The position numbers were made by a program, and so were the translations under genes. Shown here in pieces: positions 1 through 64,000 of a stretch of 64,000 nucleotides of DNA; within the stretch, counting starts at the first letter, position 1, and each line of letters begins with the position of its first letter. This DNA comes from Desulfobacula toluolica Tol2 (GTDB taxonomy: Bacteria; Desulfobacterota; Desulfobacteria; Desulfobacterales; Desulfobacteraceae). Under the pieces are notes generated by a model. It worked only from the letters and a program-made list of their open reading frames with translations, did no database searches and was not told the DNA's origin. Where the stretch lies: NCBI RefSeq assembly GCF_000307105.1, contig NC_018645.1, positions 655,001 through 719,000 on the forward strand. Reading direction: 5' to 3'.

Positions 1-1098
1 TACAAGGGAGGAATGCGTTTCCATCCTTCTGTAAATCTTTCCATTATGAAATTTCTTGCATTTGAACAAGTCTTTAAAAATGCATTGACCACTTTGCCTA
101 TAGGAGGTGGAAAAGGAGGATCGGATTTTGATCCCAAAGGCAAATCAGACAATGAAGTCATGCGCTTCTGCCAGAGTTTCATGTGCGAACTGTTTCGTTA
201 TTTAGGCCCTTATACGGATGTCCCGGCAGGGGACATTGGTGTTGGCGGAAGAGAGATCGGATACCTTTTCGGGATGTATAAAAAATTGAAAAATGAATTC
301 TCCGGTGTTCTGACCGGCAAAAGTCTTAACTGGGGCGGAAGCCTTATCAGGCCGGAAGCAACCGGTTATGGTTCGGTGTTTTTTGCCGATGAAATGCTGA
401 GTACCCGTAAACAAAGCCTTAAGGACAAGGTTTGTCTTGTTTCAGGCTCCGGCAATGTTGCCCAGTATACCATTGAAAAACTGAACCATCTGGGGGCAAA
501 GGTGCTAACGCTTTCAGATTCTTCCGGATATGTTTATGATGAAAAAGGGATTGATGACGCCAAACTTCAATATATCATGTACCTGAAAAACGTCAAACGC
601 GGAAGGATCAAGGAGTATGCCGAAAAATATCCCAAAGCGGTCTATACGGCTTTTGATGCGGGGACTGACCACAACCCGTTATGGAATCACAAGGCTGACT
701 GTGTGTTTCCCAGTGCCACTCAAAATGAAATCAATGCAAAAGATGCCCAGAATCTGGTGAACAATGGTGTCTATATGGTCAGTGAAGGGGCGAACATGCC
801 CACCATGCCGGACGGGATTGATATATTTCTTGACAATAATATACTTTATGCACCCGGCAAGGCAGCCAATGCCGGCGGTGTCGCCGTATCCGGGCTTGAA
901 ATGTCCCAGAATTCAATGAGAATCAGGTGGTCCAGGCAGGAAGTGGAATCCCGGCTTAAATCCATCATGCAAAGCATTCATGCATCATGTCTTTTGGCTT
1001 CGGAAGAATATGGAACTCCCGGCAACTATGTTAATGGTGCCAATATTGCCGGATTTATTAAAGTCGCGGATTCAATGATGGATCAGGGGATTGTTTGA
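1..1098 (+). CDS. gdhA: NADP-type glutamate dehydrogenase, 5' end cut by the window
   Basis: Catalyses reductive amination of 2-oxoglutarate to glutamate, the ammonia-assimilating reaction, in the cytoplasm. The reading frame is open from base 1 (Tyr-Lys-Gly-Gly before the first Met), so about 85 N-terminal residues of the usual ~450 lie outside the window. Seen in the sequence: the substrate-binding stretch PIGGGKGGSDFDPKGK, the DVPAGDIGVGGRE loop, the Rossmann motif SGSGNVAQY, and the C-terminal segments EGANMPT and APGKAANAGGVA. These match the hexameric small-subunit bacterial family closely along the whole visible length. The next gene is convergent. The call is secure; coenzyme preference is inferred from family resemblance only. 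Confidence 0.97.
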   Translation, partial: YKGGMRFHPSVNLSIMKFLAFEQVFKNALTTLPIGGGKGGSDFDPKGKSDNEVMRFCQSFMCELFRYLGPYTDVPAGDIGVGGREIGYLFGMYKKLKNEFSGVLTGKSLNWGGSLIRPEATGYGSVFFADEMLSTRKQSLKDKVCLVSGSGNVAQYTIEKLNHLGAKVLTLSDSSGYVYDEKGIDDAKLQYIMYLKNVKRGRIKEYAEKYPKAVYTAFDAGTDHNPLWNHKADCVFPSATQNEINAKDAQNLVNNGVYMVSEGANMPTMPDGIDIFLDNNILYAPGKAANAGGVAVSGLEMSQNSMRIRWSRQEVESRLKSIMQSIHASCLLASEEYGTPGNYVNGANIAGFIKVADSMMDQGIV

Positions 1099-1170
1099 TC
1101 TGTCATGATTGTTTAACTCCTGTTCAAAAAGGCCTGTGATTTTTTTTGCAATTTTTTTATCGAATCATTC

Positions 1171-1581
1171 TTACATGTCAAAAATATAGGGTTTGATCAT
1201 CGCAAGTTCGTTGGGCCGGATAGACCGCCAGGATATGGAATAAAGTGTTTCAGGGACATTTTTTTGAACAGGGGTTAAAACAGCCACCCTGATTTTATCA
1301 TCTATTTCAATCCACAGGGTCTTGCTGATATTCAGATTATACTCTTTTGACAGTTTTTGGGCAAAATTATGGATATAGTTTTTTAAGGATGTGTTCATCA
1401 TGCTCGGCTGGGTTTTGGCATTTTTCAAGATAACGGCAATGGGAACAAGGTAGCTGATGTTGTTTTTATCGGTTCCCAGTTTAACAATTTTAACATGGTA
1501 TGATCCAGGCCACCATGAAACCGGCTTTTCACCTTTGGTTGTTTTTCCGTCCCATTCATAAATAAAATCATGCAGAATCAT
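1171..1581 (-). CDS. Small conserved-looking protein of unknown function (136 aa)
   Basis: I do not recognise this family. The start is set at the ATG ending at 1581, preceded by AAAGGAAAG at ribosome-binding distance; a longer open frame to 1662 would run into the upstream gene and lacks such a site. The product is soluble, without signal peptide or membrane segment, and carries a Trp/Gly-rich stretch (KPVSWWPGSYHVKIVKL) near residue 25 and a WIEIDDKIRVAVLTP strand pair near residue 95. It begins 14 bp after the stop of the GalT-like gene, so it is probably the third gene of a cupin/GalT-like/unknown operon. Confidence 0.7.
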   Translation of the reverse strand: MILHDFIYEWDGKTTKGEKPVSWWPGSYHVKIVKLGTDKNNISYLVPIAVILKNAKTQPSMMNTSLKNYIHNFAQKLSKEYNLNISKTLWIEIDDKIRVAVLTPVQKNVPETLYSISWRSIRPNELAMIKPYIFDM

Positions 1582-1595
1582 TTTTCTTTCCTTTG

Positions 1596-3221
1596 TTAAA
1601 AAGTTTTGATTGCCATTCGGCAGGCATGGGCAAAATCCTCGGGATAACATCCGCTGATCCATCTTAACTGGGCTTCGGAAAAGGTGTCGGGCGCATAGGG
1701 AAGTCTCGGGATAAAGGAATACAACATGTGTTGATCATGAATTTTTGAATCAAACCGTTTTGAAAATTCAATGGAGGTTACAAAGTTTGCCCCAAGGGAT
1801 TCAAGTGTCTTTACGGCGGTCAGGATGGCTTGGTCCAGAGAATTTCTCATCTTGATATCTGCTTCAATAATATTACCGCAAGCGATTTTGGGCATAAGCT
1901 GCAGTTCCCATTCACTTATCTGGGCCTTGGGCACAAATAAAATAACCTGGTCATCTTCCATCAGTATTAGGGAGGATTGATTGCCTTTTTTGCCGTCCGT
2001 TCTTGTGTTGTGCTTAATTGCTTTTAAATAGGTTTTGAAAAATCCTTTGCCCGTTGCATCTTTGTACTGCCTTATAAAATCATTGATAAGGTCACCGCAG
2101 GAAAAGGACGGTATTGTTTGACCTGAATCGGTTTGAACAAGTTTCGGGATCATGGCATTTTGCTGGTGTATCATCTGGTGGGAGGCATGCAGCCTGTGGC
2201 CGGACTGGGCATATCCGAATCCAAAGTTCCATCCCCACAGGGTATTGTCAAATTCTAGGCAAGGAGCCGGGGTCTGGTTGAGTTTTGCCTGCAGGGCCTT
2301 CCTGAGATCTTCAAGCCGGTTTTGAGTTAAGCATGCTTTTTTGTCGGGCAGACAAATGCCAAGCCCGGCAGCAACTCTTACAAAGGCGCGCTGGTAGTAT
2401 AAATGACGAATGCCTTTCATGTCTTCATCGCAAAGATCCAATGCCCTGTACCGGATGGCGTCATTGGCCATGTTTGATGCAAAATGGCCCCAGGGAATAT
2501 AGGAATTTCGTCTCAGGTATTCAAATACATGGGTTTTCCCGTCTTCAGACAGATATTCGCCTGTAATTTCATTGTTTCCCTGTACCCCAGGTTTCAGCAC
2601 CAGGGCATTTTTATAGTCATCAGGAAGATACCGGTTGTTCACAAGCACTTCAAAAAGTTCATGGTCATGGATTTCCGGGATCAGCTTGTCGTTTTGATCC
2701 TTTGTATATCCGATCCCGGCAGGACTCTGATTATCAGGATCAAAAAGGATACGGCAGGATTTTTTTGCCAGAAGCATCAGTTCTTCGGGGTCTGTGGATG
2801 CCTGGGCCAGTGCAATGGTAAGCGGATGCGGCAGAATGTCCAGAAGGGCTTTTTTGTTTTTGATTCCCGTGGTTTTATTTGCCTGGAACTTTTCAAAGTT
2901 TTGAAGCAAAGAGCAGGGAGCCGGTTTTGAGATACCTATGGTCTCGGGGTGTTCAGCTTTTACATCGGCCCATGCAGAGTTGATATATGTGGTGCCCCTG
3001 AAGGGAAACGGGTTGGCAATTTCATAAATAATGTCTGCACAGGGTTCATAAAGATCCGCATCGGGGAAATTGACACTGTTGTCAACTATCGTGCCGTCTT
3101 CAAGCTGCCCGAGAGATGCAATATGGTCATGGTTTCTTAAGTTTTTCACTTCAAAACCAGGCTTGTGAATTCCTACGATAAACCGGGCGTCCTCTCCCAC
3201 ACAGGATCTTGGGGTTATCAT
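1596..3221 (-). CDS. GalT/HIT-superfamily-like protein of unknown substrate (541 aa)
   Basis: Function not established. The C-terminal ~200 residues follow the order of the galactose-1-phosphate uridylyltransferase fold: a strand FVPKAQISEWELQLMPK in the position of the GalT segment ending LLLPK, a helix about 30 residues later, and a final strand SFIPRLPYAPDTFSE reminiscent of FYPPLLRSATV. Further upstream a His-rich stretch SGHRLHASHQMIHQQ could be a diverged H-x-H-x-Q catalytic motif. About 180 extra residues precede this region, which makes the protein longer than GalT (~350). The start ATG overlaps the cupin stop by 4 bp (ATGA), indicating translational coupling. A nucleotidyltransferase or phosphorylase role is an inference from pattern only; no zinc-site Cys pairs of classic GalT are seen. 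Confidence 0.5.
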   Translation of the reverse strand: MITPRSCVGEDARFIVGIHKPGFEVKNLRNHDHIASLGQLEDGTIVDNSVNFPDADLYEPCADIIYEIANPFPFRGTTYINSAWADVKAEHPETIGISKPAPCSLLQNFEKFQANKTTGIKNKKALLDILPHPLTIALAQASTDPEELMLLAKKSCRILFDPDNQSPAGIGYTKDQNDKLIPEIHDHELFEVLVNNRYLPDDYKNALVLKPGVQGNNEITGEYLSEDGKTHVFEYLRRNSYIPWGHFASNMANDAIRYRALDLCDEDMKGIRHLYYQRAFVRVAAGLGICLPDKKACLTQNRLEDLRKALQAKLNQTPAPCLEFDNTLWGWNFGFGYAQSGHRLHASHQMIHQQNAMIPKLVQTDSGQTIPSFSCGDLINDFIRQYKDATGKGFFKTYLKAIKHNTRTDGKKGNQSSLILMEDDQVILFVPKAQISEWELQLMPKIACGNIIEADIKMRNSLDQAILTAVKTLESLGANFVTSIEFSKRFDSKIHDQHMLYSFIPRLPYAPDTFSEAQLRWISGCYPEDFAHACRMAIKTF

Positions 3222-3568
3222 AATTCAGGTGCTCCCGACGGTATCAGGCAGACAAAGGTAAAGGTCTTGTCCGATGTGTTTTTGAACTGGTGTTCTATGT
3301 TTGCCGGAATAAATATGGCCGATCCTTCCGACAAGGGGTGCCAATGATCCTCTATAAGCACTTCTCCTGTGCCTGTGTGGACAAATACTTCATGTTCCCA
3401 ATCATGGGTGTGCCTGGGGGTATACCCGTTTTTGCCCATTTCAAACACTCTCATGCAAAAGTTTTTTGCCCCGTCTTGTTTTCCGATCATAACCCTGCCG
3501 GCAACGTTTTTAACAGTCTCATTGCTCATGACAACCGGCAAGACATCTTTATAATTGACCACTTTCAT
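3218..3568 (-). CDS. Single-domain cupin protein (116 aa)
   Basis: A small beta-barrel of the RmlC-like cupin superfamily. Cupin motif 1 is visible as GYTPRHTHDWEHEVFVHTG, giving metal-ligand candidates His53, His55 and Glu60 (or His59), and motif 2 contributes His93 in PANIEHQF. Such stand-alone cupins bind Mn, Fe, Ni or Zn and act as isomerases, dioxygenases or small-molecule sensors; the substrate here is unknown. The gene is the first of the leftward unit and its stop overlaps the start of the GalT-like gene, which suggests the two act on the same metabolite, possibly a sugar or sugar nucleotide. Full length for the family. Confidence 0.85.
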   Translation of the reverse strand: MKVVNYKDVLPVVMSNETVKNVAGRVMIGKQDGAKNFCMRVFEMGKNGYTPRHTHDWEHEVFVHTGTGEVLIEDHWHPLSEGSAIFIPANIEHQFKNTSDKTFTFVCLIPSGAPEL

Positions 3569-3648
3569 TTTTTTTATAGGTTCCTTATTTGCAAAGTGAT
3601 TCAGATTTGAATGTTATATCTGTCTATATTTTATATGGTAATGTTTTG

Positions 3649-3672
3649 GACAAATCAATCAATTAATTTGTC
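3649..3672. repeat. Short perfect inverted repeat in a 280-bp gap
   Basis: The gap 3569-3848 holds no convincing gene. It is AT-rich and carries the arms GACAAAT and ATTTGTC separated by 10 bases. It lies upstream of the leftward cupin gene and of the rightward unknown gene, so it could be an operator or a weak hairpin; nothing decides between these. Confidence 0.3.
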
Positions 3673-3848
3673 TTTTAACGATAGGATGGTTAGCTGTAAA
3701 AAATAAAAAAGTAGGATTTTTTCCTGATTTTAAGGTGACTGCCGGAGTGGAATGAGATATGTTTGCTTTTCCTTGATAATGGATTTTAAAAAAATATTGA
3801 GGAAAGTGGATTGTTAACAACTGGTTAGCATGAATATATTTAATAATA

Positions 3849-4715
3849 GTGAGTTGCAATATTGTGAAAATAAATAAAAATTTTGAATTATATCGATTTC
3901 AATTGCTTTCGAAGAGTCGCAATATACAATTAGACTTGTTTGAAAATATTGAAACCCTTATTAAAAATAAAAATAAATTTTTGGGAACAATTTTAGCTGA
4001 TTTTCCTGAAATAAAACATAAAAAACTGTCTACAATACAGAAAGTCATATATGAAAAGCACGATTGGCATATTCTAAAAATTGGTGCTAAAAAAGAGATC
4101 AAAAACAATAAACCTGATTTTGACAAAGAAAATTTGGAAGATTGGCCTCATGTTACAGTTATTATAAATAATCATCCTGAAATTCAAACAATAGCCATAT
4201 CTATAAACAGAAAGGCTTTTAGCAGTACTCAGGTAGTTGCTAATTTAATAAAAAATGCTGTTCAGGATCAATTATATAAATACGACTTTGTTATGCATGT
4301 AGAGGCGAAATTTCAAAAAAATAAATTCTGGGCATTAATCAATGAATATAAAGAGGATATAATCGCTTTGAAATTTGAATTGATATCCCCTGATATGAAG
4401 GAAACATCAAAAATATTAAGCTTGGATTTGGGAACAATCAATAAGCTTACAAATTCGCATAAAATAAATTTGGAACTCAATAGTTTCAATGGTAATGCTT
4501 TGGACATAAATCAGGAAAATGATAATATCAGAAGTCTTGTCGATTATGCAGCAGAAGGCGGAGGTGATATTTCTATTAAAATTTCGGGATTGCAAAGAAG
4601 AAAAAGGGCATCAAAATTTATAAAATCTGTAAAATTTGATGAAATAAGTTTAGACAATCCCACAAATGAAATTCTCGAATCTTTAACAAAGATTTTGATA
4701 TGCATACCTCTGTAA
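3849..4715 (+). CDS. AT-rich gene of unknown function (288 aa)
   Basis: I do not recognise this protein. The start is a GTG at 3849 (another GTG five codons on is possible) with no clear ribosome-binding site. The product is Lys/Asn/Ile-rich, soluble, without signal peptide or membrane segment; visible landmarks are QLDLFENIETLIK near residue 27, KHDWHILKIGAK near residue 70, and a basic LQRRKRASKF stretch near residue 250. Base composition is markedly more AT-rich than neighbouring housekeeping genes, which together with the lack of operon partners suggests horizontal acquisition. Single-gene accessory defence proteins often look like this, but no diagnostic motif supports that. Confidence 0.6.
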   Translation: MSCNIVKINKNFELYRFQLLSKSRNIQLDLFENIETLIKNKNKFLGTILADFPEIKHKKLSTIQKVIYEKHDWHILKIGAKKEIKNNKPDFDKENLEDWPHVTVIINNHPEIQTIAISINRKAFSSTQVVANLIKNAVQDQLYKYDFVMHVEAKFQKNKFWALINEYKEDIIALKFELISPDMKETSKILSLDLGTINKLTNSHKINLELNSFNGNALDINQENDNIRSLVDYAAEGGGDISIKISGLQRRKRASKFIKSVKFDEISLDNPTNEILESLTKILICIPL

Positions 4716-4953
4716 AACAAGGATTCAGGATTTGATAACACTCTGAATTATTCTGCTTGAAGTCTGTAAATCAAACTACTCAGGATAAAACATCCTTGAA
4801 ATTTAAAAATGTGTTGGATATAACATAATCGATCGTACAATTCTCGCACGCTTACCGAAAGGATACAAATTTGATCAAGCCTTGGTGCTGGTGAGTTTTG
4901 GTTCTTTTTTCGTTTAAATCCCTAATGTGTAATTAAATACAAAGGAGCAATAT
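4716..4953 (+). other. Intergenic stretch with a possible gene remnant
   Basis: No complete gene. From 4822 a frame stays open for 31 codons to TAA at 4915-4917 and reads TILARLPKGYKFDQALVLV near its middle, with higher GC and ordinary codon use compared with the surrounding AT-rich bases. It lacks a start codon and could be the tail of a decayed gene or mobile element. The sequence AGTCTGTAAATCAAA at 4761-4775 recurs with one insertion at 6755-6770, beyond the next gene. Confidence 0.3.
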
Positions 4954-6732
4954 ATGAGAAAATTGAAATCATTTTTTATTTTTAATGTTATAGCACTATC
5001 CCTTTTTTGGGTTTTTAATTCATTAGCTTATGCAGATCTTATTAATTCTGAAGAATGGGAAACAAGTGTTGATTCTGGGTCAGGTTATGGACAATGGACA
5101 TTAAAAGAAAATTCAGACGGCTCTATTAGAACGGATGGAGAGTGGACTTATGTTTATAAAGGAAATTATGTTAATTGCCCTTTTACAAATGCAATAGTTA
5201 CAATATCTGGACAATCTTTATCATTTAGCGCCACAGGCACAGCAACAGCTTCTGGTGCCCCTGTAGGCTATAATACAGCAACCTTTACATTAGACGTTAA
5301 CGGAACAACTTCAGATAATTCTGGAAATGGAAACTATAGTATTTCTTTTAATCAATTTGGTTGGCCATCAAAATATTCAGGCAATTGGCAAGGTAATTTA
5401 ATAAGTGGTGGTGGAATAACAACTACTATATTAAAAACCTACTATCGAGATGCTGATAATGATGGTTATGGTGATCCAAACAGTCCCTACGAAGTTGCTT
5501 CTCAACCTTCAGGATATGTAACAGACAACACTGATTGCAATGATTACGACTCAAGTATTCACCCAGGAGCGACTGAAATCACAGGAGATGGAGTTGACCA
5601 GGACTGCAATGGTGAAGATTCAGAGACTAAGGATTCTGGTAGCGATAATGTAGAAGTATTTATAACACGTTTTTATCAACAATGTCTTAACAGAGAACCT
5701 GACACTGATGGGCTCAATCATTGGATGAATAGCCTAAACAATGGAGATAAGGCAGGGGATGAACTCGCAGAGAATTTTGTTTTCAGTGAAGAGTTTCAGC
5801 ATTTAAATACATCTGATTCTGAGTTTGTAACTATTCTTTATAATGCATTTTTTAATAGAACACCGGATACGGATGGCTATAATCACTGGATGAATCAAAT
5901 TGCCGATGGCATGAGCCGTTCCTCGGTTCTTGACGGATTTACATCGGCTCAGGAATTTATAAATCTTTGTGAAGATTATGGGATTAAAGCAACTTCTTCT
6001 TCAAACGACACGTCTGTTCAAGGGTTTGTTACCCGTTTTTATCAACAATGCCTTAGTCGTGAGCCTGACACTGGAGGACTCAATCATTGGACTAATAGTC
6101 TTTACAACGGTGATCAAGCCGGAGCTGATCTTGCAGAGTCTTTTATTTTCAGTGAAGAGTTTCAGAATCGAAATACATCTGATTCTGAATTTATAACTAT
6201 ACTTTATAAGGCCTTTTTTGATAGAGAACCGGATACATCCGGTTATAATCATTGGATGGATCAAATTGCCAATGATCTAAGCCGTTCCTCGGTTCTTGAC
6301 GGATTTACATCGGCTCAGGAGTTTATAAACCTTTGTGAAAATTATGGGATTAATTCTACTTTTACAGATCCAGAACCATCAGCATGTATTGATTTGATCG
6401 GTTCAAGGTATTCTGTTACAGAAATCAGGAATTTGCAAAATTGTGGTGGACCAACTGCAGATTACGATTATTATAATATTATTAATATCCAGCAAAATGG
6501 TTGCAGTGTTACTTTTTTTGATTCAGAAGGGATATGCGGATCAGGAAACTTATCCGGAACTTCTGCCACAATCACTTCAACCTGGTATGAAGATGGTGGA
6601 ACTGTTGATGCTGTTTATAATGTTACATTCGCAAGTGATGGGTCTTCATTTCAAGGGACAGGAAGTGCTACATGGACGGATGGTTATGACAGCTGTCAAG
6701 CTACTTCAACAATAAAAGGTACAAAATATTAG
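4954..6732 (+). CDS. Secreted MopE-like / DUF4214 tandem-repeat protein (592 aa)
   Basis: Predicted exported protein. Residues 1-27 form a Sec signal peptide ending SLAYA. A beta-rich Ser/Thr/Gly domain follows to about 155. Residues ~162-222 carry a calcium-type DADNDGYGDP motif and the MopE-family putative metal-binding signature TDCNDYDSSIHPGA...DGVDQDCNG. Residues ~230-475 contain two copies of a 122-residue unit, each holding two DUF4214-like segments (FYQQCLNREPDTDGLNHWMN and AFFNRTPDTDGYNHWMNQI). A second beta-rich domain with Cys residues closes the protein. AAAGGAG precedes the ATG. DUF4214 domains are found in surface-layer and adhesin-like proteins; an extracellular adhesive or matrix role is inferred. 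AT-rich like the gene before it. Confidence 0.8.
   Translation: MRKLKSFFIFNVIALSLFWVFNSLAYADLINSEEWETSVDSGSGYGQWTLKENSDGSIRTDGEWTYVYKGNYVNCPFTNAIVTISGQSLSFSATGTATASGAPVGYNTATFTLDVNGTTSDNSGNGNYSISFNQFGWPSKYSGNWQGNLISGGGITTTILKTYYRDADNDGYGDPNSPYEVASQPSGYVTDNTDCNDYDSSIHPGATEITGDGVDQDCNGEDSETKDSGSDNVEVFITRFYQQCLNREPDTDGLNHWMNSLNNGDKAGDELAENFVFSEEFQHLNTSDSEFVTILYNAFFNRTPDTDGYNHWMNQIADGMSRSSVLDGFTSAQEFINLCEDYGIKATSSSNDTSVQGFVTRFYQQCLSREPDTGGLNHWTNSLYNGDQAGADLAESFIFSEEFQNRNTSDSEFITILYKAFFDREPDTSGYNHWMDQIANDLSRSSVLDGFTSAQEFINLCENYGINSTFTDPEPSACIDLIGSRYSVTEIRNLQNCGGPTADYDYYNIINIQQNGCSVTFFDSEGICGSGNLSGTSATITSTWYEDGGTVDAVYNVTFASDGSSFQGTGSATWTDGYDSCQATSTIKGTKY
5647..6356 (+). repeat. Tandem duplication inside the DUF4214 gene, period 366 bp
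   Basis: The unit beginning near 5647 recurs exactly 366 bp later near 6013 (122 codons). The copies differ at scattered sites, but a block of about 40 bases is identical (from 5914 and 6280), pointing to recent duplication or gene conversion. Confidence 0.85.
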
Positions 6733-6782
6733 AAAATTAAAAAAATGACTTAGCAGTCTGTAAAATCAAATTCCTGGACTAT

Positions 6783-6805
6783 GGTACAGCCTATCAGGCT
6801 GTACC
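6783..6805. terminator. 10-bp perfect hairpin downstream of the DUF4214 gene
   Basis: GGTACAGCCT and AGGCTGTACC pair perfectly around a 3-base loop. The run of T that would make a classical intrinsic terminator is weak (CTTTTTG 12 bases on). A second nearby pair, CCTATCC (6804-6810) and GGATAGG (6838-6844), could extend or compete with it. It lies between convergent genes, so a transcription end is the likely role. Confidence 0.5.
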
Positions 6806-6917
6806 TATCCAAAATCTTTTTGTAGTATCCGCTTTCAGGATAGGCAATAAGATCATATTGGTCGATTAACGGAGTTGTTACATGTAATTGTGTTTTGGCC
6901 GGGAAAGGAGTAAGGGG

Positions 6918-7913
6918 TTATCCATTATTGGTCTCCAGAGTTTCCAAAGCTTCCTTGGCAGCGTCAACTAGGTCTTCATGGTCAAGTTCGGCAAGTTTTT
7001 CTTTGATCCAGTCTGCTGTTTTTCTGTCTCCGGTTTCTCCCAGGGCATAGAGAATATCTCCCTGAACAGGGGGATCGGTTTCATCAAACAGGCTGATCAG
7101 AACGGGGCACAGACGGGCAGCCAGTTTCGGGTCAGTTTCGGCAAGTTCCTCCACGATTACCATGGCTCCCAGCCTGACTGACCAGGTGTCATGCAGTAAA
7201 AGTTTGATAAAGGCGTCAAAAATATTCTGCTTTTCAATCATCTGCCGGGCTATCCAGGATGCGTCCCCCTGTTCGAGAATGTTTTTCAGGGTTCCGGCAC
7301 TTAATTGTGACGGATCACGTCCCACTATCATATTGACAATTTCATCTGCCGTAACATTACCGGTCCATCTGAAATCATCATCAAGGATCAGGCAGGGTGC
7401 TGACATTACGCCGTCTTTTTGTGCGGTTTCACTAAACAAACTGCCGTCAATGATATGAAGATTTATGTTTTTGCAATTCAACGCAATGGGGATGACAGTT
7501 CTGACCACATTGGGACAATGGGGGCACTCAAGAGCAATATAAAGTGTTAACCGCACCGGGATGTCTATTTTATCAAGTGTGCTTTGAACATTCTCGGAAA
7601 GGTCGGATTGGGCCAGCATGGGTGGGGTGCCGTTGACCTGTGACAGGGCGTCAAGAAACGGGTCCAGTTCTTTTTTTAGGGGAAGGGCTGAATAGGTGAT
7701 GTTCTCTTTGAGCAAGAACCCCGGCAGGTCTTTTTCTCCTTTCTCAGATTCAATGACCAGCTTTGATGTGGCATCTGCCATCTGGCGGGTAAAATTTGCA
7801 AATTGAGAGTTCTCAGCGTGATCCGTGGCGATCAGTTTTATCTTGACCGGTTCTTTGATTGTTTGATCCCAGGTTTGGATCAAGGTTTTGGATGCTGTGT
7901 CAAATATGTTCAT
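6918..7913 (-). CDS. Thioredoxin-fold CPHC protein with C-terminal HEAT-like repeats (331 aa)
   Basis: The start is placed at the ATG ending at 7913, preceded by GGAAGG; the open frame to 8024 has no such site. The central part is a glutaredoxin/thioredoxin-like domain of the protein disulfide oxidoreductase or AhpF N-terminal type: ALECPHCPNVVRT gives a redox pair Cys131-Cys134, followed by SAPCLILDD with a further Cys next to the usual cis-Pro region. Residues ~235-331 form short helical repeats (RLGAMVIVEELAE, QGDILYALGETGDRK) of HEAT type. Such two-domain proteins probably act in cytoplasmic disulfide or peroxide chemistry, with the repeats as a docking arm; partner and substrate are unknown. 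Confidence 0.75.
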   Translation of the reverse strand: MNIFDTASKTLIQTWDQTIKEPVKIKLIATDHAENSQFANFTRQMADATSKLVIESEKGEKDLPGFLLKENITYSALPLKKELDPFLDALSQVNGTPPMLAQSDLSENVQSTLDKIDIPVRLTLYIALECPHCPNVVRTVIPIALNCKNINLHIIDGSLFSETAQKDGVMSAPCLILDDDFRWTGNVTADEIVNMIVGRDPSQLSAGTLKNILEQGDASWIARQMIEKQNIFDAFIKLLLHDTWSVRLGAMVIVEELAETDPKLAARLCPVLISLFDETDPPVQGDILYALGETGDRKTADWIKEKLAELDHEDLVDAAKEALETLETNNG

Positions 7914-8110
7914 AGTAAGCCTTCCATTTGATTGTATAAGGTTAGATGTATATCTTGAATACGGTGCATTGCAATCCCTTTTATTTTTATTGCAGGGGTG
8001 ACAGCTCTTCTTTAGCAGATTCATGCTTTTAAATTAAGGGCAAATCATGTAATTATTGAACCTGTAACCGGATTTTAACCTTTATATTGATCTATAATCG
8101 GGCAGAAAAA

Positions 8111-11100
8111 ATGAAATTTATTGCTGACCTTCATGTTCACTCCAAGTATTCAAGGGCTACGGCCAAAAATCTTGATTTTGAAAATCTTTATTATACGGCA
8201 CAGATGAAAGGCATTACGGTTGTCGGAACCGGGGATTTTACCTATCCAGCCTGGATTGACGAGATTGAGTCCAAGATTGAAGAAACCGAGCCGGGAATGT
8301 TTTCCCTGAAAAAAGAGATTGCAAGGGATATCGACAAAACCGTTCCTGAAAATTGCCGGAACCCTGTACGGTTTATTTTGCAGACCGAGATCAGCAATAT
8401 TTACAAGAAAGACGACCGGGTGAGGAAAAACCATAACCTGGTCTATTTTCCCGATATTGCCAGTGTGAAAAAATTCAATGCCAGGCTGGATGCCATCGGT
8501 AACATTAAATCCGACGGCCGTCCCATACTGGGACTGGATGCAGCCGACCTGCTTGCCATCATGCTGGATGTCAATGACAAGGGCTTTTTTGTGCCGGCCC
8601 ACATCTGGACCCCCTGGTTTTCCATGTTCGGGTCAAAATCGGGATTTGATTCCATTGAAGAGTGTTTTGGTTCTTTAAAAGAGCATATCTTTGCCGTTGA
8701 AACGGGATTGTCTTCCGATCCTCCCATGAACTGGCGGATCAAGGATCTGGACAATGTCCGTCTGCTGTCCAATTCAGATGCCCATTCCCCAGGATATCTG
8801 GGACGCAATGCATCCGTGTTTGACACGGAGTTGAGTTTTTTTCATATGCGCCAGGCTCTTGAAAAAAATGATCTTGAACATTACCAGGGTACTTTGGATA
8901 TGTTTCCCCACCAGGGCAAATACCATTATGACGGCCACAGGAAATGCAATATCTGTCTGAATCCCGCCGCCACCGACCAGATTGACGGCATCTGTCCCGA
9001 ATGCGGTAAAAAGGTTACCTATGGAGTGCTCAACCGGGTCCAGGAACTGTCGCAAAGACCGGAAGGGTATGTGCCGGAAAATCGGCATGGATATCAAAGC
9101 ATTATTCCCCTTGCTGATATGCTTTCGGAAATTTTTGAGGTGGGTCCTAAAACCAAAAAAGTGGCAACATATTATCAAAAGGCCATTGAAAATCTTGGGC
9201 CGGAGCTTGGCATCCTTCTGGATAAATCTTTTGAAGAGATAAAAACCGCCAACATACCCCTGCTGGCAGAGGCCGTACAAAAGATGCGAACAGGGGATGT
9301 CAACATTGATCCCGGTTATGACGGCGAATACGGGAAGGTCAACCTTTTTTCCAGGCAGGAAAAAGAACGTTTAAAAGGAGACAACAATCTTTTGTTTAAG
9401 CTTCCTGCCAAAAAAGCAAAAAAAAATGCAAAGGCAGTGGTTAAAAAGCCGGGTGCTGAGAAAAATAATGAAAAAAATCAAAACAATAAAGAAAAGCCCC
9501 GGCAAACAAGACCCGCAAATCATAACCGGGATCTGTTGGCCGGTCTGAATCCTGAACAGCAAAAGGCGGTTGAATCATCTGCAAGGGCCGTGGTTATCCA
9601 GGCCGGACCAGGTACGGGCAAAACCAGAACTTTGACTGCAAAAATTGCCTGGCTGATATCCAAAAAAAATATTGATCCTTTGTCCATCCTTGCCCTGACA
9701 TTTACCAATAAAGCGGCAACACAGCTTGGACAGCGCATGGACAATTATATGACCAAAGCCAAAACACCTGTTCTGGCGGCAACTTTTCATTCTTTTTGCC
9801 TTAAGCTTTTAAAAGAGTACAAGGCATTTGATGCTGTTATTGTTGATGATCCAATAAGGCTTTCACTGGTCAAAGAAGCCATAGAGTCCTTGGAACATAT
9901 TGAAATTACGAAAGAAAACAGTAAAAAGGGTCAGGTAAACAAAACAGATCAATTGATCAGTCTGTGCAAACAAAACTTGCTGAGGCCGGAGGATGATCTT
10001 GAAAAATTCATACCCCTTGAAAAATTCGTACACCAGGGTGAATTAGCGTCATTTAAAAAAATTTATCAAGCCTACCAGGTTCTTTGCAAGGAGCATAATG
10101 TGGTTGATTTTGAAGATCTGATGGCAATGACAATAAACATGCTCAACTGCGAAGAAAATATTCTGGCAAGTGTCCGCAAACAGTATCAATATATTTTTAT
10201 TGATGAATACCAGGATTTGAATTTTGGACAGTATGTGTTTGTCAAATTGATATCACAAGATAACCATATTTTTGTGATTGGTGATCCAGATCAGTCCATA
10301 TACGGGTTCAGAGGATCGGACAATAAATATTTCAAACTATTTGAAGATGATTTTCCAGGATGTGAAAAATTTTTTTTGACTCAAAATTACAGGTCCACCC
10401 AGACCATTCTTGACGCGTCTTTTCAAATGATCAGCAACTCTTTGGACAATGAGGAAAAATTCAAGATTTTTTCAGATGTGGAAACTCAAAAAAAACTGAT
10501 CATCAAGGAGGCAGCAAGTGAAAAGGCTGAAGCCGTAGTCATTGGCAAGATGATTGAAAAGCTTGTGGGGGGAACCTCTTTTTTTTCAATGGACGCGGGC
10601 AAGACCGATCAGGACGAAACAAAAGAGTATTGTTTTGCAGATTTTGCCGTTCTTTATCGAACACGAAAACAGTGCGAGATTTTTATTGATCTGTTTGAAA
10701 AAGAGGGTATTCCTTTTCAGGCAGCCGATAAAAAAAATATGGTTGATATTGAAGGTATCCGGCAATTGATCAGTCTTTGCAGGATCATGTCCCAAAATGA
10801 GTGCTTTATTGATGTTGAGATTGTTTTTGATCATTTTGGCGTTAGGCTGGGTAAAAAAGGAAAAGAAATTTTTCATAAAGCGTATAATGACGCCTGCAAA
10901 ACAAATCAGGATATTCTGGATGAATTTGTGCAAACAGATATCAGCGGGATCAAAGCTGCAACAAGACAGAATATTGTCATGATTGCACAAAAGCTCAAGT
11001 GCCTTCAAGAGGAGATCAGGCAGTGTGACACTGAAACAGGGTTAAGGCTTTTGTTTGAAAAGGCGGATTTAAAACCGATCATTGAAAGCAATGATAAAAC

Positions 11101-11548
11101 AAAGCAAATTTTTGAAAAACTTTTATCCATCGGTATTCTTCACGATGATTTAAGGGGTTTTCTGGATGCGGTTGCCTTGAACCAGGATGCTGATATTTTG
11201 GAGTTTAATACACAAAAAGTCTCTTTAATGACTCTGCATGCTGCCAAAGGGCTTGAATTTCCGGTTGTGTTTGTTGCGGGGTGTGAACAAGGGCTTGTCC
11301 CTTTTGCAAAGGATGGTGAAACCACAGATGATCTTGAAGAAGAGCGTCGTCTGTTCTATGTTGGCATGACACGGGCCATGGACATTCTTTGTTTGACTTA
11401 TGCAAAAAAAAGACGCATATTTGGCACCATTAAAAAAAGGCAACGATCTTTTTTTATTGAGGATATTGAAGCAAAACTGACACAGGTGGAAAAAGCGCCT
11501 GTTAAATTGTCAGTGAAAAAGAAAGCAAAACAACTGGAATTGTTTTGA
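8111..11548 (+). CDS. Fusion of an endonuclease Q-like PHP nuclease with a UvrD/PcrA-type helicase (1145 aa)
   Basis: I use the ATG at 8111; a TTG at 8087 is possible but less likely. Residues 1-410 resemble the TIGR00375/endonuclease Q family: PHP metal motifs ADLHVHSKYS (residues 5-14), GTGDF, LQTEIS, PAHIWTPW and SNSDAHSPG (~220), then a four-Cys zinc site CNIC...CPEC (~280-300). A Lys-rich linker (~425-470) leads to a superfamily 1A helicase: Walker A AGPGTGKTRT (~497), Walker B FIDEYQDL (~693), GDPDQSIYGFRG, QNYRST, LHAAKGLEFPVV (~1040) and FYVGMTRA. EndoQ cuts DNA 5' of deaminated or abasic bases; the helicase would unwind from the nick. Joining them in one chain suggests a repair machine for hypoxanthine, uracil or similar lesions (inference). 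Confidence 0.88.
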   Translation: MKFIADLHVHSKYSRATAKNLDFENLYYTAQMKGITVVGTGDFTYPAWIDEIESKIEETEPGMFSLKKEIARDIDKTVPENCRNPVRFILQTEISNIYKKDDRVRKNHNLVYFPDIASVKKFNARLDAIGNIKSDGRPILGLDAADLLAIMLDVNDKGFFVPAHIWTPWFSMFGSKSGFDSIEECFGSLKEHIFAVETGLSSDPPMNWRIKDLDNVRLLSNSDAHSPGYLGRNASVFDTELSFFHMRQALEKNDLEHYQGTLDMFPHQGKYHYDGHRKCNICLNPAATDQIDGICPECGKKVTYGVLNRVQELSQRPEGYVPENRHGYQSIIPLADMLSEIFEVGPKTKKVATYYQKAIENLGPELGILLDKSFEEIKTANIPLLAEAVQKMRTGDVNIDPGYDGEYGKVNLFSRQEKERLKGDNNLLFKLPAKKAKKNAKAVVKKPGAEKNNEKNQNNKEKPRQTRPANHNRDLLAGLNPEQQKAVESSARAVVIQAGPGTGKTRTLTAKIAWLISKKNIDPLSILALTFTNKAATQLGQRMDNYMTKAKTPVLAATFHSFCLKLLKEYKAFDAVIVDDPIRLSLVKEAIESLEHIEITKENSKKGQVNKTDQLISLCKQNLLRPEDDLEKFIPLEKFVHQGELASFKKIYQAYQVLCKEHNVVDFEDLMAMTINMLNCEENILASVRKQYQYIFIDEYQDLNFGQYVFVKLISQDNHIFVIGDPDQSIYGFRGSDNKYFKLFEDDFPGCEKFFLTQNYRSTQTILDASFQMISNSLDNEEKFKIFSDVETQKKLIIKEAASEKAEAVVIGKMIEKLVGGTSFFSMDAGKTDQDETKEYCFADFAVLYRTRKQCEIFIDLFEKEGIPFQAADKKNMVDIEGIRQLISLCRIMSQNECFIDVEIVFDHFGVRLGKKGKEIFHKAYNDACKTNQDILDEFVQTDISGIKAATRQNIVMIAQKLKCLQEEIRQCDTETGLRLLFEKADLKPIIESNDKTKQIFEKLLSIGILHDDLRGFLDAVALNQDADILEFNTQKVSLMTLHAAKGLEFPVVFVAGCEQGLVPFAKDGETTDDLEEERRLFYVGMTRAMDILCLTYAKKRRIFGTIKKRQRSFFIEDIEAKLTQVEKAPVKLSVKKKAKQLELF

Positions 11549-11588
11549 TTATGGTTTAATTGATGGAATTGAAAAATGCAGGATAAAA

Positions 11589-11990
11589 ATGGAATCTAAA
11601 ATAGTTGCAAAAGAGATAGTGAAAGAAAAAATAGTCAGGGAAATTGAACTGGAAAATAATCAGACTCTTGTGATATCAGATTGGTCCAGAAAAGTTAGTG
11701 AAGATGCTTATGTGGTTATCATGAAGGCGAATATGGATATTAAAATCAAACAAGATCTGTTTTCTGATGAACCCCTGTCTGAGTTTAAATTTGAAGATAT
11801 CCTGGCGACTCTGGGTGGCAATGCAATGTATGAATACAGGGTTGAGCGCAACTTTATCATGGATCATGAAAAAGACGATGTGTTTGACGCGCTTGTCAAA
11901 ACCTTTCTGGACAATCTGGGAAAATATGTGGCAAACTCCAAGTTTCCGGGAAAATTTATCTTAAAAGCATACAAAGACAAAAACAAATAA
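11589..11990 (+). CDS. Small protein of unknown function (133 aa)
   Basis: Not recognised. It follows the EndoQ-helicase gene by 40 bp in the same direction with a GCAGGAT site before the ATG, so it may be co-transcribed with it. The product is charged and soluble: an N-terminal strand-rich half (EIELENNQTLVISDWSRKV) and a C-terminal helical half (DVFDALVKTFLDNLGKYV). No cysteines, signal peptide or membrane segment. Codon use agrees with a real gene. A role with the repair fusion is possible only by position. Confidence 0.7.
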   Translation: MESKIVAKEIVKEKIVREIELENNQTLVISDWSRKVSEDAYVVIMKANMDIKIKQDLFSDEPLSEFKFEDILATLGGNAMYEYRVERNFIMDHEKDDVFDALVKTFLDNLGKYVANSKFPGKFILKAYKDKNK

Positions 11991-12023
11991 CTGCCATGGG
12001 CATATTGGGTATTTTATTTAAGA

Positions 12024-12080
12024 TTTGCCCACAACAAAGATTGAAAGTCTCTGTGTGAATTTTTTAAGACTTTCATATAA
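12024..12080 (+). repeat. Dispersed hairpin repeat, copy A
   Basis: Member of an intergenic repeat family found at five places in this window. Core order: GCCCACAACAAAG, then arms TGAAAGTCT (12042-12050) and AGACTTTCA (12067-12075) around a 16-base loop, then TATAA. This copy sits immediately ahead of the lytic transglycosylase gene, within its probable leader. A small palindrome CTGCCATGGGCA lies about 25 bases upstream. Confidence 0.75.
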
Positions 12081-12090
12081 ATTGGGGAAA

Positions 12091-12669
12091 ATGGTAAAAA
12101 AAACAGGCCTTTTTTTATGGATTTGTTTTTATTGCATGGTTTGTGCTGGCAATGCTGCCGGCGATATCTATATGTATATTGACGGCAGCGGTATTATCCA
12201 TTTTACAAATGTCCCCACATCAACTGATTACAAAGTATACATCAAAGAAAAACCCAAAAAAATAAACTCTCTGGCCTATATTCGCAAATATGATGATTTT
12301 ATCAAGAAAGCCCAAAAAAAATATGGTGTTGAGTTTTTTTTGATCAAGGCGGTGATTAAAGCAGAATCAGATTTTAACGAAAGGGCGGTTTCAAAAAGAG
12401 GCGCAAAAGGCCTTATGCAGATTATGCCTGCCAATTTTAAATCCCTTTTTGTGGAAGACCCTTTTAATCCTTTGCAGAATATCATGGGGGGAACCCTTTA
12501 TCTTAAGCGGCTGTTGATGCGCTACGAGCATAAACTTCCACTGGTGCTTGCAGCTTATAATGCAGGGCCACAGGCTGTTGATAAGTATCAGCGGATTCCC
12601 CCGTACAAAGAAACACAAAATTATGTCAGAAAAGTGATGAAAATTTATAGTCAGTATAAAAATTCCTGA
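12091..12669 (+). CDS. Lytic transglycosylase with N-terminal DUF4124-like region (192 aa)
   Basis: Cleaves peptidoglycan glycan strands in the periplasm. The start is the ATG at 12091 with GGGGA just upstream; it begins the signal peptide (hydrophobic FLWICFYCMVCAGNA). A DUF4124-like segment YMYIDGSGIIHFTNVPTS follows, then the SLT domain: AVIKAESDFNERAVSKRGA with the catalytic Glu, GLMQIMP, NPLQNIMGGTLYL and AAYNAGP. Length is typical for short Slt-type enzymes of this group. The gene ends 6 bp before the convergent galU. Confidence 0.92.
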   Translation: MVKKTGLFLWICFYCMVCAGNAAGDIYMYIDGSGIIHFTNVPTSTDYKVYIKEKPKKINSLAYIRKYDDFIKKAQKKYGVEFFLIKAVIKAESDFNERAVSKRGAKGLMQIMPANFKSLFVEDPFNPLQNIMGGTLYLKRLLMRYEHKLPLVLAAYNAGPQAVDKYQRIPPYKETQNYVRKVMKIYSQYKNS

Positions 12670-12675
12670 GTGTGC

Positions 12676-13548
12676 CTAATATTTTTTTTGAATTTCTCGT
12701 ATGAATTTTATCAGCCTGTCTCTCAGGTCCGGTCTTTCAAGGGCAAATGAAAGGTTGGCCATCTGGAATCCTGCTTTATCTCCACAGTCAAAGCGTGTTC
12801 CCTTAAATTTATATCCATAGATCGGCTGTTCTTTGAGAAGGGTTTTCATGGCATCGGTAAGCTGGATTTCTCCTCCCGCGCCTTTTTCTTTTTTTTCTAA
12901 ATATTCAAAAATTTTGGGGGTGAGGATATAGCGGCCTATAATGGCAAGGTTGGAAGGGGCTTGGTCCGGACTTGGTTTTTCCACCATATCGTCGATTCGG
13001 AAAATATCTTCTTCCACCTGTTGGGCATCAAGGATGCCGTATTTGTCTGTCTGGTCTTTTTCCACTTCCATGACCGCAGCCATGGATGCCCGTAACCGGT
13101 CGAATTTTTTTACCATTTCGGAAAGAACGGGTTTATCGGTCTGGATAAGGTCATCAGCCAGAAGTACTGCAAACGGCTCATCTCCGACAATATCTTTTGC
13201 ACACAATATGGCATGACCCAGGCCCAAAGGCTGGTGCTGACGGGTATAAATAATGTTGCCTGTTTTGGGAACAAGTTCCTGGATTTGTTTTAAAAGATCG
13301 TCTTTGCCTTTTTCCTGTAGTGCGTGTTCTATTTCATAAGACCTGTCAAAATGGTCTTCAAGTGCTTTTTTCCCACGGCCCGTAACAAAAATAATCTGTT
13401 CGATACCGGCTTCAAAGGCTTCTTCAACCGCATACTGGATGATGGGTTTGTCAACAACAGTGAGCATCTCTTTAGCCATGGCTTTGGTTGCGGGGATAAA
13501 TCTCGTGCCAAGTCCTGCTACCGGAAAAACAGCCTTTTTGATTTTCAT
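12676..13548 (-). CDS. galU: UTP--glucose-1-phosphate uridylyltransferase
   Basis: Makes UDP-glucose from UTP and glucose 1-phosphate for envelope polysaccharide and nucleotide-sugar synthesis. The 290-residue length equals the family norm. The nucleotide-binding signature GLGTRFIPATKAMAKEM lies at residues 13-29; further landmarks are VDKPIIQYAVEEA, QPLGLGHAILCA, LLADDL, and VEKPSP followed by GGEIQLTDAM. AAAGGAG stands five bases before the ATG. Convergent with the transglycosylase, divergent from the cysteine-cluster gene. Confidence 0.97.
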   Translation of the reverse strand: MKIKKAVFPVAGLGTRFIPATKAMAKEMLTVVDKPIIQYAVEEAFEAGIEQIIFVTGRGKKALEDHFDRSYEIEHALQEKGKDDLLKQIQELVPKTGNIIYTRQHQPLGLGHAILCAKDIVGDEPFAVLLADDLIQTDKPVLSEMVKKFDRLRASMAAVMEVEKDQTDKYGILDAQQVEEDIFRIDDMVEKPSPDQAPSNLAIIGRYILTPKIFEYLEKKEKGAGGEIQLTDAMKTLLKEQPIYGYKFKGTRFDCGDKAGFQMANLSFALERPDLRDRLIKFIREIQKKY

Positions 13549-13626
13549 GAAAACTCCTTTGGATGATTTCGTGCGTCATGATCAGCGAGTATAACATTTA
13601 TGATATGGTTTTATTGTTTATTTTGA

Positions 13627-13737
13627 ATTCAATCATATGTCAAATTTATTTTGATTGAATATGTATGATATTCGTATTATTAAGATGAGTTGTAAAGTTT
13701 GTAATGGTTTGACATTATTGATTTTTTTTTGTATGGT
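13627..13737 (+). promoter_or_regulatory. Divergent regulatory region with a sigma-70-type promoter
   Basis: Between galU and the cysteine-cluster gene lie a perfect inverted repeat (ATTCAATCA at 13627-13635, TGATTGAAT at 13652-13660) and, facing right, TTGACA (13709-13714) with a 17-bp spacer to TATGGT (13732-13737). The promoter would start transcription about 40 bases before the cysteine-cluster gene. Confidence 0.5.
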
Positions 13738-13782
13738 TCATATCCTTAAGCGATCATGATAATTTTAGAGAAGGAAGTTCTA

Positions 13783-14580
13783 ATGACTGATACAACCCAG
13801 AAAACATCTGGAATACCACCGGAACAACTCAGCTTGCAAAGTAAATTTCGGTTTAATTGCCATAAAGGCGTCAAATGTTTTACCGACTGCTGCCGGGGAA
13901 TTGATATTATGCTGACCCCCTACGATATTTTAACCATGCGCAAAAAACTCGATTTGACGTCCGAGGAATTTCTTGCCGTATTTACGGACCCACAGATTCT
14001 TGAAAAGGCTGATCTTCCCGTGGTAACGCTTAAACTTCTGGATGATGAGAGAAAATCGTGTCCTTTTGTGGAAGACAAGGACGGATGTGTCATATATGAA
14101 GACCGCCCCACAACCTGCAGATACTATCCGTTGGGAGTCGGGTCTTTAAGTTATTCCGGTGAAAAAGGCGAAAAAGATGAGTTTTTTTTCACGGTGAAAG
14201 AAGATCATTGCATGGGGTTTGATGAAAACAAAGAATGGACTGTTGCAGACTGGAGAGCTGATCAGGGCGTTGATCTTCGTGACAAGGTAAATGACGGATG
14301 GATGGAACTGATTGTCAGGAAAAAATCATTGCCGCTGAGTATGAAACTTACCGAAGAAAGCAAAAAGATGTTTTTTATGGTTTGCTATAATATCGACAAG
14401 TTCAGGAACTTTGTTTTTAACAGCACATTTCTTGAAAGATATGATTTTCCAAAGGAAAAAATTGAAGAAATTAAAAAAGATGATATCTCATTATTGCAGT
14501 TTGGATTTGAATGGCTTAAAGCTGGCTTTTTTCAAACAGGACGGGAAAACTTTAAGGTAAAAGAAAAAAATAAACAGTAA
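13783..14580 (+). CDS. YkgJ-family cysteine-cluster protein (265 aa)
   Basis: Member of the UPF0153/YkgJ group, thought to bind zinc or an iron-sulfur cluster through a scattered Cys set. Visible are CHKGVKCFTDCC near the N terminus, KSCPFVEDKDGC in the middle, and YEDRPTTCRYYPLG after it, the canonical order C-x(n)-CC...CPF...C...RP..CR.YP. The start is the second Met (13783), which has AAGGAAG at proper spacing; the ORF could begin nine codons earlier. The C-terminal third is helical and specific to this longer subfamily. Biochemical role unknown. Confidence 0.85.
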   Translation: MTDTTQKTSGIPPEQLSLQSKFRFNCHKGVKCFTDCCRGIDIMLTPYDILTMRKKLDLTSEEFLAVFTDPQILEKADLPVVTLKLLDDERKSCPFVEDKDGCVIYEDRPTTCRYYPLGVGSLSYSGEKGEKDEFFFTVKEDHCMGFDENKEWTVADWRADQGVDLRDKVNDGWMELIVRKKSLPLSMKLTEESKKMFFMVCYNIDKFRNFVFNSTFLERYDFPKEKIEEIKKDDISLLQFGFEWLKAGFFQTGRENFKVKEKNKQ

Positions 14581-14600
14581 GAAATCGGGTTCAAGTGTTT

Positions 14601-14640
14601 TTCAAACAGGCCATATTGCAATGCAAATGGCCTGTTTGAA
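14601..14640. terminator. Bidirectional intrinsic terminator
   Basis: A perfect 14-bp stem (TTCAAACAGGCCAT / ATGGCCTGTTTGAA) with a 12-base loop, flanked by T-rich sequence on both strands, lies between two convergent genes and can end transcripts from either side. Confidence 0.92.
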
Positions 14641-14646
14641 TTTTAT

Positions 14647-15681
14647 TTAATAAGTATACCAGAGACTTGCGTGGGATTTGGTGTCGTTCAACCGCTCTTC
14701 AATGTTTACATTAAAAAATGACGCAACCGGTTCAAAAATTTCCGGGTTATGGGCCTGGACGCTTTTTGCGGCATCCAAAAGGATTTGAAAGCCTTTGAGG
14801 GTCATTTTTCCCAAGGGTTTGCGGCAGGGACCTGACGGCATGCCCAATAACTGCATCAAAGTTTTTAATGGAAGAGGATTTCTTGCCCTGCAAGTGACGG
14901 GTCCGAACTCGGAATCTTCTTGTGTGGTAACTACCACAAGGTCAAGCAGTGGTTTTAAGGCCTGCTGGATTTTCATGGCTCCGTTTGTATCTGCCTGGTT
15001 GAGCTGCAAGATCATCTGAGTCATAAATTTCGGGGCAATGTTGGACATGACTGAAATCCCTCCGCATGCCTTGATTTTCGGATCAGTCATCACGTCATAA
15101 ACCAGGGCGTCATCCCCTGAGAATATTTTAAAGTCATTGCCGCAAAATTTACGGGTAAGTTGCATGTTTTCAATATTTCCTGTTGCTTCTTTTACGCAGG
15201 ATACATTTGAAAAATTTTTTGCCAGGATGGCAAGGTCCTGGGGCAGCATCTGCGCACCGGTTCTGCCCGGAATAATATAAGGAATAATATTTACATCCGG
15301 GAATTGCTTGGCAATGACCTCATAGTATTCCCTTCTGATTTCAAGGGAGCTGGGTCCATTGTAATAAGGGTCCACCAAAAGGACTGCATCAATCCCTTTT
15401 TTTGCAGCATTGCCCACAGCTTCCAGAGCTTCTGCGGTGTTATTGCTTCCTGTTCCGGCAATTGTGAGACATTTGTCTTTTGCATGTTTGGCAACCTGGG
15501 CAATTACGTCATCGTGTTCCGTCCATTTGAATGTCGGGCTTTCACCAGTGGTTCCTGTTGCAAGTATTCCTGTGATACCATTTTCAATCTGAAAGTTGAT
15601 AAGCTGTTCAAGTCCCTTTTGATCAAGTTCTCCTGCTTGATTAAAAGGGGTAATTAATGCTGTATAGCACCCTGGCTTCAT
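14647..15681 (-). CDS. dapA: DapA-family aldolase, probable 4-hydroxy-tetrahydrodipicolinate synthase
   Basis: Class I aldolase of the DHDPS/NAL family; DapA condenses pyruvate with aspartate semialdehyde in lysine and peptidoglycan precursor synthesis. The GTTGESPT loop is at residues 43-50, the Schiff-base lysine is Lys164 in CVKEATGN, and Tyr135 with PGRTG completes the active site. At 344 residues it is about 50 longer than E. coli DapA, mainly at the C terminus. Because several paralogues (dihydrodipicolinate synthase, N-acetylneuraminate lyase, oxoglutarate aldolases) share the fold, the substrate is likely but not certain. AGGAG precedes the ATG. Confidence 0.85.
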   Translation of the reverse strand: MKPGCYTALITPFNQAGELDQKGLEQLINFQIENGITGILATGTTGESPTFKWTEHDDVIAQVAKHAKDKCLTIAGTGSNNTAEALEAVGNAAKKGIDAVLLVDPYYNGPSSLEIRREYYEVIAKQFPDVNIIPYIIPGRTGAQMLPQDLAILAKNFSNVSCVKEATGNIENMQLTRKFCGNDFKIFSGDDALVYDVMTDPKIKACGGISVMSNIAPKFMTQMILQLNQADTNGAMKIQQALKPLLDLVVVTTQEDSEFGPVTCRARNPLPLKTLMQLLGMPSGPCRKPLGKMTLKGFQILLDAAKSVQAHNPEIFEPVASFFNVNIEERLNDTKSHASLWYTY

Positions 15682-15801
15682 ATTTTACTCCTGGCATGTA
15701 AATAAATTGTTTCTAAATGGATTTTCCTAGATTCAGGTGCTATCACAACTCTTGGCTTGGTTCAAGCCAAAATTAAAATTGGTGATTATTTTAAAGGGGT
15801 C

Positions 15802-15830
15802 TTGACACAAAGTTGTATCAGAAATAGTAT
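15802..15830 (+). promoter_or_regulatory. Sigma-70-type promoter in the 318-bp dapA/TPR gap
   Basis: TTGACA at 15802-15807 and TAGTAT at 15825-15830 are separated by 17 bp and point toward the TPR gene. The start site would lie about 160 bp ahead of that gene, leaving a long leader that contains repeat copy B. No small gene is seen in the gap 15682-15999. Confidence 0.5.
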
Positions 15831-15896
15831 ATAAGGTTTTAAATGATTGCCACAGGCAGGCTTGACCATTTTATATTACAATCTGGTCATCCTGGG

Positions 15897-15955
15897 TTTG
15901 GCCACAACAAAATTTGAAAGTCGTTGTTTGGATTTTTAAAGGCTTTCATGTAATT
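15897..15955 (+). repeat. Dispersed hairpin repeat, copy B
   Basis: Same order as copy A: GGCCACAACAAAA, arm TGAAAGTC (15915-15922), TTGTTTGGATTTTTAAA loop region, arm GGCTTTCA (15941-15948), then TGTAAT. One arm base is changed (G:T pairing in RNA). It lies in the leader of the TPR gene, as copy A does before the transglycosylase gene. Confidence 0.75.
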
Positions 15956-15999
15956 TAAGATTTGGACTTTTAATAAAATTAAATCTAAGGATAAGATCA

Positions 16000-16677
16000 A
16001 TGACCAATACGGATCAAGGGAAAAATCTGCCGAAAGATGCGGATGAGCATATTGCAAGATTAAGAAGTCAGATTACCCATAATACTGAATGCGGTACAAC
16101 CCATTATAACCTGGCTGTGGCTCTTTTGGGAAAGCAGGAGTATGTAGAGGCTGAAAAAGTCCTTCATGACGCAATTGACTGTAGTCCAACTCTTGCTGAG
16201 GCCTACGTTCTTCTGGGCGGTATCTGTCTTCAAAGAAAAGATCTTGAAGGGTGCTACCGGTATAACCAGCGTGCCACAAAGGCACGGGCCGGGTTTGCGG
16301 AAGGCTATGCGAATATGGCATTTGTCCTTCTTCAACTGGTTGATGGAAAAGATTCAAAGGAAGATGAAGAAAAGGTGGATAAAGCCATTAAAAATCTCAA
16401 AAAAGCCATTATTCATAACAAGCATTTTGTCCAGGCCTATGCAACCCTGGGGACTGCCTATTTTATGAAAGGGCTTGTACCGGAAGGGATCAAAGCAAAT
16501 CTTGAAGCCCTTAACGTGCAGCCTGAATTTCCAATTGCCCATAACAATCTTGCCGTGGCCTATCTTGAGACCGGTGAATTTGATAAAGCGATTGTCCATT
16601 GTGACAAGGCTGAAGAGCTTGGGTTTGAAGTTGCCCGGGAATTAAAAGATGAGCTTGCGCCACACAGAAAAGCATAA
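16000..16677 (+). CDS. TPR protein upstream of the dsr genes (225 aa)
   Basis: A soluble tetratricopeptide-repeat protein. Repeats are visible as AHYNLAVALLG-like helices: THYNLAVALLGKQEYVEAEK (~residue 35), AEAYVLLGGICLQRKDLEG (~66), FAEGYANMAFVLLQL (~100), VQAYATLGTAYFMKGL (~145) and AHNNLAVAYLETGEFDKAI (~180). No signal peptide. AAGGATAAG precedes the ATG. The stop overlaps the start of the next gene by one base (TAATG), so the two are translationally coupled. Its place directly ahead of dsrAB suggests a scaffold or assembly role near sulfite reductase, which is inference. Confidence 0.85.
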   Translation: MTNTDQGKNLPKDADEHIARLRSQITHNTECGTTHYNLAVALLGKQEYVEAEKVLHDAIDCSPTLAEAYVLLGGICLQRKDLEGCYRYNQRATKARAGFAEGYANMAFVLLQLVDGKDSKEDEEKVDKAIKNLKKAIIHNKHFVQAYATLGTAYFMKGLVPEGIKANLEALNVQPEFPIAHNNLAVAYLETGEFDKAIVHCDKAEELGFEVARELKDELAPHRKA

Positions 16678-17855
16678 TGGAACCTGATTTGTTTTGCTTT
16701 TTTTTGTCCGGTGAAAAAAAAGAGGTCTTGCCAGGTTCTGAGTTGTGGGAACTTCCATTGTCAGGAAAAAATACCGGTTTTTCAAGCGACACTCCTTCTG
16801 AAAGAAAACTGCAAGATGCTGTTATAACTATTGGTGACTATTTTTTAGCCTCCTGTCGTTTTTTATCGGAAAATAATTTTTCAATATTAAAAGCAGGCCT
16901 TGAGGTTGTTTGTAAAAGGTCTGTTTTGACTGGGCAAATTGACAGGATCGTTGTGTTTCTTGAAAAGCACGGTGCTTTTTATCATCCGTTGAAAATTCAG
17001 GTTGTAGTTCATGGTTCTCCTGAATGTTGTTTTGTTCTGAACGGTGCAGTGTCAAAATCGGGTCTGTCATTGTTGGAAAATGAGTATAAAATCATATCCC
17101 GCCTGAACAAGACTCATTATGTACAACGCCATCTTCCTATGGTGTTTGGCGTTGATGTTATAACCACTGATAAAGGCAGGATTGGATTTTTTTTAGGAGA
17201 GTGGTTTGACGGCTATAAAGAGTTTCATGCCACACAAGACCATGGCATAAGACAAGTCGTGATATGGGAATCCGACGGCAAGTGCCATTATATTTCTGAA
17301 GTAGCAGCTTTTCCTATTTATCAGGAAATCTCCCGGATACTGACTTGTTACTATGATATTGAAACCTTTGATCAGATTTTTCCCTGGCATCATGCTGCCG
17401 GGGATTTTATTGTCAGGCAGGAGGCTGGTAAGGTTCATGTCCGCTTGATTTCAGTGCGAGGATATTCGCCTTTAACGGAATTTGGTGCGGATGAAAAAGA
17501 TAAGCAAGAGCATATTTTGCCGTCTCTGCTGCTTTTTTTTCTGAATTTGCTTTTAAGGATGCGCCTTGACCGATTGAATGGCACGGGTCAAACCGTTATG
17601 CTTGGAAAGAACATGATAAAGCCGGTTGTGGAAGGCTTTTTGCATGCATTAGACGAGAAATCAGCTGTTTGTGGCTTTGGAAATTTAAGATTGATTTTTA
17701 TAGCATTTTTCCAGCAATTCAGCCTTGAACAGGTTATGGGCATTATGGAAAATATTTTAGAATCTTATCAATCCAATTCAGAAGAAATTGCATTGATAAA
17801 AGAAAATTTTGAATCCCATTGTCGGACCTTGCATGTAATTTTTAGTGGGTTTTAA
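16677..17855 (+). CDS. Unknown protein coupled to the TPR gene, upstream of dsrA (392 aa)
   Basis: Not recognised with confidence. It is cytoplasmic, without membrane segments. The middle reads like a degenerate kinase or phosphotransferase fold: LLENEYKIISRLNKTHYVQ (~132), a hinge-like GFFLGEWFDGYKEFHA (~165), and WHHAAGDFIVRQ (~240) in the place of a catalytic H-G-D loop. A hydrophobic LLLFFLNLLLRMRL stretch follows near 285. Catalytic Asp and metal-site residues of active aminoglycoside-phosphotransferase-like enzymes are not evident, so a pseudokinase-like or unrelated fold is equally possible. Coupled by a one-base overlap to the TPR gene and 195 bp before dsrA. Confidence 0.7.
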   Translation: MEPDLFCFFLSGEKKEVLPGSELWELPLSGKNTGFSSDTPSERKLQDAVITIGDYFLASCRFLSENNFSILKAGLEVVCKRSVLTGQIDRIVVFLEKHGAFYHPLKIQVVVHGSPECCFVLNGAVSKSGLSLLENEYKIISRLNKTHYVQRHLPMVFGVDVITTDKGRIGFFLGEWFDGYKEFHATQDHGIRQVVIWESDGKCHYISEVAAFPIYQEISRILTCYYDIETFDQIFPWHHAAGDFIVRQEAGKVHVRLISVRGYSPLTEFGADEKDKQEHILPSLLLFFLNLLLRMRLDRLNGTGQTVMLGKNMIKPVVEGFLHALDEKSAVCGFGNLRLIFIAFFQQFSLEQVMGIMENILESYQSNSEEIALIKENFESHCRTLHVIFSGF

Positions 17856-17868
17856 AAAAACCTTTTTT
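17848..17868 (+). terminator. Short hairpin with T6 tail ahead of the dsr promoter
   Basis: GGTTTT and AAAACC pair around AAA and are followed by TTTTTT. The stem overlaps the stop codon of the upstream gene. With only two G:C pairs it is weak, but it marks a plausible boundary before the dsr transcript. Confidence 0.45.
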
Positions 17869-17869
17869 A

Positions 17870-17898
17870 TTGACATGTTGAAATAGAAATTTTATATC
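17870..17898 (+). promoter_or_regulatory. Likely dsr operon promoter
   Basis: TTGACA (17870-17875), 17-bp spacer, TATATC (17893-17898). Transcription would begin near 17905, giving a leader of about 145 bases before dsrA, whose ATG is preceded by a strong GGAGG. Confidence 0.55.
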
Positions 17899-18050
17899 TG
17901 CAATGTTATTTTGCTTAAGGTGATTTCAAGAAAAAGACGTTGATTTTTTAAGTCTTTGGAATAACAACATATCAGACTATTGAATGAAAAGTTTGGATAA
18001 ATTTTTCATTATTGATTGAATGTAAATTAACTATTAATGGAGGTAAGTAA

Positions 18051-19376
18051 ATGGCTAAGCATGAAACTCCTTTCCTGGATCAGTTAGAATCCGGCCCATG
18101 GCCTAGCTTTGTCTCTGACCTGAAACAGCAGGCTGAAGTCAGAGCAAAAAATGAAAAAGGCGTGGAATTCCAGATTCCCCAGGATTGTGTAGACGATCTT
18201 CTTGGGATTGTGGAACTTTCTTACAAGCATGGACGAACCCATTGGAAACATGGTGGTATCGTAGGTGTTTTTGGTTATGGCGGTGGCGTTATCGGTAGAT
18301 ATTGTGATCAGCCTCAGGCATTTCCAGGTGTTGAGCATTTTCATACAATGCGTGTAAACCAGCCTGCAGGTAAGTATTATACAACTGATTATCTTAGAAA
18401 ATTGACCGACCTTTGGGACTTCAGGGGTTCCGGTGTTACCAATATGCATGGCGCAACCGGTGATATCATTCTTCTGGGAACAACTACTCCTCAGTTAGAA
18501 GAAGTTTTCTGGACACTGACACATGATTACAATCAGGATCTTGGCGGATCAGGTTCCAACCTGAGAACACCTGCTGACTGTCTTGGCCAGTCCAGATGTG
18601 AATATGCATGCTATGATACAAATGCACTGGTTCACTTTTTGACTAACGAATATCAAGATGAGCTTCATCGTCCTGCTTTCCCGTACAAGTTTAAATTCAA
18701 ACTTGATGGCTGCCCCAACTGCTGCGTAGCATCTATTGCCCGTTCCGACATGTCTTTTATCGGAACCTGGAAAGATGATATCCGGATTGATCAGGATGCA
18801 GTCAACAAATATGTTGAAAATGACGCTGCATATCCTGCCAACGCCGGTGCCCATAAAGGCGGAGACTGGGGTCCTTTTGACATTGAAAAAGAAGTTATTG
18901 CGCTTTGCCCCACCGGATGCATGAAGTTTGAAAATAAAAAATTAGCCATTGACAATGCCAATTGTACTCGCTGCATGCATTGTATCAATGTAATGCCAAA
19001 AGCTCTTAAAATCGGTAAAGAAACAGGATGTTCCATCCTTTGCGGTGCAAAAGCTCCTATTCTTGATGGTGCTCAGATGGGTTCTCTGCTGGTTCCGTTT
19101 ATTGAAGTTAATCCTGACAATGATTATGAAGCAATTACAGAAGTCATTGAAAATATTTGGGATTGGTGGATGGAAGAAGGTAAAAACCGTGAAAGACTTG
19201 GTGAGCTGATCATGCGTCAGGGATTCCAGAAACTTCTTGAAGTAACTGGTATCGAAGCAATGCCTCAGCATGTACAATATCCGAGAACCAACCCGTATAT
19301 CTTCTGGAAAGAGGATGAGGTTACCGGCGGCTGGGAACGTGATGTTGAAGAATACAGAAAACACCATCAAAGATAA
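18051..19376 (+). CDS. dsrA: Dissimilatory sulfite reductase alpha subunit
   Basis: With DsrB forms the cytoplasmic sirohaem enzyme that reduces sulfite with DsrC as sulfur acceptor, the last step of sulfate respiration. Length 441 residues is normal. The sirohaem-linked [4Fe-4S] ligands are Cys177-x5-Cys183 and Cys221-x3-Cys225 (CPNCC). The inserted ferredoxin domain has Cys286 (CPTGC) and Cys305, Cys308, Cys311 (NCTRCMHC). A strong GGAGG precedes the ATG. First gene of the dsrABD-cbiA series; dsrB follows after 15 bp. Confidence 0.99.
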   Translation: MAKHETPFLDQLESGPWPSFVSDLKQQAEVRAKNEKGVEFQIPQDCVDDLLGIVELSYKHGRTHWKHGGIVGVFGYGGGVIGRYCDQPQAFPGVEHFHTMRVNQPAGKYYTTDYLRKLTDLWDFRGSGVTNMHGATGDIILLGTTTPQLEEVFWTLTHDYNQDLGGSGSNLRTPADCLGQSRCEYACYDTNALVHFLTNEYQDELHRPAFPYKFKFKLDGCPNCCVASIARSDMSFIGTWKDDIRIDQDAVNKYVENDAAYPANAGAHKGGDWGPFDIEKEVIALCPTGCMKFENKKLAIDNANCTRCMHCINVMPKALKIGKETGCSILCGAKAPILDGAQMGSLLVPFIEVNPDNDYEAITEVIENIWDWWMEEGKNRERLGELIMRQGFQKLLEVTGIEAMPQHVQYPRTNPYIFWKEDEVTGGWERDVEEYRKHHQR

Positions 19377-19391
19377 AAAGGGAGAATTATA

Positions 19392-20540
19392 ATGGCATTT
19401 ATTTCTACGGGTTATGATCCCAAAAAACCGATGGAAAACAGAATCACTGACATCGGCCCCAGAGACTATAATGAGTTTTATCCTCCAGTGATCGCAAAAA
19501 ATAAAGGCAAATGGTCTCATCATGAAATCCTTGAGCCGGGCGTCCTCGTTCATGTTGCTGATTCCGGAGATGAAGTATATACAGTAAGAGTTGGTGGTGC
19601 GCGTTTGATGAGTACCACCCATATCAATGAGATCTGTGAAATTGCTGACAAACATTGTGACGGGCACCTTCGTTTCACTACCCGTAATAATGTTGAATTC
19701 ATGGTTGACTCAAAAGATAAACTTGAACCCTTGAAAAATGATCTGGCATCCAGAAAATTTGATGGTGGTTCCTTTAAGTTTCCCATCGGCGGAACAGGTG
19801 CCGGTATCACAAATATCGTTCATACCCAGGGCTGGATTCACTGCCATACACCTGCAACAGATGCTTCCGGTACTGTAAAAGCATCAATGGACGCATTGTT
19901 TGCTGACTTCCAGGACATGAGACTTCCTGCACATCTTAGAGTTTCCATGGCTTGCTGCCTGAATATGTGCGGCGCAGTTCATTGTTCTGATATCGCTATC
20001 CTCGGATATCACAGAAAACCGCCAATGCTGGATCATGAATATCTTGATAAAGTTTGTGAAATTCCTTTGGCTGTTTCTGCTTGTCCTACCGCAGCAATCA
20101 AACCTTCAAAACAGACTCTTGCTGACGGCACGGAAGTAAAATCTGTTTCTGTTAAAAATGAAAGATGCATGTATTGTGGTAACTGCTACACCATGTGTCC
20201 TTCCATGCCTCTGGCTGATACAGAAGGTGATGGTATTGTTCTTATGGCAGGTGGTAAAGTTTCCAACAGGATTTCCGATCCTAAATTTTCTAAAGTTGTT
20301 GTTGGCTTTTTGCCCAATGAAATGCCAAGATGGCCTTCCATGACAGCTGCTATCACCAGAATGGTTGAAGCCTATGCCAAAGGTGCCAATAAATACGAGC
20401 GTCTGGGTGACTGGGCTGAGAGAATCGGATGGGAAAAATTCTTTGAAGCATGTGAACTTGAGTTCACACATCACCTGATTGATGATTTCCGTCAGCAGGC
20501 ATACATGAGCTGGCGTCAGTCAACTCAGTTCAAATTCTAA
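19392..20540 (+). CDS. dsrB: Dissimilatory sulfite reductase beta subunit
   Basis: Partner of DsrA in the alpha2-beta2 sulfite reductase; this subunit carries the catalytically active sirohaem in characterised enzymes. The 382-residue length is typical. Cluster-binding cysteines appear in [16 protein letters not shown], and a ferredoxin-type site lies in [15 protein letters not shown], with [10 protein letters not shown] supplying the fourth ligand. GGAG is found eight bases before the ATG. The 3' end is followed by a stable hairpin before dsrD. Confidence 0.99.
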
Positions 20541-20579
20541 GAATAGTTTTGAACGATAGTTGCTTATAAAGTCGTATAG

Positions 20580-20603
20580 GCCGGAGTGTATTTGCACTCC
20601 GGC
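20580..20603 (+). promoter_or_regulatory. Stable hairpin between dsrB and dsrD
   Basis: GCCGGAGTG and CACTCCGGC pair perfectly around a six-base loop. There is no T tract, so it is more likely an mRNA stabilising or processing element than a terminator. Such a structure could protect the dsrAB message 3' end and set a lower or separate level for dsrD. Confidence 0.7.
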
Positions 20604-20633
20604 TGAACCATTTCATTTCAAAGGAGTATGAAA

Positions 20634-20891
20634 ATGAGTGAACTTCTTGACAATACCGAAGCTGCAACCAAAGCTGTTGTGGACTGGCTGACAAAAAAAG
20701 CTAAAACTAAATCCAAATTTTATATTAAAGACTTTTATAAAATTTTCCCGGATGATAAACCCAGGGCGATTAAGAAAGTTGTTAATAAAATGGTGGAAAC
20801 AGGTGAACTCGAATTCTGGTCTTCAGGAAGTACAACCATGTACGGCCTTAAAGGCGGTGGTATTCAGCATTCTTCCGAAGGCGAAAGTTAG
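20634..20891 (+). CDS. dsrD: DsrD, small winged-helix regulator of sulfite reductase
   Basis: Eighty-five residues when started at the ATG at 20634, which lies seven bases after AAGGAG; the ATG at 20628 is too close to that site. The protein shows the DsrD pattern KSKFYIKDFYKIFPDD...AIKKVVNKMVETGELE and the invariant C-terminal WSSGSTTMYGLKG. DsrD has a winged-helix fold and has been reported to stimulate DsrAB activity rather than to bind DNA. Found only in sulfate reducers with the reductive-type dsr, which supports the organism assignment. Confidence 0.97.
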   Translation: MSELLDNTEAATKAVVDWLTKKAKTKSKFYIKDFYKIFPDDKPRAIKKVVNKMVETGELEFWSSGSTTMYGLKGGGIQHSSEGES

Positions 20892-20913
20892 AGGTTAAAA
20901 GCTTTTAGATTTC

Positions 20914-22353
20914 ATGCAAAAGGTCTCTAAAAATGTTCCGGGTGTTGTTATTGCCGGCCTTCGGGGCGGATCAGGCAAGACCATTATCTCTTTAGGGATT
21001 GCCGGAGCATGGAAAGAAAAAGGCTATAAGGTCTCCCCATTTAAAAAGGGACCTGACTATATTGACGCCGGCTGGCTTTCAACAGCAGCCGGTCGTCCCT
21101 GTTATAATCTGGATACGTTTCTTTGTACCCCGTCCGTTGTCCAACACTCCTATTATAAAAATTCAGATAATTGTGATATCGCCGTTATTGAAGGAAATCG
21201 CGGTCTTTATGACGGTATTGATATTGATGGTTCAACATCGACTTCAGAGCTTGCAAAGCTTTTAAACCTGCCTGTCTTACTGGTCCTGGACTGTAGCAAG
21301 AGTACTCGTACAATGGCGGCTTTGCTCATGGGCTGCATGCAGTTTGATCCTGAAATTAACATTTGCGGTGTGATCCTCAACCGGGTGGCTGGCAAACGCC
21401 ATGAAGGAAAGGTTCGGGCAAACATAGAACGATTTTGCAAGATTCCCGTTTTTGGTGCTGTTCCAAAATTGAAGGCAAAAGATTTTCCTGAACGGCACAT
21501 GGGACTTGTGCCGTCTGATGAGCATGGTTTTTCAAATCAGGCAATCCAGGCCGCTGTTAAAGTTGCTAAAGCCAATATTGATTTGGATGAATTATATCAG
21601 GCCGTAACCGTTAAATATCAAAACCATGATTCAAAAGTGCCCCCCCTCAAGGTACATTTTTCACCTCAAATGCATCTTTCAGAAGGCAAACAAATTGATT
21701 CAGATCCTGTTACCATAGGTATTATAAGAGACTCGGCTTTTCAATTTTATTATCCCGATAACATTGATGCCTTAAGAGAGCAGGGTGCCAATATTGTTTT
21801 TATCAGTCCTTTGAATGAAACCGCTATACCAAAGGTCCATGCCATCTATATGGGCGGGGGATTTCCTGAAACCCATGCACCACAGCTTGCTCAAAATATG
21901 GCCTTTAGGGAGAATTTGAAAAGATTATCTCAACAGGGACTTCCCATTTATGCGGAATGCGGTGGGCTGATCTTTCTGGGTCAAAGCATCCGGTTAAGTG
22001 ACCGTGAATATCCCATGTCCGGTATTCTCCCCATTAAATTCGGGCTTTCCATAAGGCCCCAGGGACATGGTTATACCCAAGTCAATGTTGTGAATGAAAA
22101 TCCTTTTTTTAAAACCGGTGAAATTTTAAAAGGCCACGAATTCAGATATTCCAGTGTTCTGGATATTGATTATAAGGATACTGAAATGGCCTTTAAAATG
22201 GAGCGTGGCAAAGGCATTCTTGACAAAAAAGACGGTTTTTTTAAACGCAATACCTTTGGAACCTATACCCATATCCATGCGCTTGGCAGCCCTTCCTGGG
22301 CACCTGCTTTGATCAAAAAAGCCGGAGAATTTAAAGCAGCGTTTGTCCGGTAA
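20914..22353 (+). CDS. cbiA: Cobyrinate a,c-diamide synthase (dsrN-type)
   Basis: Amidates the a and c acetate groups of cobyrinate (or of sirohaem, as proposed for DsrN) with glutamine and ATP. P-loop GLRGGSGKT near residue 11, KGPDYIDAGWL (ATP/substrate loop), DTFL, and a class I glutaminase-like domain with the nucleophile Cys in YAECGGLIFL (~residue 349) and His in the C-terminal THIHALG. 479 residues is normal. It follows dsrD by 22 bp, the standard order in sulfate reducers, and sirohaem-amide is the form found in some Dsr enzymes; that link is family knowledge, not seen here. Confidence 0.93.
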   Translation: MQKVSKNVPGVVIAGLRGGSGKTIISLGIAGAWKEKGYKVSPFKKGPDYIDAGWLSTAAGRPCYNLDTFLCTPSVVQHSYYKNSDNCDIAVIEGNRGLYDGIDIDGSTSTSELAKLLNLPVLLVLDCSKSTRTMAALLMGCMQFDPEINICGVILNRVAGKRHEGKVRANIERFCKIPVFGAVPKLKAKDFPERHMGLVPSDEHGFSNQAIQAAVKVAKANIDLDELYQAVTVKYQNHDSKVPPLKVHFSPQMHLSEGKQIDSDPVTIGIIRDSAFQFYYPDNIDALREQGANIVFISPLNETAIPKVHAIYMGGGFPETHAPQLAQNMAFRENLKRLSQQGLPIYAECGGLIFLGQSIRLSDREYPMSGILPIKFGLSIRPQGHGYTQVNVVNENPFFKTGEILKGHEFRYSSVLDIDYKDTEMAFKMERGKGILDKKDGFFKRNTFGTYTHIHALGSPSWAPALIKKAGEFKAAFVR

Positions 22354-22380
22354 ATCATCAGATAAATATTACAATTTTTT

Positions 22381-22436
22381 ATGTGAAATTTTTTTCAGAC
22401 TAAACTTTCGAGTTTTATGCTTAGTTGTGGGCAAGC
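22381..22436 (-). repeat. Degenerate dispersed hairpin repeat, copy E
   Basis: Read on the minus strand it begins CTTGCCCACAACTAAG like copies A and B and ends with AAAAAAATTTCACAT, but the internal arms have drifted. Placed between convergent cbiA and the cytochrome gene. Weaker than the other four copies. Confidence 0.4.
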
Positions 22437-22481
22437 CTGGGTTAAAGAACAAGTCTTTCCATGGCAAGAGTATTCCATAAA

Positions 22482-22516
22482 AAAAGAGGCTTTTCATATT
22501 CTGAAAAACCTCTTTT
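22482..22516. terminator. Bidirectional terminator between cbiA and the cytochrome gene
   Basis: AAAAGAGGCTTTTCA and TGAAAAACCTCTTTT form a 15-bp stem with one wobble and a five-base loop; A and T runs flank it, so it can end both convergent transcripts. Confidence 0.88.
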
Positions 22517-22548
22517 GAAGCGTAAAAAAACGGTGTGTTGAAAAACGA

Positions 22549-23019
22549 CTACTTTTTCTTTTTTAAGGATATGTGACATTTGGCGCAGGAAGCAGGAGCA
22601 GGTCCCTTCATTCCTTTAGGATCTCCGGCTTTTTTGTTCACGTCTTTATGGCAGACGATACAATTGCCATGCATGGCGTTTTCAAGTACCATAATGTCTT
22701 TTTTGTTCTTTTTGTCTTTGGCCATTTTTGTGTGGCATTCCGCACATCTTTGAACATTATCCCCTATTTTAAGGTCCAGAGGTTTGTTGTCCTTGTCATG
22801 GTGACAGTCACCGCATGAAATTTTATAATCCTCATTGTGCATTTTGTGGCTGAATTCAATAAATTTTGATTTAGGCGGTTGTTTTTTGCGTTTTTTGTAT
22901 TGGTTGTAGTCCATTTTTATCGTGTCCGGAACATCTGTCCCGGCATACAGACCCGTGGTAATAAACATTACAGCCATACCTGCAACCAAGAGCATCATCA
23001 GCAGCTTTTTGTTCATCAT
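22549..23019 (-). CDS. Periplasmic tetraheme cytochrome c, class III (c3-like), 156 aa
   Basis: Four haem-attachment sites are visible in order: CGDCHH, CAECH, CIVCH and CAKCH, the number found in cytochrome c3. A signal peptide begins at MMNKKLLMMLLVAGMAVMF and ends near LYAGT; the start at 23019 has AAAGGAG eight bases upstream, unlike the longer frame to 23076. Additional His residues (EFSHKMH, HHDKD) can supply distal axial ligands. In sulfate reducers such proteins shuttle electrons between periplasmic hydrogenases or formate dehydrogenases and membrane complexes. Spacing of the haem sites is looser than in Desulfovibrio c3, so it may be a distinct subtype. Confidence 0.9.
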   Translation of the reverse strand: MMNKKLLMMLLVAGMAVMFITTGLYAGTDVPDTIKMDYNQYKKRKKQPPKSKFIEFSHKMHNEDYKISCGDCHHDKDNKPLDLKIGDNVQRCAECHTKMAKDKKNKKDIMVLENAMHGNCIVCHKDVNKKAGDPKGMKGPAPASCAKCHISLKKKK

Positions 23020-23155
23020 TTTTTTTACTCCTTTAATAATTTTTTTGTCTTTATACCGATGATAATTGCATATCACCGATGGTTTCTTTAAATTTTTTTA
23101 TTCAGCGTTTTACACCCAAGCATGTTGAAAAGTCAACCTTAAATACTTTTTCAGA

Positions 23156-23965
23156 CTACGTATGATCATCCTGGTTTACCGTGTCTGATTGTGACAGATT
23201 ATCCTGGTTTTCAGGTTCTTTTTCGTCAATTTCAGAGTTATGTTTTTTGCCGAATATTCTGGCACCAATAATGCTGATCTCATAAAGAAGCATCAACGGA
23301 AGGGCCATCATCACCTGGGTGACCACATCCGGTGGTGTGATAATTGCGGCACCCACAAAAAACAGCAACAGGGCATATTTTCTGTTCTTTTTTAAAAACG
23401 GGACTGTTACCAGACCCATCCTGGCCAAAAATGTTAAAACTAACGGCAATTCAAACACAAATCCAAATGCCAGAAGCATCTTTGAAGCAAAAGAAAGATA
23501 TTCTTTCATGGATGGCATGGCATGGATGGTTTCCGTGGCAAATCCTAAAAAGAATTTAAATCCATAAGGAAAAACAACGAAATAGCCAAAAGAGGAGCCA
23601 ATGGCAAAGAAGAAAACTGAGAGAATGACGATGGGTAAGAAGTATTTCTTTTCGTTTCTGTAAAGCCCCGGAGATACAAACATCCAGAATTCATAAAAAA
23701 GTACCGGAGTCGCAACAACAATCCCGGCTAGTAAGGACACTTTAAGATAAGTAAAAAATGCTTCAGGAAGCCCTGTAAAAATCATCCTGGTGTTTTCATT
23801 TTCGCCCATGGCAGTGACCAGGGGGGCGATCAGTATCTCAAATAATTTTTCCTTGAAAAAATAAGCCGCTACAAATCCAATGCCCACGGCAATAAAGGAA
23901 CGAACCAGTCTATCTCTTAATTCGCCCAAATGTTCGGTAAACGGGCTTTTTTCTTCTGTACTCAT
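23156..23965 (-). CDS. tatC: Twin-arginine translocase subunit TatC
   Basis: Core receptor of the Tat system that exports folded proteins. N-terminal FTEHLGELRDRLVRS is the signature signal-recognition segment (residues 9-23), followed by six hydrophobic segments and the loop FEFWMFVSPGLYRNEKK. The polar C-terminal tail (KKHNSEIDEKEPENQDN) is longer than usual. It follows tatA/B by three bases, forming an operon. Sulfate reducers use Tat for periplasmic hydrogenases and formate dehydrogenases. Confidence 0.97.
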   Translation of the reverse strand: MSTEEKSPFTEHLGELRDRLVRSFIAVGIGFVAAYFFKEKLFEILIAPLVTAMGENENTRMIFTGLPEAFFTYLKVSLLAGIVVATPVLFYEFWMFVSPGLYRNEKKYFLPIVILSVFFFAIGSSFGYFVVFPYGFKFFLGFATETIHAMPSMKEYLSFASKMLLAFGFVFELPLVLTFLARMGLVTVPFLKKNRKYALLLFFVGAAIITPPDVVTQVMMALPLMLLYEISIIGARIFGKKHNSEIDEKEPENQDNLSQSDTVNQDDHT

Positions 23966-23968
23966 ATG

Positions 23969-24361
23969 TTAATCGTTTTTATTGTTTTCAGATGTGTTAT
24001 TGTTTTTGTCCGGTTCTTTATCAGTTGTTTCTTTATCTTTTGGGATTTCATCTGTAGCTGTATCAGAATTTTTTGTTTCAACATTCTGCGAACCTTTATC
24101 CTCTTTAACTGCTGATGTCTGCTCTTTTGGATAGGTGTCTTTAAGGATTTCTTTGAGATCTGTTTTAGAGGTATTGATGTCAGTCATATCTTTGACAGTG
24201 GTTTCCACATCAATGCTGCGTTTAAAGTCCTGGGCGGATCGTTTGAATTCTCCCATGGCACGGCCAAGCGTTTTGGCAAGGTCCGGAAGCTTTTGGGGGC
24301 CTATGACAATAAGGGCTATGGCCAGAATCAACAAAATTTCAGGCATTCCAAGACCAAACAT
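23969..24361 (-). CDS. tatB: Tat translocase subunit TatA/TatB
   Basis: Short N-terminal membrane helix MPEILLILAIALIVIG, hinge GPQKLPDLAKTLGRAMGEFKR, amphipathic helix, and a long acidic Lys/Thr/Asn-rich tail (residues ~70-130). At 130 residues and with Glu8 in the helix plus the GPxxLP hinge it resembles TatB, but single TatA/B-type proteins with dual function exist, so the exact class is open. Directly upstream of tatC. Confidence 0.85.
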   Translation of the reverse strand: MFGLGMPEILLILAIALIVIGPQKLPDLAKTLGRAMGEFKRSAQDFKRSIDVETTVKDMTDINTSKTDLKEILKDTYPKEQTSAVKEDKGSQNVETKNSDTATDEIPKDKETTDKEPDKNNNTSENNKND

Positions 24362-24473
24362 TTTTTATTTTAACTCCTTTAATGAAAATTGCCAGTTAAT
24401 AAGCTTCTATTTTTACACTGAATGATGACTGGGTGTCAAGGTAAGGATCAATAACCGGGGAAAGGAGGCTGCC

Positions 24474-25949
24474 TTATTTGCCCTGCTTGTTGTATTGCCT
24501 GCCACTGTCATGCTTCCTGTAAGGTTTGTGTTTGCCTTTAAAGGGTTTTTTCTTTTTAACCGCCTGTTTTAAATGATATTTTTTCTTTGGTTTGGGAAGT
24601 GGTTTGTCCAGTGCCTCGGACGGATACTCACAGACTATTTTATTTCCCAGCACCTCTTCTATTTTTGGTATGAAAAACGAACTCATTTCATCAGCAAAAC
24701 TGATGGATATCCCTTTTGCTCCGGCCCTTCCGGTTCTTCCGATTCTATGAATATAGTGTTCCGGCTCATGGGGAAGATCATAGTTAATAACATGGCTGAT
24801 ATTTTCAATATGCAATCCACGGGCAGCCACGTCTGTTGCAACTAAAATATTAATTCTGCCGGTTTTAAAATTTTCAAGAACTTTAAATCGTTTGTCCTGG
24901 GAGATGTCCCCTGAAAGTACACTGCATTTTTGGCCGTACCGGTCAAGTTTTTCCGACACAATTCTTGCGGTATCTTTACGGTTTACAAACAAGATAACCC
25001 GTTTTAACTGCTCGTTGTTGATCAGGTTATAGACATGCTTGAATTTGTCGGTTTCCGTGCTGATATAAACAATCTGCTGGATACTGTCGGCTGCCGCCTG
25101 ATCAGGATCTATTTCAATTTGAACCTTGTTTTCAGTGGTCCAGCTTTGGGCAAGTCTCAATACATCCGGTGTTAAGGTTGCAGAAAAGAACAGGGTCTGC
25201 CGCTTATTTTTGTGGGGTGTTTTTAAAATAATTCTGCGGACATCCGGAATAAATCCCATGTCCAGCATTCGATCAGCTTCATCAATTACGATAATTTCAA
25301 CCTTGGAAGGGTTGATAAGGCCTTTGCTCATGAAATCAATGAGACGGCCGGGAGTAGCAACAATTATATCAACCGGTTTTTCTTTGAGCTGCGTTTGCTG
25401 TTTTTGATATCCGGTTCCACCAAAAATTGATACGATTTTTAAATTGGTATATCGGGCAAGGTCATTGAAATCCTTTTCAATCTGATAAACCAGCTCTCTT
25501 GTGGGTGCAAGGATCAAAGCCCTTGGGCTTCCTTTTTTATTTTTAAAGGACTTTTTGATGAATGCAGCTAAAATAGTTATGATGAAACTGGCACTTTTTC
25601 CTGTCCCGGTCTGGGCCTTGGCCGTGGCATCTTTTCCTTCCAGGGTATGGGGCATCAGCTTTGCTTGAATCGGCGTACAATATTCGAACTTTAAATCTGC
25701 AATGGCACGCATGACACTCAATGGCAGACCAAGATCATGAAATCGTGTTTCCCCTTCCCGGGGTTCTACTGGAAAATTATTGACGGACCATTTTTTTTTG
25801 GGGGGTTTAGGCGGACGTTTGTTGTTTGGTTCTGTTTCAGGCGAAGGTTTTGTTTCTGCTTTAGGCCTGGGAGTTGGTTGAACAGAAGGTGATTTGATTT
25901 GGGGCTTTTTGCTGAAAAGCTTTTTTAAAAATAGAAAAAATTGTTTCAA
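24474..25949 (-). CDS. DEAD-box RNA helicase, RhlE/RhlB-like (491 aa)
   Basis: ATP-dependent RNA unwinding, acting in ribosome assembly or RNA decay. Motifs in order: Q motif region FHDLGLPLSVMRAI, AQTGTGKSASF (I), PTRELVYQ (Ia), TPGRLIDF (Ib), VIDEADRMLD (II), FFSATL (III), VATDVAARGLHI (V) and HRIGRTGRAG (VI). The start is a TTG at 25949: an in-frame stop lies two codons upstream, and the next ATG is inside the Q-motif region. N-terminal Pro/Lys-rich linker (~20-50) and basic C-terminal tail (KKKPFKGKHKPYRKH) likely bind RNA. Probably monocistronic. Confidence 0.93.
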   Translation of the reverse strand: MKQFFLFLKKLFSKKPQIKSPSVQPTPRPKAETKPSPETEPNNKRPPKPPKKKWSVNNFPVEPREGETRFHDLGLPLSVMRAIADLKFEYCTPIQAKLMPHTLEGKDATAKAQTGTGKSASFIITILAAFIKKSFKNKKGSPRALILAPTRELVYQIEKDFNDLARYTNLKIVSIFGGTGYQKQQTQLKEKPVDIIVATPGRLIDFMSKGLINPSKVEIIVIDEADRMLDMGFIPDVRRIILKTPHKNKRQTLFFSATLTPDVLRLAQSWTTENKVQIEIDPDQAAADSIQQIVYISTETDKFKHVYNLINNEQLKRVILFVNRKDTARIVSEKLDRYGQKCSVLSGDISQDKRFKVLENFKTGRINILVATDVAARGLHIENISHVINYDLPHEPEHYIHRIGRTGRAGAKGISISFADEMSSFFIPKIEEVLGNKIVCEYPSEALDKPLPKPKKKYHLKQAVKKKKPFKGKHKPYRKHDSGRQYNKQGK

Positions 25950-26063
25950 TCGTTACTTTCTTTGTATGAGTTAAAATGTTAATTGTCTGATACCAATGGT
26001 TTTTAACAGACAGCCAGTTGTTTGTGAAGTTAAAATTATTAAAAAGCAAATTTATTATAAAGT

Positions 26064-26261
26064 TTATCCTCCTGCGACAAGGGGCAGCAGTTGAATTTTG
26101 GAGTTGTCCTCAATCATGGTTTCAGTAAATTCAGGGCTTGAAATAAGCTTGCCGTTCAGACGAACCACAGCACAAAAATCAACATTATCAAGCGTTTCCA
26201 AAAGGGCTGCAATGGTCATATCCTCAAACCATTGCAGCTTTTTTCCATCAACTTCGATCAT
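26064..26261 (-). CDS. MoaD/ThiS-like sulfur carrier protein (65 aa)
   Basis: Ubiquitin-like beta-grasp protein ending in the diagnostic Gly-Gly (LLPLVAGG). VRLNGKLI and the acidic FTETMIEDNSKI fit the family. The ATG overlaps the stop of the AOR gene by 4 bp, so both are translationally coupled. Small MoaD-like proteins are regular companions of tungsten aldehyde oxidoreductase genes and may help make or load the tungstopterin cofactor by thiocarboxylate chemistry; this role is inference from position. Confidence 0.87.
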   Translation of the reverse strand: MIEVDGKKLQWFEDMTIAALLETLDNVDFCAVVRLNGKLISSPEFTETMIEDNSKIQLLPLVAGG

Positions 26262-28399
26262 TTTGTTACGCCGTTTTTTTTTAAAATTTCCATAACTTCA
26301 GGAAAATCAATGCCAAGGTTTTTGACGGTTTCCAAAGTCGGAATACCATTTTTGTTCCACCCGCGTCTTTCGTAAACCGCATCTTTAAGCAGTTCGTATT
26401 GTTCTTCTCTTTTCTGCCTTAAAACAGCTGTTTTTTCTTTAGAATCCATGTTATTGATCGTGATGCCATATTTGTCTGTTAGCTGTTGGTCATACCGTTC
26501 CTGGCGCGATTCATATTCTTCCACAGTCACAGGGCCGATGGCCCTGTAGGGCAATGTGTCATGTTCCCTTGTACCAAAGCCCATTTTCAGGTTGAAAATT
26601 CTTTGAAAATTATAAACTGCCTCGCTCATTAAAATCAGATCGTCGGGTTTAGTTTTCCTGCCTGTAACAGCAGAGAAGAAATCCGCATACCATCCCACAT
26701 GTTTGATTACCTTGGCAGGTTCGGATGTGGTTTTATTATCTTCTGGAATAATATCATTCCAGGGCAGTTTGCAAAGACCGCAAAGGCCAAACCAGGTTCT
26801 GAACATGGGAAACCAGTGAAGGGCTTCTGCCTTGTTTTCAAAGGTGGGCATGAAATTATGAACCATATCAAGAAAGATGAGCCAGGCTTCATCATGCTGG
26901 GGGCCTTTCAGGGCAAGCCCGTATCCCCCCTGTTGGGCAAGGGATTCCTTGGTGATATATTCGGAAAATTCAAGCCCCTTGGATTCCATTCCAATATCTT
27001 GCATAAAATCGGTATTTGCACCAAAGTCAGTTGCAAAGATCTTTTTCATTTGTCTGACACCTTTGCCGACAATTCTGCCGAATCCTTCACCCCTTGCCAT
27101 CTGGTGGATGATCTCCAATGAGTTGAGACGGCTGCCAAAGCTCAATTCCATCCCGCCGGTATGATCGGCAGTAATTAAATTGTTTTCAAAGCATTCCATG
27201 ACAAACCCGATGGATGTTCCCACGGAAATGGTATCCAGCCCATAAGCATCACAATAAAAATTTATTTCAACAATGGTATGGGCATCAAAAATGCCCAGGT
27301 TGGCACCGCAGCCGGCAATGGTTTCATATTCAGGTCCGTCCACAAATACTTTTTTCCCTTTATAGGGGCCGGTCATGGGGGAGAAGTCTTTCACCCCGTG
27401 GGAACAGGCAACGGCACAGCCTTTCCAGCAACCGTCAAAACCTTTGTCAAACAGATGTTCAAAGATCTCTTCTCCTATGGCATGGCTTTGCGGATGTGAA
27501 CCAAACTTGAAATTATGGACCGGCAGGCAGTCGTGATCATTCATAATAGGAACAAGATGTGTGGTTCCGACCAGGGCCATTCTGTTTTGTTTGGGATCAA
27601 GGTTATGAATCTCTTTTGCATGGGTTTTGGTGACTGCTTTCAGGCTTTCAAAATCTGCAGGGTTGTTGGTTTTCATCGATATGGCACCGCATCGGGCCAC
27701 AATGGCTTTGATTTTTTTATCGGCAAAAACGGTTCCGATACCGCCTCGACCTGCTTGTTTGTATCTGACTCTCTTGCGCCCGGCATCCCACCAGGAAAAA
27801 TTCAGGCATCCAAAGAAGGTGTGTTTGGCACCCGGTCCTGTTGTTACAACAGAAACATTAACCGGTTTTTCCTTATCAAAATAACGGGTTAAAACATCTG
27901 AAAGTTCATAAGCATCTGTTGGAAGATTTTTTGCTTCAAATAGTTTGATTGTGTTTTCAATTCCGTCAATGACAATTATTGTCTCCTCTTCTGCTTTACC
28001 GTCAATTTGTAACGCATCAAACCCGGAAAATTTTTTATAAGGTCCAAAATAGCCACCCACATTTGAATCAATGGGCGCACCGGTTAAAGGAGAAATGGAA
28101 GTCACGATACTTTTCCCGCCACCTGGATATCCCGGTGTTCCACCAAGGGGACCCGAAGAAATACAAATGGTATTTTCAGGGTCATTCCATTTTGTGTCAC
28201 CAAGCACAGCATTCCACATCAGCCAGAGATCATACCCTTTTCCTCCAATAAATTTATTTTTTACTTTTTCTTCAATAGGGGTAATGATGATATCTTTTGC
28301 ATCAAGGTTAATTCGAAGGGATCTGTCTGCATAACCTTTATTAATAGTTGTTTTTTTATAAGAGATAGCTTTGATTTCTTTGAGATGAATTTGATCCAT
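26258..28399 (-). CDS. Tungsten-containing aldehyde:ferredoxin oxidoreductase family protein (713 aa)
   Basis: AOR-family enzyme oxidising aldehydes to acids (or reversing this) with ferredoxin and a W-bis-pterin cofactor. Visible family segments: FIGGKGYDLWLMW at the N terminus, SGPLGGTPGYPGGGKS and NVGGYFGPYKKFSGFDA (domain 1), AGRGGIGTVFADKKIKAI, the cluster-binding CWKGCAVAC, and LCGLCKLPW near the end. About 100 residues longer than archaeal AOR (~605) and somewhat longer than BamB, so the aldehyde class cannot be set. AAGGAGA lies before the ATG. Upstream are 400 bp without a gene. Likely cytoplasmic because no signal peptide is present. Confidence 0.92.
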   Translation of the reverse strand: MDQIHLKEIKAISYKKTTINKGYADRSLRINLDAKDIIITPIEEKVKNKFIGGKGYDLWLMWNAVLGDTKWNDPENTICISSGPLGGTPGYPGGGKSIVTSISPLTGAPIDSNVGGYFGPYKKFSGFDALQIDGKAEEETIIVIDGIENTIKLFEAKNLPTDAYELSDVLTRYFDKEKPVNVSVVTTGPGAKHTFFGCLNFSWWDAGRKRVRYKQAGRGGIGTVFADKKIKAIVARCGAISMKTNNPADFESLKAVTKTHAKEIHNLDPKQNRMALVGTTHLVPIMNDHDCLPVHNFKFGSHPQSHAIGEEIFEHLFDKGFDGCWKGCAVACSHGVKDFSPMTGPYKGKKVFVDGPEYETIAGCGANLGIFDAHTIVEINFYCDAYGLDTISVGTSIGFVMECFENNLITADHTGGMELSFGSRLNSLEIIHQMARGEGFGRIVGKGVRQMKKIFATDFGANTDFMQDIGMESKGLEFSEYITKESLAQQGGYGLALKGPQHDEAWLIFLDMVHNFMPTFENKAEALHWFPMFRTWFGLCGLCKLPWNDIIPEDNKTTSEPAKVIKHVGWYADFFSAVTGRKTKPDDLILMSEAVYNFQRIFNLKMGFGTREHDTLPYRAIGPVTVEEYESRQERYDQQLTDKYGITINNMDSKEKTAVLRQKREEQYELLKDAVYERRGWNKNGIPTLETVKNLGIDFPEVMEILKKNGVTK

Positions 28400-28805
28400 T
28401 TAATTTCTCCTTAAACTTAAATGTTTTTTTTAAACGAATTTATGATTTAAGCTTACGAAACCTTTTTGTATCTTTGATTGTACTGTAAAATAAGATATAA
28501 CACATTTTAAGACTTAAATATATAAACTTGGATATATCGGGGTTGAATGTTGAATGCTTAAATCATTGTTATTTTATTGATTTTTAGATCAATCACTTCA
28601 GAACTCAATATTTAATCCGGGCTAAACAGTCAAAAAAACTTGACTTTTGATATAGTTCATAGTTAATCAGAACACTAAAAGTTAAAGGGATTTTTATATG
28701 AAAGTCTTTAAAAAATTCACACAAAGACTTTTAATTCTCGTTGTGGAAAAGTTTGAATGAAATACCGGATCTGCCAGTGGCAGTTATTGAGAAAAGGGAA
28801 CATAA
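28400..28805 (+). promoter_or_regulatory. 406-bp divergent intergenic region, AOR / yggT
   Basis: No gene seen. AT-rich. Facing right, TTGACT (28640-28645) and TTAATC (28663-28668) are spaced by 17 bp and could serve the yggT operon. Repeat copy C occupies 28694-28750, and a small palindrome CTGCCAGTGGCAG follows near 28771. Confidence 0.4.
28694..28750 (-). repeat. Dispersed hairpin repeat, copy C
   Basis: On the minus strand: CCACAACGAGAATT, arm AAAGTCTTT, GTGTGAATTTTTT, arm AAAGACTTT, CATATAA; on the plus strand the arms lie at 28701-28709 and 28723-28731. It is closest to copy A, sharing the GTGTGAATTTTTTAA loop, but lies in the opposite orientation relative to the window. Confidence 0.75.
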
Positions 28806-29105
28806 ATGATTATATTAGCCAATTTTTTTGAAGCCATTGCTATTGTTCTGGATTATGCTTTGACGTTTTATATGTGGATTGTTATAGCTGGCGCTGTCCT
28901 GTCATGGGTGAGTCCAGATCCTTACAATCCCATTGTAAGGTTTATCAATACTGCAACCGAGCCAGTTTTTTATCAAATCAGAAAAAGACTTCCTGTGAAT
29001 TTTGGAGGCCTTGATATATCACCTATTGTAGTTATTCTGGTTATTATTTTTCTTCAGGCATTTGTTGTTAAAAGCCTTCACGGACTGGCACGCACAATAG
29101 CATAA
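28806..29105 (+). CDS. YggT-family membrane protein (99 aa)
   Basis: Two hydrophobic segments (residues ~5-30 and ~70-95) flank the conserved loop SWVSPDPYNPIVRFIN, the YggT/Ycf19 signature. The family is linked to cell-shape, division or osmotic functions and commonly sits next to a DivIVA-type gene, as here (18 bp apart). GGGAAC lies before the ATG. Exact function unknown. Confidence 0.9.
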   Translation: MIILANFFEAIAIVLDYALTFYMWIVIAGAVLSWVSPDPYNPIVRFINTATEPVFYQIRKRLPVNFGGLDISPIVVILVIIFLQAFVVKSLHGLARTIA

Positions 29106-29123
29106 TAAAAACGAGGGGTGCTT

Positions 29124-29624
29124 ATGGGCATAACACCGTTGGTTGTAAAACAAAAAGAATTTACGACAAGATTCAGAGGATTTGATGTTCAGGAAGTTGA
29201 TTTTTTTCTCGAAGAGGTATCACGAGAACTTAATCATCTGAATCAGACCATTCAAAATATTCATGAGGAAAATCACAGGCTCAAACTGGAGAATCAAGGC
29301 TATAGAAAAAGAGAAAATTCTATGAGAAACGCCATGATCCAGGCTCAGAAAGTCATGGATCAGATGAAGGAAAATGCCAGGAAATCTTCACAGGTGATCA
29401 TTGCCAATGCTGAAGTTGAAGCGGAAAAAATGTTGAACAGAGCGCATAATAGGCTTTCACAGCTTCACGGTGATATTATTGAGTTGAAACGTCAACGCAT
29501 TCAGCTTGAAATGCAAATCAGTGCCGTTCTGGAATCCCATTCAAAATTGCTTGAAATGACAAAGGAAGAAAATAAAGCAGCTGATGAAACTGATTCTACC
29601 TTGAAGTTTATCCAGCGGGCATAA
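29124..29624 (+). CDS. DivIVA-domain protein (166 aa)
   Basis: N-terminal DivIVA motif ITPLVVKQKEFTTRFRGFD followed by VQEVDFFLEEV, then a long coiled coil to about residue 150. The family binds negatively curved membrane and organises poles or septa. Start taken at the ATG at 29124, which has GAGGGG at good spacing; a GTG two codons earlier is the other option. Operon with yggT and the pilT-like genes, which fits a polar or septal arrangement of pili. Confidence 0.9.
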   Translation: MGITPLVVKQKEFTTRFRGFDVQEVDFFLEEVSRELNHLNQTIQNIHEENHRLKLENQGYRKRENSMRNAMIQAQKVMDQMKENARKSSQVIIANAEVEAEKMLNRAHNRLSQLHGDIIELKRQRIQLEMQISAVLESHSKLLEMTKEENKAADETDSTLKFIQRA

Positions 29625-29660
29625 ATTTTCAATTAAAGATTAACAAAGAGGGCATGTGAA

Positions 29661-30743
29661 ATGGCTGAAATTGATGCTTTTTTTAAGCTGATGCATGAGC
29701 AGGGTGCTTCCGATCTCCATCTGGCCTCGGGCCAGCAACCGGCATTAAGACTTCATGGCGATATTGAACGTATAAAATATGATACATTGACCAGTGATAA
29801 ACTAAGGGGCCTTTTATATGAAATAACCTCCCAGGAGAAGATTAAGGTTTTTGAAGAAACCGGGGATGTGGATTTTGGTTATGAAATCCCTGGGCTTGCC
29901 AGGTACAGGGCAAACTATTTTATGCAAAAAAGCGGTATCTCAGCAGTTTTCCGCGAGATCCCGTCTGAAATACTGACTGCAGAACAGCTGGGGCTTCCAC
30001 CGGTTATTTCAAAACTGGCTGATCTTCCAAGGGGTCTTGTTCTGGTTACAGGACCTACCGGGTCAGGTAAGTCAACTACCCTTGCCGCTATTGTTGATCA
30101 GGCCAATAGAAACAGAAAAGATCATATCATTACTGTGGAAGACCCCATTGAGTTTGTACACCGAAGCCAGAACTGCATTGTGAACCACAGGGAAGTGGGA
30201 ATGCACACCCAGACATTTTCATCAGCCTTGAGAGGGGCCCTTCGTGAAGACCCGGATATTATTCTCGTGGGGGAATTAAGGGATCTTGAAACCATTTCCC
30301 TTGCCATTGAAGCGGCTTCCACAGGCCATCTGGTGTTTGGAACCCTGCATACCTCCAGTGCTGCTAAAACCGTTGACAGGATTATCGAAGTGTTCCCCTC
30401 CACAGAACAGGCCCAGATACGCTCTACCTTGTCTGACGGTCTTCGCGCCATTGTGGCCCAGACATTGTTTAAGAGAGTTGATAAAAAAGGCAGGTGTGCA
30501 GCTTTGGAAATTTTAGTGGCAACACCTGCCGTGCGAAATCTTATCCGTGAAGCCAAAACTCACCAGATTCCATCCATGATTCAGACCGGCAAGCAATACG
30601 GGATGCAATTGCTGGATGATGCCATCATGCAATTGTATAAAAAAGGATGGATCAGCCCTGATGAGGCATATGGAAAAGCTAATAATAAATCCTTGTTCAG
30701 GCCTTTTCTGAAGAACCCGCCGTCTGATTTTACGGAAGCTTAA
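29661..30743 (+). CDS. pilT: Type IV pilus retraction ATPase PilT
   Basis: Hexameric ATPase powering pilus depolymerisation. Walker A GPTGSGKSTTLA, Asp box ITVEDPIEFVH, Walker B-type VGELRDLETI, and His box GHLVFGTLHTSSA are present. The PilT-specific AIRNLIRE helix appears as AVRNLIREAKTHQIPSMIQTG. 360 residues is normal. AGAGGG precedes the ATG. A second ATPase of the same family follows. Confidence 0.95.
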   Translation: MAEIDAFFKLMHEQGASDLHLASGQQPALRLHGDIERIKYDTLTSDKLRGLLYEITSQEKIKVFEETGDVDFGYEIPGLARYRANYFMQKSGISAVFREIPSEILTAEQLGLPPVISKLADLPRGLVLVTGPTGSGKSTTLAAIVDQANRNRKDHIITVEDPIEFVHRSQNCIVNHREVGMHTQTFSSALRGALREDPDIILVGELRDLETISLAIEAASTGHLVFGTLHTSSAAKTVDRIIEVFPSTEQAQIRSTLSDGLRAIVAQTLFKRVDKKGRCAALEILVATPAVRNLIREAKTHQIPSMIQTGKQYGMQLLDDAIMQLYKKGWISPDEAYGKANNKSLFRPFLKNPPSDFTEA

Positions 30744-30791
30744 GACCTCTTAATAGATGAAGCAAATGGATGAAGCCAAGAGAAAAATAGC

Positions 30792-31952
30792 ATGAAAAAA
30801 CAGCAGATCGACCATATCCTTTCCAAAATGCTGGATTCCCATGATAATGTTTCAGATTTGAATTTTACCCCGGGCAAACCTCTTCAGGTTGAAAGTTCCG
30901 GGGAATTGGTTCCAGTGAACATAGATCCTGAGTTTAAACGGCTGACTCCTTTTCAAACTGAAATATTTGCACTGAATTTAATTAATAATAATCGGAAACT
31001 TGCTGAGACCCTTATCAGGGAAGGATCATGTGACCTTTCCTACCAGTTGGGAAATAAAGCAAGGTTCAGGGTGAATATTTTTTCAAGATCCAGCAAATAT
31101 TCCATTGTCTTGAGAAAGCTTGAAACAAAAATCCCCACAATTGAAGAATTGAACCTGCCCAGGGCATTTTATACCATGGCCGAAGAAAGAAACGGGATTG
31201 TTTTTGTTACCGGTGCCACTGGTTCCGGGAAGTCAACATCACTTGCCGCGCTGCTGGATAAAATCAATGAAACAAAATCGGTTCATGTTATCACCCTTGA
31301 AGACCCCATTGAATATCAGCATCCTCAGAAAAAATCCACGTTTAACCAAAGAGAACTGGGCGCTGATTTTGATACCTTTGCAAACGGGTTGAGAGCTGCT
31401 TTGCGCCAGGCTCCCAAAGTGATCCTGGTAGGTGAGATGCGGGACAGGGAAACCGTTGAAATCGGTCTTTCTGCGGCTGAAACAGGACACCTTGTTCTGT
31501 CCACATTGCACACCGTGGATGCCGGTCAAACCATTAATCGTGTTCTGGGCATGTTTTCCACTGAAGAAGAAAAACAGATCAGGATACGCCTTGCTGATAC
31601 CATCCGTTGGGTTGTGGCCCAGAGATTATTGCCGAAAAACGGTGGAGGCAGGGTGGCGGCCTTTGAAATCATGGGGTCTAATTTAAGGGTGAAAGATACC
31701 ATTCTGAATGGTGAATCCGAGGGAAAGACCTTCAATGATATTATTAATGCAGGCAAAGCTCAGGATATGGTGTCGTTTGATGAATATATTGTTTCCTTGT
31801 ATGAAGAGAGAAACATCAGTGAAGAAATCGCATCTTCCTATGCATCAAGGAAGGATATTGTAGGAAGAGCCCTTGATTCGATAAAAAATGCACGCGGTGA
31901 GACTACAACAAAGATTGATTCATTGGAAATTGATCATGGATATCAAGGATAA
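30792..31952 (+). CDS. Second PilT/PilU-type ATPase (386 aa)
   Basis: Same family as the preceding gene: Walker A GATGSGKSTSLA, Asp box ITLEDPIEYQ, Walker B-type VGEMRDRETV and His box GHLVLSTLHTVDA. It lacks a clean AIRNLIRE motif (NLRVKDTILNGESEG instead) and has a longer C-terminal tail, as in PilU-like accessory retraction ATPases. Role as PilU or as a specialised motor is inferred. 48 bp after pilT, same operon. Confidence 0.9.
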   Translation: MKKQQIDHILSKMLDSHDNVSDLNFTPGKPLQVESSGELVPVNIDPEFKRLTPFQTEIFALNLINNNRKLAETLIREGSCDLSYQLGNKARFRVNIFSRSSKYSIVLRKLETKIPTIEELNLPRAFYTMAEERNGIVFVTGATGSGKSTSLAALLDKINETKSVHVITLEDPIEYQHPQKKSTFNQRELGADFDTFANGLRAALRQAPKVILVGEMRDRETVEIGLSAAETGHLVLSTLHTVDAGQTINRVLGMFSTEEEKQIRIRLADTIRWVVAQRLLPKNGGGRVAAFEIMGSNLRVKDTILNGESEGKTFNDIINAGKAQDMVSFDEYIVSLYEERNISEEIASSYASRKDIVGRALDSIKNARGETTTKIDSLEIDHGYQG

Positions 31953-31959
31953 TTAAACC

Positions 31960-32544
31960 ATGAACGTCACCTGTCATAATTGCAAAACAAAACTCAATAT
32001 TCCGGATCACAAAATTCCCAAAGATAAAGACTTAACCCTTGCATGTCCCAAATGTAAAGAAAAGATCCGGATTCCTGTGGTAAAACAGCAAAAATCTGCG
32101 CAACTTTCTCTTGAAGACCGATTGAATGCCCTTGTTTGCATAGATGATAATGACTTGAAAAAAAAGGTTGTCTCGATTATCAGGCAGATGGGATTGGCAG
32201 CAGAAATCGCATTAAATACCAAAGCGGCATTAAATAAAATGGAATACCACATCTATCACCTGGTGATTATTGATGAGAGTTTTGATCAAAAAAAAGGGAT
32301 ATCCGGTATGATGGACAGGATGAATTCCATTGATATGTCGTTAAGACGCAGGATATGCCTGGTTTTAATCAGTGATAAATTCAATACAAATGATAATATG
32401 GCCGCCCTTAATACCAGTGTGAACAGTATCATTCACAGGGATGACATCATTCACCTGGAAACATTTGTATCAGGGGTTCTGGCAGATCATAAAAATTTTT
32501 ATATGGTCTATAACGACTCCTTGAAACTGGCTGGAAAAGCTTAA
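31960..32544 (+). CDS. Zinc-ribbon protein with a receiver-like domain (194 aa)
   Basis: Residues 1-40 form an MJ0042-type zinc finger: Cys5-x2-Cys8 and Cys29-x2-Cys32. From residue ~56 the sequence follows a response-regulator receiver: acidic pair Asp62-Asp63, and Asp105 in HLVIIDESF where phosphorylation would occur. The conserved lysine strand is replaced by NSIIHRDD, so the usual Lys is missing and phosphotransfer may be impaired. It starts eight bases after the PilU-like gene, hence probably tuned to pilus motor control; this is inference. Confidence 0.75.
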   Translation: MNVTCHNCKTKLNIPDHKIPKDKDLTLACPKCKEKIRIPVVKQQKSAQLSLEDRLNALVCIDDNDLKKKVVSIIRQMGLAAEIALNTKAALNKMEYHIYHLVIIDESFDQKKGISGMMDRMNSIDMSLRRRICLVLISDKFNTNDNMAALNTSVNSIIHRDDIIHLETFVSGVLADHKNFYMVYNDSLKLAGKA

Positions 32545-32592
32545 AAAACCTGAAAATTTTAAAATAAAATAAGGATTTACACACGATTTTTT

Positions 32593-33468
32593 ATGATCCG
32601 GCAATGGTATGAACCGGCAGGGTTTTTTGAGTGGCTGAGACGGACTTTTTGTTTTTTGAACATCGCTGTTTTTATGCTTACGGCAATGGTTGTCTTTTCT
32701 GAATTCAGATTTGACTGGTTTGAAAACCTTGTTGGTTCTTATCTTATCTCAACAAATGAGTTTCGTTCTGAAACAGGGGCTGTCTGGGAAAAAGGAAAAC
32801 AAACTTCCAATGCCCGCAAATACATCAATAAAATGATCAGTCAAAAAGAAGATGCCCGGCAAAGTGTTCACAAGGCCTCTTCTTTTTCCGGGCTTGCGTC
32901 AAGACTGTTGCCGGGCGAGTGGGTTATACTGGAAAAACAGCGGTTTAAAGCTCTTTATCTGACCCTTGAAAAATCAACAGCATTAAAACTGATTGAACCG
33001 GCCCGGCTGCTATGGCTGCTGAACGGCAGCTCCCTTGACAGAATTTTTTGTGAAGGGATTAAGGGGGGAATCAAAATATATTTTATTGATTCCGAGAACA
33101 GAGTGATCAAACAGATTGATCTTAAAAAACAAGATATTCTTGATATTGAAAACGGTGAAAAACCGGTTTCAGGAAATCTTGACCAGATAGACGGATTTGC
33201 AGGGAGAATATTTTCCGCTGAAAATTTTTTTGACGCTCTGTTTAAATTACCGGCTGATATTATTCCCGATTTGATGGAAAATCCGCAAGCCTTGCTAAAG
33301 CAGGATGGAAGGATTACCCGGGTAGGCATATGGAATGAAGTCAAAAACGGTTATATTGAACTTGGATTTGAATTTAAAGGAACACAAGACAGCCAGGTTG
33401 TTTTTGTAAAAGGCCGTGAATGGGCAGTCTGGCAACTGAGCCTGAATCTTAAAAGAGAGGAAAATTGA
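32593..33468 (+). CDS. Membrane-anchored protein of unknown function (291 aa)
   Basis: Not recognised. One N-terminal transmembrane segment (TFCFLNIAVFMLTAMVVF, residues ~18-35) anchors a probable periplasmic domain of ~250 residues; no cysteines of a lipobox. The stop overlaps the TTG start of the penicillin-binding protein by 4 bp (TTGA), so its product is probably made in step with PBP1. A partner or regulator of peptidoglycan synthesis is a reasonable guess, not shown by any motif. Confidence 0.75.
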   Translation: MIRQWYEPAGFFEWLRRTFCFLNIAVFMLTAMVVFSEFRFDWFENLVGSYLISTNEFRSETGAVWEKGKQTSNARKYINKMISQKEDARQSVHKASSFSGLASRLLPGEWVILEKQRFKALYLTLEKSTALKLIEPARLLWLLNGSSLDRIFCEGIKGGIKIYFIDSENRVIKQIDLKKQDILDIENGEKPVSGNLDQIDGFAGRIFSAENFFDALFKLPADIIPDLMENPQALLKQDGRITRVGIWNEVKNGYIELGFEFKGTQDSQVVFVKGREWAVWQLSLNLKREEN

Positions 33469-35465
33469 TTTTTTTTTTAAGGTTTTCAAAGCTTATCCGG
33501 TTCTGCCTGTTTGCCGGGTTGATCTTTGTTTCGCTTGCGTGTCTTGCCGGGATGTTCCTGGTGTTTTATGTGGCAAAAGATCTTCCAAAACTGCCGTCGC
33601 CCCTGAGCAGGATTATTGAAACTCCTCAAACCCGGGTGTTTGACTCAAACGGACAGGTGCTGATAACCCTTGGAGAGCGCAACCCCATCCCTTTGAACAT
33701 GGTGTCCCGTGATTTTATCAATGCCATTATCGCCACAGAAGATCATCGCTTTTTTGAGCATCACGGAGTCAATAAGTTAAGAACCTTAAAAGGGCTTTAT
33801 GTTACATTGTTTCAATCCGGCAATGTCCAGGGTGCCTCGACCATTACCCAGCAGCTGGCTAAAAATCTTTTTTTCAGTTTTGAAAAAACTTATACACGCA
33901 AATTCAAAGAACTGCTTGTGGCATTGCAGATTGAGGCCTCCAATACAAAACAGGAAATTTTACATGCCTATATCAACCAGATTCACTTTGGTGCCGGGGC
34001 CCAGGGGGTTGAAAAGGCAGCCAGGGTGTTTTTTGGAAAATCAGCACTTGATTTAAGCCTTCCAGAGGCTGCACTTCTTGCGGGACTGCCCAAATCTCCA
34101 ACTAATTATAATCCATACCGGCACTATGACCGGGCTCTGGCAAGGCGTGATATTGTTTTGAAAAGAATGGTTCAAACAGGCTTGATATCCGATCTTGAAG
34201 CCCGGCAGGCCATGTCGGCAAGACCCGAATTGTACCATAAAGAATCAGACTCAAGAATCGGCAGTTATTTTGTTGATGCCCTGATCAATGAATTGATTTC
34301 AACTTATGGTGAAGATGTTGTGTATCATGGTGGGCTTAAAGTATTTGCCACCATGGATAAAAGACTGCAATCATATGCCAGCCAATCCATTAAAAAAGGC
34401 CTTGAACGGCTGGACACAATGATGGGGATCAAAGCGGAGAACAGGGTTCATCCCCAGGGGGCACTTGTGGCAATCGATACAGGGTCCGGTGCTGTAAAAG
34501 CCATGGTGGGCGGCAAAAATTATTATAAGAGTGAATTCAACCGGGCCGTTAAAGCCAGACGTCAGCCGGGAAGCGGATTTAAACCCTTTGTGTATTATGC
34601 GGCATTCAAGCAATTGGGGTGGCATCCGGCGATTATCATGACTGACAAGCCTGTCATCATACCGGTAAAAGGGGCTGCCGACTGGAAACCAAAGAATTTT
34701 ACCAAAACCTTTTCAGGTGATATGATTTTAAAAAAGGCCTTAACCAACTCTGTGAATACCATTGCGGCTCAGTTGGTGGAAAAGATCGGGCCTGACATGG
34801 TTATCCGTGCTGCCAAAGCATGTGGTATTCAAAGCCCGTTAAAAAATGTTTATTCCATAGCACTGGGAACTTCCACCATTACACCTTTTGAGATGGCTTC
34901 GGCATATACGGTTTTTGCAACCCTTGGGATCAGGCATGAACCGTTTTTTTTCCGGCGGGTTGAAGATGCATTGGGCCGCGTTATTTTTGAACATATTGTT
35001 CAGGAAAAAAGAGTGCTTGAGCCGGCCATTGCTTATCAGGTTGTGGATATGATGAAATCGGTCATTGAAAGGGGGTCAGCCCGGTCTGTTCGTCAACTGG
35101 GTTTTCACCGTGAAGCTGCGGGAAAAACAGGCACTACTGACAATTACAATGATGCCTGGTTTACAGGTTTTACACCAACCCTGTGTGCATCTGTCTGGAT
35201 CGGTTTTGACAGGAAAAAGAGATTAACAGACATCAATAAAAATGGGATTACCGGCGGCAAGGGTGCGGCACCCATCTGGGCTGAGTTTATGATCAATGCA
35301 CTGAAATCCGATCCTGAAAGAAAATTTTCCATTCCAGATGATATCCGATTTGAAACAGTAGATACTACAACAGGTTGTCCTCCTGAAGAGGAAAATTCAA
35401 TAGCTGAAGTTTTAACGGTTCCTTTAAAGCCGGAACAATTTTTGTGTATAAAAGAAGAAAAATGA
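33465..35465 (+). CDS. Class A penicillin-binding protein (PBP1A-type)
   Basis: Bifunctional peptidoglycan glycosyltransferase/transpeptidase, 666 residues. N-terminal membrane anchor (~10-37), then the GT51 motifs ATEDHRFFEHHGVN with catalytic Glu, GASTITQQLAKN, KFKELLVALQIE, HFGAGAQGVEKAA and LPEAALLAGLPKSP. Transpeptidase motifs: SGFKP (S-x-x-K), TNSVNTIA (S-x-N) and AGKTGTTDN (KTG). The start is TTG at 33465 with GAGAGG upstream and overlaps the previous stop by four bases. No OB insert as large as in E. coli PBP1a is seen. Confidence 0.95.
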   Translation: MIFFLRFSKLIRFCLFAGLIFVSLACLAGMFLVFYVAKDLPKLPSPLSRIIETPQTRVFDSNGQVLITLGERNPIPLNMVSRDFINAIIATEDHRFFEHHGVNKLRTLKGLYVTLFQSGNVQGASTITQQLAKNLFFSFEKTYTRKFKELLVALQIEASNTKQEILHAYINQIHFGAGAQGVEKAARVFFGKSALDLSLPEAALLAGLPKSPTNYNPYRHYDRALARRDIVLKRMVQTGLISDLEARQAMSARPELYHKESDSRIGSYFVDALINELISTYGEDVVYHGGLKVFATMDKRLQSYASQSIKKGLERLDTMMGIKAENRVHPQGALVAIDTGSGAVKAMVGGKNYYKSEFNRAVKARRQPGSGFKPFVYYAAFKQLGWHPAIIMTDKPVIIPVKGAADWKPKNFTKTFSGDMILKKALTNSVNTIAAQLVEKIGPDMVIRAAKACGIQSPLKNVYSIALGTSTITPFEMASAYTVFATLGIRHEPFFFRRVEDALGRVIFEHIVQEKRVLEPAIAYQVVDMMKSVIERGSARSVRQLGFHREAAGKTGTTDNYNDAWFTGFTPTLCASVWIGFDRKKRLTDINKNGITGGKGAAPIWAEFMINALKSDPERKFSIPDDIRFETVDTTTGCPPEEENSIAEVLTVPLKPEQFLCIKEEK

Positions 35466-36724
35466 CCCGTATATTAAGACATATCAGTATTCATATGTGG
35501 ATCACCACACTGTTTTGCATACCTTTGTGTTTTTATATGTTGCCGGAGCTTTCAAAATTTTTTCCCGGTATCAACCATGTAATCACAGGGTTTGTGACCC
35601 TTGCTTGCTGTATGGTGATTATTGGTTTTTTAATGGATATGACAGCTAAAAAAATTATCAATCACCTGATCAAGGAAGGCCGGGTCTGGGAAATATCAGG
35701 ACTTTTTAATAAAGCTGAAATAAATTATACAAAGGCTTTAAGGATGTTTGATACCTTTCTTTTTCGGCCGTTTTTTTCAAGAAACACAACTCGGAAAATA
35801 TCTGCAGCAATTGCAAAATTTCAATTAAACACTGCTGTTGAAAATCCAAATTTTAAACCGGTTGCAGCGGTTTATTTGAAAATGAATCCGGATGATGTTG
35901 ATGTTGCAGAGCTTTGGCTTAAACAAATTAGGCAATCTGCTTGTGTTACATCTTTTGAGCAGGAGGTGATTTCTGTTCTTGCTGAAAAATATTATACTGA
36001 TACAATCTTATCCGCTTTGCTGACAGATATTTTTCTTGGATTGGAAAGAAAGGATTTTACAGCAAAAAAACTTTATAACCAGGTACAAAAAGAGCCGGTT
36101 TTTGAAAGTCGCTATTCAAAGAAAATCGCTGATATCATTGAAAAAGTCGATGAATCCTTTGAACAGACCAGTTGGTCTTTTTCAGATGATAAGACTCAAA
36201 AAAAGACGATTGGGACTGGTACACTCTTAAAATCAATTATATCAGAGTGTGTTTGTTTTCTGAAATGGTTTGGTGCTGGGTTTGGATCTGTCATAAGTTT
36301 TTTTGTTTTGTCCACAGGCAAAGGGTATGCCTATCTCAAAGAGTGTGAAAATACCCGATTTTATTTAAAGGCAGGTTTGCTTTCGATTCTATCGGTCTGG
36401 TTTGTGGTGTTCATGGTCAGTACCTTTTCTCATCTGCTCAAGTCCGGAACAAAGGAAAAGCAAACAGTTAAAATTGAAATCAGTATACCCAAGCCTTTTA
36501 CGATTCAAGTGTCAGCTTATTTAAAACAGCAATATGCTGATAAGTATGTGGAGAGATTAAAGAAAAAAGGTGTTAAAGCAATGGTCAAAAAGGTTGTAGG
36601 CGGTGGAAAAACATGGTTTGTGGTTAGGATTTCCGAGTTTGTCGATAAAAAGAGTGCAAAAGCTTACGGCCAAAAACTCAAGCAACAAAATATCATAGAT
36701 GATTTTTTTGTCAACAATACATGA
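35462..36724 (+). CDS. SPOR-domain membrane protein (420 aa)
   Basis: Two closely spaced N-terminal transmembrane segments (~12-30 and ~42-60) and one near residue 320 (AGLLSILSVWFVVFMVSTF) place a ~75-residue SPOR domain (FTIQVSAYLKQQYADKYVERL...WFVVRISEFVDKK) in the periplasm. SPOR domains bind denuded glycan strands at division sites. The start ATG at 35462 overlaps the PBP stop by four bases. The middle segment is helical and possibly TPR-like. A septal peptidoglycan role, in step with the PBP, is likely. Confidence 0.87.
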   Translation: MTRILRHISIHMWITTLFCIPLCFYMLPELSKFFPGINHVITGFVTLACCMVIIGFLMDMTAKKIINHLIKEGRVWEISGLFNKAEINYTKALRMFDTFLFRPFFSRNTTRKISAAIAKFQLNTAVENPNFKPVAAVYLKMNPDDVDVAELWLKQIRQSACVTSFEQEVISVLAEKYYTDTILSALLTDIFLGLERKDFTAKKLYNQVQKEPVFESRYSKKIADIIEKVDESFEQTSWSFSDDKTQKKTIGTGTLLKSIISECVCFLKWFGAGFGSVISFFVLSTGKGYAYLKECENTRFYLKAGLLSILSVWFVVFMVSTFSHLLKSGTKEKQTVKIEISIPKPFTIQVSAYLKQQYADKYVERLKKKGVKAMVKKVVGGGKTWFVVRISEFVDKKSAKAYGQKLKQQNIIDDFFVNNT

Positions 36725-36799
36725 TTTTTGCAATACATAATTTCCACCGGAAAAAGTTGGGAAATAAATTGTGTTGACGTGGGTGAAACTCATAATTAA

Positions 36800-37414
36800 T
36801 TAAATATTTATGACTTTGTCGGCTAACTGCATTGATGTTACAACATCCAGCATATTGGTTGTTTCACCGATGACTTTTGCATCCATTAATCCAAAGTGGG
36901 TCAGGCAGGCCCCGCAAACAAGAATGCTCACGCCGGAAGCATCAAGACCGGCGAGATCTTCAAAAATTTTGGAATCTTTGGTGGAAAATTTTACACCGCC
37001 GTTTAAAAGAATCAGACGCCAGAGATCATTGCCCATCTCTTTGAGGGTTTTGACAAAATTGATCATCAGTTTTTGACCCAGTTCATCATCCCCTTTCCCG
37101 ATTTGCTGTGAGGAGATAATAACCAAAATTTTTTGAGTGTCTGAATTTTGGGTTGTTTTAGTATGATCAAGATTTGTTTCCAGTATCGTGGCGGTTTCAG
37201 GATCTCTTCGCCCGGATATGGTTGAGTTGATACCGTCAGTATCCACTGATACTTCAAACCCATGGAAACTTAAGAACCTGCTTACATTTTCCACGGCAGC
37301 GTCATTGTCTACAATAACATCAATTTCAGTTGCTGGTTCCTGCTCAAGAAATTTTTTTGTATTAAGTACGGGTGCCGGACATTGAAGTTGTCTGCAATCA
37401 ATCTTTTTTATCAT
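36800..37414 (-). CDS. yedF: YedF-type sulfurtransferase-like selenium-metabolism protein
   Basis: TusA-like N-terminal domain with the CPxP motif (LQCPAPVLNTKKF, nucleophile Cys12), then a linker and a DsrE/F-like domain (KILVIISSQQIG...CGACLTHFGL) with a Cys near residue 165. This fusion is the family associated with selenium utilisation loci and sulfur relay. AAGGA precedes the ATG. 204 residues is typical. No selD or selA lies near, so the selenium link is by family only. Confidence 0.88.
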   Translation of the reverse strand: MIKKIDCRQLQCPAPVLNTKKFLEQEPATEIDVIVDNDAAVENVSRFLSFHGFEVSVDTDGINSTISGRRDPETATILETNLDHTKTTQNSDTQKILVIISSQQIGKGDDELGQKLMINFVKTLKEMGNDLWRLILLNGGVKFSTKDSKIFEDLAGLDASGVSILVCGACLTHFGLMDAKVIGETTNMLDVVTSMQLADKVINI

Positions 37415-37736
37415 TATTTTTCCTTATCATTCTCTTTTTTTTAATTTATTTTAAAACTGAAATTATGAACCCTTGAGGGCTTAGTCAAATAGTAATATTC
37501 GATATGAATTTTAATTGTCATTGGAAATATTGATAAAGAGTCTGAAAGACTTGAAATTGATCACAATATCGGTCATTCATAACAATTGGTGAACCAATGG
37601 CTTATGTTTTTATTAGTCCAGAAAAATTTCTTTTCTTTGAAACACAATATTGAAAAGATTTGACAGCCAGGGTCTTATATGACCATACTTTTCCTTATGT
37701 TGACGTAAATCTAATTGTTAAAAAAAGGAGACAAAC
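37415..37736 (+). promoter_or_regulatory. 322-bp divergent gap with a candidate promoter
   Basis: No gene. A short hairpin ATTGGT-GA-ACCAAT lies at 37585-37598. TTGACA at 37660-37665 and CATACT at 37684-37689 are 18 bp apart and point to the small gene at 37737; the gene itself has a good AAAGGAG. Confidence 0.4.
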
Positions 37737-38033
37737 ATGGTCATTATTTCTAATGTTACTTATCCCCCTGAAAGTACCAAGGAAATTGCAAAACGATATC
37801 TGAAGGCACCTGTTTTGCCGGAGTTTCTTAATAAAAAGGGGCCCTATGTGTCGGCCAGTAAAACCGGTGGAATGAATTCCATAACCTTTTATGAGCTGAG
37901 CAACGACAGGCTTGCAGAAGGCTTAAAAGTCATTGGTGAAAGTCTGGCCATCTATTTTGGTGTGCCCGGATATAAATATGATCTTAAACCGTATTTTGAA
38001 CTTGAAGAAGGTTTGGCAATACTGGGTCTGTAA
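37737..38033 (+). CDS. Small protein of unknown function (98 aa)
   Basis: Not recognised. AAAGGAG lies before the ATG, and composition is normal for this genome. The compact sequence (VIISNVTYPPESTKEIAKRY, GPYVSASKTGGMNS, KVIGESLAIYFGVPGYKY) suggests a single alpha/beta domain of the dimeric ferredoxin-like barrel type. No cysteines or membrane segments. Tail-to-tail with the next gene, nine bases apart. Confidence 0.75.
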   Translation: MVIISNVTYPPESTKEIAKRYLKAPVLPEFLNKKGPYVSASKTGGMNSITFYELSNDRLAEGLKVIGESLAIYFGVPGYKYDLKPYFELEEGLAILGL

Positions 38034-38042
38034 AGTTAGATT

Positions 38043-38393
38043 TTATTTTTTTAATTCTTTTTTTGCCCAGGCGCAAATTTTTTCAAATGCCGTGAATTTC
38101 CATTTGAGCGGAAAATCACGGCATTGTTCCGGCTTTACATCATTGATCCTGCAACCCTTCAGCGTTAAAAACACACACTCGCCATTTTCTTTTTCTATCA
38201 AAGAGAGGTTGTGCCTGTCTTTGGTAAGGATTGTAAAGGTTGCAATGAATTGATAAACATCCATGTTCAAGAAAGCTGCAATGATGTCCGTTTCGTTTTT
38301 TTTGAGTTTGACATATCCGGGTTGTCTGCAGCATGCACCGCATCCCAGGCATTTGAACTTTGAAAGATCAGGCTGTTTCATTTTTTTATTCAT
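38043..38393 (-). CDS. Short YkgJ-family cysteine-cluster protein (116 aa)
   Basis: Shows the UPF0153 pattern FKCLGCGACCRQPG at residues 13-26, GECVFLTLKGCRIN in the middle and KPEQCRDFPLKW near the end: eight cysteines likely binding zinc or iron-sulfur. Half the length of the paralogue at 13.8 kb and probably the core domain alone. Fourteen bases after it on the same strand comes dus upstream, so both may be co-transcribed. The start could be the second Met four codons in; no strong ribosome site decides. Confidence 0.87.
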   Translation of the reverse strand: MNKKMKQPDLSKFKCLGCGACCRQPGYVKLKKNETDIIAAFLNMDVYQFIATFTILTKDRHNLSLIEKENGECVFLTLKGCRINDVKPEQCRDFPLKWKFTAFEKICAWAKKELKK

Positions 38394-38407
38394 TTTAAGT
38401 TTTGATA

Positions 38408-39433
38408 CTACAAGAACAAATTAAGGTTTGGTCTTGAAAGGGTTTCTGGTGTGGATTCAAATATTGAATCAAGGTTGTTTCTGATATCATCCATGGTTTG
38501 AGCGCGCATCAGTTTTTTTAAAATGCTATGCCCGAATTTGAAATTAGCACAAAAATAGGGAGAAAACTTTTTAAAGAGCTTAACGCTAAAATGATCCTCA
38601 TAATGATCTGAAAGAATCCGGGTCATTCTCATGGCAGCGGTAAAAAAAATATCATTTCCCGGGGAAAATCCTTTTGTCCACTGGGCAAACAGCCATGGCC
38701 TTGCAACTGCCATTCTCCCTACGGACAGTCCATGGCAGGATGTCTGGTCAATCATTTTTATCCCGTCTTCTGCCTGAAAAAGGTTCCCATTACCAAAAAC
38801 GGGGATGGAGACGGCTTGCCGGACAAGTTTAATCACCTCCCATTGGGGCGGCCGGTTTCTTCTGTCCGGTGCAATCCTTGGATGGAAGGTCAGTGCATTT
38901 GCCCCGGCATCTTCAAATCGTCCTGCCATATCAACGGCAGCTTGAGGATTATTTTCCCATCCGATCCTGAATTTAACAAAGACCGGAATCGAGACTGCAT
39001 CACTTACCGCTTTCACAATATTTGATGAAAGATCAGGATTTTTTAACAGCTCAGCCCCGCATCCTTTTTTGCAGATAGCCGCCACAGAGCATCCGAAATT
39101 AAGATCCACTCCGAAAAAGCCTTCTTTTTCAATTCGTTTTGCAGCCCGAGCCATATTTTCAGGGTCTGATCCAAAGATCTGGCAGACAAGCCAGGGCAGT
39201 TCCTCTTGCCTCCATTTAAACACAAGGGAGGTATTGGGATTTTCATGAGGGACTGCCTTTGCGCTGCACATTCCTGTAAACAGCAGGCCAAATCCGCCAA
39301 ATTCAGAGATAAGCTGTCTTAAGGCTATATGACCAAGACCTGCCAGGGGCGATAGTACCATACGATTATGAATAGTTTGATCTTTTATGCTTAAATCTTT
39401 TAAAAGATATTTGGAAAGTTTGAGATTCTTCAT
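38408..39433 (-). CDS. tRNA-dihydrouridine synthase family protein
   Basis: FMN-dependent reduction of uridine in tRNA D-loops. The start is set at the ATG ending at 39433 (341 aa) by alignment with the family, although no good ribosome site is visible; the frame extends to 39499. Landmarks: LSPLAGLGHIALRQL (FMN site), CQIFGSDPE, the catalytic loop NFGCSVAAICKKGCGAELL, KFRIGW, FHPRIAPDRR and VFGNGNLFQAEDG, VGRMAVARPW. The usual Pro after the catalytic Cys is Ser here. Which uridine it modifies is unknown. Confidence 0.9.
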   Translation of the reverse strand: MKNLKLSKYLLKDLSIKDQTIHNRMVLSPLAGLGHIALRQLISEFGGFGLLFTGMCSAKAVPHENPNTSLVFKWRQEELPWLVCQIFGSDPENMARAAKRIEKEGFFGVDLNFGCSVAAICKKGCGAELLKNPDLSSNIVKAVSDAVSIPVFVKFRIGWENNPQAAVDMAGRFEDAGANALTFHPRIAPDRRNRPPQWEVIKLVRQAVSIPVFGNGNLFQAEDGIKMIDQTSCHGLSVGRMAVARPWLFAQWTKGFSPGNDIFFTAAMRMTRILSDHYEDHFSVKLFKKFSPYFCANFKFGHSILKKLMRAQTMDDIRNNLDSIFESTPETLSRPNLNLFL

Positions 39434-39526
39434 TGTTTGTTTGATAAAAGTGTTTGTTTGAAATGGGCATAAGTACCTGAGAATATATGGTCTTGTCAAT
39501 GGGGTATTCCATTTCGTTCCATTTGC

Positions 39527-39555
39527 TTGACATACACCGGCAGCTATAATATCTT
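39527..39555 (+). promoter_or_regulatory. Candidate feo operon promoter
   Basis: TTGACA at 39527-39532 and TATCTT at 39550-39555 with a 17-bp spacer face the Fur-FeoA gene. TATAAT at 39545-39550 is closer to consensus but only 12 bp from the -35. No classic 19-bp Fur box was found by eye. Confidence 0.45.
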
Positions 39556-39582
39556 AGAACGTTATTTTAAGGGACAAAAGCA

Positions 39583-40557
39583 ATGATTGATACACATGAG
39601 CAAGAAAAAAAGCAGTTTAAAAGATTGTTTCAACAACAGGGTGTTGACCAGTTCAACCTCAAATTTCAGGTTTTGGAGGCTTTTTTAAAGCTTGAACACC
39701 ATGTCACAATAAAAGATATTCAACTTGCGCTTAAATCGGATGGGATCAAACTAGATGAAGGCTTTATATTCAACAGTATGGAGCTTTTGTGCCGGTTCGG
39801 ATTTGCATGCAAAGTAGAGTTTGATGACAAAGAAACCCAATATGAACACAGGCACATTGGATTGCATCATGACCATATGGTATGTACAAAATGCGGCAGC
39901 ATACTGGAATTCAAAGATGAGGCCATAGAAAAACAGCAGCTAAAGGTTGCGGATGCGTATGGGTTCCACATGCTTCAGCATAAAATGGAAATATACGGCA
40001 TTTGTTCAAAGTGTATGGAAGATCGCAATGAACTGGTTCAGCTTCATAAGGCCAGACAAGGGGAAAAACTTATTGTAAAGGAATTTGAAGCAGGTAAAAA
40101 CATGCAGCTTAGAATTTCTTCAATGGGGCTTAAAATAGGGGATTTGATCGAAGTTGTTTCCAGCGGGTTTGGTGGCCAGGTAGTTATTGCCACAGGCGAT
40201 AACAGGTTGGTTTTAGGCAAGGGTATGGCTGAAAAAATAAGGGTTCAATCCTTTGATCCAAAAAAATCGCTTGACCCTGATGAAGATCAAGAAGACAAAA
40301 ATATCTTTGAATCTCCCCTTATGCTCAGCCAATTGAAAACAGGCCAGGAAGGCATTATAAGAAAGGTTTCAGGAGAAAGCGTTTTAAGACGGAGACTGCT
40401 TGAAATGGGTATCAACAGGGGGGCAACAATATATGTTGAAAAATACGCACCTCTAAAAGATCCCATTGAACTTGTTGTCAAAGGATATCATATATCTCTT
40501 CGGGTTGAGGAGGCCGCAAATATACTTGTGGAAAACGTAAAATTCAGAAAAAGGTAA
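39583..40557 (+). CDS. Fusion of a Fur-family regulator with two FeoA domains (324 aa)
   Basis: Residues 1-150 are a Fur-type regulator: winged-helix region, then the metal-site segment EHRHIGLHHDHMVCTKCG and a second CSKC pair near 143 for structural zinc. Residues ~153-227 and ~247-322 are two FeoA (SH3-like) domains, with LRISSMGLKIGDLIEV and LRRRLLEMGINRGATI. FeoB follows with a one-base gap between stop and start. FeoA domains act with FeoB in ferrous iron uptake; the regulator attached suggests iron-responsive autoregulation or direct modulation of FeoB, which is inference. Confidence 0.9.
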   Translation: MIDTHEQEKKQFKRLFQQQGVDQFNLKFQVLEAFLKLEHHVTIKDIQLALKSDGIKLDEGFIFNSMELLCRFGFACKVEFDDKETQYEHRHIGLHHDHMVCTKCGSILEFKDEAIEKQQLKVADAYGFHMLQHKMEIYGICSKCMEDRNELVQLHKARQGEKLIVKEFEAGKNMQLRISSMGLKIGDLIEVVSSGFGGQVVIATGDNRLVLGKGMAEKIRVQSFDPKKSLDPDEDQEDKNIFESPLMLSQLKTGQEGIIRKVSGESVLRRRLLEMGINRGATIYVEKYAPLKDPIELVVKGYHISLRVEEAANILVENVKFRKR

Positions 40558-40558
40558 C

Positions 40559-42730
40559 ATGACTGAGAAATTGACCATTGCCCTTGCGGGGAACCCTAAT
40601 TGCGGCAAAACAACCATATTTAACAACCTCACAGGTGCGCGGCAGAAAGTGGGAAACTGGCCGGGTGTAACCGTGGAAAAAAAAGAAGGAAAGCTGCGCC
40701 ATAAAAAATATGACTTGAGGGTGGTTGATCTGCCGGGGACTTATAGCCTGACGCCATTTTCAATTGAAGAGATCACAGCCAGAGATTTTATTTTAAATGA
40801 AAATCCTGATATTGTTGTGGCGATTATAGATGCCTCCAATCTTGAAAGAAGCCTTTTTCTGGCCATTCAAATTCTGGAGCTTGGACGACCTGCCATGTTT
40901 GTTCTGAATATGGCTGATGTGGCAGAAGCAAAAGGGATTAAAATTGATGAAAAAAAATTATCCCTGCTGCTTGGCCTGCCAGTGGTCTTTACCATTGGAA
41001 ATAAAAACAGGGGGATTGATAAACTTGTTGATGCTGCCATTGAGGAGATCACCCGGTTTGATGAAGGGAAAAAAAGCCGGGATATCCGTTATGGAAAGGA
41101 TATTGAGTCCTGCATTTCCAATGTTGAGGATCAACTTATCCAAAGCAAATTAAACCTTGACGATGTACTCAGATGGACGGCAATCAAGATTCTTGAAGAT
41201 GATAAGATCGTTAAAGGTAAACTCAGAGAATTGTCATCACAGGAAGCAGAGAAAATTTTTCATGTTGCAGAAAATTGCCGCAAAAGAATTTTCGATTTGT
41301 TTGAAGATGATTTTGAAATTGTATTGACCGATGACCGGTATGGGGTTATTGCCGGGATTGTAAAAGAAACAGTTAGCAATCTTGCCATTAAGCGCATTGA
41401 TATGTCACGCAATATTGACCTTGTACTAACGGATAGATTTTTTGGAATCCCTGTGTTTATCTTTTTTATCTGGGCCATGTTTCAACTGACTTTCTCCCTT
41501 GGTGCATATCCCATGGAATGGCTTGATATGTCGGTTTCTATTTTGTCTGACAGTCTGGATAATATTTTGCCGCCCTCCATGTTCAAGGATCTTTTGTTGG
41601 ACGGTGTTATCGCAGGGATCGGCAGTGTTGTGATTTTTTTGCCCAATATTCTTATTTTATTTTTTTGTATTGCCCTGTTTGAGGATACCGGATATATGGC
41701 AAGGGCTGCTTTTTTGATGGACAGGGTTATGCATACCTCCGGGCTTCATGGAAAATCTTTTATACCCATGTTGATGGGATTTGGCTGCAGTGTGCCGGCG
41801 ATTATGGCTACGCGAACCCTGGAGAGTTATAAGGACCGGATTTTAACCATCCTTATGACTCCTTTCATGTCTTGTTCGGCAAGGCTTCCTGTGTATATTG
41901 TATTGGCCGGCACTTTTTTTGCTGAAAAAGCGGGGACAATTATTTTCACTCTTTATTTTACCGGTATTGTCATTGCAATTTTATCCGGCAGAATTTTAAG
42001 AGCTGTTTTGTTTAAAGGAGAAGAAGCCCCATTTATCATGGAGCTGCCGCCGTATAGAATGCCGATGCTCAAAAGCCTTTTGATCCATATGTGGGAAAGA
42101 AGCAAAATGTTTCTTAAAAAAATGGGCGGGGTTATTTTGATTGGTTCAATTATTATATGGGCGCTTTCAAGTTTTCCCAAAACAATTTTTTATTCCGTGG
42201 ATTATGATGAACAGATCAATACCATAAAATTTGAGTATTCCCAGAAAATTGCTTTGGTGGACGTTCAGGAGGCAGAACAGTTAAACCGGCAATTAACGCT
42301 GAAATTAAAACAGATAAATAATAAAAAAGAGCAGGAACGGGTATCCAAATCCTATATCGGCAGGATTGGAAAAGTTTTAGAGTCTTTTTTTAAACCTCTT
42401 GGAATAGGCTGGCAGTCCAGTGTGGCACTTGTGACTGGGTTTGTTGCCAAAGAGGTTGTTGTCAGTACAATGGGTGTGTTATATGGTGTTGGCAATGATG
42501 AGGGGGATGCACTGAAAAAAGCGCTTAAAAATTCCGGTATGACTGCCTTGTCCGCTCTCTCAATGATGGTGTTTGTTTTGCTGTATGTACCCTGTTTTGC
42601 AACGATTATTACGATTTACAAGGAAACTTCAGCAAAATGGGCCGGTTTTAATGTGATATACACAACTATGGTTGCATGGGGCATGTCTTTTTTGGTATAC
42701 CAGACGGGAATGATTTTAGGTTTTGGTTAG
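40559..42730 (+). CDS. feoB: Ferrous iron transporter FeoB
   Basis: Polytopic Fe(II) uptake protein of the inner membrane, 723 aa. N-terminal G domain: G1 GNPNCGKT (11-18), WPGVTVEKKEG, G3 DLPG (57-60), G4 NMAD (117-120). A helical spacer domain follows to about 275, then membrane segments with the two Gate motifs MGFGCSVPAIMATR and VALVTGFVAKEVVVSTMG. Full length. Coupled to the Fur-FeoA-FeoA fusion gene. Confidence 0.97.
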   Translation: MTEKLTIALAGNPNCGKTTIFNNLTGARQKVGNWPGVTVEKKEGKLRHKKYDLRVVDLPGTYSLTPFSIEEITARDFILNENPDIVVAIIDASNLERSLFLAIQILELGRPAMFVLNMADVAEAKGIKIDEKKLSLLLGLPVVFTIGNKNRGIDKLVDAAIEEITRFDEGKKSRDIRYGKDIESCISNVEDQLIQSKLNLDDVLRWTAIKILEDDKIVKGKLRELSSQEAEKIFHVAENCRKRIFDLFEDDFEIVLTDDRYGVIAGIVKETVSNLAIKRIDMSRNIDLVLTDRFFGIPVFIFFIWAMFQLTFSLGAYPMEWLDMSVSILSDSLDNILPPSMFKDLLLDGVIAGIGSVVIFLPNILILFFCIALFEDTGYMARAAFLMDRVMHTSGLHGKSFIPMLMGFGCSVPAIMATRTLESYKDRILTILMTPFMSCSARLPVYIVLAGTFFAEKAGTIIFTLYFTGIVIAILSGRILRAVLFKGEEAPFIMELPPYRMPMLKSLLIHMWERSKMFLKKMGGVILIGSIIIWALSSFPKTIFYSVDYDEQINTIKFEYSQKIALVDVQEAEQLNRQLTLKLKQINNKKEQERVSKSYIGRIGKVLESFFKPLGIGWQSSVALVTGFVAKEVVVSTMGVLYGVGNDEGDALKKALKNSGMTALSALSMMVFVLLYVPCFATIITIYKETSAKWAGFNVIYTTMVAWGMSFLVYQTGMILGFG

Positions 42731-42754
42731 GAGAAAAAAAATACGGAGGCTTTT

Positions 42755-43213
42755 ATGAAGCATTTGAAAATTAACATTATTACTAAAATTATTACAGGTG
42801 TTTTGGCCGGTTTATTGGTTTTGTCAGGCTCACTCTTTGCACAAGAACGGCTTTCTGTTAAGGTAGGTATAGCCAATATGCGACCGGAGCCCGGTACAAA
42901 ATATGATGAGTTGTGGCAGGTAGAGCAATATCATCCCGTAATCATTATTGAAAAAAAAGGCGACTGGTATAAAATTAAGGATTTTGAAAATGATGTGGCC
43001 TGGCTTCATAAATCTCTTTTAGGCAGCACTCCAAGTGTGATTACGATAAAAAATAAATGCAATGTCCGATCTAAACCGGTTAAAGGCAGCACTATTTTGT
43101 TTACAACAGAAAAAGGCGTGCCGTTCAAGGTTCTTGGGAAAAAGGGAAATTGGATCAAAATTGAGCATGCAGACGGGGATGTCGGCTGGATTTATAAAAC
43201 ACTGGTGTGGTAA
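42755..43213 (+). CDS. Secreted bacterial SH3-domain protein (152 aa)
   Basis: Signal peptide (residues 1-30, ending SLFAQ) and two SH3b repeats: VGIANMRPEPGTKYDELWQV and KNKCNVRSKPVKGSTILFT, each closed by a W-x-K-I strand (DWYKIKDF, NWIKIEHA). Such domains bind cell-wall peptides. GGAGG stands before the ATG, 24 bp after feoB; being in the feo operon is likely positional rather than functional. Confidence 0.85.
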   Translation: MKHLKINIITKIITGVLAGLLVLSGSLFAQERLSVKVGIANMRPEPGTKYDELWQVEQYHPVIIIEKKGDWYKIKDFENDVAWLHKSLLGSTPSVITIKNKCNVRSKPVKGSTILFTTEKGVPFKVLGKKGNWIKIEHADGDVGWIYKTLVW

Positions 43214-43254
43214 GTTTTAATTATTAACATATATTTTTAGGGCCGGGTGGAAGA

Positions 43255-43944
43255 ATGGCAGATCAGAAAGTATCAAACGAACGTAAAAAAGAGCTTGAAA
43301 AATTAGACCCTTTTCAGGAAAATCTTTTGAAAACAATGGCCTGTGCAAAAGAATATAAAAAGCAATTGATTCTGATAGCAAGTGCTGTTGTTTTGTTGGC
43401 AATGGTTTTTTCAGGGGTTATGTATAGTTTTCAAAAAGCTGAAAACAGTGCTGCCATACTTGTTAATAAGGCATTAAAAAAATATGCACACGCCAAGGAT
43501 CCGGATAAAGGGTATGAGCAAGTTAAAGATGATTTTCAACTTATTTTTACCGATTATACCAATACTGTTGCGGGCAGGCAGGCCAAGGTTAAATTTGCCA
43601 AAATATGTTATGATGCTTTAAAATTTGATCAAAGTTATCAATATTATAAAGAATCCCTTGAGATATTTGATGATCAAGCGCTTATGGAAAATTTGCTTTT
43701 GGCATCTTTGGGGCATGTTTGCCTTGCGCAAAAAAAGTTTGACGAAGCTGAGAAATATTTTTTTCAAATCGAAAAAGGAAAAACCGATCTTCTCAAGGAT
43801 GAAGCAAGATATACACTGGCAATGTTGTATGAAACCGATAATAACGTGGCCGAGAGCAAGAAAATGTATGAAAAAATTGTAACGGAATATGAAAATTCCA
43901 TGTACAAGCCGGTTGCTCAGAGTAAAATTGATGAAATGAAGTGA
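43255..43944 (+). CDS. YfgM-like TPR membrane protein (229 aa)
   Basis: One transmembrane segment (LILIASAVVLLAMVFSGVMY, ~residues 39-58) after a charged cytoplasmic head, then a periplasmic TPR domain (SYQYYKESLEIFDDQA, ASLGHVCLAQKKFDEAEKYF, YTLAMLYETDNNVAESKKMY). This layout matches the ancillary SecYEG-associated YfgM type, though general TPR proteins share it. Tail-to-tail with the two-component regulator gene. Confidence 0.75.
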   Translation: MADQKVSNERKKELEKLDPFQENLLKTMACAKEYKKQLILIASAVVLLAMVFSGVMYSFQKAENSAAILVNKALKKYAHAKDPDKGYEQVKDDFQLIFTDYTNTVAGRQAKVKFAKICYDALKFDQSYQYYKESLEIFDDQALMENLLLASLGHVCLAQKKFDEAEKYFFQIEKGKTDLLKDEARYTLAMLYETDNNVAESKKMYEKIVTEYENSMYKPVAQSKIDEMK

Positions 43945-43967
43945 TATAAACTTTTTTGTGAGTTAAA

Positions 43968-45338
43968 TCATTTATCCAGGTTGAATTTTTTAAGTTTCTG
44001 GTTCAACCCGCTTTTTCCTATTCCCAGGAGTTTTGCTGCTTTTGTCTGCACGTTACCTGAAAGTTTCATTGCTCTTTGTATCATCCTTTTCTCTACTGCG
44101 GCCAGTGTCTCCACAAGGCCGACACCCTCTGGAATCCCATCCAGATCGAGTGTAAAAGGTTTGATTTGTCTGACCTGGGGTGGCAGGTCGGACGGGGTTA
44201 TGATGTTGCTGCTACAGAGAATGACGGCGCGTTCTATCGTATTTTCAAGTTCTCTTACGTTGCCTTGCCAATGATACTCGTACAGCATTTTTATGGCTTC
44301 CGGGCTGATCCCGGATACTTTTCCGTTAAAGTGCTGCTCATGGGTATATTTATCAATAAAATGTTTGATCAGCAACGGAATATCCTCGGATCTGTCTCGA
44401 AGTGGTGGGATAACCGTCTTGACAACATTGAGCCTGTAAAAGAGATCTTCTCTGAAATTGCCTTTTTTTACTTCATCTTCAAGGTTTTTGTTGGTGGCCG
44501 CAATCAGGCGGAAATCAACAGGTATGGATGCGGTCCCGCCGACCCTTTCCACTGTTTTTTCCTGGAGAACCCTTAATAGCTTTACCTGGAGGGAAATGGG
44601 AAGCTCTCCGATTTCATCAAGGAACAGGCTTCCTTTGTCTGCCATTTCAAAGCGTCCTTTTTTCAGCGCGCCTGCCCCTGTGAATGCCCCTTTTTCATGA
44701 CCGAATAATTCACTTTCCAAAAGTGTTTCAGCAAATGCTGAGCAGTTCACTGCAATCAGGGGGTTGCTATGTCTATGGCTATTATAATGGATCGATTTTG
44801 CCACCAGTTCTTTTCCGGTTCCGCTTTCACCTTCAATCAGAATGCTGGCATTTGACGGAGCCACTTTTTTGATAATTTCATAAATTTCCTGCATGGGTTT
44901 GCTTTTCCCGATAATATTATCAAAGCTGTACCGTGAGGTGATGGCTTCCCGGAGAACACTGTTCTCCTGAACAATTTTATAAATTGACATGGCTTTGGCA
45001 ATGTGGGCAATGAGGGCCTGGTTCTCAAACGGTTTGAGAATAAAGGTGTATGCTCCTTTATGCATGGCTTCCACGGCTTTTTCAACGCTGCCGTGAGCCG
45101 TCATAATGATGACGGGGATGTCCGGTTTGATTTGTTTTATTTTTTCCAGTAATTGGATGCCGCTCATCCCGGGCATTTTTACATCTGTCAAAACCAGGTC
45201 TATAAGTTCATTGTTCAATATATCCAATGCTTCCATTCCACTGGAAGCGGTTAGGGATGTATAGCCTTCTTCTTGAAGAAGCTCTCCTATTATCATGGGA
45301 TAATTTTTTTCATCATCAACAATCAGGATGTTTTCCAT
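43968..45338 (-). CDS. NtrC-family sigma-54-dependent response regulator (456 aa)
   Basis: Receiver domain with acidic pair Asp8-Asp9, phospho-acceptor Asp52 (VLTDVKMPG) and Lys102. AAA+ domain with Walker A GESGTGKE (170-177), the sigma-54-contacting GAFTGA loop, and Walker B SLFLDEIGELP. C-terminal Fis-type helix-turn-helix (NVQTKAAKLLGIGKSGLNQKL). It activates promoters that use RpoN. AGGAGA overlaps the sensor kinase stop, so both are one operon. The neighbouring pilM-Q genes make a PilR-like role possible. Confidence 0.95.
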   Translation of the reverse strand: MENILIVDDEKNYPMIIGELLQEEGYTSLTASSGMEALDILNNELIDLVLTDVKMPGMSGIQLLEKIKQIKPDIPVIIMTAHGSVEKAVEAMHKGAYTFILKPFENQALIAHIAKAMSIYKIVQENSVLREAITSRYSFDNIIGKSKPMQEIYEIIKKVAPSNASILIEGESGTGKELVAKSIHYNSHRHSNPLIAVNCSAFAETLLESELFGHEKGAFTGAGALKKGRFEMADKGSLFLDEIGELPISLQVKLLRVLQEKTVERVGGTASIPVDFRLIAATNKNLEDEVKKGNFREDLFYRLNVVKTVIPPLRDRSEDIPLLIKHFIDKYTHEQHFNGKVSGISPEAIKMLYEYHWQGNVRELENTIERAVILCSSNIITPSDLPPQVRQIKPFTLDLDGIPEGVGLVETLAAVEKRMIQRAMKLSGNVQTKAAKLLGIGKSGLNQKLKKFNLDK

Positions 45339-45350
45339 TTGATCTGTCTC

Positions 45351-46766
45351 CTAAACCGGAAGTGTAACTTCCACATTTGCTCCCTTTGGTTCCATATTCA
45401 CAATTGTAATTGTTCCATTGTGAGCTTCAATCATATTTTTTACAATACCAAGGCCCAATCCTGTTCCGGTATCTTTTGTTGTAAAAAAGGGGGTCCATAT
45501 TTTTTTTAGGATCTGTTCATTGATTCCTTCTCCATTATCGATAAAATTAATACAGATGTTGGTATAATCATGTTTTATCCGTATTGTAATACATCCATTG
45601 TTTTTAAGGGACTGGAAGGCATTGATCAAAATATTTAAAAACGCCTGGTACAGCATGGTACTGTCGGCAAGTATTTCAGGCAGATCATCCGGTATATCTT
45701 TGATAATTTGAACATCATGCTCTTCTATCTGGGGGTTAAGATAGGCAATGTTTTTTTCTATAAGCTCTTCGACCCTGCAAGGATGGATATCCGGGATTTT
45801 TGGTCTGGCAAAATCGAGGAAATCGGTAATAATATTATCAAGCCTGGCAGACTCTTCAACAATAATATCCGGTATTTGACTTTTGGCGTCCAGTTTGTCC
45901 ATCTTTTTTTTTAATAATTGCGCACTGCTTTTGATAATTCCCAAAGGATTTCTGATCTCATGAGATACCCCGGCTGTCATTTCACCAATGGCTGACAAGT
46001 GTTCTGCCTGATGCAGTTTCTCTTCCAGTTTACGCCTTTCATCCGCTCTTTTTTCTATGATTTTTTCTCCTTGTTTGACAACGGATAAAAGGACTATAAA
46101 AAGAATTCCCATGACAATAAAACAGGATCCGACAATAAGTCCTTGAAGCTTAACAATTTGTTTGTAATCATCGGAGACATCTCTGACAATTTCAACCACC
46201 CCTAACACTGGTCCGGCAAGGGCGGGGGATAGCTGTTTTTCAGCCCTTAAGGGTGCAAAGGTGATGATCTTTGTTTCCCTGGGAAACCAGAACAGCAGCT
46301 CAATAAAGCTTCCCTGCTGTAAAAGTCTTGATGTGGCTTGTTTTTTCATTGCTTTTTCATAATGGACACCTCCTGCGTTTTCCTGCCCTATTTTGTTTTG
46401 ATCAAAGCTATAGGAGATGATGTTTTTTTCATCATAAATAGTTACCATTTCTACATTAAAGCTATGCAGGGTTGAGCGGACGACCCTGTCCATCAGAAGA
46501 AATTGTTTTTTTTCTCTTAATCTGATTTCCCCGTATTGTATTAATGCAGGGAGCATAAATCTTGAAATGATTTGATGGTTAAGGTTTTCAACAAGAAGGG
46601 AGGCGTATTCTTCACTTTTCTCCAGGAGAATATTTCTTACCCAGTGTACATTTAAAGCTGAGATGACAATTGTTGCAGTGAACATTATCACAAGGGAGGA
46701 AAATGTGAAAAATTTAACTAATCTGAAGGGTTTGATATTTTGTTTTTTGTTGGTTTTTTGTAACAT
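45351..46766 (-). CDS. Sensor histidine kinase of the NtrC-type pair (471 aa)
   Basis: Two transmembrane segments (~19-40 and ~208-230) enclose a ~165-residue periplasmic sensor. His269 in AGVSHEIRNPLG is the phosphorylation site; the ATPase domain shows NILINAFQSLKNNG (N box), DNGEGI and TTKDTGTGLGLGIVKNM. Resembles ZraS/PilS-class kinases. The ligand sensed is unknown. Divergent from pilM. Confidence 0.93.
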   Translation of the reverse strand: MLQKTNKKQNIKPFRLVKFFTFSSLVIMFTATIVISALNVHWVRNILLEKSEEYASLLVENLNHQIISRFMLPALIQYGEIRLREKKQFLLMDRVVRSTLHSFNVEMVTIYDEKNIISYSFDQNKIGQENAGGVHYEKAMKKQATSRLLQQGSFIELLFWFPRETKIITFAPLRAEKQLSPALAGPVLGVVEIVRDVSDDYKQIVKLQGLIVGSCFIVMGILFIVLLSVVKQGEKIIEKRADERRKLEEKLHQAEHLSAIGEMTAGVSHEIRNPLGIIKSSAQLLKKKMDKLDAKSQIPDIIVEESARLDNIITDFLDFARPKIPDIHPCRVEELIEKNIAYLNPQIEEHDVQIIKDIPDDLPEILADSTMLYQAFLNILINAFQSLKNNGCITIRIKHDYTNICINFIDNGEGINEQILKKIWTPFFTTKDTGTGLGLGIVKNMIEAHNGTITIVNMEPKGANVEVTLPV

Positions 46767-46787
46767 TATGTTTTATTCTTTTTAAGT

Positions 46788-46817
46788 TTGACAACTCTTT
46801 TTGTTTTTTGCTATTAA
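46788..46817 (+). promoter_or_regulatory. Candidate pilM operon promoter
   Basis: TTGACA (46788-46793) and TATTAA (46812-46817) are 18 bp apart and face pilM, with a leader of about 140 bases. No TGGC-N8-GC sigma-54 site was seen in the gap, so the neighbouring NtrC-type regulator need not control this operon directly. Confidence 0.4.
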
Positions 46818-46960
46818 TTGAGCAAAAAATATGATAGTGCTTGGTTTTACAGCAATTTCGCATGACAGTATAGGGATGTTGTTGCTATATATCAATATAA
46901 AAAAAGATTGTTTGCACTATCGTGAGTACATTGGTTTTACCTTAATTATTGTGAAAGTGT

Positions 46961-48019
46961 ATGATATTTGGAAAAAAAGATCATCTTGTAGGTCTGGATA
47001 TCGGTTCTTCTTCCATTAAAGTTGCTGAACTTAAGGTAACCGGGAAAGAACGCATCTTAAATAAATTTGGTATGACTCGAATCAATCCGGGTGTCATTTC
47101 TGAAGGCAGAATTATTGATATGGAAAGTCTTGCCAATGATATCCGGGCGCTTTTTAAATCTCAGAAAATCCATGAAAAAAATGTTGCAATTTCAACAGGA
47201 GGACATTCTGTTGTTATAAAAACAATCAATACGTTTACCAGGCCTGACAAAGAGCTTCATGACACAATATATTCCGAAGCGGAACAATATATTCCCTATG
47301 ATATTGATGATGTTAATATTGATTATCAAATTCTGGGAGAAAGTGAGATTTCGCCCGAGCAGATGAATGTGCTGCTGGTTGCAGTTAAAAAAGATCTGGT
47401 GGCTGAATATATCGATTTGATTCACTTGGCCGGACTTAATCCTAAAATAATTGACGTTGATACCTTTGCTCTTCAAAATACTTATGAAATACTTCCCTAT
47501 GAAAGTCGTGAGAAAACAACTATGCTGATTGATATCGGGGCTTCAAAAACGTCTTTAAACATATTGAAATCAAATTCATCTTTAATGATGAGGGATACAG
47601 TATCTGGAACAAACCAGATTTTAGAGGAGATTGCAAGTCAATTGGATATAACTGTTGATGAGGCTGAACAGGCAGTTAATGGAGGTGGAAATGACTTTGT
47701 TAACCTGGGCATGATTCAAGAAATTAGTTTGAGTATTGCGCAGTCATGGTGTTCTGAAATATGTGAAGTGGTGAATACATATCAATCCGGGGCCAATGAT
47801 GAGAAAGTTGAAAAGATAGTGCTCAGCGGGGGCGGTGTCTTTGTCGAAGGATTTCAAGATTGTCTTTTGTCTGAACTTGAGGCTGATGTATCAATCATTA
47901 ATCCGTTTGAAGGGTTGATTGTAAATGAAAAAAAATTTCCAGATTCTTTTATAGCCAAGGCAGCTCCCCTGGCACCGATAGCCATAGGGCTTGCATTAAG
48001 AAGAGTAGATGATAAATGA
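46961..48019 (+). CDS. pilM: Type IV pilus assembly protein PilM
   Basis: Actin-like cytoplasmic protein that binds the PilN tail. N-terminal GLDIGSSSIKVAEL phosphate-binding loop, MLIDIGASKTSLNI second loop, and VLSGGGVFVEGFQ adenosine motif, as in FtsA/PilM. Length 352 is normal. The stop overlaps pilN by four bases. Confidence 0.95.
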   Translation: MIFGKKDHLVGLDIGSSSIKVAELKVTGKERILNKFGMTRINPGVISEGRIIDMESLANDIRALFKSQKIHEKNVAISTGGHSVVIKTINTFTRPDKELHDTIYSEAEQYIPYDIDDVNIDYQILGESEISPEQMNVLLVAVKKDLVAEYIDLIHLAGLNPKIIDVDTFALQNTYEILPYESREKTTMLIDIGASKTSLNILKSNSSLMMRDTVSGTNQILEEIASQLDITVDEAEQAVNGGGNDFVNLGMIQEISLSIAQSWCSEICEVVNTYQSGANDEKVEKIVLSGGGVFVEGFQDCLLSELEADVSIINPFEGLIVNEKKFPDSFIAKAAPLAPIAIGLALRRVDDK

Positions 48020-48603
48020 TCAGAATTAATCTTTTACCATTTAGAATTGCCAGGAAAAAAGAGAATATCAGAAGACAGATATCTGTTTTCTTATTGTTGA
48101 TTTTACTCACTGTTGTAGCCCTTGTATGGTATACGATTACCGTAAACAAACAAATTTTAACGGTAAAAGAAAAAACAAACCAGGTAAACTCTCAAATTTC
48201 AAAATATAAAGAAAAGGCAGATCGGGTTGCCAAAATAAAGAAAGACCTGAAAGTGCTTGAAGATAAGCTTGAAATTGTCTCTTTATTGAAAAAACAGCGG
48301 GAAAAACAATTGCTATTGTTTGATGGTATGACAGATCTTATTGTTCCCGAACGAATGTGGCTTGAAAGTTTTAAAACAAGTAACGATAATGTTACGATCA
48401 AAGGAGTTGCATTTGACAACCCTACAATTGCAGATTTCATGGAAAAACTTGAAAAATCAATTCTTTTCAGTAAAGTTGATTTGAAAACAGCTCAAATGAG
48501 AAAGTTTAAAAATGATGTGATGTTAAAATCATTTGAATTATTGTGTGTAAAAGCAAAGCCCAAACCAGTTGAAAAAGAGGCTTTAAAGCAAGGCAGAAAA
48601 TGA
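48016..48603 (+). CDS. pilN: Type IV pilus assembly protein PilN
   Basis: Begins MIRINLLPFR, the conserved PilM-binding INLLP motif. One membrane segment (ISVFLLLILLTVVALVWY) and a periplasmic coiled coil plus ferredoxin-like domain. Overlaps pilM and pilO by four bases each. Together with PilO makes the inner-membrane alignment complex. Confidence 0.94.
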   Translation: MIRINLLPFRIARKKENIRRQISVFLLLILLTVVALVWYTITVNKQILTVKEKTNQVNSQISKYKEKADRVAKIKKDLKVLEDKLEIVSLLKKQREKQLLLFDGMTDLIVPERMWLESFKTSNDNVTIKGVAFDNPTIADFMEKLEKSILFSKVDLKTAQMRKFKNDVMLKSFELLCVKAKPKPVEKEALKQGRK

Positions 48604-49244
48604 AGAACAGTGAAAAAAACAAAATCAATGAAATAAAAGAAAGATTAAGCCTTGTCTTTGAAAAAATAGGGGCGCTCACAAAAGTACAGCGGTTGCTTGT
48701 TTGTCTTATTACATTTGCTGTTATTGGTGGAGCATACTATTATTTTGTTTTTATGCCCAAGCATGAAGAATTAAAAAAAGTTCAACAAAATTATGAAACT
48801 CAATTAAATAAACTTTCAACTTATAAAAAAAGGGCTGCTGAGATTTTAAAATATGAAAAAATGATGGCCGCAACCCAGGAAAAGTTTAACGAGGCAATGA
48901 AAGCACTTCCTGATAAAAGAGAAATACCCGCTTTGCTGACGGGCATCTCCAAAGCAGGGAGCGATGCCGGTCTGGCTTTTCACTTGTTTAAACCGAATAA
49001 TGAGATAAATAAGGAGTTTTATAAAGAAATTCCCGTTTCCATCAAGGTGGAAGGCAGATATCATCAGATTACGGATTTTTTCTTTCAAATTACAAGGCTG
49101 AACAGGATTGTAAATATAAATGATGTTGATGTTAAAGGTAAAAAGGGCGGTAATATATTGGAAATGAGTTGCAAGGCTGTTACCTATATGTTTGTTGAAA
49201 ATATAAAGTCCTCAAAAAAAAATCAACGGAAAAAAAGAAAGTAA
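48600..49244 (+). CDS. pilO: Type IV pilus assembly protein PilO
   Basis: Membrane segment (LLVCLITFAVIGGAYYYFVF, ~residues 31-50), coiled coil, and the PilO domain with a characteristic LTGISKAGSDAGL and VSIKVEGRYHQITDFF. Basic C-terminal tail SKKNQRKKRK. In the standard pilMNOPQ order. Confidence 0.93.
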   Translation: MKNSEKNKINEIKERLSLVFEKIGALTKVQRLLVCLITFAVIGGAYYYFVFMPKHEELKKVQQNYETQLNKLSTYKKRAAEILKYEKMMAATQEKFNEAMKALPDKREIPALLTGISKAGSDAGLAFHLFKPNNEINKEFYKEIPVSIKVEGRYHQITDFFFQITRLNRIVNINDVDVKGKKGGNILEMSCKAVTYMFVENIKSSKKNQRKKRK

Positions 49245-49266
49245 TAGGGATAAATAAAAAGAATTC

Positions 49267-49959
49267 ATGATAAGGGTTGATTCAAAAATTATTTTATTAA
49301 TATTATGCGGTCTTATCTTTTTGCTTTTTGCATGTGATGATCCGCCACCTGTAAAAGCTAAACTAACACCTGATGTCGTCTCAGGAAAAATAAGTCAACC
49401 CATTGTTCAAAATAAACTTGAAAAAGATCATAAAAAAAACAAATTAAACCTCAAAGCCGGATTAACATCCAAAACCGAACCAATTCCCAAAGCCAACCCA
49501 ACAACTAAAACAGAACCAATTCCTAAAGACGAATCATTGGCAGAGAAAAATCATAAGGTATCAGAGATAAACTCGGATATGGAAAAAGAGCGGCATTATG
49601 ATTTTAAAGGCAAAACAGATCCGTTTAAACCGTTAATTCAGGATAAACCGGAAGAAAACATGCCTATTGTTGATGACAGACCCAAAAGAATTCTGACCCC
49701 CCTTGAGAAAATTGACTTAAATCAAATTCGTCTGGTTGCCGTCATTGTCATGAAAGACAGGCAGATTGCAATGGTAGAGGAGGCTACAGGCAAAGGGTAT
49801 GAGGTTGCCATCGGCACCTATATTGGAAAAAACCAGGGGCGAGTATCTGAAATTAAAAATAATAGTATTGTGATCAAAGAGCTTGTCAGGGATTATAAGG
49901 GAAGACCCAAAGAGCGTGTTCAGGAAATAAAACTTCATAAAAATGACAATGAGGAGTAA
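49267..49959 (+). CDS. pilP: Pilus assembly lipoprotein PilP
   Basis: Signal peptide with lipobox-like LLFACDD, a Lys/Pro-rich linker with repeated TKTEPIPK-type segments, then the PilP core: DPFKPLIQ, LEKIDLNQIRLVAVI, VEEATGKGYEVAIGTYIGKNQG. PilP couples PilNO to the secretin PilQ. The last 20 codons overlap the first open codons ahead of pilQ; pilQ probably starts just past its stop. Confidence 0.93.
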   Translation: MIRVDSKIILLILCGLIFLLFACDDPPPVKAKLTPDVVSGKISQPIVQNKLEKDHKKNKLNLKAGLTSKTEPIPKANPTTKTEPIPKDESLAEKNHKVSEINSDMEKERHYDFKGKTDPFKPLIQDKPEENMPIVDDRPKRILTPLEKIDLNQIRLVAVIVMKDRQIAMVEEATGKGYEVAIGTYIGKNQGRVSEIKNNSIVIKELVRDYKGRPKERVQEIKLHKNDNEE

Positions 49960-49960
49960 A

Positions 49961-52291
49961 ATGTTTTTTTTTCAGATAAAGAGAATAAACAATATCATAA
50001 AATTATTGGGCTTTTTGGGGCTTGTATGTCTTATTGTCGGGTGTGGTGCCCAAAAAATTGAAACAGTTACAACTGCTGAACAGATACAGCCGCAAATATT
50101 AGATAGAACGGCTTCAGTTTTCAGTGGCAAAGAGATCAGTGCTGTAAGTATCGCGTTACGTGATAATGTTATTGAGATCATGATTCAAGGAAATCAGAAA
50201 TTAGTAGGTTATGCTTCTATAAAACAACCTTTTCCCTTTGGAATTGCCGTTTATTTTCCGGAAACTCAAATTGCTGATGGATTAACCACGAGTGTGCCTG
50301 AAAACAACAGTATTGGTGATTTGATCGTAAATTATGCGGATGAAGACAAGACCACGGCCAAAGTTGAGATTTTGCTCAAAGAGGAACTTGATTATGATGT
50401 GATGGAAAATGACAATGTCCTGAAACTAACACTTTTCAGAGGCATGGAGACAAATCAGCAGGCTTTAACAGGGACAGTAAATTCAGTTCCTGCCCTTGCA
50501 GATAACCCTTCTCAGGAAAGAGTTGTATCCAAAGAGAATATAATTATTCCCGGTAAACTTGCGACAATGACCGATATTGAGTTTAACACAATGGAAAACG
50601 GAAAATCCGATATCGTTGTCCAGACAACTTTTCCTGTAAAATATGACATTATTCGGGGCAGTAACGATAAATTATATTTGAATCTGTATAATACAATTAT
50701 CCCAGAGTATCATAAACGGCCAATTTTAACACACTATTTTAAATCTGCCGTCAAAAGTTTGCTGCCGGTTCAGGTTCCGGGAGAAAAGAAAAATTCTAAA
50801 ATTGAAATAGAAATAAGAGAACAGGTGCCGTATCGCATTGTTCAGGATCAAAATATCATTTCATTGTTTTTTGAACCCTCTACAATGGAACCGCCTGTGT
50901 TCAGTAAAGCAAAGAAAACAATAAACAGCGGTGAGCAACTCCGAGTTCTCGAGGGCCAGAAAAAAAATATTGATTTGCCGGGAAAAACAGCAGCAATACC
51001 AGATAAAAAGAAAACCATTGAAGAAGAAATTTTTGGATCTCCAAAAAAATATACTGGCGAAAAAATCAAGCTGGATTTTTATGAAACAGATATCAAGAAT
51101 GTCTTCAGGATACTTAAAAGTATTGGGGGACTCAATTTTGCCATTGATCAAAATGTTGAAGGAAAGGTAACCTTAAGCCTTGAAGATCCTCTTCCCTGGG
51201 ATCAGGTGCTGGACCTTGTGTTAAAAATGAATAACCTGGGCCAGAAAAAAGAAGGGAATGTTATTCGCATTGCGACCTTGGATACCCTTAAAAAGGATGA
51301 ACAATTAGAACAGGATGCCATTGCTGCCAGAAAAAAATCTTTGGAACAGAAAAAAAGTTTAGAACCTTTAGTCACAGAATATATGCCTATAAATTATTCA
51401 GATGCAGAAGCTGATATCAAACCTCATATAGATCAAATTTTAACAAAAGACAGAGGTAAGATCAGTGTGGATAAACGAACCAATATGATAATTTTCACTG
51501 ATACTCAGGCAAAAGTGGATCAGGCCCGGGAAATTATTTTCAGGCTGGATAAAGTCACTCCTCAAATTATGATTGAAGCAAAGATTGTGGAGGTGACAAA
51601 AAATTTTTCACGGGCACTTGGGATTGGTTTTAGTTTTTCCGAGAGTCAAACTCCCCATACAGGATATGATGAGGACTTCAACATTGCCTTGAATAATCCT
51701 TCCGGGTCTGGGGGAGTCGGTAATTTTAATTTTTATAGAATTCTGGGATCTAATTTTTTAAGCATGAATGCACAAATAGCTGCATCTGAAACAAAGGGGG
51801 ATCTTAAAATCGTGTCTTCTCCCAGGATACTTACACTGGACAATAAAAGCGCAAAAATCACTCAGGGCCTTGAATATGGATACCTTGAAAGGGATGATAC
51901 AGGTGGGTCGTCTGTTAGCTTTAAAACAGTTAATTTGCAGTTGGAAGTTACTCCCCATGTAACACAGGATAAAAGAATTTCAATGGTTGTCCATTTAACA
52001 AAAAATGATATTGGCGATATTATTAATTCGGTTCCATCCGTTACAACCAATGAGGCTCAAACTGAGTTGTTAGTGAACGATAATGATACCATCGTTATTG
52101 GTGGAATCGTAAAAACATCTGATAATAAAGGCAGAACAGGAGCCCCCATTCTTTCCGAAATTCCTGTTTTGGGAAGACTGTTCAGAACAGATACAAATAC
52201 CGACAATAGAAACGAACTCTTAATATTTATAACACCTTCAATTGTACAGCTGGAACAAAAAAGAAACAATTTAACAACAACAATAAATTAA
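49961..52291 (+). CDS. pilQ: Type IV pilus secretin PilQ
   Basis: Outer-membrane pore, 776 aa from the ATG at 49961, which has GAGGAG five bases upstream; earlier Mets in the frame lie inside pilP. Signal sequence with LVCLIVGCGA. AMIN domains (from ~residue 45), an STN-like N0 segment (IKLDFYETDIKNVFRILKSI), N1 domain, and the secretin core ending with IVIGGIVKTSDNKGRTGAP and ILSEIPVLGRLFR. Its stop overlaps the convergent TPR gene stop by four bases. Confidence 0.96.
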   Translation: MFFFQIKRINNIIKLLGFLGLVCLIVGCGAQKIETVTTAEQIQPQILDRTASVFSGKEISAVSIALRDNVIEIMIQGNQKLVGYASIKQPFPFGIAVYFPETQIADGLTTSVPENNSIGDLIVNYADEDKTTAKVEILLKEELDYDVMENDNVLKLTLFRGMETNQQALTGTVNSVPALADNPSQERVVSKENIIIPGKLATMTDIEFNTMENGKSDIVVQTTFPVKYDIIRGSNDKLYLNLYNTIIPEYHKRPILTHYFKSAVKSLLPVQVPGEKKNSKIEIEIREQVPYRIVQDQNIISLFFEPSTMEPPVFSKAKKTINSGEQLRVLEGQKKNIDLPGKTAAIPDKKKTIEEEIFGSPKKYTGEKIKLDFYETDIKNVFRILKSIGGLNFAIDQNVEGKVTLSLEDPLPWDQVLDLVLKMNNLGQKKEGNVIRIATLDTLKKDEQLEQDAIAARKKSLEQKKSLEPLVTEYMPINYSDAEADIKPHIDQILTKDRGKISVDKRTNMIIFTDTQAKVDQAREIIFRLDKVTPQIMIEAKIVEVTKNFSRALGIGFSFSESQTPHTGYDEDFNIALNNPSGSGGVGNFNFYRILGSNFLSMNAQIAASETKGDLKIVSSPRILTLDNKSAKITQGLEYGYLERDDTGGSSVSFKTVNLQLEVTPHVTQDKRISMVVHLTKNDIGDIINSVPSVTTNEAQTELLVNDNDTIVIGGIVKTSDNKGRTGAPILSEIPVLGRLFRTDTNTDNRNELLIFITPSIVQLEQKRNNLTTTIN

Positions 52292-53043
52292 TTCATCTCA
52301 AAAAGATGTTTTTGTGCTTCCTTTGCAAGTGAGGATGTTTCAGGTACTGATTTAAGGACATTTTCCCAGGCTTTTTGAGCTTTATCAAATTCTTTTAATG
52401 CTTCATAAGCTTTTGCCAGATCAGAGTGAAGAATGGCAGCTCCCTGGTTCTTTTCCAGTGCGCGGTTAAGAAACTCAATTGCCTTACTGGGATAGCCTGT
52501 TTCATTATAAACGGATGCAATCCCGTGGACTGCAATTAGAAAATCAGGTCTGATTTCCATGGATTGAATAAAGTATTGCTTGGCTTTTTTAAACATTTTC
52601 TGATGAAAATACGCCCAGCCAAGATTTGATAAGGGAATTTCAGGCGTTGCATACAAAAGGTTTTCACAAACCGATTCAAAGCATTTGATGGCAAGATTCC
52701 ATTTTTCCTGTTTTAGATATGCTGCGCCAAGATTGTTTTCTGCCTGACTATAATCCGCCTTAAGGTCTAATGCCTTTTTAAACTCATTTTCCGCAAGATC
52801 ATATCGTTGCTTGGCCAGATATACAAGTCCCAGGCTGTTATGAAGATAGGGATCATTGGGTATTGTTTTTTGGGCTTCGAGAAGATTTTTTAAGGCAGCC
52901 GTATACTTGCCGGCATTATAGTATTCTTCACCAACTCTTTGCGTTGCAGCAGCGATTTTTCTTTTGTTTTCCGAATGCAAGTTGTTAGATGCACATGATA
53001 TCATAAAAAAAAAGGCAAAAAAAAGGTAGCATAGGTTTTTCAT
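52288..53043 (-). CDS. PilF/PilW-like TPR lipoprotein (251 aa)
   Basis: Signal peptide with lipobox FFMISCAS, then about six TPR units (YYNAGKYTAALKNLLEAQKT, PYLHNSLGLVYLAKQRYDLA, AENNLGAAYLKQEKWNLA, NLGWAYFHQKMFKKAKQYF). Matches the PilF/PilW pilotin type that inserts and stabilises PilQ. AAAAGGA before the ATG. Convergent with pilQ and after the LysM gene. Confidence 0.88.
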   Translation of the reverse strand: MKNLCYLFFAFFFMISCASNNLHSENKRKIAAATQRVGEEYYNAGKYTAALKNLLEAQKTIPNDPYLHNSLGLVYLAKQRYDLAENEFKKALDLKADYSQAENNLGAAYLKQEKWNLAIKCFESVCENLLYATPEIPLSNLGWAYFHQKMFKKAKQYFIQSMEIRPDFLIAVHGIASVYNETGYPSKAIEFLNRALEKNQGAAILHSDLAKAYEALKEFDKAQKAWENVLKSVPETSSLAKEAQKHLFEMN

Positions 53044-53060
53044 ACGTAGGTTTCCTTTTA

Positions 53061-54539
53061 TCAGAATAGGTCTGTGTTTTTTGGAGATAGGATTTTTATA
53101 TCTTCTTTTTTCAGGTAAGATATAGCGTTATGGCTTAAGGGTTTAACAGGAATAAACAATTTGTCCTGCTTTTTATCTGCATACAGGCCATTAAGGCTTT
53201 CAACTGATTCCCCTGTAAAAAAAGAAGGATTCTTCCATGTTGAATATCCAAGATGGGAAAACAGATTTCCAATCAGTTCGAGCATGGTCAATTTCGGTGT
53301 TATGGAAATGATTTTAAATTCTTTTTTTTCCAGGACCTCCAGGGCCGCACCATAGACCGTTCCAAAGTTGATCAAAAGATCGGAGGCGTCTTTTTTTACG
53401 ACTCTGCCGAAGGAAGCTTCAAGGTGAATATTATGGAGTGTAAACGGTATTTTTTCGTTTGGGATATACTCATGACCTGCTTGATCCATAAGGGTTTTAA
53501 TAATTGTTTGATATTCAGCGGCTATATTTTTGGGTTGAATTGTTTTACGATTATTTTTTAGTGTGTCAAGCGTATCAATTGTTTCCGATATTGATTTAAT
53601 TTTTAAATTTTTCCAATAGGTTTTTACACTTTTTAACAGCTCATCATTAGCATTTTTATCTGATATAATGAGTGTTTTAGACCCATTCTGGGTTTCAATA
53701 ATTGGGGTGGAAGCTAAATCAATAAACGGGTTGGAGTCGTTTTCACCGGGAAAATACAGTTTGCCTCGGTTTAAAAGGGTTCCATCAATGAGCGAACAAT
53801 ATCTTTTTAATTGTGTGAGTTCGCAGGCTTCCAGTTTAACATGTTTTGCCGGTTGCTTCTTTTTTACGGGTTCTTGTTGCATTGTTTTTTCGGATAACAA
53901 AGACCGGAACCAGGATTGTGATATTATTGAAGGATCAGGCAGAAAAATATCATCACCTTCATATACAATGTTGATATCTTTTATGCCGGGGTTTGCCAAT
54001 TGAAATGCTTTTAGCCCTTCTTCCGATATAATACCGCCTTTTTTCAAAAATTCTTTATCCACCAGATTTGAAATGATTTCCCCTTTTTTTATCGTATGTT
54101 CCATTAAAAATGGTGAAAGATCAGGGTATTTTGGTAAAGTTGAAAATTCAATGACCGGCACATCAATATTGCCGGGTGTACTCTGATCATAGTCGCCTTT
54201 TTTTACCTTTTTCAAAGGAATACGTATATGACTGCCCGGTTCAATCGCATCAATGTTGCTGATTTGTGGATTGATCTCTTTAAAGATAATAAGAAAAAAG
54301 GGGAAATCTTTTTCCGATATTTCCCCTTTTTGTCTGAAAATTTTATATAACCAATCGTTTTTTTTCACAATATAAGGTTCACACAAGACGTCTTCATTTT
54401 TATATTTAAAAATTGAATAACGTTTATAAGACGTCTTGATCCCCTTTGCTTCAGCAATAGATAAAAAGGGGATCGAGCCATAGGCATAGAAGGCTAAAAC
54501 AGTGAAAAAAAATATTTTAAAACAGATCCGTTTTTTCAT
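53061..54539 (-). CDS. LysM-domain envelope protein (492 aa)
   Basis: Signal peptide (1-30, ending SIAEA). Two LysM-like modules: YIVKKNDWLYKIFRQKG...EPGSHIRIP (~55-108) and EHTIKKGEIISNLVD...YEGDDIFLPDP (~148-203). The remainder is unrecognised. FimV/LysM-type proteins help position pilus secretins in peptidoglycan, and the location beside the PilF-like gene and pilQ agrees. Three bases after thrC, so possibly co-transcribed with serS and thrC. Confidence 0.82.
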   Translation of the reverse strand: MKKRICFKIFFFTVLAFYAYGSIPFLSIAEAKGIKTSYKRYSIFKYKNEDVLCEPYIVKKNDWLYKIFRQKGEISEKDFPFFLIIFKEINPQISNIDAIEPGSHIRIPLKKVKKGDYDQSTPGNIDVPVIEFSTLPKYPDLSPFLMEHTIKKGEIISNLVDKEFLKKGGIISEEGLKAFQLANPGIKDINIVYEGDDIFLPDPSIISQSWFRSLLSEKTMQQEPVKKKQPAKHVKLEACELTQLKRYCSLIDGTLLNRGKLYFPGENDSNPFIDLASTPIIETQNGSKTLIISDKNANDELLKSVKTYWKNLKIKSISETIDTLDTLKNNRKTIQPKNIAAEYQTIIKTLMDQAGHEYIPNEKIPFTLHNIHLEASFGRVVKKDASDLLINFGTVYGAALEVLEKKEFKIISITPKLTMLELIGNLFSHLGYSTWKNPSFFTGESVESLNGLYADKKQDKLFIPVKPLSHNAISYLKKEDIKILSPKNTDLF

Positions 54540-54542
54540 AAA

Positions 54543-56048
54543 TCATAAAGATACTTTTAGACTCAATCTTTCGGCAATTTTCTCTGAAATATCTTTTACA
54601 AAGTTTTGAAAATCTTTTTCTCCAAGTCGTTTTTTTTGCGATGGCACCATATTCGGATTATCAGGCAATATAAGAGACGGCAAATTGATTTTATCCGGGT
54701 CGGAATCAATGTGATAATCTTTGGGAATTTTTGAGTTAAAATAAAGGTCCTGAAATTCTGAAAATTTAATGGCATGTGCTGTTGCATCAAGGATGGCGGT
54801 ATCTTTTTTGTTGACAATTTTTTTGTCAAGTGCTTTCACAAGTCCTGCAAGGCACTCTCCACCCTGGGTGCAGGTAATATGTCCGTTCTTATTGGCCAGA
54901 AGCTGCCAATCCATGATGGATTGTTCTGTTACCTGAACAAAGAATACCTGTTGGCGACCGGCAAGTGAATTGTATTTTTTTGCAATGTGTACAACCCTTG
55001 GCATTGAAACCGGATTTCCAATCATGGCCGCCTGGGCCACGCTTGGTTTTGTATCCACGGGTACAAATTTTCTTTTGGTCTCATCAGGTTCAAGGTAGTA
55101 TTGAAAAACAGGATCTGCATGTTCTGACTGAACGCCTATAATTTTTGGCAGGCAGTCAATGATATTGGCTTCATAAAATTTGATAAACCCGTTCATTACC
55201 GCTGAAATATTGCCTGCATTCCCAATGGGAACCACCACCACTTTGTCTTTCATATCCCATTCAAAATCTTGGGCAATTTCATATGAATAAGATTCTTGAC
55301 CTAAAATGCGCCAGGCATTTTTTGAATTTAAAAGCACCACTGAATACTGGGTTGACAAATGTTCCACAATTTTCATGCAGTCGTCAAAAACACCTGGAAT
55401 TTCAAATACATGCGCGCCGCTTCCCAGTGGTTGTGACAATTGTTGAGACGTTACCTTTTTGTGTGGTAAAAGAACAGCGGATTTGATTAAAGGGTCCAGA
55501 TAGGAGGCATAGAGTGATGCTGCAGCAGATGTGTCACCCGTGGAGGCACATATGGCAATAACATCCGATACCAGTTTTTGGTCGATGAGATATTTGATGC
55601 TTGACACGGCACTGGCCATACCACGGTCTTTAAAAGATGCACTGGGGTTTTGTCCGTCGTTTTTATAAAAAAAGGATAGCCCGACTTTCTTTTGCAGGGT
55701 TTGATTGGCTTCAACAATGGGGGTGTGACCTTCGCCAAGGTAAACAATGGACTCCAGAGGGATGCAGGGTCCGATAAATTCATGATACCGGTAAATTCCC
55801 TTGAGTGCGGGGATTTTCAACATTTTTCTGAAATCAAATATTTTTTGCCATACAGCCCCTGGAATTTTTTGTAGGGAGGCGGCATTTCGATCCTGGATGA
55901 GCAGTACCTGATTACACTCAGGGCAAACATACAAAAGTTTTTCAATGGGATATTCGGCAGAACATCCAAGGCATTTGTAATACAGCCCTTCTCTTGTCTC
56001 TGGTATGATATGAGGTCGTATATCCTCAGGAAAGAAATCAAGCTTCAT
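54543..56048 (-). CDS. thrC: Threonine synthase
   Basis: PLP enzyme converting O-phosphohomoserine to threonine. PLP lysine is Lys140 in [12 protein letters not shown] zinc-ribbon-like N terminus with Cys26, Cys29, Cys42 and Cys45 precedes the fold II domain, as in some archaeal-type threonine synthases. [11 protein letters not shown] is the phosphate-binding loop. 501 residues. Its start overlaps serS by 11 bp. Confidence 0.93.
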
Positions 56049-57327
56049 GACGAATCACCTTTTGGCCTCCCATGTAAGGTATTAAAGCATCTGGAATCAA
56101 GACCGATCCATCTGCCTGCTGATAATTTTCTAATATGGCGGCAAATGTTCTTCCCACAGCCAGTCCTGAACCATTTAAAGTATGAACATATTCCGGTTTT
56201 TTATTGCCTTTTCTTCTAAAGCGTATGTTGGCACGCCTGGCCTGAAAATCCAGACAATTGCTGCAGGAGGAGATTTCCCTGTATTTGCCCTGGTCGTCCT
56301 GGCCAGGCATCCAGACTTCTATATCATAGGTTTTTGTGGCTGAAAACCCTAAATCACCAGTGCAAAGTGTAACGACTTGATAGGGCAGTTCAAGAAGCTG
56401 AAGGATCTTTTCGGCATTTGCCAGCAGAGATTGAAGTTCATCAAAAGAGGTTTCTGGCGTTGTTAATTTAACCATTTCCACTTTATTAAACTGGTGTTGT
56501 CGGATCAGTCCTTTTGTATCCCTGCCGTATGAACCAGCCTCTGACCTGAAACATGGTGTATACGCTGTAAATTTGCAGGGGAGCATTGACTCGTCAAGGA
56601 TTTCATTGGAATAAATATTGGTTATTGGAACTTCAGAGGTCGGAATCAGGTAGTAATCCAAGCCTTCGATTTTAAACAGGTCTTCTTCAAACTTGGGTAA
56701 TTGACCGGTTCCGGTCATGGTGGTTTTATTTACAATAAAGGGGGGAAGAGCCTCTGTGTAGCCGTGTTGGGATGTGTGGATGTCCAGCATGAAATTGATG
56801 AGGGCTCTTTCAAGTCTTGCCCCTTTTCCAATATAGAGCGGAAATCTTGCACCGGTCAGTTTGGCAGCCCTTGTAAAATCAAGAATTCCTAAATTTTCAC
56901 CAATTTCCCAATGGGGTTTTATTTTAAAATCAAATTGTTTTGGCTGCCCCTGGGTTTTTTCCAGCCGGTTTTGGGTATCATCTTTACCCATGGGAACATC
57001 CTCATGGGGGATGTTTGGTATGGAAATAAGAAACTCATTGATGAGTGCTTTTATGGTTGAAAGTTCTTTGTCCAGTTTTTTGATTGTTTCAGACACATCT
57101 CTCATTTCTTTAATAAGAGGCCCAGCGTCATGGCCGGATTTTTTTATTTTGGCGATCTCATCTGAAACCACGTTCCTTTTATGTCTTAACTTTTCTATTT
57201 CTAAAAGCAGGGCTTTTCTTTTGTCATCATTTTCCAAAAGAGATGCAAAGTTAAGTTTAGCATTTCTTTTTTTCATTCCATTTTTAACAATTTCCAGATT
57301 ATTTTTTACATATTTTAAATCCAGCAT
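56038..57327 (-). CDS. serS: Seryl-tRNA synthetase
   Basis: Class II synthetase, 429 aa. N-terminal helical arm (coiled coil ~30-100), then TSEVPITN, motif 2 [20 protein letters not shown] and motif 3 [16 protein letters not shown]. Complete. Co-transcribed with thrC, which overlaps its 3' end. Confidence 0.98.
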
Positions 57328-57437
57328 TTTTTATTATTTTACCTTTTTTAAATCCGCTAAGTTCTTATTTTAAAAGATTCTTTAACAATTGTAACCTGAT
57401 ATCACGAGGTGTGTAAACAGTCAATGGTTATTGCAGG

Positions 57438-57465
57438 TTGACAATTGCCAATCTGTGCATAATAT
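57438..57465 (+). promoter_or_regulatory. Candidate promoter for the formyl-THF cyclo-ligase gene
   Basis: TTGACA (57438-57443) and TAATAT (57460-57465) lie 16 bp apart, with the start about 35 bases before the ATG. The gap to serS is only 177 bp. Confidence 0.5.
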
Positions 57466-57504
57466 TTGCTAAAATTTTTTTTGTAATAATAAGGAAGCAA
57501 AGAG

Positions 57505-58092
57505 ATGGATGAAATAAAGAATGGGAAGAATAATAATTTAGCAGTGGTGGCTGAACGGCTTGCAAAGCTCACAAAAGAAGAACTTTCTGAAAAATATAAA
57601 ATTATTGAGGCTAAACTTTTTGAGTTTGCCAATTTCATGGAAGCCCACCTGGCGTTTTTATATACCCCGGTGAGTAATGAAATTCCCACTGAAAGAATTA
57701 TCAAAAAAGCGCTACAGATAGAAAAAGGACTTGTCTTGCCGGTCTTTACCGATTCAAAAAATGCAATCAATCTTTATAAAATAAGTGATTATGATAAAGA
57801 TCTTATCACAAGTGCCAATGATATCCTTGAACCAAATATTGAAAAATGCAAGAAGATATCATTGGAAGCTGTTGATATTGCCATTATCCCGGGGCTTGCG
57901 TTTGACGACAAAGGTGGCCGAATTGGGTTTGGTAATAATTTTTACAGCAAATTGATAACAAAACTGCCTGAAACCTGCAGGAAAGTATCCCTTGCCTATG
58001 AGGATCAGATTGTTGATCAGATCCAGATGGAATCCAGAAAGTATACCGTTGATATTATCATAACGGATAAACGGGTGATTTATAAAATATAA
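57505..58092 (+). CDS. 5-formyltetrahydrofolate cyclo-ligase family protein
   Basis: Converts 5-formyl-THF to 5,10-methenyl-THF with ATP in one-carbon metabolism. The C-terminal signature IIPGLAFDDKGGRIGFGNNFY (residues ~129-150, with the ATP/substrate loop) and the N-terminal FLYTPVSNEIPT agree. 195 residues is normal. Followed by a terminator that overlaps the 3' end of the convergent channel gene. Confidence 0.9.
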   Translation: MDEIKNGKNNNLAVVAERLAKLTKEELSEKYKIIEAKLFEFANFMEAHLAFLYTPVSNEIPTERIIKKALQIEKGLVLPVFTDSKNAINLYKISDYDKDLITSANDILEPNIEKCKKISLEAVDIAIIPGLAFDDKGGRIGFGNNFYSKLITKLPETCRKVSLAYEDQIVDQIQMESRKYTVDIIITDKRVIYKI

Positions 58093-58145
58093 TTGTTGTC
58101 AGCCGGAATAAAAAATAGCGATTAATGATAAAAGGACTGTTCCTG

Positions 58146-58179
58146 AAAAGAACCAGGGAAGAGTTCTTTTATTTTTTTT
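58146..58179 (+). terminator. Terminator after the cyclo-ligase gene
   Basis: AAAAGAAC and GTTCTTTT form a perfect eight-base stem followed by ATTTTTTTT. It overlaps the stop codon end of the leftward channel gene. Confidence 0.75.
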
Positions 58180-59176
58180 CCGGGTTAATTTCTTTAGCAA
58201 ATTTCCTTAAGTCAGGTGTTTTCCCCATGACAATGACCGTGTCCAGGGGTTCAATCAAGGTTTCAAAGTGGGGGTTAAACAACATTTCTCCAGAGGATTT
58301 TTTTATGGATATTATGATGAGATTGAAATCCTGCCTGATCCCGGAATCTTTTAATGCAACATTGGTATACCTGGAGCTTTTCGGGACAAAAAGCTCTTCA
58401 ATTTGAATGGCCTGGCTTCTTCTGGATAATGCAATATCAAGAAAGCTGCTGACACTTGGTCTTAATAGTTTTAATCCCATGGAAACAGCTCCTGTAACAT
58501 AGGGGGACTCAACCAGATTAGCCCCGGCAACCATGAGTTTTTTTCTTACCTTCGGACTGCTGGCCCGGGCCATAATATAAATATCAGGGTTTAGCTGTTT
58601 TGCCGTTAAGACAAGAAAGACATTTGCTGTGTCCGTTCCAAGTGCGGCAACTAAAAATGAGGCTTTTGCAATGCCCGCTTTTGCCAGGAGATCTTCGTCA
58701 GATGAATCCCCATGAAGGTAATGCATTTTATCTTTTTCCAATGACTCAATAAGGGTATCATCATTTTCTATTACTACAATATCCTTGGTCTCGTCTTTGA
58801 TCAGTTGACACAATACTCTCCCTATACGGCCGTATCCGCATACAATATAATGGTTTTTCAACTTACTGATTTTTCTGTCCAATCTTTTCCTCCCCAATAT
58901 TGATTGCATTTCCCCTTCAACAATGGATTGTATTATAACACCGGTAATGTAAAGAAAATAGCCGACACCTGCAATCATAAGGATGATGGTAAATATTTTT
59001 CCGGCGGGACTTGTTTCATGTACCTCCATAAAGCCGACTGTCGTAACGGTTATGGCAGTCATATAGGCGGCATCAAGGAAACTCCATTTTTCGATCACCA
59101 TATATCCGGTCACTCCCATAAAAAACATCACCCAGGAAATGATAATTGTTCGTATGATTTGCTGAAGTCGATTCAT
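58169..59176 (-). CDS. Two-TM potassium channel with TrkA-N (RCK) domain (335 aa)
   Basis: Two membrane helices (~8-26 and ~61-80) flank the pore loop TVTTVGFMEVHE (residues 43-54). The canonical filter TVGYG reads TVGFM here, so the second Gly is missing. RCK domain: CGYGRIGRVLCQLI nucleotide site near residue 114, with a TrkA-C-like end. MthK-type channels gate by Ca2+ or nucleotide; conductance of this variant filter is uncertain. Confidence 0.85.
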   Translation of the reverse strand: MNRLQQIIRTIIISWVMFFMGVTGYMVIEKWSFLDAAYMTAITVTTVGFMEVHETSPAGKIFTIILMIAGVGYFLYITGVIIQSIVEGEMQSILGRKRLDRKISKLKNHYIVCGYGRIGRVLCQLIKDETKDIVVIENDDTLIESLEKDKMHYLHGDSSDEDLLAKAGIAKASFLVAALGTDTANVFLVLTAKQLNPDIYIMARASSPKVRKKLMVAGANLVESPYVTGAVSMGLKLLRPSVSSFLDIALSRRSQAIQIEELFVPKSSRYTNVALKDSGIRQDFNLIIISIKKSSGEMLFNPHFETLIEPLDTVIVMGKTPDLRKFAKEINPEKK

Positions 59177-59240
59177 GATGTATAAATATAGATCTTAAGA
59201 ATAAAAATTAGATTACTGATTTGAGTTAGGACACTCAGTC

Positions 59241-59271
59241 GAAACAAGGCTTTTCTGATAAGCCCTGTTTC
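59241..59271. terminator. 12-bp hairpin in the gap before the Ig-like lipoprotein
   Basis: GAAACAAGGCTT and AAGCCCTGTTTC pair with one mismatch (or wobble) around a seven-base loop. The gap 59177-59428 contains no gene. T runs are short, so termination is plausible but not certain; it is downstream of the leftward lipoprotein gene. Confidence 0.5.
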
Positions 59272-59428
59272 TAAGGATTATGTGCTGGAAAATTTTCATC
59301 AAAAGCCTCAAACCGTTCCACCTTATGCCGGTAATCAAAATAAGATTGCATGATGCAAAAGGCTGATCTTTTTAAGGCATAAAAATCCATTGTAAAGAGC
59401 AGCCTTTTAAAATTTATGCAGTTTGAGT

Positions 59429-60781
59429 TTAGAGCGGACCCGTCGTGTCAGTTACAGGGCCGCTGGAATTTCCACCCACACTACTACCAGTTGGAGGCGT
59501 TACGGTTACTATTACCTCCAGAGAACCGTTGTCAGCTTCTTCTGTGCCTTGAGGAGTTATCAACAAGCCAACAGTATGTGCTTCTCCAAGCCCATTAGAA
59601 TCGGGTAAAACAAAGTCGGTATCTCCTGTTAATTCAGCGTTGTTAAATGTACCTGAAGTGGTTATTTTAACAGTAGTTCCACCAACCAGGGCATTGCCAT
59701 ACACATCGCCGAGGTAATAGATTAATGGATAACTCCCCCCGTTGATTCTATCAATATTGAAATTTTTGGTCAAATTAAGTGGCGCTTGGTTATCAGAAAA
59801 AAGGACGTTCAAACTATCCCATATAATGGTATTTGACTGATATTTTCCATCGGCTTGTGTAAACAAACCGCTTCCATCGCTGTCAATATATTTTTCTCCA
59901 CTGTCATACTGGCCGTTGTCATTGGCATCAATATAGGGTTCACTCATATCCACAGTCAAAGTATCTATGCCTTCATCATAAATATTGTTACCATTAATAT
60001 CATAAAATCCTTCATCTCCAGGAGTATACACTACCACTCTACATAAGCCGGGATTGCTTTTTGATGAGCCGTCCACCCCCCCCAGATAAGGAGTCGTTGG
60101 AGGAGAGGTCTGCAAAGTTGCTTCGGCAACTCCAAAAACAGTAGAAGCTTCAAACCCATCACTGGTTCCAATCGTTCCCCCCTCGGACATAAAACTTACC
60201 TTTGTTCCATCCGGCACAACATTACCGTATCTATCCCCCAAGTATGCTGTAATTTTGTTCTGAAGTCCAAATGTCCTGCCGCCCGCCATATTAAAAGATT
60301 CAATAGCTATGCCAAGCTGTTCTGCAGCCGGCAGACCGCTGACAATAGTAACTTTTGCTTCTGTTGAAAAATTAGTATCACCGTCATTATAAATCGCATT
60401 AATTCCCACTGTACCTGAAACAGTACCACTGATAAGGGAAACAGAAACCTTACCGTTCTGTGTTTTGGCTTCGGTTGCTGATAATTTTTCTCCCCCCCCC
60501 ATAGGTGTGGAAATTTTAAATTCAACCAGATTATCATCAGAGACGGGATTGCCTGAATCGTCATGAACTGAAAAGGTTATAATAGATATGTTTGAGATGC
60601 CGGAACCCGCTACACCGATCGTTTCAGGAGTAATACTGTCAATAAAAATAACAGCTGGTAATCCTGTGGCAATCTCATCTACTGCTACATCATCGTTACT
60701 GACCACATCTCCGTCATCGTTACAGCCTGTTATAATCAACAGTGCGAGTATTATCATGGTTAAATATTTTATTGATCTCAT
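59429..60781 (-). CDS. Ig-like (Big_1/invasin-type) surface lipoprotein with G-tracts (450 aa)
   Basis: Signal peptide with lipobox LLIITGCND puts it on a membrane surface. Several Ig-like beta domains of Big_1 type follow, each with a VHDDSGNPVSD-, YLGDRYGNVVPDGTKV- or YLGDVYGNALVGGT-type D-x-x-G-N strand, and a Ca-binding-like DANDNGQYDSGEKYIDSDGSG stretch. The coding strand holds runs of nine G (opposite 60492-60500) and eight G (opposite 60076-60083), unusual for this genome. Such runs can slip during replication and switch the frame. The reading frame is intact as given. Confidence 0.82.
   Translation of the reverse strand: MRSIKYLTMIILALLIITGCNDDGDVVSNDDVAVDEIATGLPAVIFIDSITPETIGVAGSGISNISIITFSVHDDSGNPVSDDNLVEFKISTPMGGGEKLSATEAKTQNGKVSVSLISGTVSGTVGINAIYNDGDTNFSTEAKVTIVSGLPAAEQLGIAIESFNMAGGRTFGLQNKITAYLGDRYGNVVPDGTKVSFMSEGGTIGTSDGFEASTVFGVAEATLQTSPPTTPYLGGVDGSSKSNPGLCRVVVYTPGDEGFYDINGNNIYDEGIDTLTVDMSEPYIDANDNGQYDSGEKYIDSDGSGLFTQADGKYQSNTIIWDSLNVLFSDNQAPLNLTKNFNIDRINGGSYPLIYYLGDVYGNALVGGTTVKITTSGTFNNAELTGDTDFVLPDSNGLGEAHTVGLLITPQGTEEADNGSLEVIVTVTPPTGSSVGGNSSGPVTDTTGPL
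60076..60083 (-). repeat. Homopolymer of eight G (coding strand)
   Basis: Second G tract of the same gene, in YLGGVDGSS. A further six-G run lies opposite 60177-60182. Confidence 0.9.
60492..60500 (-). repeat. Homopolymer of nine G (coding strand)
   Basis: Encodes Gly-Gly-Gly in the first third of the lipoprotein. A gain or loss of one base would shift the frame for the remaining ~350 residues. Confidence 0.9.
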
Positions 60782-60851
60782 TTTTACCCCTTATATAATG
60801 TTTTAGTAATCTATAGAATAGTATGGATATGTAGGATAGGCAGATGTTTTT

Positions 60852-60909
60852 GTCAAGAAGAGGATGAAAATTGTATTTTCTTGACTGAAGAATGGGTTGC
60901 TGGTATTAA
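60852..60909 (+). promoter_or_regulatory. pcm promoter with inverted repeat over the -35
   Basis: TTGACT (60881-60886), 17-bp spacer, TATTAA (60904-60909). The -10 ends only six bases before the pcm ATG, so the mRNA may have no leader; AAGGA within the -10 end could also act as a ribosome site if transcription starts elsewhere. Perfect arms GTCAAGAA (60852-60859) and TTCTTGAC (60878-60885) cover the -35. Confidence 0.5.
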
Positions 60910-60915
60910 GGATAC

Positions 60916-61572
60916 ATGAACGACGAACCTAAAAAATTTGTCCGCTGGCGTCGTGAAATGGTTGAAAAACAGATTATGTCACGGGGAATAACAGATCCAT
61001 TGGTTCTTGAGGCAATGAGAACAGTGCCAAGGCATTTGTTTGTCAGTGAAGCCCTTGTCGAAAGCGCATATGGGGATTTCCCGCTTCCCATTGGAGAGGG
61101 GCAGACAATTTCTCAACCCTATATTATTGCTGAGATGACTCAGAGTCTCAAGTTAAAAGGCCATGAAAGAGTTCTTGAGATCGGTACAGGATCAGGGTAT
61201 CAGGCTGCCATCCTGGCTAAGATCGTCTATAAGGTGTATACCATTGAAAGAAACAATACCTTGTTTTTGCAAACAAGAAAGCTTTTTGACAGGTTGAAAT
61301 ACTATAATATTGTTACCAGATATAGCGACGGAACCCAGGGTTGGAAACAGGAAAGTCCGTTTGATGCTATTATTGTTACTGCCGGGGGCCAGCAGATTCC
61401 TGCACCGCTGATTGAACAGCTTGCAATCGGGGGGCGTCTTATTATGCCGGTGGGCAGTAATTTTTTACAGGAACTGCTACATCTTGAAAAGACAGAAGAC
61501 GGAATAAAAACAACAAACCTTGGTGCTTGCAGATTTGTAAGATTGATTGGTCAGCATGGCTGGGATGAGTAG
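60916..61572 (+). CDS. pcm: Protein-L-isoaspartate O-methyltransferase
   Basis: Repairs isoaspartyl damage in aged proteins using AdoMet. Motif I VLEIGTGSGYQAAILA (~80-95), the substrate loop PIGEGQTISQPYI, and DAIIVTAGGQQIP. 218 residues, normal for bacteria. Followed 18 bp later by the DUF368 gene. Confidence 0.96.
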   Translation: MNDEPKKFVRWRREMVEKQIMSRGITDPLVLEAMRTVPRHLFVSEALVESAYGDFPLPIGEGQTISQPYIIAEMTQSLKLKGHERVLEIGTGSGYQAAILAKIVYKVYTIERNNTLFLQTRKLFDRLKYYNIVTRYSDGTQGWKQESPFDAIIVTAGGQQIPAPLIEQLAIGGRLIMPVGSNFLQELLHLEKTEDGIKTTNLGACRFVRLIGQHGWDE

Positions 61573-61590
61573 GGTCTTAAAAAAAAACTG

Positions 61591-62727
61591 ATGAAAAGTC
61601 AAATTGAGCTTCCTTCACTGGTCAAAGAGCTTTTTATCGGATTTTGCCTGGGAATGGCAAATATTATTCCCGGGGTTTCAGGCGGTACATTTCTTCTGAT
61701 TTTTAAAATTTATGAACGTGTCTTTTCCATTCTGAATAATATCAATAAAGCTAATACTCTCTATCTTTTCCACCTTATTCTAAAATTTTTTTTTAAAGCA
61801 GATAAACTGCAAACATTTAAAATTTTTATGGAATTTTTAGAAAAAAAGGATTTTATTTTTCTGTTTAAGTTGATGGCTGGTGCGGTGGCAGCTATTATTT
61901 CCCTTTCAAGCCTGATGAAATATTTGATTGTTCATCAGTTTTCCATTACCTATTCTTTATTTTTCGGGTTGATTCTGATTTCCATCATCATACCTGTAAA
62001 AATGTTGACGGATAAAAAGTTTTATCTGATTTTTTTTGTTTTGATGGGTACAATCTCGACCCTTTATGTAACCTATGCTGTTAACCCTTACGATAAAGTA
62101 AAGATGAAATCAGATGTTTACGCAGGCAAGTATTTGCAGACCCAGTCTTTACAGAATCGGGATTTAAAACAGGATTTTCAAAAAGAAAAACAAGAGAGTG
62201 CAGCCTTTTTTTTTACTGGGAAATATACGTTTGATGAGTATCTGTATGCAGGCATTTGCGGGGCGGTTGCGGTTTCAGCAATGGTTCTTCCCGGCATAAG
62301 CGGGTCTCTGGTGCTTATTTTGATGGGTGAGTATTTTGAAGTTGTTTCCGCCATCTCAGGGCTAAAGACATTTAACTTGGATAATGTTGCTTTTTTAGGG
62401 TGTTTTACAATGGGCATTATTCTGGGCGGGCTTTTATTTGTAAGGCTTGTCACTGCGGTTTTAAAAAGATATTATAATGCAGCAATGGCTTTTCTTATCG
62501 GGTTGATGGCAGGGTCTTTATTCGCGTTGTGGCCTTTTAAAAAAAGCATTGTCATGGCGCAGTACTATATCAAAGAGGATGGTGTGATCCGTATGGTTCA
62601 AGATGTAAAAGTCTATACAAATATAAATGAGCTTCCCTTCATTGGAATAGAATTTTATCTTTCAATAGCATCCTTTATTATCGGATGCAGTATTATGTTT
62701 TTGTTTGTTAAAAAAGAAGTGAATTAA
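61591..62727 (+). CDS. DUF368 (PopT-type) polyprenyl-phosphate transporter (378 aa)
   Basis: About nine hydrophobic segments. Two re-entrant signatures, MANIIPGVSGGTFLLIF near residue 21 and AMVLPGISGSLVLILMG near residue 230, are the duplicated P-G-[IV]-S-G motifs of DUF368. This family includes PopT, reported to recycle undecaprenyl phosphate across the membrane. An unusual insert of charged residues (~173-205, NRDLKQDFQKEKQE) separates the halves. Confidence 0.88.
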   Translation: MKSQIELPSLVKELFIGFCLGMANIIPGVSGGTFLLIFKIYERVFSILNNINKANTLYLFHLILKFFFKADKLQTFKIFMEFLEKKDFIFLFKLMAGAVAAIISLSSLMKYLIVHQFSITYSLFFGLILISIIIPVKMLTDKKFYLIFFVLMGTISTLYVTYAVNPYDKVKMKSDVYAGKYLQTQSLQNRDLKQDFQKEKQESAAFFFTGKYTFDEYLYAGICGAVAVSAMVLPGISGSLVLILMGEYFEVVSAISGLKTFNLDNVAFLGCFTMGIILGGLLFVRLVTAVLKRYYNAAMAFLIGLMAGSLFALWPFKKSIVMAQYYIKEDGVIRMVQDVKVYTNINELPFIGIEFYLSIASFIIGCSIMFLFVKKEVN

Positions 62728-62750
62728 TGAGTGTTTGGGTTTTGCAGGTT

Positions 62751-62807
62751 TTATATGAAAGTCTTCAAAAATCCAAACAGTGACTTTCATTTTTGTTGTG
62801 TAACCCC
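62751..62807 (-). repeat. Dispersed hairpin repeat, copy D
   Basis: Minus-strand order GTTACACAACAAAA, arm ATGAAAGTC, ACTGTTTGGATTTTT, arm GACTTTCAT, ATAA; plus-strand arms at 62755-62763 and 62782-62790, perfect over nine bases. Shares the TGTTTGGATTTTT loop with copy B. Lies between convergent genes. Confidence 0.78.
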
Positions 62808-62886
62808 AATCTGCCATGGCCATTAGTAATTCAAAATGGATTGCAATGTCTGTTTTTTTCTACCTGTTTGTTGCCAATCCCTTGAA

Positions 62887-63798
62887 TTAAAGCGATTCCG
62901 GTGTGAAGGTCACGATATGGTCAATGGATGGTGCATTGCAAAAAATCATGACAAGTCTGTCAACACCCATGGCAATACCTGCGGCATCGGGCATGGTTTC
63001 AAGATCTTTGAGAAACTTTTCCGGGACAGGAATCTTGGCTTTATTTTGAGATATCCGGATCTGATTTTCTTTTTCAAATCTCAGCTGTTGTTCCACAGGG
63101 TCGGTCAGTTCCGTAAATCCGTTGGCAAGCTCAATACCGGCCATATAAAATTCAAATCTCTGGGCACAGGCCGGATTGTCCGGTTTGAGTTTTGCCAATG
63201 ATGCCAGGCGTGCCGGATAATCATACAAAAAGACAGGTGTTGCATTCCCAAGGCAGGGCTCTATTTGAAAGCTCATTATTTCATCAAAGCTGTTGTCTTC
63301 CAATGCTGTGTTGAGGCTTTTATCCGCATACATATCAAAGGCCTGCTCAACAGTCAGCTTTTCCCATGGGGCGGCTAATTGGATACGTTTATCCTGATAC
63401 CTGATTTTGTTTCCAAGGGACAGTCTTGACGCAATAAATTGAATTAACCCCTTGCATTGATTCATTAAATCAAGGTAGGTGTTATCTTTTGCATACCACT
63501 CCAGCATGGTTAATTCCGGCAGGTGATGTGATCCTCGTTCGTTTTTTCTGAAGCATTTGCAGATCTGAAATATTTTATCAAATCCTTTTGATAACAGCCG
63601 TTTCATGCAAAGTTCTGGTGACGCCTGGAGAAAATGGCCTTCAGTGGTTACAGGATCAATCTGGGCTTCGGGAATAACAGACGGACACCGGATGGGCGTA
63701 TCGACTTCAAGATAGTGATTGCCGGTAAAAAAATCCCTTATGGCTTGAATCACAAGGGATCTTATTATCAGGTTTTGGTAATGTTTTTTTTGATCCAA
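62887..63798 (-). CDS. epmA: EF-P lysine ligase EpmA-like (class II LysRS-like), 303 aa
   Basis: Catalytic core of a lysyl-tRNA synthetase without the anticodon-binding domain, like EpmA/GenX, which attaches beta-lysine to elongation factor P. Motif 1 region YLEVDTPIRCPSV, QASPELCMKRLL, motif 2 CFRKNERGSHHLPELTMLEWY, and motif 3 GIAMGVDRLVMI. The start is a TTG (first ATG would delete motif 1). No epmB or efp lies in the window. Two bases separate it from the upstream truncated gene. Confidence 0.87.
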   Translation of the reverse strand: MDQKKHYQNLIIRSLVIQAIRDFFTGNHYLEVDTPIRCPSVIPEAQIDPVTTEGHFLQASPELCMKRLLSKGFDKIFQICKCFRKNERGSHHLPELTMLEWYAKDNTYLDLMNQCKGLIQFIASRLSLGNKIRYQDKRIQLAAPWEKLTVEQAFDMYADKSLNTALEDNSFDEIMSFQIEPCLGNATPVFLYDYPARLASLAKLKPDNPACAQRFEFYMAGIELANGFTELTDPVEQQLRFEKENQIRISQNKAKIPVPEKFLKDLETMPDAAGIAMGVDRLVMIFCNAPSIDHIVTFTPESL

Positions 63799-63800
63799 TG

Positions 63801-64000
63801 TTACTTTGTTTGATATGTATCTTTTGGTCGATCCTGTAAAAATATTTTATCAAATTTGCTTTTATCAGCTTGGTCAAAAAACTTATAGCCTGCTTCAATA
63901 CAGGCTTTACAGGCGTTGATAGGGATATGTACGGCAAGAATATGGCGTCCTGGCGTGGCATTGGAATCTATCTCAAAACAACCACCACAGTCCGGACAGA
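63801..64000 (-). CDS. Truncated zinc-ribbon protein, 5' end beyond the window
   Basis: Only the last 65 residues are seen, ending at the TAA at 63801-63803. They read CPDCGGCFEID...ACKACIEAGYKFFDQ, with two C-x2-C pairs of a zinc finger (CPDC and CKAC). Function not recognised. It lies two bases ahead of the epmA start and is probably in its operon. Confidence 0.6.
   Translation of the reverse strand, partial: CPDCGGCFEIDSNATPGRHILAVHIPINACKACIEAGYKFFDQADKSKFDKIFLQDRPKDTYQTK

Follow-up and report, generated by a model that had tools for sequence, protein, structure and literature searches.

In this study, a genuine and conserved fusion of endonuclease Q (EndoQ) with a UvrD-type helicase, with the tested active-site residues kept in both halves, was identified in Desulfobacula toluolica Tol2. 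With a probability of about two in three, the protein would be a clamp-tethered nick-and-unwind enzyme, that is, a single chain for the excision repair of deaminated bases (uracil, hypoxanthine and xanthine) and abasic sites.

Domain layout and conserved residues of the fusion

In the window, meaning the whole 64,000-nt stretch of DNA analysed, the fusion occupies one 1145-aa frame at 8111–11545, with the stop codon ending at 11548 and no internal stop, in agreement with the first-pass annotation. The domain order proposed there, an EndoQ-type PHP domain followed by UvrD, was borne out by matches to TIGR00375 (residues 5–410, 6.6e-53), PF00580 (residues 479–749, 3.2e-69) and PF13361 (residues 756–1099, 1.1e-43), and the Lys-rich linker was recognised by eye (Table 1).

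Table 1. Features of the fusion and its downstream neighbours, in window coordinates
Feature	Position	Strand	Evidence
EndoQ domain, residues 1–421	8111..9373	+	phmmer, TIGR00375, Foldseek, conserved residues
Linker, disordered, Lys-rich, residues 423–472	9377..9526	+	pLDDT <50 in the predicted structure; sequence
UvrD/PcrA-type SF1A helicase, residues 479–1129	9545..11497	+	Pfam, PcrA model, Foldseek, motif residues
C-terminal QLELF, residues 1141–1145, sliding-clamp-binding-like	11531..11545	+	sequence motif; conservation
Small conserved gene, 133 aa, neighbour outside the system	11589..11990	+	neighbourhood comparison
SLT transglycosylase-like gene, adjoins the small gene, outside the system	12025..12669	+	PF01464 6.3e-30; weak DUF4124

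A TTG codon also lies in frame at 8087, ahead of the start at 8111. By eye, the N-terminal extensions in five other loci (L073, L075, L076, L095 and L096) look like open frame preceding the start of the protein.

Against PfuEndoQ (PDB 5zb8), phmmer aligned residues 5–421 with an E value of 8.7e-47, and the predicted structure of the N-terminal part agreed in fold with 5zb8_B (Foldseek TMt 0.88 over the target, rmsd 2.5). The TIGR00375 score was 180.4 bits, below the curated cut-off of 326.6 bits, a score reached by none of the 394 genomes of the phylum sample. After alignment to PfuEndoQ, the PHP motifs noticed in the first-pass annotation were found to carry the metal residues: D6, H8, H10, E93, H108, H164, E197 and D223 of the fusion correspond to Pfu D6, H8, H10, E76, H84, H139, E167 and D193, respectively, and H225 completes the SDAH motif of the PHP site. 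Across 38 fused rows (the window and 37 others), E93, H108, H164, E197, D223 and H225 were kept in all, and D6, H8 and H10 in 37, the remaining row being gapped there; the former six residues were also kept in all 146 EndoQ domains, fused and stand-alone. According to the available part of PMC8307549, PfuEndoQ activity needs E76, H84 and H139, and regular T and A are excluded from the pocket by H139, G169 and S171, which are kept in the fusion as H164, G199 and S201.

The four-Cys zinc site described earlier held only in part: C279, C295 and C298 stood, whereas C282 is less likely to be a ligand, with Cys in only 16/38 fused rows. Of the Pfu Cys ligands, three have a Cys counterpart in the fusion; the remaining one, C249, is aligned with a His at residue 276, which was found in 38/38 fused rows, in 26 of the 27 stand-alone bacterial EndoQ rows and in 143 of the 146 EndoQ domains of both kinds. 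Since His is able to bind zinc, a variation of the site is likelier than its loss, and the ligands are probably His-Cys3 (H276, C279, C295 and C298) rather than four Cys. A zinc-binding Cys cluster was suggested as a possible signature of the EndoQ family in the available part of PMC4357722.

For the helicase half, the SF1A motifs reported previously were confirmed: besides the two UvrD Pfam domains, residues Q483, K504, T505, H560, D698, E699, Q701, D702, Q728, R761, H1043, K1046, G1047, E1049 and R1088 were kept in 38/38 fused rows, and Foldseek matched UvrD 2is1_A with a TMt of 0.87. The PcrA model TIGR01073 was matched at model positions 1–641 of 725 (6.6e-115) with 385.1 bits, below the curated 911.2 bits, and the helicase half is a relative of PcrA, not PcrA itself. 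Because this match ends at position 641, the C-terminal Tudor region, through which UvrD binds RNA polymerase (PMC7585439, available part), is apparently absent from the fusion.

The frame terminates in QLELF, which closes a tail predicted with low confidence (residues 1130–1145); this ending had no mention in the first-pass annotation. Within the window's phylum, a strict QLxLF-type motif was terminal in 35 of 39 fused rows; the tail of L068 is degraded and L062 terminates in QLDLL. The same comparison set yielded the strict motif in 11 of the 24 rows counted as stand-alone EndoQ, placed after the EndoQ core, in 1/52 helicases without EndoQ, this one coming from a fusion whose two halves are split, and in 0/483 other ORFs. 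Outside the phylum sample, 40 of 65 complete fused proteins carried it; in Actinomycetota fused proteins it was found in 0/17, with QLxLL/I-like variants instead. By its sequence, the tail agrees with the beta-clamp consensus, QL[S/D]LF or QxxLF in an accessible tail (PMC12309361, available part). Further, archaeal EndoQ is stimulated by PCNA via a C-terminal PIP box, and beta-clamp motifs were remarked in bacterial EndoQ homologues (PMC4858679, available part). QLELF is likely a replication-clamp tag.

Distribution and origin of the fusion

From a scan of bacterial genomes, the 80 loci most like that of the window were kept, and 74 of them, spread over 11 phylum names, were fused, with two truncated where their contigs stop. 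The fusion that the first-pass annotation had proposed to search for is therefore found in other genomes, while its statement that EndoQ usually stands alone is true of the enzymes characterised from archaea and Bacillus but not of these loci. As the same fusion occurs across many bacterial phyla, it is a candidate one-protein DNA repair route, not a local oddity. In the order of the window, most EndoQ open frames have the fused length and TIGR00375 matched in 54/58 relatives; in its family (f1), EndoQ was present in 32/35 genomes. By tblastn at a limit of 1e-5, the EndoQ part matched none of 50,697 phage records and none of 72,556 plasmid records.

Trees were quick or FastTree builds, in which the long branches L062, L068, L052 and L064 and long-branch joins were flagged; RecB/AddA-like and partial rows (L003–L005, L114, L122 and L156) and the short loci L002–L036 were left out, and the duplicate loci L043/L180 and L050/L170 have zero branches. 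The fused helicases formed one clade, separated by a branch of 99 from 49 stand-alone helicases, which came from the window's phylum and E. coli only. This clade is common to fused and split forms, adjacent-gene halves being found in Omnitrophota (L200) and Elusimicrobiota (L220). On the EndoQ trees, the label changed between fused and alone 6 times (66 rows) or 7 times (146 rows), and 17 stand-alone forms lay beyond a branch of 99 from the fused ones. Several independent fusions were also considered and are unsupported, the helicase trees giving a single clade. The label changes are read as one fusion followed by losses or separations, and since 6–7 of them are needed, the helicase half would often have been dispensed with.

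The small gene downstream had been proposed as a helper of the fusion, which was not supported. It was found in 38/58 relatives, 25 of which have it directly after the fusion; among its 13 places off the fusion, contig ends explain or may explain two, the one in G028 adjoining a truncated fusion and the one in G013 lying at the end of a contig. Away from the fusion, 5/8 inspected loci had an SLT transglycosylase-like gene immediately after the small gene (two confirmed by Pfam, three by eye), and such a gene follows in the window too. The helper role was rejected as the main reading. None of the four relatives without an EndoQ match had the small gene, but this joint absence says little, because two of those genomes are 77–78% complete and the two genes often lie side by side. 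The AlphaFold model of its product (pLDDT 89.3) matched no PDB entry at E 0.001 or better, and no Pfam or NCBIfam match was found at the limits applied.

Proposed mechanism and alternative explanations

Other EndoQs are described in print as flipping out the damaged base and cutting 5′ of the damage to leave a 3′-OH. Judging from the conserved residues and fold, the EndoQ part of the fusion would likewise flip the damaged base, cut the 5′ bond and leave a 3′-OH, and the flexible linker would pass the nick to the UvrD-type motor. The polarity of UvrD, PcrA and Rep is 3′ to 5′; a motor of this type would track along the intact strand with this polarity and peel the lesion strand from the nick, a direction that would suit a polymerase extending the 3′-OH. 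Through QLELF the enzyme would be anchored to the beta sliding clamp, much as archaeal EndoQ is docked on PCNA by its PIP box. That the two halves share one chain is no proof of their working simultaneously on the same DNA.

It is unlikely that the two activities are independent of each other, joined on one chain mainly so that the clamp recruits both, with EndoQ nicking damaged DNA and the helicase having a separate job such as an accessory replicative or recombination one. Such independence would fit a helicase that diverges faster (the path from the window to L039 is 0.32 in the helicase tree vs. 0.18 in the EndoQ tree), the many relatives with EndoQ alone and the 6–7 changes on the EndoQ trees, but the helicases make a single clade across 11 phylum names, the tested motor residues are invariant and, among the partial set of matches inspected, helicases of this clade occur only fused to or beside EndoQ. 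A nickase plus UvrD is also the logic of mismatch excision, and a strand nickase that is bound to the clamp and repairs replication-linked mismatches or misincorporations, deaminated bases being a side substrate, would account for the clamp motif; the conserved pocket residues, however, fit deaminated bases, and we regard this role as improbable.

Defence genes are usually patchy in distribution, unlike TIGR00375 with its matches in 54 of the 58 relatives, and an anti-phage enzyme, Gabija-like or attacking dU/dI phage DNA, is very improbable. PADLOC GajB models did match the helicase half (8.4e-91), but because the UvrD domain is shared, and the EndoQ half matched no phage or plasmid record. 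For a GajA partner, no nuclease domain was found by Pfam in the nearest genes (6918–8024, 11589–11990 and 12025–12669). The defence reading was rejected on the shared UvrD domain and the lack of a phage or plasmid match, although a possible antiviral role of bacterial EndoQ is mentioned in the available part of PMC8307549.

Relation to known repair systems and meaning for the family

The fusion is like archaeal EndoQ (PfuEndoQ and TkoEndoQ; COG1379, TIGR00375) in residues 5–421, the metal and pocket residues, the zinc-binding region and the presence of a C-terminal clamp-type motif. In contrast, the crystallised archaeal enzyme has 400 residues and no helicase, one zinc Cys is His in the fusion, and the clamp-type motif of the fusion comes after its helicase instead of after the EndoQ core. 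Stand-alone EndoQs of bacteria, namely that of Bacillus pumilus, which is active (PMC6202378, available part), and loci L075–L096, share the domain and its His-Cys3 pattern with the fusion but lack the helicase. Compared with UvrD/PcrA/Rep SF1A helicases, the domains, tested motif residues and fold are alike, while the fusion helicases form their separate clade (99) and seem devoid of the Tudor region. As in alternative excision repair that relies on UV damage endonuclease, or on EndoQ plus a separate helicase, a 5′ nick would be followed by lesion-strand removal, and a helicase step with EndoV was proposed in the available part of PMC4357722; the fusion differs in putting nuclease and helicase on one chain, and in a genome where EndoV was not found.

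EndoQ is described as mainly archaeal, in limited groups and some bacteria (available parts of PMC4357722, PMC6202378 and PMC11354406), vs. the helicase-fused form under 11 bacterial phylum names in this study. By title and abstract start, no paper on an EndoQ–UvrD fusion was found in the open-licence literature, and it is unmentioned in the available parts of PMC4357722, PMC8307549, PMC4858679, PMC3820547, PMC6202378 and PMC11354406. A fused homologue may already be drawn in Fig. 9A of PMC4357722, which, according to the available part, shows bacterial homologues with their lengths, a Desulfovibrio protein included.

EndoV was found in 0/35 f1 genomes, the window's included. PF03167 (UDG) matched in 29/35 f1 genomes, none better than 1e-14, and at 1e-22 or better in 21/23 other genomes of the order; GE[AG]PG was absent from 12/12 f1 UDG-like proteins inspected and present in 5/5 from other families. 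In most other families of the order the fusion occurs alongside a good UDG match, so it is no general UDG replacement. In G001, a 97% complete genome of the same genus, EndoQ gave no match and the UDG-like protein is also without GE[AG]PG, indicating that another route exists or that the assembly misses the gene. More tentatively, and at somewhat below even odds, the fusion may be a one-protein, clamp-tethered deamination repair system in many phyla and the main answer to cytosine and adenine deamination in the window's family, with no glycosylase needed for uracil repair; the main role there is suggested because UDG appears decayed and EndoV was not found.

If the nick-and-unwind mechanism is true, one chain would nick deaminated DNA, remove the strand and dock on the clamp, and the step after the EndoQ nick could be tested on a single purified protein. 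A plausible uracil-repair route would thereby be at hand for a family of probable sulfate reducers for which neither intact UDG nor EndoV was found.

Architecture and catalytic residues

The fusion frame of Desulfobacula toluolica Tol2 is stop-free and lies in a genome of a single 5.2 Mb contig (G000, in which the window is C1:655001-719000), and two Desulfobacula MAGs carry EndoQ parts with 88% and 87% identity to that of the window. The top NCBIfam model for the helicase was PcrA, whose score of 385 bits falls short of the 911-bit cut-off; this at the sequence level marks this half as a divergent relative of PcrA rather than PcrA proper. An AlphaFold2 model of the fusion, built from an alignment of 38 fused rows (the window and 37 others, the latter 35-77% identical to the window protein), had a mean pLDDT of 83.4, with values below 50 at residues 423-472, 821-836 and 1130-1145. 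In Foldseek searches the helicase half matched UvrD (2is1_A, TMt 0.87) and the EndoQ half matched the archaeal reference PfuEndoQ (5zb8_B, TMt 0.88), a fold agreement that is not independent of homology; the pTM was 0.59, and the relative placement of the halves was given no weight.

Features of the window and of loci fetched for comparison
Feature	Coordinates	Strand	Remarks
Fusion protein	window 8111-11548	+	1145 residues
EndoQ part	residues 5-421		PfuEndoQ, E 8.7e-47; TIGR00375, 6.6e-53
UvrD region	residues 479-1099		both UvrD Pfam domains matched
Small gene	starts at window 11589		133 aa; matched in 38/58 relatives
Small gene and SLT transglycosylase-like gene	window 11589-12669		
Repeat protein	window 4954-6732		592 aa; signal-like start
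Divergent neighbour	window 6918-8024	-	thioredoxin_3 domain; sub-threshold HEAT_2 match
Decayed UDG-like gene	G000:C1:2874500-2878000 (L239:1510-2145)	-	family-4 UDG-like
Interrupted fusion	L052:4587-7823		in-frame stop right before helicase
Interrupted fusion	L171:50-3534		frame change within A-rich stretch
UvrD-like frame	L101:376-3423	-	extended ahead of helicase match

Alignment to PfuEndoQ showed that D6, H8, H10, E76, H84, H139, E167, G169, S171 and D193 correspond to identical residues in the window protein (D6, H8, H10, E93, H108, H164, E197, G199, S201 and D223, respectively). The ten positions are constant over the 38 fused rows, except that a single row has gaps at positions 6, 8 and 10. 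E93, H108, H164, E197, D223 and H225 were kept in every one of 146 EndoQ domains (115 fused, 27 stand-alone, 3 split and 1 truncated at a contig end), and position 8 is Gln in one fused domain. In PfuEndoQ, E76A, H84A and H139A abolish activity, while H139, G169 and S171 exclude regular T and A (PMC8307549). The helicase motifs reported in the first-pass annotation were likewise borne out, as the residues tested, from motif Q to VI, were constant in 38/38 fused rows. Its zinc site is probably kept, but not as four cysteines: C282, counted in that annotation, is Cys in only 16 of the 38 rows, and one ligand differs from PfuEndoQ, C249 being H276 in the window. His occupies position 276 in 143/146 domains, fused and stand-alone forms among them (Cys, Asn and a gap occur once each), and is possibly a hallmark of bacterial EndoQ.

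The C-terminal clamp-type motif

The window protein ends in QLELF, and a strict motif, Q[LMI]x[LF]F within the last 12 residues, was found in 35/38 alignment rows, window included; the others are L062 (QLDLL), L068, where the tail is degraded, and L069, which runs off its contig. Counted by locus, with the window left out and duplicate L103 and contig-end-cut L119 added, it was present in 35/39 fused rows, and in these the pattern was confined to the chain end (35 anywhere, 35 at the end). It was also present in 11 of 24 rows classed as stand-alone EndoQ, a class that includes L054, truly a contig-end-cut fusion, and leaves out L073, which has a longer frame. Only 1 of 52 helicases lacking EndoQ (E. 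coli UvrD and Rep counted twice) had it, namely L052, the helicase half of a split fusion, and none of 483 other ORFs of at least 150 residues in L037-L096 did, some of these not being genes. Among the collection loci, the strict motif was found in 40 and a relaxed form in 60 of 65 complete fused proteins, 7 of 72 being left out as cut or interrupted; the relaxed form occurred in 4/867 other ORFs, from which EndoQ-like or UvrD-like ones had been removed by pattern, and in 1/52 helicases. Actinomycetota fused proteins (loci in L199-L238) had the strict motif in 0/17 and the relaxed form in 17/17 (QLRLL, QLRLI and similar), which may reflect a lineage-specific clamp pocket.

The bacterial clamp motif is QL[S/D]LF, in general QxxLF (PMC12309361). 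Archaeal EndoQ uses a PIP box at its C-terminus to bind PCNA, which stimulates it; because the same source already pointed out clamp motifs in bacterial homologues (PMC4858679), clamp motifs as such are not new to bacterial EndoQ. No description of one placed behind a helicase was found in the open-licence literature searched.

Spread and origin of the fusion

TIGR00375 matched in 54/58 relatives and in 263/394 genomes of a phylum sample, where most of the open frames listed belonged to one of two size classes, about 415-480 or 940-1170 aa. Scanning genome contigs with the aligned EndoQ parts of 15 fused rows yielded at least 590 confirmed relatives, the best 80 of which comprised 72 fused, 2 fused but cut by contig ends, 3 with the halves in separate adjacent frames and 3 stand-alone, a share that is no estimate of the overall one since these are the most like a fused query. 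The helicase frame is interrupted in 2 of the 72 (L172, L191). Fused members of the best 80 fall under 11 phylum names and also under unranked ones, KSB1 for example, though several names rest on MAGs and 'Deltaproteobacteria' is ranked by name, some falling under Myxococcota; isolates among the 80, as titled in their records, include Desulfonema magnum, Saccharothrix, Saccharopolyspora, Micromonospora, Nocardiopsis and Rhodococcus rhodnii. The EndoQ part had zero matches in phage and plasmid records. The fusion claimed by the first-pass annotation is real and meaningful.

On the helicase tree (90 rows), 49 stand-alone forms were parted from 40 fused and 1 split by a 99* branch, and likewise, enlarged with the collection to 158 rows, 49 from 105 fused and 4 split at 99*. 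The EndoQ trees set 17 stand-alone forms apart at 99*, the remaining side holding fused forms with scattered stand-alone or split members, and required 6 (66 rows) or 7 (146 rows) changes between fused and stand-alone. These sequence trees would be read most simply as a single fusion, after which the halves repeatedly separated or the helicase was lost. Omnitrophota L200 has the halves as adjacent frames, each with a clamp-type end (QLTLF; QLKLF plus two residues), which may represent fission or a pre-fusion state. Separately, the frames of L052 and L171 break off within the linker or where it ends, which may reflect sequencing error, pseudogene formation or fission. UvrD-like frames at L101, L145, L139 and L152 have about 90-375 residues preceding the helicase match, which may be an extra domain or a mere open frame.

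Neighbouring and repair genes, and a proposed mechanism

The 133-aa gene, which the first-pass annotation suggested as a possible helper, lies directly downstream of the fusion in 25 of the 38 genomes having it (G028, where a contig end cuts the fusion beside it, would make a 26th); of the 8 loci read where it stands away from the fusion, 5 have it ahead of an SLT-like gene. A helper role is not supported, and the gene was not counted as part of the fusion system. In the window the order is fusion, 133-aa gene, SLT gene, and the family is repeatedly upstream of SLT transglycosylase-like genes (also L240, L241, L245, L246, L247). This unnamed family gave a confident model (pLDDT 89.3), to which no PDB entry was matched with an E of 0.001 or better. 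The 592-aa protein carries a twice-repeated segment, FVTRFYQQCLxREPDTxGLNHWxNSL..., presumably DUF4214-like.

In the window's family, EndoQ matched in 32/35 genomes and EndoV in 0/35, and PF03167 matched in 29/35, the best no better than 1e-14; other families of the order matched PF03167 at 1e-22 or better in 21/23 genomes, with E. coli and B. subtilis recovered as controls. GE[AG]PG, which we take to be the UDG motif, and paired cysteines were absent from 12/12 UDG-like proteins read from the family (window genome plus 11) and present in 5/5 proteins from other families; the relation to family-4 UDG came via TIGR00758, below its cut-off. Against this picture counts G001, of the window's genus and 97% complete, without an EndoQ match or an intact UDG motif. 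The decayed gene of the window's genome adjoins a phage-integrase-family gene (XerC-like, by eye), and the decayed proteins (L239, L254-L264) retain a C-terminal HPS/HPxxL region, possibly with a new role.

UvrD-type motors travel 3′ to 5′. EndoQ leaves a 5′-phosphate and a 3′-OH, and an earlier proposal has EndoV making a second cut before a helicase removes the damaged piece (PMC4357722). In the fusion, the motor would load at the nick on the unbroken strand and peel off the strand carrying the lesion, in front of a polymerase that extends the 3′-OH. Since the search of the window's family found no EndoV, the second cut would have to be replaced by a flap cut or by Pol I-type processing, and the clamp motif would bring the enzyme together with polymerase and ligase. 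Judged from its sequence, the fusion is a widespread bacterial EndoQ variant that carries both a UvrD-type motor and a clamp-type motif, and for which such a function would be predicted.
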